Assembly (NCBI GenBank): GCA_018266765.1
Contig: JAFDZU010000081.1
Coordinates: forward strand, 1-35,501
Length of the DNA: 35,501 nt
Reading direction: 5' to 3'
Source: Bacteroidota bacterium
GTDB taxonomy: Bacteria; Bacteroidota; Ignavibacteria; Kapaibacteriales; UBA961
Shown here: piece after piece, positions 1-35,501 of the stretch
Numbering within the stretch: position 1 is the first letter of the stretch
How the letters are laid out: every line of letters begins with the position of its first letter
Translations under genes and position numbers: made by a program
The notes under the pieces: model-generated
What the model was told of the DNA's origin: nothing
Database searches by the model: none
The model's input: only the letters and a program-made list of their open reading frames with translations

Positions 1-44
1 ACTTCTTAATCTATTTTGGTATAACCCGATGCTTCCCAGTCCGG

Positions 45-61
45 TCGGTTGTTACAACCGA
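45..61. repeat. Palindrome with GTTGTTACAAC core
   Basis: A perfect dyad with 8-nt arms (TCGGTTGT and its complement) around one central T. A second dyad with the same core lies 54 bp further on, centre to centre. There is no T-run after it, so it does not look like a terminator. It could be an operator or a piece of a dispersed repeat; the sequence does not decide. Confidence 0.6.
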
Positions 62-96
62 TTTTCACTGTAACTTTTTATTTGGCATATACTTGA

Positions 97-117
97 AGTC
101 AGTTGTAACAACTGACT
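97..117. repeat. Palindrome with GTTGTAACAAC core
   Basis: A perfect dyad with 10-nt arms (AGTCAGTTGT and its complement) around a central A. It shares the GTTGTnACAAC core with the dyad at 45-61 and differs in the outer arm bases, where changes are compensated on both sides (CGG/CCG versus TCAG/CTGA). Compensated change suggests that the dyad itself matters. It lies just upstream of the IS110 remnant. Confidence 0.6.
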
Positions 118-126
118 CGACTTTAA

Positions 127-369
127 ATACTTTCCCACTATGGTGTCACATGGCTCCGTAGCCAACTCTATATGTGTGCAATGTCTGCTCTGCGATGGAA
201 CAAACAATGTAAAGAACTTTATCTACGACTCGTTGCGAAGGGAAAGTCTAAAAAATCTGCAATCCTTGCTGTCGCTCATAAGCTCGTACGACAAATTTAT
301 GCTGTACTCAGTTATAATACTCGCTTTGACTCTGAATACTCAATCACAAAAAAAATGCTTGACAATTAA
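127..369 (+). mobile_element. IS110-family transposase, C-terminal remnant
   Basis: Read in the frame of position 172 but starting earlier, this stretch encodes a segment like the C-terminal Transposase_20 end of IS110/IS116/IS902 enzymes. It reads GVTWLRSQLYMCAMSALRWN, then a K-x-LYLRLVAKGKSKKSAILAV stretch and HKLVRQIYAVL, and stops at 367-369. The order RLRxxLYMxAxxA, then LxxxGKxKKxAxxAxxxKL, is typical of that domain. An in-frame stop lies at 124-126 and no catalytic DEDD-type N-terminal part is visible, so only about 80 codons remain. Family assignment rests on motif memory, not a search. The remnant abuts the T9SS tail remnant, which suggests that the element inserted into or recombined with that gene. 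Confidence 0.72.
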
Positions 370-385
370 CACAGTTCTTGACTGG

Positions 386-586
386 ACTTTAAATGTTTTA
401 GGAGATGCAGAATTAGTAATAGTCCCATTATCTCAAACTCCGATTCTAAAAAGAGTGGCATTAATAAAAGGATTCCCGACGCAAATTACGATTAATGCTC
501 AAGAATTAGGAACAGGTGTATATACCTATTCTATTATTATACAAGGTAAAATTTTAGCATCTAAAAAAATGATTGTTATCCACTAA
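386..586 (+). pseudogene. T9SS cargo protein, C-terminal sorting-domain remnant
   Basis: The last 65 or so codons before the stop at 584-586 match the end of the T9SS cargo that ends at 4571. Here the tail reads ELVIVPLSQTPILKRVALIK, then TGVYTYSIIIQGKIL and KKMIVIH; the other copy has TGVYIYSIVLQGNIL and KKMIIIK at the same place. The open frame continues upstream to about 140, but that part runs through the IS110 remnant in another frame and resembles nothing. The usual NPF motif and first beta strand are missing, so I read this as a decayed 3' end and not a working gene. It sits 18 bp before a lipoprotein gene, the same order as in the second cassette. Confidence 0.68.
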
Positions 587-604
587 TTTATAGGAGAGAA
601 AATT

Positions 605-1621
605 ATGAAAAGTTTATTTCTATTCATCATGTGCCTTATTACTATTTTGGGCAGTAATAGTTGCTCCGAAAACAGCATATCAACAAAACCTGTCGTTCTG
701 CAAAAAGGAGATGGAATTCTTTCAGGAAGATGTCTGCTTTATACATATCATCGTGATTCAAGCTGGCATAAGGATCAATTATCACCTTCAAATAACGCAT
801 CTAATTGCGCTGGAACACTTGTCAAATTGTTGGGGACACAGATTTCCGCCATTACCGATAGTACGGGGAGGTGGATACTGAGAGGAATTGAGTCTGGTAC
901 ATATTCTATACAATTTACCCATTCGGGTTTCGATTCAATTACAGTTAATTCCTTAGTTCACAATGGTCGAGACAGTGTTTCATTAGTATGGACTGATGTA
1001 AACCCTTTTGGTCAAACATGGGAATATGAGACTGTTTGCCTTGCTGAGCCACCTGCTTTAGTGAGTGTTATAGATGCCGATGTTTCTGCATTACAACGTC
1101 TTACACCGTATCCAATTGGAGGAAATTATGACACTTCCTATAACTGGCAGTCTCAATTTACAATAGAAGTTAAAGCCCCAATTTCGACCGTACAATCAAT
1201 GCTGTCAGTTGGATATGTTGCAATTATTTCAACACATACACCTTTGGATATAAGCGAATTGCCTAAAAATGGAACTATAGTTCAGCCATGGCAAGGAAAC
1301 CCGAATGGTTTCATAGCATATACCCCAAACAACGATAAAATGGTATTTCCAAATGGTGATAAAACAAAAAGGTATTTTGAAATTAGCGGAGGTACAATAA
1401 CTAACTCGCAAATATCTGTTAATATAGCTGAGTATGCCGCTAAATTTGGAATTTCCTTATCAGATAAACCGCAGTTATATCTCCATATTATTCCAATGCG
1501 ACTGGGGTTCACTCGCGAATGGAGAGATCGTCCCGAAGGATATAGCGGCGGGCCGTACGGAACACCACAAATAGATTGGGTAGTAGGAAATCCACAGTCA
1601 TTTCCCATTGCGTGGCAGTAG
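605..1621 (+). CDS. Lipoprotein with carboxypeptidase-regulatory-like domain
   Basis: The 338-residue product begins with a lipoprotein-type signal (MKSLFLFIMCLITILGSNSC; acylated Cys probably C20), so it should be membrane-anchored outside the cytoplasm. Residues of about 70-125 form a small beta-sandwich like CarboxypepD_reg/CNA-B domains (VKLLGTQISAITDSTGRW, then GTYSIQFTHSGFDSI). The rest is unassigned. It is a clear paralogue of the lipoprotein at 4597-5592: both have the GxWxxxGIxSGxYSxxFTxSGFD block and end in PIxW. The start is supported by AGGAGAG upstream. It follows the remnant of a T9SS cargo gene, as its paralogue follows an intact one, so the pair probably act together at the cell surface. 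The exact role is unknown. Confidence 0.82.
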   Translation: MKSLFLFIMCLITILGSNSCSENSISTKPVVLQKGDGILSGRCLLYTYHRDSSWHKDQLSPSNNASNCAGTLVKLLGTQISAITDSTGRWILRGIESGTYSIQFTHSGFDSITVNSLVHNGRDSVSLVWTDVNPFGQTWEYETVCLAEPPALVSVIDADVSALQRLTPYPIGGNYDTSYNWQSQFTIEVKAPISTVQSMLSVGYVAIISTHTPLDISELPKNGTIVQPWQGNPNGFIAYTPNNDKMVFPNGDKTKRYFEISGGTITNSQISVNIAEYAAKFGISLSDKPQLYLHIIPMRLGFTREWRDRPEGYSGGPYGTPQIDWVVGNPQSFPIAWQ

Positions 1622-1668
1622 TAATTTACTTTTTCAGGGTTATTTTTTATTCTTCTTAATACCATGAA

Positions 1669-1676
1669 TACTTTTG
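1669..1676 (+). promoter_or_regulatory. Candidate -7 box TACTTTTG
   Basis: TACTTTTG fits the Bacteroidetes sigma-A -7 consensus TAnnTTTG. No clear TTTG box is seen about 20 bp upstream. It would start transcription near 1683, giving a leader of about 70 nt to the ATG at 1756. That supports 1756 over 1884 as the natural start of the next gene. Confidence 0.4.
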
Positions 1677-1746
1677 CTCAGATATACTAAATTTACTACT
1701 TGATTAAATAGTGTCGGTATATTTTTTTTTATTTCCATTTTTTTCT

Positions 1747-1758
1747 GGAGTTTTTATG
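1747..1758 (+). promoter_or_regulatory. Ribosome binding site and ATG of the phase-variable cargo gene
   Basis: GGAG at 1747-1750 lies 5 nt before ATG 1756. From this ATG the frame reads MKHFVSAVSADRRPQ, passes through the 7-bp repeats and hits TAA at 1840-1842 after 28 codons. The ATG at 1884 has no Shine-Dalgarno sequence and would cut off the signal peptide, so 1756 looks like the original start. Confidence 0.68.
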
Positions 1759-1780
1759 AAACACTTTGTTAGCGCGGTTT

Positions 1781-1830
1781 CCGCAGACCGCAGACCGCAG
1801 ACCGCAGACCGCAGACCGCAGACCGCAGAC
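1781..1830 (+). repeat. Seven tandem copies of CCGCAGA (simple sequence repeat)
   Basis: Seven perfect copies of CCGCAGA occupy 1781-1829, with one extra C at 1830. The unit is 7 bp, so each gain or loss of one copy shifts the downstream frame. With 7 copies the ATG at 1756 is out of frame with the cargo gene (1756 to 1884 is 128 nt). With 2, 5 or 8 copies the distance is a multiple of 3 and the product is continuous. Three units encode the heptapeptide ADRRPQT. This is the arrangement of a slipped-strand phase-variation switch. Confidence 0.9.
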
Positions 1831-1883
1831 GGTTTATATTAACCCACCATCTTAGCATTGCAATAATTTTTGCAATTGCAATT

Positions 1884-4571
1884 ATGACAAACTATCAAGC
1901 AAAGTCACAGCCACCGCCTCCAGGTTGGCTTTATAATTCCCCGGGTTTTCCTAATGGAAATTTTTGTGACCCTCCGGGCTTTACCTCATGGAATGGATAT
2001 GTCGGTATCCGAATACCAACACCTGTCAAACCGCTCCATATTTATTCAGGTTTATGCAATGCAGAGCAGATTACCTACGATCCCGCTGTCGCACGACTTC
2101 AAACTGATGCCGCAGGTTTTCATTTTGGACAAAGTTCCATTCAATTCTGGTCGGGTACTTTCGGTACTCTTTATGACTGGCAAGTCGCTTCCATTAAACC
2201 TATTACTAATTCTGCTTCAACTATTTTCAATGGAACAAACATAGGTAATTGGAAAGGAGGACTTGCATTCTATTGTTCAGGCATAGGTGCAGGAGAAGCT
2301 CCCCAAGCTGACGGTGCAGAGGTAATGCGGTTATATGATCAACGGGTAGCTATTAATTCTACAATAGCGAAAGGAAGGTTAGATATTAATACTAATCCAA
2401 GTACGACAGGAGCTGGTGTCCAACCACGATTTATCTTTGATAATGTAGAACAGCGCGATCCTGTATTGAAAATGTACAGACCATCAGGTACATCTGGAAA
2501 TGCTGAATTTGGCGATTCATATCCTCTTTGGATGCAATATGAAACAAATGCACCCTATGGTCTTGGCTATGCTCAATTTCATATAAAAGGGAGGCAATGG
2601 GCAGTTGGAACACTGGGTGATGAAACGGAATCTGAGATGATACCTCGTCTAACAATATTAACTGGGAATGGGAATGTTGGAATAAATCAAATTCTTCCCG
2701 ATGCAAGATTTCAAGTATCAAATGGTTCTGTACTTTTTGACGGTACTATTGGTGGAACTCCTGGGCAATGGCTTGGCTCGGGTGGCTCTGCTGTACTATC
2801 GGAGCTTGGTGCAGGTACACGAATGATGTGGATACCCGAGAAAGCGGCGTTTAGAGCAGGGAGTGTAGAAGATGCCCAATGGGAAACAGTAAAAATTGGA
2901 AATAATAGTACGGCATTGGGATATAGTACAATTGCATATAATGATGGTTCGTTAGCTGTTGGGATTGGTGCTGTTGCTGGTTTAAATGCTTCTTTGGTTC
3001 CACATACATATATTGATGATGAAGAAGGAAGTAGTATTGTACATTGTAGTATTGCTTTAGGTCATTCAACAGTTGCGGATGGTACCGACGCATTTGCTAC
3101 AGGATTTGAATCTAAGGCATTAGCAAATCAAACTATAGCGATTGGTACTGGTGCAATTGCATCCCATGATAATAGTATAGCTATAGGTTGGAGTGTAAAT
3201 GCAGATGCAACAAATAATATTGTTATCGGAGGTGGAGTAAACTCATTTTTAACGGGAGCATTAGTAAATCCAACACCTAATTCAATAGGTTTTGGCTATA
3301 ATAGTACTTACCCAACTATGATAATTACTGATGCTTATGGTTCTTATGGAAATGTTGGTATAGGAACTACTACACCAACGAATACACTTGATGTGAATGG
3401 TTCAGCTTCTATTGGGTATGGGGCATCTCCGGTTTCCATCGGCACCAATTCTCTTGCAATACAAAATAAAGTTGGGATTGGGACTGATGCACCAATTGAA
3501 GCTTTGAATATTATTGGGTCAGGTGGAAACAATCAGGTAGTAATTTGGAGTAGTGACCAAGAAATAGCTACATCAGTTGATGATGATATTGATTTAGCTG
3601 TGGAAGAGAAAGTTATTATTGGATCAATATCTAAATTAAGTTCCACCAATAATTATAAACTTCAAGTTCATGGAAGTGCATTTAAAGATGATGGTAATAA
3701 TGTATGGAATACGACTTCTGATTCACGTTTTAAGAAAAATGTTGCTCCCTTTACAGATGGACTATCAAAAATTTTACAAATAAAACCAGTTTGGTTTGAG
3801 TATAATGGGAATTTTGGACTTGAAAGTGTAAAACCAATAATAGGTGTTATTGCCCAAGAAATTAGGGAAATAGCACCTTATACAGTTAGCGAAGATACTC
3901 TTAGTCGAACAATTAAAGTCAAGGAAGCAAAACGATACCAAGTTGATACAATCGATTCTGTCAAAATTCATATACCAGATTATACAAATCATTCTAATGA
4001 TGGTCATCATAACTACAAAGATTCTATTATTCTAAAGCCAGTTAAAAAATGGGTAATAGAACCACCAGAGTTTACCCGTGAATCTACATCTATACTAACA
4101 TATAATGCAAACGCTTTATGGTATATTTTAGTTAATTCTGTTAAAGAATTGGATTCATTAAGAAAAATCGAACAAGAACAATCTATATTGCAATACAGTG
4201 AACTCTTACAATCAAATGATTCTCTTAAATTTCTTCTACAAAAACACGAAGAACGAATTGCACGATTAGAGGTGCAAAATAATATAAAACAAAATGAAAT
4301 TTCTGATGTTATTCTAGAACAAAACACTCCAAACCCCTTCAGTAATATCACAACTATTACTTGTTATATACCAGAACAAATTAAAGGACAACCGCAGCTA
4401 ATTATTACTCCAAGTAATGGGGGATTATCACTATTTTCATTTGATGTAGTTAAAGGAGTACCACAAGAAATAAGAGTTGATGCAAATACATTAGATACTG
4501 GCGTATATATTTATAGTATTGTCTTACAAGGCAATATTCTCGCAACTAAAAAAATGATAATCATTAAATAA
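1884..4571 (+). CDS. T9SS-secreted fibre-like surface protein (YadA-like head, S74 chaperone), probably phase-OFF
   Basis: In the frame of this 895-residue ORF, the codons just before 1884 encode a typical signal-peptide core (LSIAIIFAIAIM, then TNYQAKSQ). The natural start is therefore probably ATG 1756, now out of frame because of the 7-bp repeats. Residues of about 335-455 hold YadA-head-like repeats (SIALGHSTVADG, QTIAIGTGAIASH, NSIAIGW). A Peptidase_S74 chaperone starts at S612 (SDSRFKKN) with KPVWFEYN and IGVIAQEIREIAP; in this family the Ser and nearby Lys drive self-cleavage. A coiled coil follows at about 745-810. The C-terminus is a type A T9SS sorting domain (LEQNTPNPFSNITTI to KKMIIIK). 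The whole suggests a trimeric, self-processing fibre exported by T9SS. It is followed 25 bp later by a lipoprotein gene. Ligand unknown. Confidence 0.85.
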   Translation: MTNYQAKSQPPPPGWLYNSPGFPNGNFCDPPGFTSWNGYVGIRIPTPVKPLHIYSGLCNAEQITYDPAVARLQTDAAGFHFGQSSIQFWSGTFGTLYDWQVASIKPITNSASTIFNGTNIGNWKGGLAFYCSGIGAGEAPQADGAEVMRLYDQRVAINSTIAKGRLDINTNPSTTGAGVQPRFIFDNVEQRDPVLKMYRPSGTSGNAEFGDSYPLWMQYETNAPYGLGYAQFHIKGRQWAVGTLGDETESEMIPRLTILTGNGNVGINQILPDARFQVSNGSVLFDGTIGGTPGQWLGSGGSAVLSELGAGTRMMWIPEKAAFRAGSVEDAQWETVKIGNNSTALGYSTIAYNDGSLAVGIGAVAGLNASLVPHTYIDDEEGSSIVHCSIALGHSTVADGTDAFATGFESKALANQTIAIGTGAIASHDNSIAIGWSVNADATNNIVIGGGVNSFLTGALVNPTPNSIGFGYNSTYPTMIITDAYGSYGNVGIGTTTPTNTLDVNGSASIGYGASPVSIGTNSLAIQNKVGIGTDAPIEALNIIGSGGNNQVVIWSSDQEIATSVDDDIDLAVEEKVIIGSISKLSSTNNYKLQVHGSAFKDDGNNVWNTTSDSRFKKNVAPFTDGLSKILQIKPVWFEYNGNFGLESVKPIIGVIAQEIREIAPYTVSEDTLSRTIKVKEAKRYQVDTIDSVKIHIPDYTNHSNDGHHNYKDSIILKPVKKWVIEPPEFTRESTSILTYNANALWYILVNSVKELDSLRKIEQEQSILQYSELLQSNDSLKFLLQKHEERIARLEVQNNIKQNEISDVILEQNTPNPFSNITTITCYIPEQIKGQPQLIITPSNGGLSLFSFDVVKGVPQEIRVDANTLDTGVYIYSIVLQGNILATKKMIIIK

Positions 4572-4596
4572 TTACACATTTCAAGGAGATAACAAA

Positions 4597-5592
4597 ATGA
4601 AAACAACATTTAAAATTACAACGATTGCGGTTACTTTAATATCATCCTTTTTCTTAAACGGTTGTTCTAAAAAAGAAGATCCTGTTAAACCAAATAATAC
4701 TCAAACTACTGGTGATGCAACTTTAACGGGAGAAATCCAGCTAGCACGAGCTGAAAAAAAGGATTACAATATAGTTGATGAAGACTGGGACGGTATAAAA
4801 GTCGAACTTCTCGGAACTCAACTCTATGCTGAAACTGATATTCATGGAAAATGGAAAATTAGTGGTATTGATTCCGGTTCTTACTCGGTACGATTTACGA
4901 AGAGTGGTTTTGATACTTTACAATTAGACAATATAGTGCTTAAATCTCAAGACTCAATTCGGTTATTACAAACTATAAAAGATTCAACAGGAACACTATC
5001 ACAATCATATGATATTCTCTTTTTAGCTGAATTACCTTCAAAAGTTGAATACCTTTCGGGCAATGCTAAAATTTTACAAAAAATTGTTGAAATAAAAGAC
5101 AGTCACGATACTACTCAAATAATAAAGCAAGATACTCTCTATACACTTCAATCAGATTTTACGATTAAACACACTTCACAGTTCGCATATACTGAAAATT
5201 ATAATAATGTTCGATATATGTTTTGTCTAAGCGAAAAACAGAATCTGGATCAATCTGAAATTCCTCTTACATTTTCACCATGGAAAGCATGGCAGAATGA
5301 ACCGACGGGTTTTGTAAAAGTTCCAGGGAAGGAAGGTGTTAATCAAGGTAGTATTCGTACATTTTATGTAAATAATAACTCACAAATAAACTCAATAGAG
5401 TTAAATTTACCTGAATATGTGAATAAGCGTAATATAGCATTTCGGTATGGAATGCCTCTCTATATTCACGTTATTTATAATTGGGGTGGAATGAAAAGAG
5501 TTATTAATCAGGATAAAAAAGCTGTATGGACAGTAGCAGGCCCCGTAGAATTTTACAGCCCAATACAAACAATTCCTATTGAGTGGAAGTAG
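4597..5592 (+). CDS. Lipoprotein with carboxypeptidase-regulatory-like domain, paralogue of 605-1621
   Basis: The 331-residue product has a clean lipoprotein signal ending FFLNGC (C23), followed by a charged tether (SKKEDPVKP). Residues of about 65-115 form a CarboxypepD_reg-like sandwich (VELLGTQLYAETDIHGKW, then SGSYSVRFTKSGFD). The C-terminal half matches the paralogue upstream (PWKAWQNEPTGFV versus PWQGNPNGFI; both end PIxW). AAGGAGAT precedes the ATG, and only 25 bp separate it from the T9SS cargo gene, so the two are very likely co-transcribed. If the cargo gene is translated only in some cells, this lipoprotein may or may not follow, depending on polarity. A partner, anchor or assembly role for the fibre is inference; no enzymatic motif is visible. 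Confidence 0.82.
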   Translation: MKTTFKITTIAVTLISSFFLNGCSKKEDPVKPNNTQTTGDATLTGEIQLARAEKKDYNIVDEDWDGIKVELLGTQLYAETDIHGKWKISGIDSGSYSVRFTKSGFDTLQLDNIVLKSQDSIRLLQTIKDSTGTLSQSYDILFLAELPSKVEYLSGNAKILQKIVEIKDSHDTTQIIKQDTLYTLQSDFTIKHTSQFAYTENYNNVRYMFCLSEKQNLDQSEIPLTFSPWKAWQNEPTGFVKVPGKEGVNQGSIRTFYVNNNSQINSIELNLPEYVNKRNIAFRYGMPLYIHVIYNWGGMKRVINQDKKAVWTVAGPVEFYSPIQTIPIEWK

Positions 5593-5649
5593 TATATTGT
5601 TCAGTTGTCAAGCCGATGATTGTTAGTCGGTATTTTCTTTTGTTGAACC

Positions 5650-5672
5650 ACATAGGTACATAGGTCACATAG
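5650..5672 (+). repeat. Short ACATAG repeats before a terminator
   Basis: Three ACATAG units in 23 bp (starting at 5650, 5658 and 5667). A similar two-unit motif lies at 22300-22315, also between a stop codon and a terminator hairpin on the plus strand. Confidence 0.5.
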
Positions 5673-5678
5673 ATTTAA

Positions 5679-5708
5679 GCCCGCGAGTTTTTTCGTGGGC
5701 TTTATTCA
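5679..5708 (+). terminator. Rho-independent terminator after the surface-protein operon
   Basis: Stem GCCCGCGA paired with TCGTGGGC (one G-T pair), with a short T-rich loop, then TTTATT. It lies about 90 bp after the lipoprotein stop and before ftsW, so it separates the accessory region from the housekeeping genes. Confidence 0.75.
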
Positions 5709-5807
5709 TTCCTTTCGTTTCAGTTTTGGTATGCACGATTGTTCTCTGTAATTTAGCATAGTATTTTGTAGATATTTAATAGAACGCAGTCAAATTTCGG
5801 AAACATT

Positions 5808-6926
5808 ATGACAAAAACATCGGGACATATAGATTGGTTCATCTTACTATCGGTAGTAGGGCTTATGCTGTTCAGTGTTGCGTTTGTCTATAGCGCGAGT
5901 TCATCATTTTCAATGGTGAAGTTTGGTTCGAGTGAGAAATTATTTTGGAATCATGCCCTTCGCGTTTTAATTGGACTGGCGGCAATTATTATATTTGCTC
6001 GCATAGATTATCATCGCTGGGAAAAATTTACAACACCGATATTATTATTGGCATTATGCTGTCTTGTGTTTGTGCTTGTATCGGGTGCAAGAATAAATGG
6101 CGCGGCACGATGGATTCATTTCGGCTTTATCAATTTCCAACCATCGGAATTTGTAAAGTTTGCGTTGGTACTCCATATAGCCGCACTCGCCGCCGCCGCA
6201 AAAGACTATATCTCGGACTTTAGAACGGGAATGTTGCCGTTGCTGTTGTGGATAGTAATAACGTGTGGCTTGGTGGCGGCACAGCCGAATCTTTCCACAG
6301 CTTCGGTGATTTTTTTAATAACGGCGATTATAATGTTTGTGGGCAATGCACCACTCAAGAAACTTGGTATTATTGCGGGTGGGGGATTTATCATTGCGGC
6401 AATTTATGCAGTTTCAGCGCCATATCGTCTGAAACGGATACTTGCTTTTACGGGTTATGGCAAAGGAACAACCTCGGAAGTGGTGAATTATCAGCTTCAG
6501 CAAGCAATTCTTGCTTTTGGTAACGGTGGGATATTTGGTGTCGGCCCGGGGCAAAGTTTGCAGAGAGATTTCTTCTTGCCGGAAAGTTATGGTGACTTTG
6601 TTTTTGCAGTTGTGGGCGAAGAATATGGTTTTATTGGAGTTTTATTAATTCTAACGGCATTCGGAATAATTCTGTGGCGTGGAATTAACGTAGCAAAAAA
6701 TGCACCTGACCTTTTCGGACGGCTTTTGGCAGTTGGAATTACGGTAACACTTGCACTTTATGCGTTTATTAATGCGGGTGTAACCTGTGGAATATTACCC
6801 ACGACGGGCTTACCGATGCCATTTATCAGTTATGGCGGCAGTTCTGTATTTTTCTCGGCGGCGGCTGTGGGAACATTACTCAATATATCTGCTCAAGCAG
6901 GAGTCTATCCAAGTAAACCGAAATAA
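5808..6926 (+). CDS. ftsW: FtsW/RodA/SpoVE-family peptidoglycan glycosyltransferase
   Basis: SEDS-family integral membrane protein (372 residues, about ten membrane segments) that polymerises lipid II into glycan strands. Hallmarks seen: ARINGAARWI and NFQPSEFVKFAL in the first half, GNGGIFGVGPGQSLQ and LPESYGDFVFAVVGEEYGF in the middle, and LPTTGLPMPFISYGGSS near the end. D263 in the SYGDF segment is at the position of the catalytic Asp known from RodA. The GxGxGxSxQ plus LPE pattern favours FtsW (division septum) over RodA, but the gene stands alone, without mur or mre neighbours that would settle it. It lies downstream of a terminator. It has its own leader of about 100 bp with no clear -7 box. 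Confidence 0.88.
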   Translation: MTKTSGHIDWFILLSVVGLMLFSVAFVYSASSSFSMVKFGSSEKLFWNHALRVLIGLAAIIIFARIDYHRWEKFTTPILLLALCCLVFVLVSGARINGAARWIHFGFINFQPSEFVKFALVLHIAALAAAAKDYISDFRTGMLPLLLWIVITCGLVAAQPNLSTASVIFLITAIIMFVGNAPLKKLGIIAGGGFIIAAIYAVSAPYRLKRILAFTGYGKGTTSEVVNYQLQQAILAFGNGGIFGVGPGQSLQRDFFLPESYGDFVFAVVGEEYGFIGVLLILTAFGIILWRGINVAKNAPDLFGRLLAVGITVTLALYAFINAGVTCGILPTTGLPMPFISYGGSSVFFSAAAVGTLLNISAQAGVYPSKPK

Positions 6927-7011
6927 AACGCTCTGTTTTTAAGCAAGAATTGAGTCGCTTTTTCTGTATTTGGTTAGAACTATTGGTCAGTTATCGAGAA
7001 AAGTTTTTGGT

Positions 7012-7019
7012 TATCTTTG
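7012..7019 (+). promoter_or_regulatory. Candidate -7 box TATCTTTG of the atp operon
   Basis: TATCTTTG is a perfect TAnnTTTG match just upstream of the first atp gene. The -33 region is weak (TTAT about 20 bp upstream). Transcription would begin near 7025, so the GTG at 7037 would have a very short leader while the ATG at 7067 would have about 40 nt. Confidence 0.5.
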
Positions 7020-7036
7020 CTTAAAAGGGTAATTTT

Positions 7037-7294
7037 GTGATTGAAATTTTGAAAAAGCAGATAAATATGGCTCTCCCAAGTTCTCCGAAAGATAGTAATA
7101 AGATTTACCGCGAACTTGCTCCATATATGGCACTCGGGTCGCAGATGACGGCGACTCTTGTGGTTTTTGGAGGGCTTGGCTGGTGGATAGACAGTAGTTA
7201 TCAAACATCTCCGATGTGGCTTGTCATCTTACTCGTAGTCGGTGTGATAGTAGCAATGGTGGGGTTTATCAGAACCGCACTCAAAGCAAAATAA
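7037..7294 (+). CDS. atpI: AtpI/AtpZ-type F0F1 ATP synthase accessory protein
   Basis: A small protein of two membrane helices (85 residues). The helices are about MALGSQMTATLVVFGGLGWW and WLVILLVVGVIVAMVGFI, linked by a polar turn containing WIDSSYQTSP. Such proteins (AtpZ/AtpI) head atp operons and are thought to help c-ring assembly or Mg/Ca uptake. The start is uncertain: GTG 7037 has AGGG about 8 nt upstream, whereas ATG 7067 (MALPSSPKDS) is ten codons in and fits the promoter better. The other atp genes follow on the same strand. Family assignment is good from size, helices and position; the name AtpZ would be equally apt. Confidence 0.8.
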   Translation: MIEILKKQINMALPSSPKDSNKIYRELAPYMALGSQMTATLVVFGGLGWWIDSSYQTSPMWLVILLVVGVIVAMVGFIRTALKAK

Positions 7295-7313
7295 TACAGT
7301 TGAATACTTTTCG

Positions 7314-7658
7314 TTGGATTCATGGAAACATTACGTGGACTTCAGCAACTCACTTTGGTTATCGGTTGGGCTGGCGCAAGCCATCTGCTTGATAAATGTA
7401 CTCCTCGGATGCTTGATAGCACGACTCACGTTTGATAGAAAATTTGAGAAGTTTATTGGGATTGTCATTGGAAGTATGGCTGTGCGACTTATTCTGTCAG
7501 CAATTGTCGTTTGGTTTTGTATTTCAGTTGTTAAAGTACATAATGTCGGGTTCTCAATTTCATTTTGCATAGGATCATTTGTATTTTTATTTGTGGAAAT
7601 CTTGTATTTCCATTCAATTGCAGATTCTCTCGACACAAAAAAACAAAAAAGAAAATAA
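7314..7658 (+). CDS. Small membrane protein between atpI and atpB (AtpI-like)
   Basis: A 114-residue product with about four hydrophobic segments (SVGLAQAICLINVLLGCLIA; IGIVIGSMAVRLILSAIVV; GFSISFCIGSFVFLFVEILY) and a basic tail KKQKRK. Bacteroidota atp operons often carry such a poorly conserved protein here, in the place of a second AtpI/UncI. The start is weak: TTG 7314 without a ribosome binding site, or GTG 7335. A different frame opens at ATG 7321 and stays open for only 37 codons. I keep the long frame because its hydrophobic pattern is coherent. A role in F0 assembly is inferred from position only. Confidence 0.65.
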   Translation: MDSWKHYVDFSNSLWLSVGLAQAICLINVLLGCLIARLTFDRKFEKFIGIVIGSMAVRLILSAIVVWFCISVVKVHNVGFSISFCIGSFVFLFVEILYFHSIADSLDTKKQKRK

Positions 7659-7728
7659 GATTTACGTCTAATTCAAGAATTTCATAACGTTCCTTTTTAG
7701 CTTGCCTATTATTTGATTGATATATACA

Positions 7729-8760
7729 ATGAATCAAGACAGTACAGCACAACAACATTCCGAACATATCCATACTGCCGCGACCGATACCGCAGGGCAT
7801 CATAGTACAGCGGGCGAGCAATCCGGCGCAATTCCACCAGCACAAGTATTTACGCATCTTCTCGGCGAACTTGGCGACCATCACGGATTTTATATTTTCT
7901 CTCATAAGGTTACAGATTTACCCTATATCTTTTATGATAAGGATAACGGACTGAGCGTTTACACATCTCCCGAAAAACTTGAAACAGCAGGAAAATATAC
8001 TTTGCATCATGGACATCCAAAACGTGTAAGTGATGAAAAAAGCCCTTTGTTAGATTTATCAGTCACAAATTTCGTGGCTTTTCAATGGCTTGGCTTTGTT
8101 ATTATGCTTGTGATGTTTGGAATAGCAGGTCGTCGTGCAAGGAAAAACCCGACATCGGCTCCCCGCGGAATCCAGAATTTACTCGAAATACTCGTGGTAT
8201 TTATCCGCGAAGAAGTTGTACGTCCCAATTTACCTACCAATAAACTTGTTGATAAGCTGACACCGTATTTTCTTTCTCTTTTCTTCTTTATTCTTGTATT
8301 GAATTTGCTTGGTCTTGTCCCGGGTGGTCACTCAGCAACTTCGGCTATCGGTACGACAGCGGCACTTGCTATCACTGCTTTTTTAGTAGTCAATTATACA
8401 GCACTTAAAGAGGCGGGCATTAAAGCATGGTTGCATCATTTACTTGGTGGTGCGCCAATTTTCCTCGCTCCAATCATGGTTCCGATTGAGATTATCGGTT
8501 TGTTTACCAAGCCGTTTGCTCTTACCATTCGTTTGTTTGCAAATATGTCGGCCGGGCACATCGTTCTGCTTTCGCTCGTTGGTTTGATTTTCTTTTTTCA
8601 AACACTTGCGGTTGCACCGGTTTCAATAGGATTTTCGGTATTTATATATTTTCTCGAAACATTGGTTGTATTTTTACAAGCGTATATATTTACAATACTT
8701 GCGGCTGTATTTGTCGGTCTTGCAATCGGCGATCATGCTCACGAGGAACACGCTCATTAA
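7729..8760 (+). CDS. atpB: F0F1 ATP synthase subunit a
   Basis: Subunit a forms the proton half-channels beside the c-ring in the membrane. The C-terminal part carries the family core IRLFANMSAGH with the essential Arg (R268 from this start) and several helices (LSLFFFILVLNLLGLVPGG; FFQTLAVAPVSIGFSVFIYF). The first 100 or so residues are a His-rich, Bacteroidota-style extension (HSEHIH, GHHS, GDHHGFY, LHHGH), and the C-terminus is again His-rich (GDHAHEEHAH). An in-frame TTG exists at 7717, but ATG 7729 is the better start; there is no clear Shine-Dalgarno. Many Bacteroidota AtpB proteins begin with a signal peptide; none is seen here. Confidence 0.95.
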   Translation: MNQDSTAQQHSEHIHTAATDTAGHHSTAGEQSGAIPPAQVFTHLLGELGDHHGFYIFSHKVTDLPYIFYDKDNGLSVYTSPEKLETAGKYTLHHGHPKRVSDEKSPLLDLSVTNFVAFQWLGFVIMLVMFGIAGRRARKNPTSAPRGIQNLLEILVVFIREEVVRPNLPTNKLVDKLTPYFLSLFFFILVLNLLGLVPGGHSATSAIGTTAALAITAFLVVNYTALKEAGIKAWLHHLLGGAPIFLAPIMVPIEIIGLFTKPFALTIRLFANMSAGHIVLLSLVGLIFFFQTLAVAPVSIGFSVFIYFLETLVVFLQAYIFTILAAVFVGLAIGDHAHEEHAH

Positions 8761-8824
8761 TTTGTGTATAAGATTATCAATTATTGTTTTTATTTTTAAT
8801 TCACATTCATAAAAGGATAGAAAA

Positions 8825-9055
8825 ATGGAATCTGTAGGTTTAGCTTGGTTAGCCGCCGGTCTTGGCGTAGGTATTACAGTGTTTGGTGTTGGTACAGGAA
8901 TTGGTCCTCTCGTAGCAGCTGCTCTTGAAGCAGGTGCACGTCAACCCGAATCAGCAAAAGATGCTCGTACAACTATGATTATCGGTGCCGCACTTATCGA
9001 AGGTGTTGCACTATTTGCTATGGTTATTTGTATTCTTCTTGCAGTTAAAAGCTAA
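8825..9055 (+). CDS. atpE: F0F1 ATP synthase subunit c
   Basis: A 76-residue two-helix hairpin that forms the rotor ring. Helix 1 is Gly-rich (GLGVGITVFGVGTGIGPL), the polar loop is ARQPES, and helix 2 carries the ion-binding carboxylate E59 (ALIEGVALFAM). Sodium-type rings usually have a Gln in helix 1 and Ser/Thr after the Glu; here the residues are G/P and G, so proton coupling is likely (inference). The start is well supported by AAAGGAT. A hairpin terminator follows directly, which probably makes this the most strongly expressed cistron, as the c-ring stoichiometry requires. Confidence 0.96.
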   Translation: MESVGLAWLAAGLGVGITVFGVGTGIGPLVAAALEAGARQPESAKDARTTMIIGAALIEGVALFAMVICILLAVKS

Positions 9056-9068
9056 TATTCGTAAAAAC

Positions 9069-9112
9069 CGTGCTTCTGCTCATTAAACAAGAGTAGAAGC
9101 ACGCTGTTTTAT
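9069..9112 (+). terminator. Intra-operon hairpin terminator between atpE and atpF
   Basis: Stem CGTGCTTCTGCTC (9069-9081) pairs with GAGTAGAAGCACG (9091-9103), 13 bp with one G-T pair, loop of 9 nt, followed by CTGTTTTATTT. It has the form of a rho-independent terminator but lies inside the atp operon. It could lower expression of atpF and later genes relative to atpE, or protect the upstream mRNA 3' end. Confidence 0.72.
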
Positions 9113-9206
9113 TTATTAATAAAAAGATACGAAGCCGGAATTCTGCAATCTAGTGCACAGTTTCATCTTTATATCTTTAATGGTTGAATTTTTACAATAC
9201 CGAACT

Positions 9207-9701
9207 ATGGAAAATCTACTTAATGTTTCGCCGGGATTAATTCTTTGGACTCTTCTCAATTTTTCAATATTCCTGTTTATTATTGGAAAATATGGATTTA
9301 AGCCGATACTTGCATCGCTGAAAGCCAGACAAGACGGTATATCGAATGCCATTGCCGAAGCTGACCGCATTAATGCCGAGGCACGAGCATTACTAAAAGA
9401 AAATCAGGCAAATATTATATCTGCTCAGCAGGAAATGATGAACCTCGTAAAAGAAGGAAAGCATCAAGCCGACGCATTAATTCAAGCGGCACACGAAGAA
9501 GCTGACCGCGTGAAGCATGCTAAAATAACTGAAGCACAACGCGAAATTGAGCGTGAAAAAGAAGCCGCATTGCAGTCATTACGTGCCGAAACTGCCTCGC
9601 TTGTGGTACAAGCAACTGCTAAAATATTAGGCAGTACAATGAATGCTGAAAGTCATCGCACATTAATCGAATCGTATATTGACGAAGTATCCAAAAACTA
9701 A
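9207..9701 (+). CDS. atpF: F0F1 ATP synthase subunit b
   Basis: Peripheral stalk subunit: one N-terminal membrane helix (LILWTLLNFSIFLFIIGKYG) and then a long charged helix of about 130 residues (e.g. AIAEADRINAEARALLKENQ) that dimerises and binds delta. From ATG 9207 the protein (MENLLNVSPG) is 164 residues, the usual size. The frame also has GTG 9153 and ATG 9180, but these would add a non-conserved leader. No start has a good Shine-Dalgarno. It sits between the terminator after atpE and atpH. Confidence 0.92.
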   Translation: MENLLNVSPGLILWTLLNFSIFLFIIGKYGFKPILASLKARQDGISNAIAEADRINAEARALLKENQANIISAQQEMMNLVKEGKHQADALIQAAHEEADRVKHAKITEAQREIEREKEAALQSLRAETASLVVQATAKILGSTMNAESHRTLIESYIDEVSKN

Positions 9702-9728
9702 TATTTCCATTTTGGCGAACTATTTACC

Positions 9729-10307
9729 ATGATTAACACTCGTATAGTAAAACGATATGCCTTGGCACTCTTTGGTGCATTAAAAGCTGAACAAATTGAA
9801 TCGGTGTATCAAGATTTACTTGCCGTTCAAACTACTATTCGTCAGTCTAAAGATTTGCGTACTTTCCTCAGCAGTCCGGTAGTTCCTCACAATAAAAAGC
9901 AAGAGATATTCAAAGAAATATATGGCGCAACGATTAGCCAAACTTCGCTTGATTTTCTTATTCTTATTGCAGAAAAACGCCGTGAAAGCATGATGAGTGA
10001 AATTATAGATTCATTTGTAGTATTATATAATAAAAAAATGAATTTACTTCCGGTTGACTTTACAACCGCAGTTCAGTTAGATGCTGATTTACAGCAAAAA
10101 CTGACAAAAAAAATCGCTGAGATTAGCCATAAAACGATAATTGCCAACTTTAAAATTAATCCTAAGCTTCGCGGTGGTGCGATTGTTAAAATTGATGATT
10201 TGGTCTATGACGGAAGTCTGCAACATCATCTCGAAATGCTGTACAAACAGCTTTCAGGTGTGGATATGCCGTTCGCTTTACAAAAAACAATGGCATCAGT
10301 TAATTGA
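9729..10307 (+). CDS. atpH: F0F1 ATP synthase subunit delta
   Basis: The 192-residue OSCP/delta subunit links the b stalk to the top of F1. The N-terminal helical bundle begins RIVKRYALALFGAL, and the characteristic SSPVVPHNKKQEIFKEIY segment follows near residue 48. The C-terminal part has the conserved NPKLRGGAIVKIDDLVYDGS. It lies 27 bp after atpF and 67 bp before atpA, on the same strand. Confidence 0.94.
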   Translation: MINTRIVKRYALALFGALKAEQIESVYQDLLAVQTTIRQSKDLRTFLSSPVVPHNKKQEIFKEIYGATISQTSLDFLILIAEKRRESMMSEIIDSFVVLYNKKMNLLPVDFTTAVQLDADLQQKLTKKIAEISHKTIIANFKINPKLRGGAIVKIDDLVYDGSLQHHLEMLYKQLSGVDMPFALQKTMASVN

Positions 10308-10374
10308 AAATATTAAAGTTAGATAAAAAACGAAAAAGTAAAACGTATAAAAATTATTAAACAAAGGTAAGAAT

Positions 10375-11925
10375 ATGGCTGAAGTTCATCCAGAAGAGAT
10401 TTCCGCAATTTTGCGTCGCCAACTTTCCGGTTATGAAAACGAAGTTGATGTATATGAAGTGGGTACAGTGCTACAAGTAGGCGACGGTGTGGCGCGTATT
10501 TATGGCTTAACTAAAGTTATGGTTTCGGAACTTGTCGAGTTCCCAAATGGCGTTATGGGAATGGTTCTTAATCTTGAAGAAGACAACGTGGGTGTTGTAC
10601 TTTTTGGAGATGATCGTTTGGTAAAAGAAGGAGATACAGTTCGTCGTACAGGTACAATTGCTTCGGTTCCGGTTGGTGAAGAATTACTTGGACGAGTAGT
10701 GAATCCACTCGGAATGCCAATTGACGGAAAAGGGCCAATTCATACGACAAAAACATTGCCAATTGAGCGTAAAGCATTAGGTGTTATTGACCGTCAGCCG
10801 GTTACTCAACCGCTCCAAACCGGTATCAAAGCTATTGATGCACTTATTCCAATTGGCCGTGGACAGCGTGAGTTGATTATCGGTGACCGTCAAACAGGTA
10901 AAACAGTTGTGGCAATTGACGCTATTATCAGCCAAAAATACACACATACCGAGGAAGCTAAAAAACTTGGAATTGAACCTGTGTTTTGCGTCTATGTAGC
11001 TATCGGACAAAAAGGTTCGACTGTTGCCAATGTTCTTGCTACTCTCGAAGAACAAGGTGCAATGGATTATACAATTATCGTAACAGCAAATGCTTCAGAC
11101 CCTGCACCGCTTCAGTTCGTCGCACCATATTGCGGTTGTTCGATGGGTGAATATTTCAGAGATTCAGGCCGACATGCTTTGGTGATTTATGATGATTTAT
11201 CCAAACAAGCTGCCGCCTATCGTCAAGTATCACTTTTGCTTCGCCGTCCGCCGGGACGTGAGGCATATCCGGGCGATATTTTCTATCTTCACAGTCGTTT
11301 GCTCGAACGTGCATCTAAACTTTCCGATGCCCTTGGGGCTGGTTCGCTTACTGCATTGCCTGTAATTGAAACACAAGCTGGAGACGTTTCGGCGTATATT
11401 CCGACAAACGTAATTTCGATAACGGATGGTCAGATTTACCTCGAACCAAATCTCTTTAATGCCGGTATCCGTCCTGCATTGAACGTGGGAATCTCTGTAT
11501 CACGGGTGGGTGGTAACGCTCAAATTAAACCGATGAAAAAAGTTGCAGGTCCTCTTAAATTAGAACTAGCGATGTTTCGTGAATTAGAAGCATTTGCAAA
11601 ATTCGGCTCTGATCTTGACAAATCAACTCAACAACAACTTACTCGTGGTGCTCGACTTACTGAAATTCTTAAACAACCGCAATATAGTCCTATTCCGGTT
11701 GAGCGTCAGGTTGCATTAGTATTTGCTGCAACAAACGGTTATCTTGATGATATCGCTTTAGACCATCTCAAACGCTATGAGAGTGAGTTTATGGACTTTA
11801 TGGAAACTGCACATAAAGATGCTCTGAACGCGATTATTGAAATTAAAGACTTAAATGATGAAGTAAAAGGTATGTTGCATTCAGCAATCAAACAATTTAC
11901 CGAGCGTTTCAAAGCGACGATTTAA
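10375..11925 (+). CDS. atpA: F0F1 ATP synthase subunit alpha
   Basis: The 516-residue alpha subunit forms the non-catalytic sites of the F1 hexamer. The N-terminal barrel includes [11 protein letters not shown], the P-loop is GDRQTGKT at residues 170-177, and the arginine-finger segment is [10 protein letters not shown]. Further family marks are [20 protein letters not shown] and the C-terminal helical domain ending [11 protein letters not shown]. Length and start are standard, with AAAGGTAAG before the ATG. The next gene is not atpG but hldD. Confidence 0.98.
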
Positions 11926-11984
11926 TACAAATGACTCACATAGAACGAGTTATGTATTTGCCACATATTTAGCGGAATTGTCAA

Positions 11985-12950
11985 ATGGTGGTAATAACAG
12001 GTGGTGCCGGCTTTATTGGAAGCGGATTTTTACGGAAATGTAATGATGAAGGTGTTTTTGATATTCTCATTGTTGATTATTTACGTGATGAGAATAAATG
12101 GAAAAACCTTGTCGGGAAACAATTTACCGATATAGTTCACCCTGATACATTTCGTGAAAAACTTCTTTCAGGTAGTTACGGGCAAAATATAGAAGCAATT
12201 ATTCATCTTGGTGCTTGTTCGGCTACAACTGAGCGGAATGCAGATTATCTGCTCGATAATAATTACAGGTATAGTGTTGATTTAGCAACCTTTGCTCACA
12301 AGAATACTGTTCGATTTATCTACGCAAGTAGTGCCGCTACCTATGGATTGGGAGAGCAAGGATATTCAGATTCTTTGTGCAGGACGCTTCGTCCTTTGAA
12401 TATGTATGGTTATTCTAAGCTTTTATTTGATACATGGGTTTTGAATAATAATTTGCAAAATGAATTCATTGGCATTCGATATTTTAATGTATTCGGCCCA
12501 AATGAATATCACAAAAATGCAATGGCGAGTATGGTAGTTAAAGCATTCCGACAGATTCAGGAAACCGGACAAATTCGGCTTTTTAAATCAAATACTCCTG
12601 AGTTTGCCGACGGTTGTCAAATGCGTGACTTTATCTATGTAAAAGACGTGTGTAATGTTATGTGGCAAATGCTTGGAAATAGTCAAATATCAGGGATTCT
12701 CAATCTTGGTACTGGCAAATCCAGAACATGGAACGACTTAGCTGAATCAGTCTTTAAAGCAATGAACCGTGAGCCGATAATTGAATATATTGAAATGCCC
12801 AATTCAATTCGCTCACAATATCAAAATTTTACTGAGGCAGACCTCACAAATCTCCAAGATTCAGGAATTACATATACATTCCAAACTCTGGAAGAAAGTA
12901 TTGAAGATTATGTGGTTTCATATCTTATGCAAGGTGAATTATACTGGTAA
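11985..12950 (+). CDS. hldD: ADP-L-glycero-D-manno-heptose 6-epimerase
   Basis: Short-chain-dehydrogenase-like epimerase (321 residues) that converts ADP-D-glycero- to ADP-L-glycero-D-manno-heptose for the LPS inner core. Seen: the Rossmann GGAGFIGS (residues 6-13), IHLGACSATTERNADYLLDN, ASSAATYG, the catalytic YGYSK (Y141, K145), RYFNVFGPNEYHKNAMAS and MRDFIYVKDV. The combination of ACSxTT, FGPNExHKxxMAS and the tail FTEADLTNLQDSG is specific for HldD, not for GalE or other epimerases. It lies between atpA and atpG with gaps of 59 and 58 bp, on the same strand, so it must share the atp transcript unless it has its own promoter. Confidence 0.93.
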   Translation: MVVITGGAGFIGSGFLRKCNDEGVFDILIVDYLRDENKWKNLVGKQFTDIVHPDTFREKLLSGSYGQNIEAIIHLGACSATTERNADYLLDNNYRYSVDLATFAHKNTVRFIYASSAATYGLGEQGYSDSLCRTLRPLNMYGYSKLLFDTWVLNNNLQNEFIGIRYFNVFGPNEYHKNAMASMVVKAFRQIQETGQIRLFKSNTPEFADGCQMRDFIYVKDVCNVMWQMLGNSQISGILNLGTGKSRTWNDLAESVFKAMNREPIIEYIEMPNSIRSQYQNFTEADLTNLQDSGITYTFQTLEESIEDYVVSYLMQGELYW

Positions 12951-13008
12951 TCTTCAATCTGTTGAATCTTTTAACTTTAGCAAATAACACGATAGTTTAG
13001 AGAATATT

Positions 13009-13908
13009 ATGGCAACATTACGCGACATACGCCAACGCATCAGTGCGGTAAAAAATACGGCAAAAATTACTTCTGCAATGAAAATGGTGGCGGCGGCAAA
13101 ACTCCGTCGCGCTCAAGAAGCGATTATGGCGGCTCGTCCTTATACGCTCAAACTTTCAGAAATCCTTACGAATCTGGCTTCTGCTTCCGATGAAGATTTC
13201 TTTCATCCACTTCTCCGTAAACCAAAAACGGTTAAGTCAATTGCAGTTGTTGTGGTTTCATCCGACAGAGGATTATGCGGCAGTTTTAATGCAAATCTTC
13301 TCAAAGCTGCCAATAATCATATTGAAAAAACACTTCCTGCACAATTTCCCGGTGTGAAGATTTCTGTTCTACCGATTGGTAAACGTGCTGTGTCATTTTT
13401 TGGTAAGCGCAGTATCCCGATTATCCAAGAATATCCTGATATTTTTGCTAAATTAGATTTCAGTACAGCATTTGACATTGCTTCAATTATTACCGATGGT
13501 TTTATCAACGAGAAATTTGATAAAGTCGAGATATTTGGGAATGAATTTAGATCAATTATTAAGCAAGAAGTTAAATATCATTCATTGCTTCCGTTAGATA
13601 GTAGTAAATCCGAACAAACCACGAAGCATCAAGACGGCGAAATGAATAATGATTATATTTTCGAGCCGTCACGTGGCGAGATCATGAACGAACTTTTGCC
13701 TAAATTTCTTAATCTTCAAGTATGGACAGCACTTCTCGAATCGAATGCTGCTGAGCAAGCCGCACGTATGATGGCAATGGATAATGCAACTACAAATGCC
13801 CGCGACCTCATTCGTGCTCTGCAATTACAATACAATAAAGCACGCCAAGCATCTATTACAAAAGAAATGCTTGAAATTGTGGGCGGAGCTGAAGCTCTTA
13901 GAAAATAA
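13009..13908 (+). CDS. atpG: F0F1 ATP synthase subunit gamma
   Basis: The 299-residue central rotor shaft of F1. The N-terminal coiled-coil helix is classic (MATLRDIRQRISAVKNTAKI, then TSAMKMVAAAKLRRAQ). The Rossmann-like middle has VVSSDRGLCGSFNANL, and the C-terminal helix has MMAMDNATTNARDLI and ITKEMLEIVGGAEAL. A short insert near residues 200-215 (KSEQTTKHQDGEMNND) is typical of variable loops. A strong terminator follows, so atpD (beta) and atpC (epsilon) must lie elsewhere. Confidence 0.97.
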   Translation: MATLRDIRQRISAVKNTAKITSAMKMVAAAKLRRAQEAIMAARPYTLKLSEILTNLASASDEDFFHPLLRKPKTVKSIAVVVVSSDRGLCGSFNANLLKAANNHIEKTLPAQFPGVKISVLPIGKRAVSFFGKRSIPIIQEYPDIFAKLDFSTAFDIASIITDGFINEKFDKVEIFGNEFRSIIKQEVKYHSLLPLDSSKSEQTTKHQDGEMNNDYIFEPSRGEIMNELLPKFLNLQVWTALLESNAAEQAARMMAMDNATTNARDLIRALQLQYNKARQASITKEMLEIVGGAEALRK

Positions 13909-13936
13909 GAGGTTATAAATTATAATATTTCAATTG

Positions 13937-13973
13937 AAAAGGCGTAGAATATTCTACGCCTTTTGCTTTTTTA
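13937..13973 (+). terminator. Rho-independent terminator after atpG
   Basis: A 28-bp perfect palindrome centred on ATAT (AAAAGGCGTAGA and its complement TCTACGCCTTTT), then GCTTTTTT. It ends the atp transcription unit about 30 bp after the atpG stop. Confidence 0.88.
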
Positions 13974-14110
13974 GAAAGAAAATAATACACCATATTCTCA
14001 TACTTATTGCCCGAATCTCAAACAATAGTAAAAAATAAATGAAACTTTTATTTTTATTGTTGCGTACTTGTGTATGAATTTCACATTTATTAACATTTTT
14101 GGAGAAAACT

Positions 14111-14590
14111 ATGCAACGTGCCTATCGCCTCAGAAAAGGCAAAGTCATTGGTGGGGTTTGCGCAGGAATCGCTGAATACTTTGACATAGACCCCGTCCTC
14201 CTTCGTATTGGATTTGCAGTTTCATTCTTTATGTACGGAACAGGATTTTTACTATATATTATATTATTAATCGCCCTGCCATATAAAGATGAAATCAGTG
14301 AATACTCCACAGACATTGACGATACGGAAAATGTAAAATCATCGTTTGATAATGATTATAAGTCAAATGGCTCAAACCGCAAAGCTAAACGTAATCTTGT
14401 TGGTGGTGTGATTTTGATTCTTATGGGATGTATTTTCCTAGCTCATAATTACATTCCTGAGATAGATTTTTCAGATCTTTGGCCATTATTGCTTGTTGCT
14501 ATCGGTGCAACAACTATCTATAATTCTATGCATCGCTCGAATAAACAAACTCATTCCTCAACTATAAACAAATCAGAAGAACAGCTATGA
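14111..14590 (+). CDS. PspC-domain membrane protein
   Basis: A 159-residue product. The N-terminal 60 residues form a PspC domain (YRLRKGKVIGGVCAGIAEYF, DPVLLRIGF), followed by a membrane helix (FLLYIILLIALPY). A second, LiaI/DUF5668-like pair of hydrophobic segments lies at about 100-145 (LVGGVILILMGCIFLAHNYI; LWPLLLVAIGATTIYN). PspC proteins act in envelope-stress responses. TTG 14099 is in frame, but GGAG at 14101-14104 lies 6 nt before ATG 14111, which decides the start. The stop overlaps the next start as ATGA, so the two genes are translationally coupled. Confidence 0.85.
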   Translation: MQRAYRLRKGKVIGGVCAGIAEYFDIDPVLLRIGFAVSFFMYGTGFLLYIILLIALPYKDEISEYSTDIDDTENVKSSFDNDYKSNGSNRKAKRNLVGGVILILMGCIFLAHNYIPEIDFSDLWPLLLVAIGATTIYNSMHRSNKQTHSSTINKSEEQL

Positions 14591-15516
14591 AAACAAAAAG
14601 TATATTTTGGGGAGCTTTTCTTTTAAGCTCAGGTATTATCTTACTGTTAGGTAATTATGGTTTGGTGAATGTGTATTGGGAAAGCGTATGGAAACTTTGG
14701 CCGATTGCTCTGATTCTCCTTGGAGCAAGAGCATTTGTTCAAGACCAAACATTGCGGGGCGTAATGTCGGCTTTAGGAGGTGTTTTGCTCGGAGTTTCGT
14801 TGTTTTCCGGAATATTTACGGGGGTCAATGCCGTAAAAGAATCCTGTGATTTAGATTGGTCGAAACCATCCGGCAAGCACGTAACTCAACAAATTAGTGA
14901 GCCGTATGACAGCACCGCTCGTATTTTTAATTTCACACTTGACGGAGGTGTGGGGAATTTTTCAATAGGCGATACTTCGACGCAATTGTACGACGGGCTG
15001 ATAGAATCAAACTTTGGGGAATACTCGCATACCACTGAAAGCAACGACTCGACATGCTCTGTAACAGTCTCTATGCAAGATAACAACAATCATTTTCGTT
15101 GGTTCGGACATAATAAACTTAGAAATAGAGCTGATATACACCTGAACACGACACCACTCTGGAATATTGATGCAAATCTTGGTGCAGCAGCAGTACAGTT
15201 CGACCTTTCTAAATATAAAGTTGGAACACTTTCAATGGAAGTTGGAGCGGCTTCGGTCAAGGTGAAGTTCGGTGATAAAGCAGACAGTACTCATCTAAAG
15301 TTTGATGGCGGAGCTACTAAAATTGAACTCAGTATCCCCACCAACTCGGGTTGTAAATTAGAGATAGATGAAGATGCACTGAATGGTACAGATTTAGTAG
15401 GATTTGAAAAAGTTGGTGAGAATACCTATCAAACCCCAAATTATGCTTCGGCTACAAAGAAAATAACGATGGATTTTGATATTGGGGTATCAAAACTAAA
15501 AGTTATTCGATATTAA
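14587..15516 (+). CDS. LiaF-like membrane protein with toastrack-type beta domain
   Basis: A 309-residue product. Three N-terminal hydrophobic segments (FWGAFLLSSGIILLLGNYG; LWPIALILLGARAF; VMSALGGVLLGVSLFSGIF) resemble the LiaI/LiaF-TM region. The remainder is a repetitive beta-rich domain (GGVGNFSIGD, ANLGAAAVQFDLS, EVGAASVKVKFGD, DGGATKIELSIP, DIGVSKLKVI) like DUF2154/DUF4097 toastrack domains found with PspC proteins. The start overlaps the PspC gene stop by 4 nt. Together the pair is likely an envelope-stress sensor or modulator; the ligand is unknown. Confidence 0.8.
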   Translation: MKTKSIFWGAFLLSSGIILLLGNYGLVNVYWESVWKLWPIALILLGARAFVQDQTLRGVMSALGGVLLGVSLFSGIFTGVNAVKESCDLDWSKPSGKHVTQQISEPYDSTARIFNFTLDGGVGNFSIGDTSTQLYDGLIESNFGEYSHTTESNDSTCSVTVSMQDNNNHFRWFGHNKLRNRADIHLNTTPLWNIDANLGAAAVQFDLSKYKVGTLSMEVGAASVKVKFGDKADSTHLKFDGGATKIELSIPTNSGCKLEIDEDALNGTDLVGFEKVGENTYQTPNYASATKKITMDFDIGVSKLKVIRY

Positions 15517-15544
15517 AAGTATAAGAGTAAAGAAAATATAAAGG

Positions 15545-15579
15545 GGCAAGTAATTAATCTGTTACTTGCCTCTTTTTTT
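15545..15579 (+). terminator. Terminator after the PspC/LiaF pair
   Basis: Stem GGCAAGTAA with TTACTTGCC, loop of 8 nt, followed by TCTTTTTTT. It lies between convergent genes, just before the minus-strand VanZ-like gene ends. Confidence 0.85.
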
Positions 15580-15598
15580 CTTGTTGTAATATCTTTAT

Positions 15599-15988
15599 TT
15601 ATCTATTGGATGAATTAAATGAGTGAAAATTTTTAGTAATTAAAATAACTCCGAGTGCAAGCATTAGTCCGATAGTATCAGCAAACCAATCCAAGAATTC
15701 ACACGAACGTCCGGGCACAAAATACTGGTGAAATTCATCAGACGCACCAAAAAAACAACCGATAAGAAAGTAAATGATAATGTAGATTTTACGAGATGCT
15801 ATGCCAAGTGATTTTGCTAAAAACAACTGCAAGACAATTCCATACACAAAAAAAGCTCCGGCATGAATTACTTTATCCTGCCACGAGAACCCAAAGTCAG
15901 GAATATTCGGACTCGATAAACTTGACAAGTAAATTATGAGTAATGAATAGAGAGCAAGAGGAAGCGAAAAAAGAATTTTACGTATCAT
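15599..15988 (-). CDS. VanZ-like family membrane protein
   Basis: A 129-residue protein with four predicted helices. The VanZ-family signature is present: DKVIHAGAFFVYG near residue 38 and DEFHQYFVPGRSCEFLDWFA followed by DTIG in the C-terminal half. VanZ itself gives low-level teicoplanin resistance, but most members are of unknown function. On the minus strand its ATG follows the TAA of the NAD(P)HX repair gene with no gap (TAAATG), so its translation probably depends on reinitiation. Confidence 0.82.
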   Translation of the reverse strand: MIRKILFSLPLALYSLLIIYLSSLSSPNIPDFGFSWQDKVIHAGAFFVYGIVLQLFLAKSLGIASRKIYIIIYFLIGCFFGASDEFHQYFVPGRSCEFLDWFADTIGLMLALGVILITKNFHSFNSSNR

Positions 15989-17548
15989 TTACAGAGGAAG
16001 AATATGACGGAAGCCGTCTAAAAGTTTGGAAGCTGTGAGTGATTCTTTCGGGAACTGTTTTGCATACCAATCACCTGCCGAAGCATGGAGATACGCACCT
16101 AAAGCCGCACCTTCAAATGGATTGATACCTTGTGAAACTAATGCACCGATAATTCCGGCAAGCACATCGCCACTTCCGGCGGTTGCCATTCCTGAATTTC
16201 CGTTGGTATTCCAATACGAAAACTTACCATTGGTTATAATGCTTGGCGTACCCTTCAGTAGGAGAATACAATTGTGCTTTTTTGCAAAATTACGGGCAAG
16301 TTCGGCAGATTCCAGCTCTACTTTCTCTCGTTGTACGTCTGTCATACGAGCAAATTCACCTGAATGAGGCGTTAAGATTAAGGTCGGGCGAAGAGTAAAT
16401 TTTGATTCATGTGGCAAAGCTCGAAGTCCGTCAGCATCAAGAACAATCGGTATTTCTGGTGGAATTGACTTTAGTAGTTTGGCTATAAGTTCGGTGGTTT
16501 CGGTATGATTACCAAGACCCGGGCCAATCACAACGACTGCGGCTCGTTTACAAGCTCGAAGCAACGAATCATAATTAGAAAGTGAAAGAGTGCCTTCGGT
16601 AGTCCACGGCAATGCTGTCGGCATTACTTCAGCCATAACTGATGAATGAAACGACGTGGAGTACAATTCAACCAATCCTGCGCCTGCACTTATTGCGGCA
16701 TTCGCACAAAGTGCCGCCGCTCCAGGCATCGAAAGTGAGCCGGCAATAACAACTACTCGACCAAAGTCAAACTTTGAACCGATTTTTCGCCGATAAGGAA
16801 GCATTTCACGAATATCAGATTTTTCCAAGCGAGCGATTGAAGAAAATTCAGGAGCAATTACTTGAGGTGCACCGATATTTGCTATGATTATTTCACCGCA
16901 AACTGTAAGTCCGTCATTACGATAAAGTCCACTTTTTTCTGCAAAAAATGTGATAGTCAAATCAGCAACAAAGCAAAACTGATGGGCAATTCCTTTGGTA
17001 ACATCCAATCCTGTAGGACAATCAATGGCTATCATCAAAGGAGAAAATGAAGTACGAGCAGATAGTTGATAATCACGAACTTTTTGGAGCAATGGAAGCA
17101 CAATTCCGCGCAGAGTTCCGGTTCCGCCAATACCGATAAGTGCATCAATTATACAATCATAATGACGAAGGTCGAGGAATTCTATATCTTCTTTGGTTAA
17201 AAGTTGGAGAAGGGGAACATCTAGTAGATGCAAGCAGTTAAAGTTTGTTTTAGTTTCGGCTGACATTTTATCGGGAGAACCGATGTATGCAGTTGCGACA
17301 TTGGTAATCTCGTGCAAATGCCGAGCGATTGCGAAGCCGTCGCCACCATTATTTCCATTACCACAGAGAATCAATATTTTAGCGGAAGCAATCGGTTTGT
17401 TGCCTAAATGCTTTTGCAGATGTTCTTGAATTATTTGAGCAGCCGAGCGTGCCGCATTTTCCATCAACACGAGCGGATGAATGCCATACGTTGTGCTTGC
17501 GGCAACATCGGCTTTGTATGCTTGCTCTGCTGTTAGAATATATTTCAT
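15989..17548 (-). CDS. nnr: Bifunctional NAD(P)HX epimerase/dehydratase
   Basis: Metabolite-repair enzyme of 519 residues that restores damaged NAD(P)H. The N-terminal YjeF_N epimerase part (about 1-220) shows ENAARSAA and LCGNGNNGGDGFAIARHL, then IDCPTGLDVTKG. The C-terminal ribokinase-like dehydratase part shows VIGPGLG, VLDADGLRAL, LTPHSGEFARMT and the active-site segment ATAGSGDVLAGIIGALVSQG. The product starts MKYILTAEQAYKAD, a usual start. It is preceded on the minus strand by a small unknown gene and followed directly by the VanZ-like gene. Confidence 0.95.
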   Translation of the reverse strand: MKYILTAEQAYKADVAASTTYGIHPLVLMENAARSAAQIIQEHLQKHLGNKPIASAKILILCGNGNNGGDGFAIARHLHEITNVATAYIGSPDKMSAETKTNFNCLHLLDVPLLQLLTKEDIEFLDLRHYDCIIDALIGIGGTGTLRGIVLPLLQKVRDYQLSARTSFSPLMIAIDCPTGLDVTKGIAHQFCFVADLTITFFAEKSGLYRNDGLTVCGEIIIANIGAPQVIAPEFSSIARLEKSDIREMLPYRRKIGSKFDFGRVVVIAGSLSMPGAAALCANAAISAGAGLVELYSTSFHSSVMAEVMPTALPWTTEGTLSLSNYDSLLRACKRAAVVVIGPGLGNHTETTELIAKLLKSIPPEIPIVLDADGLRALPHESKFTLRPTLILTPHSGEFARMTDVQREKVELESAELARNFAKKHNCILLLKGTPSIITNGKFSYWNTNGNSGMATAGSGDVLAGIIGALVSQGINPFEGAALGAYLHASAGDWYAKQFPKESLTASKLLDGFRHILPL

Positions 17549-17584
17549 TGACTAAAAATAAGAATGTTATGCTGATACATTCTA

Positions 17585-17989
17585 CTACTGCTCACCATTT
17601 AATAATTTCTTGAGTTCTTCGGAAAGCCGTTCTTCTACATCTTTTGGGATTCCGTCGGGTGTGATTTCTGTTCCTTCTTTGCGAGATTTAAGTTCTGTAT
17701 ACACGGAGTTGATTTGTACCCGAACTTGCGAAAACTCTTTGAGAAGAAATTGCTCAAATGCCATTAAGTGCATGAGAGTTGTCTCTAGTTCTTTTTGCGT
17801 TAATCTTTCGGGCGGCGAAGCTAATATGCTTTTATTTTTGATAGTATCAACCAAAACGCTGACATTATCTTTCCTAAAATCACGAAGATCAATATTATTG
17901 ACCATCATGAGCTCTTCATCGGGCTGGAGTACATTAAGCATCTTGAGCAATTGATGGAGTTGCTCTTTGTTAATTATATATTCAATCAT
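17585..17989 (-). CDS. Small uncharacterised helical protein
   Basis: A 134-residue product from ATG 17989 (MIEYIINKEQLHQLLKMLNV); the frame is open 13 codons further up to 18028 but that part looks non-coding. It is charged, with no membrane segment or signal, and largely helical (ERLTQKELETTLMHLMAFEQ; DVEERLSEELKKLLNGEQ). I do not recognise a family. It lies 36 bp upstream of the NAD(P)HX repair gene on the same strand, so it probably heads that transcription unit. Confidence 0.65.
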   Translation of the reverse strand: MIEYIINKEQLHQLLKMLNVLQPDEELMMVNNIDLRDFRKDNVSVLVDTIKNKSILASPPERLTQKELETTLMHLMAFEQFLLKEFSQVRVQINSVYTELKSRKEGTEITPDGIPKDVEERLSEELKKLLNGEQ

Positions 17990-18552
17990 AGAGTAGGAGA
18001 GAATTATAGAAGACACAGCCGATAGCAAATTCCACCCGCACGACTGTCTTTATATAGTTTATAAGTACGAAACTACTGATTTTTTATGTAAAATTAGGTG
18101 AAAAATCTTTGTTGATACGATGATGTAGAATGGTTCGTTTATTTATTATTCAGATTGTTAATAAAACATTTATAGTTTGTAATTATATGAGTTTCTTTAA
18201 ACCAATTTCAATTTTAAAGGGAACTTTATTGTAATCTCTAAAGTTTAAGTATTTATGAAGAACGACTATTTGTCAAATCCATAGTTAACATTCTTATTGT
18301 TGAATTGGTCATTGTATTTTGTCCTCTATGGTATATATAGGTGAATACTCTCATTTTTTTTATACTCCAATCTGAGCCTAAATATATTTCTATTGGTTTT
18401 ATTTCTATAAATACTGTCCTTATTCTTTGAGCTTTATTTGAGTTGTAAATTAGTTGCGTGCGAATTTTTGTTTGCTAAATTTTCCTTGATTCACCGACTA
18501 TCCGTTATTTTTGCAGTAGCACTTCTATTCCTCACAATTTTTAGCTTGGATT
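17990..18552. other. Long AT-rich gene-free interval
   Basis: About 560 bp between divergent genes. It is richer in A and T than its neighbours and holds no ORF with protein-like composition. Only near-matches to the TAnnTTTG box occur (for example TATTTTG near 18315), and no strong hairpin or repeat is seen. A 15-codon reading frame (MSFFKPISILKGTLL) at 18188-18235 is noted without belief in it. Confidence 0.5.
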
Positions 18553-21500
18553 ATGCCCTTTACCCGCGAACAGTTGCTTGCCCAATCAGCAGACCGCCAT
18601 TTAGCCGTAACCGCAAGTGCAGGTTCGGGCAAAACATCCGTATTGGTTCAACGGTATGCTCATTTACTGCTTAGTGGCATTGATAGCCGTTCGATTGTTG
18701 CCATTACGTTTACTCGCAAAGCCGCCGCCGAAATGACTGCCCGCGTTGCCAAAACAATAGAAGAAAAACTTGCAAAAGCAACTGAACCCGTTGAACTAAA
18801 AAAGCTTCGCACAATTCGCGAACGACTCACAAGTGCAAAGATTTCGACTATTCATAGTTTTTGCAGTCAGCTTTTGCGCGATTTTCCAATCGAGGCAGAG
18901 GTAGTGCCTAATTTTACCGAGCTTACTCAAAGTGAGGATATTGTTCTCCGCGAGAAAATGGCTCTTGATACGATGGAAGAATGGCTCGACCAAAATCATC
19001 CGCACCGCGAAGATGCTCTCTTGGTGTTTCGCACACTCGGACGCAAAACAGTTCATACTTATCTTAAAATGCTGCTAAGTAATTCTGAAACATTACGGTT
19101 GCTGGAGGATGTGTATTCTCATGGCGATGAATTTTTGCTGGAAAAAGCTGCTCATCTTTCTCGTGAAATGATAGCGACGGAATTTCATTCTGCAATAGTT
19201 GCATTTCGTCATTTACTTTCAGAGATTGATACTTCATCTCTGAAAACAAAACAACAGTTCGAAATAAACGAAGCACGAGAAATTCTGCACCGAATTAAAA
19301 TCCAAATACAAAGCAATCGCACGTTTCCACTTGCTGACCTTGCAGAACTTCTCCAAGAATTTGAGACAGTAAAGACAGTGTTTTTTACAAATACCAATAC
19401 TCTTCGTTCAACATTTAAAAAAGCAGTCTCGGATGCTGAGATTACAACTGTAGAATCTGCAATTCAGCAAGCGTCTTCAAGTATTAATAAAAATACAGTT
19501 GAGGCATTTCGGTCAGCAGAAATGGATGAGCAACTTATTACTCTTGCACGAATTCTCTTTGCCATGGCGCGAGAAGCATCAATAGCAATCGAAGCCGAAA
19601 AGAACAGTCGTGGGGCTTTGAATTTTGACGACTTACAATTAAAAGCACTCACATTATTGGAGAATGAATCCGTTCGGCAAAAGCTCCGTCGTAAAATACG
19701 TTTTTTGATGATGGATGAATTCCAAGATACGAATATCCTACAATATGAAATTGCCAAACGGTTGGTTTCTGCATTGGAATTATCCGCAAAACACACTACG
19801 GGAACTTCGACTAATCTATTTATAGTCGGCGATGCAAAACAAAGTATTTATGGTTTTCGTGGAGCAGACGTACGTGTATTCGAGGAAGCTCGCAAGGATA
19901 TTCAATCTGCGAATAAACGTGACCTCGAAGAAGGAATTATCCCGGCAGATATTACGACACCGCACGGAAAAATAGTTGCACTCGACAATGAAAAATATGG
20001 TGACATTCGACTTTCGGCTACGTTTCGGCTGTTGCCGGCTGTTGCAGGGTTTGTAAATAAAGTATGCGGAACGATTATGCCAAGTGAAACCGCCGGGTAT
20101 GATGTTGGTTATGAACCGATAGTCTGCGCTCGCCATGCTGACCGCCTAAATCCTGCCGACGGTTCCATTACGTTTTTACTCGCCGAGAAAGCATATCAAG
20201 ACAAATCAAACTCTCTCGATGAATCAACGGACGATGAAACTGACGACACCGACACAGGCAGTGAGGCAGAAATTCTTGCTCGTCATATTGCAGTAATTAC
20301 CGGTAATGAAAATCCTCGTTTGGTGTTTGGTGGTAATCCCGAAAAAAGCCGTCCTGCCGAATACGGAGATATTGCAGTTCTCTCTCGTTCGCGTAATGGA
20401 TTTGAAGCCCTGACAACGGCATTTCGGCGAATGGAAATTCCATTTGTGGTTCATAGCGGAAAAGGTTTTTTTAGCACTCAAGAAATTACTGATATTCATT
20501 CGTATTTGAGTTTCCTTCATAATCCGAATGATGATTTATCGCTTGCGGCGGTACTGCGTTCGCCATTTTTTGCATGGAGCGACGCTGATATTTATACAAT
20601 TGGAATATCAAATAAAAGTAAGCCGGAATCAAAACCATTATGGGAACGGCTCTGTGAATTATGCGAAGGCGATACTATACAAAGAGATTCTTTGCTTGTT
20701 CGCGCCTATGGTTTACTTCGGGAAGTTCTGCCACTCGCGGCACGAATGCCAATTCCGTCGTTGATTCGATTATTATTGGAACGAAGTGGGTGGCGGGCTG
20801 TAATTACACGTTCTGAACGAGCTGCGCAAATGGAGGCAAATATCGAGAAATTGATTGATTTTGCTCGTGAATTTGAACATAAAGGTTTCCGTAATTTATA
20901 TGATTTTGTGGAGGAATTAACTGTTCTTTCAAACGGTGATACTAACGAAAGTGAGGCAACCATACAGCAAGGCGTAAATGCTGTTAATATAATGACAATA
21001 CATTCTTCTAAGGGGTTAGAATTCCCAATTGTTGCGCTGTATCAAACCAATAAAAATACACCGAATCCTCCTCAATTGAATGTCAATAATGATGTTGGAA
21101 TTACCTTTCCATTACCGAATGAAGAAGAGGGGAATATTCTCACACCACTTCAATTAATTGCAAGCAATCGAAAGAAAACAGCCGAAGAAGCCGAGGCAAA
21201 ACGCCTCTTGTATGTGGCATTAACTCGCGCCAAAGACCATTTGATTATTTCAGGAATGGTAAAGCGAACAAAAAGTGGTGGAATTTCCAAAATTAACGGC
21301 GTACTTGAAATGCTTTTTAGAGGAATTGACCGCAATCCCGAAGACTTACTTTTCAATCATTCGGAGGAAATAATTGTCCATTTACCTATTCTGATTGACG
21401 ATACAACACAAGAACGCGAATGTGTAATTCCGGTGGATTTTGCAATCAGTATTGAAGAAACCGAAGCTGTCGGATTTATCCAAGTAAAACAACAACAGCC

Positions 21501-22278
21501 CCTTCTTCTGTTAGATGCTCTCGAAACAACTATTGAAGACGAATATTTCTCTGCCTCGCAAATGATGTTTTACGAAAGTAATCCCGATGGTTATATCCGT
21601 ACATATCGTCTGGGATTAGCTGAAGATGACGATACTTCTGCGCCGATAATTTCTGAGAGCGACACAACCGATTCTGTTGCCGGTTCGCTTGCCGGAACTA
21701 TTATTCACGAGGTGATGAGTAAACTCCCCTTGTGGCTTGATGCGAATGGGAATATTCGTACTGAAATCTTAGAAAAGCAAATTACCGATGAACTTACGAT
21801 AGCCGAGCGACATACAAATCAACAGTTAGCCGAAAGAATTCACACCGAAACTGAAAATGTGGCTCGCTCTCCGCTGATTCAACGATTTGCAACGGCGTTT
21901 CAAACAGCAAAACAAGAGTATCCTCTACAAATTCCGGTCGGGAAGGATTTTTTGGTGGGTGTATTGGATGTATTGGTGCAAAATTCAACCGGAGAATGGG
22001 AAATTTGGGATTGGAAAACGAATAAAATCACTCAAGAAAAAGGTGCGGATGAATTATTCGAGCATTATCGCCTTCAACTGGAATGTTATATTTATTTTTG
22101 TTCGCTTGCATTTCCCGAGCAGCAAAATTTCATAGCACGCTTGCTGTTTACTCGGCTTGCAACTACCAATGCACCCGACGAAACTTGGACGCGAATACTT
22201 CGTTGTAATCGAGAGCAAGCTCTCCGTTTGGGTGAAACCCTTACCCAAAGGATGAATGAAATGAAAGCAGGGTATTAA
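18553..22278 (+). CDS. addA: AddA-type UvrD-family helicase/nuclease (double-strand break repair)
   Basis: A 1241-residue protein with SF1A helicase and C-terminal nuclease domains, as in AddA. Walker A is GSGKT (24-28) in TASAGSGKTSVLVQRY, motif II is DEFQDT (D388), and motif III is VGDAKQSIYGFRGADVRVFE. Later motifs are VNIMTIHSSKGLEFPIVAL and RLLYVALTRAKDHLIIS. The RecB-like nuclease has GTIIHEVM, D1139 in GVLDVL and D1153/K1155 in WDWKTNK, then LQLECYIY, so it looks active. AddA works with AddB on broken DNA ends; no addB is next to it. ATG 18553 has no obvious Shine-Dalgarno. Confidence 0.9.
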   Translation: MPFTREQLLAQSADRHLAVTASAGSGKTSVLVQRYAHLLLSGIDSRSIVAITFTRKAAAEMTARVAKTIEEKLAKATEPVELKKLRTIRERLTSAKISTIHSFCSQLLRDFPIEAEVVPNFTELTQSEDIVLREKMALDTMEEWLDQNHPHREDALLVFRTLGRKTVHTYLKMLLSNSETLRLLEDVYSHGDEFLLEKAAHLSREMIATEFHSAIVAFRHLLSEIDTSSLKTKQQFEINEAREILHRIKIQIQSNRTFPLADLAELLQEFETVKTVFFTNTNTLRSTFKKAVSDAEITTVESAIQQASSSINKNTVEAFRSAEMDEQLITLARILFAMAREASIAIEAEKNSRGALNFDDLQLKALTLLENESVRQKLRRKIRFLMMDEFQDTNILQYEIAKRLVSALELSAKHTTGTSTNLFIVGDAKQSIYGFRGADVRVFEEARKDIQSANKRDLEEGIIPADITTPHGKIVALDNEKYGDIRLSATFRLLPAVAGFVNKVCGTIMPSETAGYDVGYEPIVCARHADRLNPADGSITFLLAEKAYQDKSNSLDESTDDETDDTDTGSEAEILARHIAVITGNENPRLVFGGNPEKSRPAEYGDIAVLSRSRNGFEALTTAFRRMEIPFVVHSGKGFFSTQEITDIHSYLSFLHNPNDDLSLAAVLRSPFFAWSDADIYTIGISNKSKPESKPLWERLCELCEGDTIQRDSLLVRAYGLLREVLPLAARMPIPSLIRLLLERSGWRAVITRSERAAQMEANIEKLIDFAREFEHKGFRNLYDFVEELTVLSNGDTNESEATIQQGVNAVNIMTIHSSKGLEFPIVALYQTNKNTPNPPQLNVNNDVGITFPLPNEEEGNILTPLQLIASNRKKTAEEAEAKRLLYVALTRAKDHLIISGMVKRTKSGGISKINGVLEMLFRGIDRNPEDLLFNHSEEIIVHLPILIDDTTQERECVIPVDFAISIEETEAVGFIQVKQQQPLLLLDALETTIEDEYFSASQMMFYESNPDGYIRTYRLGLAEDDDTSAPIISESDTTDSVAGSLAGTIIHEVMSKLPLWLDANGNIRTEILEKQITDELTIAERHTNQQLAERIHTETENVARSPLIQRFATAFQTAKQEYPLQIPVGKDFLVGVLDVLVQNSTGEWEIWDWKTNKITQEKGADELFEHYRLQLECYIYFCSLAFPEQQNFIARLLFTRLATTNAPDETWTRILRCNREQALRLGETLTQRMNEMKAGY

Positions 22279-22299
22279 GCAAGTTCTGTTTTTATAAAC

Positions 22300-22315
22300 A
22301 CATAGACACACATAG
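22300..22315 (+). repeat. ACATAG repeat before a terminator (second site)
   Basis: Two ACATAG units 10 bp apart, in the form ACATAGACACACATAG. They occupy the same place, between stop codon and terminator, as the three units at 5650-5672. Confidence 0.45.
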
Positions 22316-22329
22316 AAGAAAAATGATAT

Positions 22330-22364
22330 AGCCCTAAAAGGAGTGAACCTTTTAGGGCTTTCAT
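22330..22364 (+). terminator. Terminator between convergent addA and carboxypeptidase genes
   Basis: A 12-bp perfect stem, AGCCCTAAAAGG with CCTTTTAGGGCT, loop of 6 nt, then TTCATTT. The minus strand also has a T-rich run after the stem, so it may act in both directions. Confidence 0.85.
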
Positions 22365-22402
22365 TTGTGGGTAATTGTAAATTGTAGAACAAGAAATTCT
22401 GA

Positions 22403-23932
22403 TTACAATATTGGAAGAGTTCCTATCTCATACACATCGTTTGCTTTTGCTTTCGCATATTCTACGAAGTCTGTTTCGGTTAGTGATTTTCCTGTTATTC
22501 GTTTAATAATTTCTGCGGGTTTTTGCGATCTTCCGTATTGATGAATATTCTCTCGTAACCATTCACGAATTGGAAGTAAATCACCGTTTGCAATCTTTGA
22601 GCGCACATCGGGCATTTGCTGTTGGAGAATGTTCCATTCCATTGCGGCATAGAGTTTACCGAGCGTATAACCGGGAAAATATCCAAACCCGCCAAACGAC
22701 CAATGAATATCCTGCAAGCAACCTTCGCCGTCGTGTTTTGGTACTTGTCCGAGGTTTTGGCGCATTTTTTCATTCCATATTTCAGGAATATCTTTCAAAT
22801 CAATAGTTTGATTTATCATTTCGCGCTCAAGTTCATACCGTAAGATGATGTGCATATTGTAGGTTACTTCATCGGCTTCGGTGCGGATAAGCGACGGTTG
22901 AATCGTATTGACAGCTTTGTAGAAATCACGAGTGGAGTAGCGAGCCACTGATTCGCCAAATATTTCTTTGAATTTAGGGAGTGCGAAACTCCAAAATTCT
23001 TCGGTGCGAGTAATAATTGTTTCCCAGAGAAGCGACTGTGATTCGTGCATTCCGATAGATGCGCCGTCTGCGGCGAAAGTGCGAGCATACTTTGTGGCAA
23101 AACCTTGTTCGTAGAGTCCGTGTCCTGTTTCGTGAATTACTCCATAAAGGCACGAATGTAAATCGTTTTCGTTGATTCTGGTAGTAAGCCGCACGTCATA
23201 TTGCGAGAATGAAGTACAAAATGGATGGGTAGATAAATCTAACCGTCCATTATTAAAATTGAAACCCATTTTTTCTGAAATATACCGCGAAAACTCCATT
23301 TGTTTTTGTTTTGGATAATGTTGAAGCATTGGTGCGTCGGAAACTCTACTGAGGTTCGGTTCGATTGCAGAAAGAATTTCGGCTGTAGCTGTGCGCAAAT
23401 TCTCAAACACAGGATTTAATTGAGCTACCGTCATTCCGGGTTCAAAAAGATTGAGCAAAGCATCGTAACGATTTTCAGCATATCCGTATCGTTCGGCGGC
23501 TTCGATTTTTAGGTCAATTAGTTCGGCAAGTATTGGTTGAAATTTAGCATAATTTTTCTCGGCGCGAGCATGTTTCCATATATCTTGTGCTAATGCTTGA
23601 GCGCGAGAAGTACGACGCACAAGTTCTTCAGGAAGTTTCGAGGCGCGCTCAAAGTCTTCGATAAATAATCTAAAAAGCGGTTCGGATGTAGCATATCCGT
23701 TGAGCGATGTGATTCTGTCGGCTAATTTTTTTGAGCTGTCACCGGTTAGGAATTGATGAGCAAGTGTTTCGAGCGTTGAGATTTGTTCGGCACGAGTTTC
23801 TGCTGCACCTTCGGGCATATACGTTTCTTGATCCCAATTCAAAATAGAAGAGGCGGCTGTAATATCATTTATTGTATGCATTGTGTGGACGACATCGCCC
23901 AATAATTGAGTTGTTTCCATAGAATTTTTCAT
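22403..23932 (-). CDS. Carboxypeptidase Taq (M32 metallopeptidase)
   Basis: Cytosolic zinc carboxypeptidase of the Thermus Taq family, 509 residues from this start. The zinc motif HETGH (H267, E268, H271) lies in YGVIHETGHGLYEQG. Other M32 marks are SILNWDQETYMPEGA near the N-terminus, HPFCTSF, DGASIGMHESQSLLWE and DIHWSFGGFGYFPGYTLGKL. The frame is open to a GTG at 23965, but that codon overlaps a TATTTTTG promoter box on the same strand. ATG 23932 or 23920 is therefore the real start; I take 23932. Confidence 0.93.
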   Translation of the reverse strand: MKNSMETTQLLGDVVHTMHTINDITAASSILNWDQETYMPEGAAETRAEQISTLETLAHQFLTGDSSKKLADRITSLNGYATSEPLFRLFIEDFERASKLPEELVRRTSRAQALAQDIWKHARAEKNYAKFQPILAELIDLKIEAAERYGYAENRYDALLNLFEPGMTVAQLNPVFENLRTATAEILSAIEPNLSRVSDAPMLQHYPKQKQMEFSRYISEKMGFNFNNGRLDLSTHPFCTSFSQYDVRLTTRINENDLHSCLYGVIHETGHGLYEQGFATKYARTFAADGASIGMHESQSLLWETIITRTEEFWSFALPKFKEIFGESVARYSTRDFYKAVNTIQPSLIRTEADEVTYNMHIILRYELEREMINQTIDLKDIPEIWNEKMRQNLGQVPKHDGEGCLQDIHWSFGGFGYFPGYTLGKLYAAMEWNILQQQMPDVRSKIANGDLLPIREWLRENIHQYGRSQKPAEIIKRITGKSLTETDFVEYAKAKANDVYEIGTLPIL

Positions 23933-23964
23933 GTAAAATGTATTGTTTAATTTATTAGAGAACA

Positions 23965-23972
23965 CAAAAATA
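23965..23972 (-). promoter_or_regulatory. Candidate -7 box TATTTTTG for the carboxypeptidase gene
   Basis: On the minus strand the sequence reads TATTTTTG, a perfect TAnnTTTG match, about 33 nt before ATG 23932. It faces another such box for the divergent gene at 24016-24023. No clear -33 element is seen. Confidence 0.45.
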
Positions 23973-24015
23973 CAAAGGTCTGCGGTTTCTATTCTGTTAA
24001 ATGCGTATAAATCCG

Positions 24016-24023
24016 TAATTTTG
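24016..24023 (+). promoter_or_regulatory. Candidate -7 box TAATTTTG for the RodZ-like gene
   Basis: TAATTTTG matches TAnnTTTG, 34 nt before the ATG at 24058. With the opposing box at 23965-23972 it would form a compact divergent promoter region. Confidence 0.45.
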
Positions 24024-24057
24024 TACCATAGTATTTAATTTCCACGTTAAGAGAAGT

Positions 24058-25209
24058 ATGAATCCACTGAGCGAACGTTTACGGAGCCGTCGAGAAGAAT
24101 TGACTCTCTCAGTCAGAGAAATTTCGGCACGTACTCGTATTCGCCCAAATGTAATTAATGCCCTTGAAGAGGGGCACTTCGATATTCTTCCTCGCGTGTA
24201 TATCACTTCTTTTATTAAAAATTACGGTGCATTATTAGAAATTCCCGAAGAAGAATTGGAAGAATTATGGATAGCATCAGGATTAGATATTCCGCCTCAA
24301 GAATCTGTTAATTATTCACAACCTAAACTAAAGTCGACAAACAGTAATTCCCCCGTTTCTTCCACGACGACGTATATCTCGGGTAACACAATCAAACCTA
24401 AAGATAGAATTAAACCTGTTCAAGCATCTCCCAAGTTCATTAGATTACTAGTGTTTTCTGCGCTTTTTCTCGGGATTTCAGCAGTAGGGTATTATTTCTT
24501 ATTCCGTGAAGCACCAAAAACACCGCGTCGAGCAGGCGAACTCGTTCCTCCATCTGATATTCGAGATAGTAACGAAGAAGGCGGGCTTCTCAATCAGTTA
24601 TTCGACGAGCCGACCAAAGACAGTATCATTTTGGAAGCAACCGCAACTGACAGTGTTTGGCTGACGATGAATGCCGACGGAAAAAAGAGCGATCAATTAT
24701 TAATGACTCCCGGAATGCAACGCCGCTGGTCAGCAAAAACACAGTTCATTCTTTCGCTTGGAAATGCAGGTGCGTTGGATTTAAAACGAAATAATGTTCC
24801 ACTGGCTCAATTAGGCAAAAAAGGAACTGCACTGCGCTATGTGAAAATTACCGAAAACGAGGTAAATACGTCTTCTTCGCCGTATAGAAATATTGATTCA
24901 CTTGCCAAATTATCTGCTCTTGCCGCCGAAAAAAGAGCGGCAGCTAAAAAACTCCAAGCCGCCAAAAATGAACAAGCACTTGCAAAGCAAGCTGCTGCAA
25001 AATCTTCGGCTAAAACAAAAACTCCTCCAACACAGACTAACTCCAAAGTTCAGCAAACGAATAACCATAAACTATTATTGAAAAAAACAGCCAAAGAAAG
25101 CAGACGTTCCGAACGGAGAAAAAAACAACCGATTCCAATTACTCCGGCGCCAATTCAACCGGTGTTTAAGTCGCCGCATTCGCAGGAACAACCTCCGCAT
25201 CATTTGTAA
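24058..25209 (+). CDS. RodZ-like protein (HTH, membrane helix, DUF4115)
   Basis: The 383-residue product begins with a Cro/CI-type helix-turn-helix of the HTH_25 class (LRSRREELTLSVREISARTR, then NALEEGHFDILPRVYITSFI). A membrane helix lies at about 125-147 (LLVFSALFLGISAVGYYFLF). A beta-rich DUF4115-like domain follows at about 195-275 (ILEATATDSVWLTMNADGK; GMQRRWSAKTQFILSLGNAG). RodZ joins MreB to the cell-wall elongation machinery. Unusual here is a long C-terminal tail of about 100 residues rich in Lys, Ala, Gln and Pro (AAEKRAAAKKLQAAKNEQAL, ending PHSQEQPPHHL). The stop lies 3 bp from the stop of the convergent isomerase gene. Confidence 0.85.
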   Translation: MNPLSERLRSRREELTLSVREISARTRIRPNVINALEEGHFDILPRVYITSFIKNYGALLEIPEEELEELWIASGLDIPPQESVNYSQPKLKSTNSNSPVSSTTTYISGNTIKPKDRIKPVQASPKFIRLLVFSALFLGISAVGYYFLFREAPKTPRRAGELVPPSDIRDSNEEGGLLNQLFDEPTKDSIILEATATDSVWLTMNADGKKSDQLLMTPGMQRRWSAKTQFILSLGNAGALDLKRNNVPLAQLGKKGTALRYVKITENEVNTSSSPYRNIDSLAKLSALAAEKRAAAKKLQAAKNEQALAKQAAAKSSAKTKTPPTQTNSKVQQTNNHKLLLKKTAKESRRSERRKKQPIPITPAPIQPVFKSPHSQEQPPHHL

Positions 25210-25219
25210 AATTTACAAA
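25203..25219. repeat. AT-rich palindrome covering two convergent stop codons
   Basis: TTTGTAAA and TTTACAAA around a central A. It contains both the TAA of the RodZ-like gene (25207-25209) and, on the other strand, the TAA of the isomerase gene (25213-25215). The stem is weak and lacks a T-run, so its value as a terminator is doubtful. Confidence 0.45.
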
Positions 25220-26181
25220 CTGCTTCGGAGAATGTCGTGTATGCGGATTATTCCTATACATTTATTCGATTCATCTACAACCGGAAGAACGCTAATTTGT
25301 CGGTAACGCTGTTCCATGAGCGATAATGCCACGCCAATGAACGCATCTTCACGTACGGTAATCGGGTTTGAAACCATAACATTACCTGCATTTAAATCCC
25401 GTATATCGTCGTTTTCTTGTAGGATTCTCCGAACATCACCATCGGTTATTATTCCCAAAAGCAAGCTATCACTATCTACTACACAGACGCATCCTAATGA
25501 TTTAGAAGTACTTTCGATAAGTGCATAACGAAACGCATCTGTTGGCAAAACCAGCGGTAATGACTCTCCGGTGTGCATTATATCCTTGACAGGAATTGTA
25601 AGATTCTTGCCTAATTGTCCCAATGGGTGGCGAAAGGCAAAGTCTTCAGTACTAATTTTTTTCAGCTTCATCAGCACCATCGAAAGTGCATCTCCAATCG
25701 CCAAAGCCGCTATTGTGCTTGCGGTCGGCGCAAGATTTAACGGACATGCTTCTTTATCTACCGTTCCATCCAAGACTATGGTTGATAATTGTGCAATTGG
25801 CGAATCGAGATTGCCGACAATAGATATAATTGGAATTCCTCGTTGTTTCAAATAGGGAATTATTCGCAGTAATTCTTCGGTCGAACCGCTTTTGGTCAGG
25901 AGCAAAGCAACGTCTGATGTGGCGATAATGCCAATATCTCCATGCAATGCCTCGACAGGATGCAGGAAAATTGCAGGCGTTCCTACACTTGTCATTGTTG
26001 ATGCTATTTTACGAGCAATTATCCCTGATTTCCCGATGCCCAAAACAATAACCTTATTTGCGCCGGCAAGGAGTGAAATCGAATCTTCAAACTTGCTGTC
26101 TAATGCGTTTGAAACTCTCTCTAATGCTTGAATTTCGGCAGAAATAATTTCTTGGGCGTTGGCTATTATGGTATTATTCAT
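25213..26181 (-). CDS. kdsD: D-arabinose 5-phosphate isomerase, KdsD/KpsF family
   Basis: Converts ribulose 5-phosphate to arabinose 5-phosphate, the first step to Kdo of LPS. The 322 residues hold an N-terminal SIS sugar-isomerase domain (VIVLGIGKSGIIARKIASTM, TPAIFLHPVEALHGDIG, LLTKSGSTEELL) and two C-terminal CBS domains (VKDIMHTGESLPLV; LLGIITDGDVRRIL; NVMVSNPITVREDA). The family also includes GutQ; in an LPS-making organism KdsD is the likely role. It lies 4 bp after the HIT gene on the minus strand, so they are co-transcribed. Confidence 0.92.
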   Translation of the reverse strand: MNNTIIANAQEIISAEIQALERVSNALDSKFEDSISLLAGANKVIVLGIGKSGIIARKIASTMTSVGTPAIFLHPVEALHGDIGIIATSDVALLLTKSGSTEELLRIIPYLKQRGIPIISIVGNLDSPIAQLSTIVLDGTVDKEACPLNLAPTASTIAALAIGDALSMVLMKLKKISTEDFAFRHPLGQLGKNLTIPVKDIMHTGESLPLVLPTDAFRYALIESTSKSLGCVCVVDSDSLLLGIITDGDVRRILQENDDIRDLNAGNVMVSNPITVREDAFIGVALSLMEQRYRQISVLPVVDESNKCIGIIRIHDILRSSL

Positions 26182-26185
26182 TGTG

Positions 26186-26530
26186 TTATCCCATCGCTAA
26201 TTGCAATGAATGTCCGCCGAGTATATGAAAATGAAGATGAAAAACTGTTTGTCCTGCGTCAGCATTGCAGTTTATGACAATGCGGTAGCCCGACTCGTCT
26301 ATTTGCCGTGTTTTTGCAATGTTTTTTGCTATCAAAAGGCAATGACCAAGGAGCTTTGTATCTTCTTCGGTTGCTTGATTGAGCGTTTGAATCTCTTTTT
26401 TGGGAACTACCAAAATATGAATAGGAGCTTGTGGATGAATATCGTGGAAAGCAATTGTAAATTCATCTTCATATTCTATCGTTGCAGGAATTTCACGATT
26501 AATTATCTTTGTAAAAATTGACTCTGACAT
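26186..26530 (-). CDS. HIT-family (HinT-like) nucleotide hydrolase
   Basis: The 114-residue product is a complete histidine-triad protein: SIFTKIINREIPATIEYEDE at the start, then DIHPQAPIHILVVPKKEI, and the active-site triad HLHFHILGG near the C-terminus. HinT members hydrolyse aminoacyl-AMP and nucleoside phosphoramidates; the true substrate here is unknown. It is the first gene of a two-gene unit with kdsD. Confidence 0.92.
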   Translation of the reverse strand: MSESIFTKIINREIPATIEYEDEFTIAFHDIHPQAPIHILVVPKKEIQTLNQATEEDTKLLGHCLLIAKNIAKTRQIDESGYRIVINCNADAGQTVFHLHFHILGGHSLQLAMG

Positions 26531-26740
26531 TTCGATACCTTTGGAAAATTGACTTGAAGTACATTAGTGAATCTATCTCAACCTAATGATGCAAATATCG
26601 TGAAAAATGTACGTAAAGCCACCCAAGTATAGAATAATTTATGGAAAAGAGATACATAAAAAACTTAAATTGCCAACTTTGACGGAAAACAGTGAATTTT
26701 CTAAACGGAATTGTGAACTTTACATAGGAAGGAAACTATT

Positions 26741-27223
26741 ATGAAAAAGTATTGTGTTCTTTACATTTTTGCATCTATCATTATCTTCGGCTGTTCTGCT
26801 TGTAACACTGTTTTTAGTAGATTATCTGATTATGTTACCAATCAGAATAAAGCTAAAGTGATAAAATTATTCTCCTATGATCATGTGTACCAAATTCTAT
26901 AAGATACTACGCTACTGGGTTCTATTTATAAAAATCAAATTACTGAGGATACTATGCTGTTAAGAAGATATTTAGACGCTTATAAATGTATGGCGAATAA
27001 TCCTACTGTTGAAGATGACTTTTTTAATATTTATAACTATACAATAACCGGCTCACAAGTGAGAGAAAATCTTCCTCATCACGATATTATATTGTCTTGT
27101 CCATCATCAAATATAAAAATGGTTGTAACATTCTATATAGAGTTTAACAAATGGTTAGTATGGGATATTGATAAGTATCCGCGTCCAAGTAGGTGGGGAC
27201 ATATAGAGAAAATTGAAAAATAG
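26741..27223 (+). pseudogene. Small lipoprotein gene interrupted by an in-frame TAA
   Basis: AGGAAGGA precedes ATG 26741, from which a lipoprotein signal is read (MKKYCVLYIFASIIIFGCSA; lipobox IFGC). After 53 codons a TAA at 26900-26902 interrupts the frame. The same frame then continues without another stop for 106 codons to 27223, with protein-like sequence (EDDFFNIYNYTITGSQ; KMVVTFYIEFNKWLVWDIDK). One base change would give an intact 160-residue lipoprotein. It may be a recent nonsense mutation, a sequencing error, or two separate small genes (the second from ATG 26954). I do not recognise a family. Confidence 0.65.
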
Positions 27224-27536
27224 ATAAAAGGGCAAGGAAACAGGTGGGCTTGTCTGTTTTCCGTCGAGTCGGTTTTTAAAGTTGATTTTAATTATTTGCT
27301 AATATATAAGTTATGAAGAAGGTTAGTTCTTTATGACTGAACAGGCAGGGAATAAATCAGTTTTCCAAATGGCACAAAATACTTTTAGACTAAATCATTT
27401 TTTAATATAGGTATGTTTTTCAAAAGCCGTATTGCAGTGCCTGCCTCGCTATTATGATAGATCCAAAGAGACACGATACACAACCGTAATTTTTAGTTTT
27501 ATTTTGAAATTCATCGAGTGAAATTTGCATAAAAAA
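27224..27536. other. Intergenic region without a recognised gene
   Basis: About 310 bp between convergent genes. An imperfect hairpin (GGAAACAG with CTGTTTTCC, 27236-27262) may be a weak end signal for the broken lipoprotein gene. No coding frame of note is seen. Confidence 0.4.
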
Positions 27537-27571
27537 AATCGGCTTTTGCATTATGTTTGCAAAAGCCGATT
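27529..27571 (-). terminator. Terminator of the E2 gene
   Basis: On the minus strand a 14-bp stem (AATCGGCTTTTGCA with its complement, loop 7 nt) is followed by a run of T. It lies just beyond the E2 stop codon at 27595. Confidence 0.88.
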
Positions 27572-27594
27572 TATCAATAGAAAGTCATGATTAT

Positions 27595-29364
27595 TTACAA
27601 ATCTAATGTTTGTTCATTCATTTTTTCGAGTGATTTACAGATAGCTGCCAAGCACTGAGTAGCAAGCGCACCGTCAATAACTCGATGGTCGTACGTCAAT
27701 GATAAATAAACCATCTGACGGATAACAATAACATCATCGCCATTAACTTCACGAACTACAGGGCGTTTTTGAATTGCCCCAATTCCCATAATGGCAGTTT
27801 GGGGTTGGTTTATTACCGGAGTGCCAAATAAACTACCAAATGAACCGACATTTGTTATAGTAAATGTACCACCTTGAACATCATCAGGTGCAAGTTTTTT
27901 GGAGCGAGCGCGGGTAGAAAGATCTGCTACAGCACGTCCAAGCCCTGTAATATTAAGAGCATCAGCATTTTTAATAACCGGAACAATCAAGTTGCCATCA
28001 TCAAGTGCAGTTGCAAAACTCAAGTTCAAGCGTTTGTGTAATATGATGTTTTTTCCGTCTACACTTACATTTACCATCGGGAATTGTTTAATTCCATCTA
28101 AAGCTGCCTTAGCAAAAAATGGCGTATAGGTAAGTTTGAAGCCCTCACGTTTTTCAAAGGCGGCTTTCATTTTCTCACGGAATTTCACAACGCCAGTTAC
28201 GTCAGCTTCTGCTACACTTGTTACGTGTGGAGAAGTCATCTTGGAACGAACCATGTGGTCACTGATTAGTTGTCTCATTCTGTCCATTGGAATTACTTCA
28301 TCATCAGGTCCAATGTTCATAGATTGAGTGGCAGTTGCCGGTTTTGCAGAAACTGTTGGAGTCGTTACAGCAGGAGCCGGTACAGCAGCAGGAGTTACTA
28401 CAGGAGCTTTTCCGGTTTTGCGGAGGTCAATGTAATTCAATAAATCATGTTTGGTTACACGTCCTTCTAACCCCGTTCCCGAAATTGCTTCGAGTTCCTC
28501 GAGCATTACTTTTTCTGATTCGGCAATCGTTCGTACAAGCGGCGAATAAAATCGTTTACCTGAGGTGCGAGGTATATCGGCTGTGCCACCATTCATTATT
28601 ACGGGCGTAGGAGATGTCGGCTGAGGGGCAGAACCATTCGTTGATGCCTGTGTAGCAGGTATAACAACAACAGCAGGAGGAGCAGCAACAATAGCCGGGA
28701 TTGGTGCAGTGGTAACAGAAGCAGTAGCTCCTGTCGCAATTTTTGCAATTACATTCCCAACTTCAATCACATCATTTTCTGCCGCAAGCAATTCTGCAAC
28801 AGTTCCGGCATTAGGCGAAGGAACCTCAGTATCTACTTTGTCGGTCGAGATTTCAAGCAAAATTTCGTCGCGTTCAATTTTATCACCAGGTTTTTTAAGC
28901 CATTTGAGAATTTTTCCTTCTTGGATAGATTCACCCATCTTTGGCATTACTACATCTATCATTACTCCCGATGAAACAGCCGGAGCAGCAGTTACCACCG
29001 GAGCAGGAGTCGGGATAGATATAGGTACAGGAACTGGCGCAGGTGCAGGTGCAGGAATAGAAACTGGTGCTGTAGCAACAGTAATCGGAGCAGGTGCAGA
29101 AACAGGAGTAACTACCGCAGTAGCTACATCTGTCTCGATACGTGCTATTACATTCCCAACTTCAATTGTATCATTCTCTTGTGCTAAAAGTTCAGTAATA
29201 ATTCCGGCGTTTGGAGCTGGAACTTCTGTATCTACTTTGTCGGTAGAGATTTCGAGTAGAATTTCATCTCGTTCAATTTTATCGCCCGGCTTTTTGAGCC
29301 ATTTAAGGATTTTTCCTTCTTGGATAGATTCACCCATCTTTGGCATTACAACATCAACAGTCAT
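27595..29364 (-). CDS. 2-oxoacid dehydrogenase E2 (dihydrolipoamide acyltransferase) with two lipoyl domains
   Basis: Core enzyme of a 2-oxoacid dehydrogenase complex, 589 residues. There are two lipoyl domains (about 1-80 and 134-213), each with EISTDKVDTEVP and lipoyl-lysines K43 and K176, joined by Pro/Ala/Val-rich linkers. Next come an E1/E3-binding domain (YSPLVRTIAESEKVMLEELE, GRVTKHDLLNYI) and the catalytic domain (PMDRMRQLISDHMVRSK; NVGSFGSLFGTPVINQPQTA) ending in DHRVIDG with the active-site His and Asp. Which substrate (succinyl, acetyl or branched-chain) cannot be read with confidence, and no E1 or E3 gene is adjacent. The two lipoyl domains are almost identical, also in DNA. Confidence 0.93.
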   Translation of the reverse strand: MTVDVVMPKMGESIQEGKILKWLKKPGDKIERDEILLEISTDKVDTEVPAPNAGIITELLAQENDTIEVGNVIARIETDVATAVVTPVSAPAPITVATAPVSIPAPAPAPVPVPISIPTPAPVVTAAPAVSSGVMIDVVMPKMGESIQEGKILKWLKKPGDKIERDEILLEISTDKVDTEVPSPNAGTVAELLAAENDVIEVGNVIAKIATGATASVTTAPIPAIVAAPPAVVVIPATQASTNGSAPQPTSPTPVIMNGGTADIPRTSGKRFYSPLVRTIAESEKVMLEELEAISGTGLEGRVTKHDLLNYIDLRKTGKAPVVTPAAVPAPAVTTPTVSAKPATATQSMNIGPDDEVIPMDRMRQLISDHMVRSKMTSPHVTSVAEADVTGVVKFREKMKAAFEKREGFKLTYTPFFAKAALDGIKQFPMVNVSVDGKNIILHKRLNLSFATALDDGNLIVPVIKNADALNITGLGRAVADLSTRARSKKLAPDDVQGGTFTITNVGSFGSLFGTPVINQPQTAIMGIGAIQKRPVVREVNGDDVIVIRQMVYLSLTYDHRVIDGALATQCLAAICKSLEKMNEQTLDL

Positions 29365-29528
29365 TGTGTCTCCTGAAAAATAATATTCTGATACTTGTTT
29401 TTCTCTTAAATGTAATAAATTACAAGTGCAAATTAGCGAAAATTCGTAGATTTACCAACGGTGGAATACTCAATCAGACTTCCATAAGAAATATTCTTAA
29501 TGTATTATCAAGTAATTAACTACTTAGA

Positions 29529-30338
29529 ATGTCAATTGCTTCTCTCCCTAAAAGGGTAGTTTGCCTAACGGAAGAAACTACCGAAACTCTTTACGCTCTT
29601 GGTGCGGACGAGCTGATTGTCGGTATTTCCGGCTTTACTGTTCGCCCTAAAATTGCCCGAAAAACCAAACCGAAAATTTCTACATATCTTGACGCTAATA
29701 TTGATAAAATAGTAGATCTCAAACCTGACATGGTATTTGCTTGGTCCGACCTTCAAGCAGGTATTTGTGCCGAGCTTATTCGAGCCGGTATCGAAGTTGT
29801 ATGTTTTAACCATCGTTCAATTGAAGGTATTCTTTCGATGATTCTACGTCTTGGAACAATCGTCGGAAAGCATAAAGAAGCAGTGAAATACATCAATCAA
29901 TTAGAGGAAAATATCCGAAAAACAGCCGGACGAGCACAAAAACGTAAGCATAAACCTCGCGTGTATTTTGAAGAATGGTACGACCCATTAATTACCGGAA
30001 TATGCTGGGTGAGCGAAATAATTGAACTGTGTGGTGGTATAGATGTATTCGCCGAAAATCGTGCTTTCCCCGATGCTAAAAGGAGAATTCTTTCCGATAA
30101 TTCTGAAGTTATTCGCCGCTTGCCTGATATTCTCCTTGCATCATGGTGTGGCAAACAATTCAAACCAAATAAAGTAAAAGTACGTGAAGGTTGGCTCGAA
30201 ATTCCCGCAGTTCACAATAACCAAATGCACGAAATCCACTCTTCAATTATATTACAACCCGGACCTGCCGCGCTAACCGACGGAATATCAGCAATTATGC
30301 AAATATTCGACAATTGGGATTCTCGCCCTATTCTATAA
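29529..30338 (+). CDS. BtuF-like substrate-binding protein, cobalamin type
   Basis: A 269-residue protein of the Peripla_BP_2 fold (cobalamin/iron-siderophore binding). Marks: RVVCLTEETTETLYALGADE at the start, VGISGFTVRP, STYLDANIDKIVDLKPDMVF and later PRVYFEEWYDPLITG and SEIIELCGGIDVFAE. No signal peptide or lipobox is seen from this ATG, as in many proteins of this subgroup annotated as cobalamin-binding, so it may be cytoplasmic or use another route. No BtuC/BtuD genes are adjacent and no cobalamin riboswitch is visible in the 160-bp leader. It overlaps the convergent thioesterase gene by 6 bp. Confidence 0.82.
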   Translation: MSIASLPKRVVCLTEETTETLYALGADELIVGISGFTVRPKIARKTKPKISTYLDANIDKIVDLKPDMVFAWSDLQAGICAELIRAGIEVVCFNHRSIEGILSMILRLGTIVGKHKEAVKYINQLEENIRKTAGRAQKRKHKPRVYFEEWYDPLITGICWVSEIIELCGGIDVFAENRAFPDAKRRILSDNSEVIRRLPDILLASWCGKQFKPNKVKVREGWLEIPAVHNNQMHEIHSSIILQPGPAALTDGISAIMQIFDNWDSRPIL

Positions 30339-30833
30339 TTGTTTTCTCATTTCATTCATAGCATCACGGTGGCGCAGACGTTCTTGCCTCCGGTAATTTG
30401 CCTCCTCAAATCTCTGCTTTTCTTCTTTAGTTTGCGGCTCTACAGGAGGAACGGGCAGTGGCTTGCCGTATTGGTCAATTGCCACAAACGTCAGATATGC
30501 TGTTGATGCATGAGCTTCTGTATTATTGAGTGGGTCTTGGCGGTGTGCCTCCACGGTTATTTCCATCGAAGAACGAAAAGCACGATTAATTGTAGCCGTT
30601 AATTGAACAACATGACCAAGCTTGATTGGCTCAAGGAAGTTAATTTCATCCACTGATGCAGTTACACACACACGTCCTGCATGGCGCATAGCTACAAGTG
30701 CAGCGGCAATATCAATCCAATGCATGAGTTTTCCGCCAAGCAGATTCCCAAGTTGGTTTGTATCATTCGGCAACACAAGTTCGGTCATAACAACCAGCGA
30801 TTCTGAAGGGGATTTAGGGGTTAATGTCGGCAT
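30333..30833 (-). CDS. Acyl-CoA thioesterase, hotdog fold
   Basis: The 166-residue product has the YciA/ACOT-type hotdog pattern: LVLPNDTNQLGNLLGGKLMH, WIDIAAALVAMRHAG, VCVTASVDEINFLEPIKLGH and HASTAYLTFVAID. Asn and Asp in the NxxGNLxGGxLMxWID region are the usual catalytic residues. It cleaves acyl-CoAs; the chain length cannot be told. The C-terminal 35 residues are charged (TKEEKQRFEEANYRRQERLR). The gene overlaps the end of the convergent binding-protein gene. Confidence 0.9.
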   Translation of the reverse strand: MPTLTPKSPSESLVVMTELVLPNDTNQLGNLLGGKLMHWIDIAAALVAMRHAGRVCVTASVDEINFLEPIKLGHVVQLTATINRAFRSSMEITVEAHRQDPLNNTEAHASTAYLTFVAIDQYGKPLPVPPVEPQTKEEKQRFEEANYRRQERLRHRDAMNEMRKQL

Positions 30834-31046
30834 GATTTGATTCCTTGTATAATGATGAGTAATATACTATTCGAAGGCAAGTTATTTTAATTTCTTTTAC
30901 AAAAATACTATATCTATCATTGATATGACTTATGAAATTGGGTTACTATTTGAATAAACTATTCAAATTACAAACTAAAATTCCTATTCCATACAGCAAA
31001 CACACACAAAATTTTCTTCAACTTTAAATAAGAAAAAGATATAAAA

Positions 31047-31078
31047 TTTGATATCCGACAAAATTAGTCGTATTTTTG
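31047..31078 (+). promoter_or_regulatory. Promoter of the suf operon (TTTG / TATTTTTG)
   Basis: TTTG at 31047-31050 and TATTTTTG at 31071-31078 are separated by 20 bp, matching the Bacteroidetes -33/-7 pair. Transcription would start near 31084, 54 nt before the regulator ATG. An operator-like dyad fills the spacer. Confidence 0.65.
31051..31073 (+). promoter_or_regulatory. Operator-like site 1 (Rrf2/IscR type)
   Basis: The sequence ATATCCGACAAAATTAGTCG, then TAT, holds GAC and GTC half-sites 7 nt apart, preceded by ATA and CC. It resembles the E. coli type 1 IscR site as I remember it (ATASYYGAC, 7 nt, GTCRRSTAT). It covers the promoter spacer, so binding would block RNA polymerase. Confidence 0.55.
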
Positions 31079-31086
31079 TACTGTTA

Positions 31087-31108
31087 AATCCGACCAAATT
31101 AGACTTAT
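31087..31108 (+). promoter_or_regulatory. Operator-like site 2 (Rrf2/IscR type)
   Basis: AATCCGACCAAATTAGAC, then TTAT, repeats site 1 with a weaker second half (GAC in place of GTC). The GAC elements of the two sites are 35 bp apart, with this one just downstream of the expected transcription start. Confidence 0.45.
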
Positions 31109-31137
31109 ATTAATTTTATACTTAATCCTGCGTTGCT

Positions 31138-31557
31138 ATGATTCGTCTTTCAAAAAGAGTAGAATATGGTTTAATTGCTATGCAACACATTGCAGGGCGT
31201 GCAGGGAATGTAGTATCGGCAAAAGAAATTGCAGAGCAAAATTCCATTTCTTTTGAGTTACTTTCTAAAGTTCTCCATCGCCTTTCAAAATCGGGGTTGC
31301 TTGCATCGTATCAAGGTGTGCAGGGCGGATATATTCTTTCTCAACCAGCTCATATTATTAGTGTTGCTAGTATTATTGATGCAGTAGAAGGTAAGCAGTC
31401 AATCGTAGAATGTAGTCACGAAATGAAAGGATGTACCTGCCGCTCATTACCAAGCTGTACTATCAAAAGTCCAATGGAAAAACTTCAAAATAAAATTGAC
31501 AATGTATTTCAATCAATGACAATTGCTGAGATGATTCAGCCGACGGTTCTGATGTAA
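31138..31557 (+). CDS. Rrf2-family regulator of the suf operon
   Basis: A 139-residue winged-helix protein (MIRLSKRVEYGLIAMQHIA; SFELLSKVLHRLSKSGLL; YQGVQGGYILSQP). The C-terminal half carries cysteines in CSHEMKGCTCRSLPSC, the place where IscR/SufR-type members bind an iron-sulfur cluster. It is the first gene before sufB and two operator-like sites lie at its promoter, so it probably represses the operon when its cluster is present (inference from the family). No Shine-Dalgarno precedes the ATG. Confidence 0.9.
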   Translation: MIRLSKRVEYGLIAMQHIAGRAGNVVSAKEIAEQNSISFELLSKVLHRLSKSGLLASYQGVQGGYILSQPAHIISVASIIDAVEGKQSIVECSHEMKGCTCRSLPSCTIKSPMEKLQNKIDNVFQSMTIAEMIQPTVLM

Positions 31558-31608
31558 CACACTATTACGATGAAAATTTACGTATAAATAATTTACGGGG
31601 AAATGAAC

Positions 31609-33057
31609 ATGGAAACTAATATGGATATTCTTGATGAGGTAGTCAGCCGCGATTATCAATATGGATTTGTGAGCGATATTGAACAGGAAATTACTCCAAA
31701 AGGACTCAATGAGGATGTAGTTCGGCTTATTTCCGGTAAAAAAAACGAACCGGAATGGATGCTCGAATGGCGACTAAAAGCGTATCGTCATTGGTTGACG
31801 ATGCGCGAACCGAAATGGCCGAATGTTCATTATCCGCAAATTGATTTTAATGACATCAGCTATTATGCGTCTCCCAAAGTAAAAACGGATGCACCACTTT
31901 CCCTTGATGAAATTGATCCTGAATTACGCAAAACATTTGATAAACTTGGTATTTCGCTTATTGAACAGCAACGACTTTCGGGCATTGCTGTCGATGCTGT
32001 TTTTGATAGTGTATCGGTAGCAACTACCTTTAAAGCAAAATTAGCTGAAAAAGGAATCATCTTTTGTTCAATGAGCGAAGCTGTGAGAGAACACCCTGAA
32101 TTGATAAAAAAATACATTGGTTCAGTTGTTCCCGTCGGTGATAATTTTTATTCGGCATTAAATTCGGCAGTTTTCAGTGACGGCTCTTTTTGCTATATTC
32201 CAAAAGGTGTGCGCTGTCCGATGGAATTATCAACGTATTTCCGTATAAATGCTAAAGATACCGGTCAATTTGAACGTACGCTTATCGTTGCTGACGAAGG
32301 AAGTTATGTCAGTTATTTGGAGGGCTGTACTGCTCCGATGCGTGATGAGAACCAGCTTCATGCGGCAGTAGTCGAAATCGTGGCTCACAAAAATGCCGAG
32401 GTAAAATATTCAACAGTTCAGAATTGGTATCCGGGTGATAAAAATGGCAAAGGCGGGATTTATAATTTTGTAACCAAAAGGGGAATCTGTTTGGAGGATA
32501 ATTCTAAAATTTCGTGGACGCAAGTAGAAACAGGTTCAGCAATTACATGGAAATATCCGTCAGTAATTTTAAAGGGTGATAATTCTATTGGTGAATTTTA
32601 TTCGGTTGCTGTTACCAATAATTATCAGCAAGCTGATACGGGAACGAAAATGATGCACATCGGCAAGAACACTAAAAGTAGAATCGTCTCCAAAGGTATT
32701 TCCGCCGGGAAATCTCATAACAGTTATCGCGGTTTGGTGAAAATAAATAAAACGGCCTCGAATGCACGTAATTTTTCGCAATGTGATTCGCTGTTAATCG
32801 GTGATAAATGCGGAGCGCATACATTTCCGTATCTCGAAGTAAGTAATTGTAATTCAACCGTCGAACACGAAGCAACCACATCAAAAATCGGCGAAGATAT
32901 ATTGTTCTATTGCAACCAACGCGGAATCCCGACCGAAGAAGCGATTGCGCTTATCGTGAACGGTTATTGCAAAGAAGTGATGAATCAACTGCCGATGGAA
33001 TTTGCAGTCGAAGCACAGCGGCTTTTAGCGGTTTCGCTCGAAGGTAGTGTTGGGTAG
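31609..33057 (+). CDS. sufB: Fe-S cluster scaffold protein SufB
   Basis: A 482-residue core subunit of the SufBCD scaffold, on which clusters are built. Family marks: [19 protein letters not shown] near the N-terminus, [60 protein letters not shown] and the end region [20 protein letters not shown] with the conserved Cys for cluster assembly. In-frame ATGs lie at 31603, 31609 and 31621. GGGG at 31597-31600 is best spaced for 31609. It follows the Rrf2 gene by 51 bp. Confidence 0.96.
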
Positions 33058-33136
33058 TTTTGTTACAATTAACCTCTTATATTAAAAGAGGATTATTCAA
33101 AAAAAGTACAATCAATTAAGAGAGAAAATAGAATTT

Positions 33137-33889
33137 ATGTTGAGTATCAATAATCTTCAGGCATCAGTCGAAGGAAAAGAGATTTTAAAAGGGATTAATT
33201 TGACCGTGAATCCCGGTGAAGTTCATGCAATAATGGGGCCGAATGGTTCGGGTAAATCTACTCTGGCTTCCGTTCTTGCAGGACGAGCCGACTATGAAAT
33301 AACAGGCGGCGAAGTATTATTTGAAGATAAGGATTTGCTCGAAATGTCACCGGAAGAACGCTCTCACGAAGGAGTATTTTTAGCGTTTCAATATCCTGTT
33401 GAAATTCCCGGAGTTTCGACGGCTAATTTCCTCAAAACCGCACTAAATGAAGTGCGTAAACATCGCGGTGAAGAACAGCTCGACGCTATGGACTTCTTGA
33501 AGTTGATGAAAGAAAAAGCTAAACTCATGGATATCGAACTCTCATTCTTGCAGCGTTCGCTCAACGAAGGTTTCTCCGGTGGTGAGAAAAAACGTAATGA
33601 GATTTTCCAAATGGCCATGCTCAATCCTAAACTTTCGATTTTGGATGAAACTGACAGCGGATTAGATATTGACGCACTGAAAATTGTATCGAACGGTGTT
33701 AATTCCTTGCGTTCGGAAAATAATGCTACGATTTTGATAACACACTACCAACGTCTTTTGGATTATATCATTCCGGATTTTGTGCATGTGCTTTATAAAG
33801 GCAAAATCGTAAAATCAGGTGGAAAAGAACTTGCTCTCGAACTCGAAGCCCGTGGCTATGATTGGGTAAAAGACGAAGTGGGTGAGTAA
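33137..33889 (+). CDS. sufC: Fe-S assembly ATPase SufC
   Basis: A 250-residue ABC-type ATPase that drives the SufBCD complex in the cytosol. Walker A is GPNGSGKST (34-42), the signature is FSGGEKKRNEIFQMA, and Walker B is LSILDETDSGLDIDAL. The ETDSGLD sequence and the FLAFQYPVEIPGV segment are typical of SufC and separate it from transport ATPases. It lies between sufB and sufD. Confidence 0.97.
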   Translation: MLSINNLQASVEGKEILKGINLTVNPGEVHAIMGPNGSGKSTLASVLAGRADYEITGGEVLFEDKDLLEMSPEERSHEGVFLAFQYPVEIPGVSTANFLKTALNEVRKHRGEEQLDAMDFLKLMKEKAKLMDIELSFLQRSLNEGFSGGEKKRNEIFQMAMLNPKLSILDETDSGLDIDALKIVSNGVNSLRSENNATILITHYQRLLDYIIPDFVHVLYKGKIVKSGGKELALELEARGYDWVKDEVGE

Positions 33890-33939
33890 TTTTCCAAATA
33901 ATTAATTGAGTACGCATCCTTAATAACTTTAAAATAAAT

Positions 33940-35268
33940 ATGACGGATACCTTAGAATTAAAACAACGTCTTCTTGCAGAATTTTCAACTCGTGAACAGT
34001 TGCTCAATGGCAGTCGTGAAACTCCACTTCACATTCTACGCCAAGATGCAATGAACCGTTTTGACGAACTCGGATTTCCTACCATTCGTCACGAAGAATG
34101 GAAATATGCCAATATTATGCCTGCGCTTTTGATACCATTTTCAAGCGCACAACCATCAAACCTGACTTCTGATGAAGTTTGCAACTTTTATCTTGAAGGA
34201 ATTGAAGCAAATATACTCGTGTTTGTTAATGGATATTTTGCACCGGAACATTCAAAGTTTATTTCATCGGAAGTAATGATGAGTAACTTTGAAGCATCTC
34301 TAAAAACTCCGATAGAAAATTCTCGATTTGCTAAAATATCGGGTTATAAAAATGAATCATTTACGGCATTAAATACCGCACTTTCAAATGACGGAGCGTG
34401 GATTTCAATTCCTGACGGAGTAATACTTACCAATCCGATTCATATTCTTATGATTACCGATTCACGGGAATATTCTCCGATACTTCATCCTCGTCATACT
34501 ATTCATTGTGGCGATAGAAGCGAAGCAACTATTATATATTCATCGCATACGATTGGTGAAAATTCCGGTTTTACAAATTCTGTATCAGAAATTTCAGTCG
34601 GACAAAATGCCAAGCTCCATCAGTATATTATTCAGAATGACAGCGATTTATCGTATGCAGTCAATAGTTCTTATGTTCATCAAGAACGTAACAGTACATA
34701 TTCGGTGGTAACGGTTTCGCTTAGTGGTAAGTTTGTGAGAAACAATCATACTTCAAAACTTGCAGGTGAAAATTCTGTGGCAAATTTCTATGGTTTAGTA
34801 ATTGGTGGTAGCAAGCAACTTATTGATAATCATACTCTTGCTGATCATTCTGTGCCTCATTGTCAGAGTAATGAACTCTATAAATATATTCTTGATGACC
34901 GTTCGACCGGTGTATTCAACGGAAAAATTATTGTTCGTCCTGATGCACAAAAAACAAATGCTTATCAGTCAAACAAAACGATACTTCTTTCGGATACAGC
35001 AACAATCAACACAAAACCGCAACTTGAAATATTTGCCGATGATGTGAAGTGTTCGCATGGTGCGACTAGTGGGCAATTAGACGAAGAATCGTTGTTTTAT
35101 TTGCGTTCAAGAGGTATTCCTGCCGACAAAGCACGAGCTTTATTGCTCCATGCTTTTGCATCAGATGTATTAAATCATATAGCAATCGCTCCACTCAGGG
35201 ATTCCCTTGATAAAAGCATTGCAACGCGTCTACATGATGAGAGTGAAATTGCATTACTAGTGGAATAA
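33940..35268 (+). CDS. sufD: Fe-S cluster assembly protein SufD
   Basis: The 442-residue partner of SufB. The N-terminal helical part includes FPTIRHEEWKYANIMP, followed by the right-handed beta-helix. The C-terminal core has SNELYKYILDDRSTGVFNGK, VRPDAQKTNAYQSNKTILLS and DDVKCSHGATSGQLDEESLF with the conserved His, then YLRSRGI. It lies 50 bp after sufC and 36 bp before sufS, all on one strand. Confidence 0.95.
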   Translation: MTDTLELKQRLLAEFSTREQLLNGSRETPLHILRQDAMNRFDELGFPTIRHEEWKYANIMPALLIPFSSAQPSNLTSDEVCNFYLEGIEANILVFVNGYFAPEHSKFISSEVMMSNFEASLKTPIENSRFAKISGYKNESFTALNTALSNDGAWISIPDGVILTNPIHILMITDSREYSPILHPRHTIHCGDRSEATIIYSSHTIGENSGFTNSVSEISVGQNAKLHQYIIQNDSDLSYAVNSSYVHQERNSTYSVVTVSLSGKFVRNNHTSKLAGENSVANFYGLVIGGSKQLIDNHTLADHSVPHCQSNELYKYILDDRSTGVFNGKIIVRPDAQKTNAYQSNKTILLSDTATINTKPQLEIFADDVKCSHGATSGQLDEESLFYLRSRGIPADKARALLLHAFASDVLNHIAIAPLRDSLDKSIATRLHDESEIALLVE

Positions 35269-35304
35269 GCAACCGAAACAATCACAATTATTGAGATACA
35301 TTCT

Positions 35305-35501
35305 ATGAATACTCCCATCAATAGCACGATTATTCGTCAAGATTTTCCGATTTTACACCAAAAAATCTATGGTAAGCCGCTTATCTATCTCGACAATGCT
35401 GCGACTACTCAGAAACCGCAGGTAGTTATTGATTCAGTTCCTAACTACTATTCACGTTACAATAGTAATATTCATCGTGGTGTACATTATTTAAGTCAGC
35501 A
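35305..35501 (+). CDS. sufS: Cysteine desulfurase SufS, 5' part only
   Basis: The first 65 codons are present and the gene runs off the window end. The sequence [20 protein letters not shown], then [10 protein letters not shown] and [11 protein letters not shown], is the standard N-terminus of SufS/CsdA. This PLP enzyme takes sulfur from cysteine for the SufBCD scaffold. The PLP lysine and catalytic Cys lie beyond the window. It is the fifth gene of the suf operon. Confidence 0.93.

Follow-up and report, generated by a model that had tools for sequence, protein, structure and literature searches.

A probable simple-sequence contingency locus in the export leader of a surface fibre gene, with counterparts across an order of uncultured bacteria

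How can a long and apparently intact gene for a surface protein be read when a well-placed start codon upstream of it leads only to a stop? The question is raised by a locus near one end of the window, a 35,501-nucleotide stretch of DNA (contig JAFDZU010000081.1 of assembly GCA_018266765.1) from a member of the Kapaibacteriales, whose genome is referred to here as G000. The features on which the answer depends, with the basis for each, are as follows.

1707-1755, + strand: 5' stretch common to the other leader loci of the genome, including the Shine-Dalgarno (SD) sequence GGAG (1747-1750); 1707-1795 is 94% identical to a composite leader query, and CTGGAG...ATG occurs at six places in the genome
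1756-1780, + strand: start codon and constant leader, 25 nt (MKHFVSAV plus 1 nt); from the sequence, and from a repeat-less orthologue that starts at the equivalent CTGGAG...ATG
1781-1829, + strand: slip-prone array of CCGCAGA x7, the putative switch; from the sequence and period-7 simulations
1840-1842, + strand: TAA closing the frame of ATG 1756 at n = 7 (OFF); from translation
1830-1910, + strand: predicted ON-frame signal peptide RFILTHHLSIAIIFAIAIMTNYQAKSQ, hydrophobic core 1857-1886; from translation and hydropathy, with matching signal peptides at C61 and C50
1884-4571, + strand: surface fibre gene, with YadA_head at about 3126-3191, Peptidase_S74 at about 3717-3887 and a C-terminus that resembles, by resemblance only, a type IX secretion system (T9SS) sorting domain at about 4296-4568; from Pfam and alignment with relatives
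4597-5592, + strand: CarboxypepD_reg-like gene, 25 nt downstream of the fibre gene; from a Pfam match below the gathering score, and a paralogue of window 605-1621 (E 6e-36)

Seven perfect CCGCAGA units (7.1 copies when the partial unit is counted) lie between the ATG at 1756 and the signal-peptide core. The period-7 run extends over 50 bases, whereas the longest obtained in 200 Markov-1 simulations of the window was 19, and the tract is thus perfect, slip-prone and longer than chance, as is characteristic of simple sequence repeat (SSR) contingency loci. From ATG 1756 the frame reads MKHFVSAVSADRRPQTADRRPQTADGLY and meets its stop 28 codons in. The frame that contains ATG 1884 has no stop between 1773 and 4568 (932 codons, with 895 intact codons counted from 1884) and holds, directly 3' of the array, RRFILTHHLSIAIIFAIAIMTNYQAKSQ, a signal peptide by inspection. 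No ATG, GTG or TTG was found in this frame between the last in-frame stop and 1884, and ATG 1884 itself is without an SD; a start there drops the hydrophobic core, the best 10-residue Kyte-Doolittle mean being 0.73 from ATG 1884 and 3.26 when the core is included. As 25+7n must divide by three, the gene is ON at n = 2, 5, 8 and so on and OFF at n = 7, and both this arithmetic and the translations show that copy number sets whether the gene is read in frame. The initial annotation had counted the same seven copies, credited ATG 1756 with a good ribosome binding site, placed the stop at 1840 for seven copies with entry into the signal peptide at 2, 5 or 8, and discounted ATG 1884 as lacking a binding site and losing the signal core; on each of these points it was correct.

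The locus is therefore very probably, judging from its sequence, a simple-sequence contingency locus, with the repeat placed in the signal-peptide leader of a gene for a surface fibre. The ribosome would be recruited by GGAG 1747 and begin translation at ATG 1756, and replication slippage on the CCGCAGA array in living cells would be expected to gain or lose units. Where n is 2 modulo 3, translation would continue across the array into the signal peptide, giving an exported protein, whereas at any other n it would stop within about 30 codons, leaving a peptide of some 30 residues and nothing displayed. The assembled n = 7 would thus be an OFF allele, which the gain of one unit or the loss of two would turn ON.

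An orthologue from the same genus (G002:C107), with approximately 50% identity over the aligned N-terminal part, carries CTGGAG and an ATG followed by MKENSHSLSSCSTTPFRFFVNTGQQKVTPWSKFVLCILAIFSFTIISYQAKAQ, in frame and with no repeat, thus indicating that the true start lies upstream, at the equivalent of 1756. In the tree of the N-domain the window gene and this orthologue are sisters (100/99), which implies a gain or loss of the repeat inside the genus. Approximately 270 nt upstream of the start of the orthologue there are three tandem copies of GTTGAAATCGTGC.

Within G000 the leader is not confined to this gene. Allowing up to one mismatch, six occurrences of the sequence CTGGAGTTTNTATGAAACACTTTNTTAG were found, a genome search located runs of at least three CCGCAGA at leader loci only, and six or more further loci carry the leader, making seven or more in all. 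At C61, 10 CCGCAGA units stand ahead of FILLTRCFSIAMFLAIAMMISPSVLFGQ, in an OFF frame, whilst at C50 a scaffold gap falls inside the repeat and is followed by a signal peptide nearly the same as that of C61. Contigs C12 and C14 break off within the repeat, and C1, C9, C70, C27 and C80, as well as C12 at its other end, break off in the upstream stretch common to these loci; with eight contig ends in the leader family (C1, C9, both of C12, C14, C27, C70 and C80), the assembly evidently breaks there and undercounts the family, and the true number of cassette loci is probably around ten. A variant leader at C12:81 has a constant part 12 nt longer, ATGAAACACTTTGTTAGCGCGGCTACTCAAAACACAG, ahead of the repeat, and as the extra length keeps the frame it is an indirect sign that the leader is coding. 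Over the 70 nt ahead of the repeat, the window gene and C61 share 91% identity, as compared with approximately 31% for the mature parts. In a second genome, G045 (JAIBAE01, Bacteroidota bacterium isolate SSF3), four paralogues show 90-95% identity in the leader and 37-52% in the mature part. That genes so divergent should have near-identical leaders within one genome suggests gene conversion or duplication of the cassette. Copy number differs between the paralogues in both genomes, at 7 and 10 in G000 and at 7 (ON), 7 (ON), 8 (OFF) and 11 (OFF) in G045. With a cassette of leader, repeat and signal peptide fronting several different surface genes, each could be switched independently.

Both leaders of the species that are fully assembled (n = 7 and n = 10) put the gene in the same OFF frame, which counts against a switch and raises the alternative that the fibre gene is a pseudogene, silenced for good when repeat expansion put its leader out of frame. 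The C61 gene points the same way: besides being OFF, it has a frame that breaks after 346 codons, and may be a decayed member, an assembly error or the site of a second switch. A pseudogene is nevertheless very unlikely. The window gene retains its 895 intact codons and a perfect repeat tract, and ON and OFF paralogues stand side by side in G045. Furthermore, comparison of C50 with C61 over 180 codons in the ON frame gave 17 synonymous and 10 nonsynonymous codon differences (p=1e-4, on an assumed neutral share of 27%), thus indicating that the ON frame is under protein constraint.

In relatives of the order the same position is occupied by other units, namely ACTTCGG, CTCACGG, GAGTACAA, TTCAA, ATTT, AT, TA, TC, CT, poly-C and poly-G, so that about ten different units of 1, 2, 4, 5, 7 or 8 bp are found at one fixed site across the order. 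Apart from G045, the scored loci of the relatives are as follows.

G060: (ATTT)15, OFF
G070: poly-C tracts C11 and C13, poly-G tracts G11 and G12, and one interrupted C tract, all OFF
G085: (AT)7, OFF
G083: (TA)8, OFF
G003: (CT)19, ON
G044: (CTCACGG)8, ON
G099: (GAGTACAA)5, ON
G053: (TTCAA)4, ON
G094: poly-G, G9, OFF
G005: poly-G, G10, OFF, with an alternative in-frame ATG that has no SD
G021: (TC)9, OFF; (GCTACACA)3, ON

Two tracts at contig edges, (AGAGTACA)9 in G098:C22 and (CCACT)9 in G021:C83, were excluded from the ON/OFF scoring, and (GTTTTGG)7 in G084:C3 was excluded from the count as it lies outside the leader of its gene. In nearly every relative an SD and ATG sit just upstream of the tract; a clear SD is absent at two loci, G021:C76 and G053:C31, which counts against the switch. 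The 14 genomes with leader SSRs (G000, G003, G005, G021, G044, G045, G053, G060, G070, G083, G085, G094, G098 and G099) represent 13 genera and four families according to their assigned labels. Homologues from other orders and phyla match mainly through their YadA-head and S74 regions; none had a multi-base leader SSR, and near the start only A homopolymers were seen. Among the relatives examined, leader SSRs thus look specific to the order.

The association was assessed on 40 genes of the N-domain family with a visible 5' end and, as controls, the 230 other ORFs of the same stretches, the loci having been sampled early on as close homologues and later by profile rank, not by SSR. A leader SSR was found in 22/40 family genes, paralogues among them being non-independent, as compared with 7/230 controls (Fisher p=9e-16). 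The 22 comprise 21 from a scan of 200 nt and G003:C76, whose tract lies past the scanned 200 nt, and they include short or interrupted tracts at G021:C76, G053:C31 and G070:C67. Four of the seven control SSRs are A/T homopolymers, and another (G000:C88, a C12 tract) is the leader SSR of a different secreted family. The period is not a multiple of three in 21 of the 22 leader SSRs, the exception being an interrupted poly-C, and the assembled alleles divide 7:15 between ON and OFF, matching the one third expected from random frames. The reading of the locus as a contingency locus, put forward in the initial annotation, predicted a repeat-less relative starting in frame at the equivalent ATG, paralogues alike in leader but unlike in copy number and frame, unit lengths that do not divide by three and about a third of assembled alleles ON, and all four were observed.

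These results also bear on whether a dispersed, neutral element between genes could account for the repeat, with translation beginning elsewhere. It is true that the upstream part of the leader is dispersed and that C12:40855 and C80:14240 are relic leaders without a fused signal peptide; both relics are continued by a different dispersed sequence, which contains inverted repeats (CGGTCGGTTGTTACAACCGA, GTCAGTTGTAACAACTGAC). However, the ON frame before 1884 offers no ATG, GTG or TTG, the orthologue starts at the same SD and ATG, and unrelated non-triplet units occupy the same place in other genomes. A neutral intergenic repeat family does not fit the bias seen in position, frame and period; it was rejected on that ground, and is less probable still than a pseudogene. 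Even more doubtful is an error of assembly in a gene that is simply on, with n fixed: G000 is a draft whose contigs break in CCGCAGA repeats, but an array of 49 bases is short enough for ordinary short reads, and the order-wide non-triplet pattern and the one-third share of ON alleles are independent of any single count. Least credible of all is that the short peptide at n = 7 is the product, the array region acting as a regulatory uORF followed by reinitiation at 1884, or else through programmed frameshifting, for although ATG 1884 lies approximately 40 nt past the stop and n = 7 and n = 10 give one frame, reinitiation there would yield a protein without a signal peptide, ON frames are directly fused in other genomes, and programmed frameshifting was rejected when inspection by eye of the frame-0 codons after the array revealed no slippery heptamer.

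For the contingency locus, the nature of the protein that would be switched is also of importance. Pfam recognised YadA_head and Peptidase_S74 only, and weak partial matches to EmaA, Ata and YadA models were obtained. The fibre may have an adhesive role. Pfam scans found no C-terminal YadA anchor barrel, by which type Vc trimeric autotransporters are defined, and the protein was not assigned to that class. AlphaFold modelling of the N-domain on 14 sequences yielded a structure of unusably low quality (pLDDT 48). The C-terminus (ILEQNTPNPFS...GVYIYSI...KKMIIIK) has the look of a sorting domain and is kept in relatives. The initial annotation had treated the protein as T9SS cargo. In favour of this, the genome encodes the SprA translocon (TIGR04189 above cut-off at C43), but no curated T9SS sorting-domain model of Pfam or NCBIfam matched the protein; export by this route is plausible and indeed likely. 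The CarboxypepD_reg-like gene at 4597-5592 is possibly co-transcribed with the fibre gene, and would hence be subject to polarity. The window carries two tandem pairs, 140-586 with 605-1621 and then 1756-4571 with 4597-5592, the first consisting of an adhesin C-terminal remnant and a CarboxypepD_reg-like gene and the second of a full adhesin and a paralogue of that gene. The remnant (C86:389-580) is 44% identical to fibre residues 831-894. Adhesins in G084 and G021 are also trailed by similar small lipoprotein-like genes.

A second set of tracts was found in G000, where four of the five poly-C/G tracts of at least 9 sit in the leaders of other secreted proteins.

G000:C8:48348-48360, poly-C/G leader tract
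G000:C37:14487-14498, poly-C/G leader tract
G000:C59:23375-23389, poly-C/G leader tract
G000:C88:6051-6062, poly-C/G leader tract

The proteins, putatively a second leader-switched family, are secreted, 230-308 aa in length and have no Pfam match, and the layout of SD and ATG, tract and signal peptide is that of the adhesin, the start at C37 being hidden by a gap. Leader switching thus looks to be a general habit of the organism.

Across the order, a switch at the same site with many units in related uncultured bacteria looks like a clade-wide means of varying the cell surface. We consider it reasonably likely that this constitutes a surface phasome built on export leaders, in which the cassette is copied or homogenised within a genome and the unit is replaced outright between genera; selection would then act on the instability of the frame and not on any given repeat. 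In these bacteria, known from metagenome assemblies, the site of the switch appears fixed and the repeat unit repeatedly replaced, and the evolution of hypermutability thus becomes testable on apparently parallel origins at one site, which can be compared for unit, length and switching. There is a practical consequence: with two thirds of such genes out of frame as assembled, annotation pipelines will miss or truncate them, and the cassettes are points at which assemblies break. Escape from phages or predators that bind the fibre is a natural hypothesis for its switching.

Most of the slip-strand contingency loci known so far come from host-adapted pathogens and commensals. In the opa genes of Neisseria, CTTCT repeats sit within the code for the signal peptide. 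It is these repeats that govern expression of the opa multigene family (PMC5953494). The arrangement described here is similar in that a family of several surface loci per genome (at least six in G000 and four in G045) carries one repeat in the signal-peptide leader, each locus with its own frame-shifting SSR and, in all likelihood, independently switched. It differs in having a YadA-head/S74 fibre in place of the Opa barrel, a 7-mer unit, and a unit that changes from genus to genus at the same site; with YadA_head and Peptidase_S74 the only Pfam domains, the fibre shows no homology to Opa proteins and is opa-like in its working only. The neuO gene of the E. coli K1 prophage CUS-3 has an AAGACTC heptanucleotide in its 5' coding region, is ON if n is divisible by 3 and is OFF in 65.6% of genomes (PMC13001214). 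Both systems therefore share a heptanucleotide in the 5' coding region, a frame set by n modulo 3 and an OFF share of about two thirds, but neuO is a single, prophage-borne gene for a cytoplasmic O-acetyltransferase with an unrelated unit, and no domain is shared between the fibre and the products of opa or neuO. With trimeric autotransporter adhesins such as YadA, EmaA and Ata the fibre has YadA_head repeats in common, whereas its S74 chaperone, its sorting-domain-like C-terminus and the absence of a detected YadA anchor domain set it apart. Our literature search found no paper on phase variation in Kapabacteria or Ignavibacteria, nor any that linked SSR phase variation to type IX secretion, and part of a 2025 review describes SSR phase variation chiefly in host-associated species (PMC11868660). 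SSR contingency switching itself is already known; what is new here is the clade, the cargo and the turnover of the repeat unit at a fixed site.
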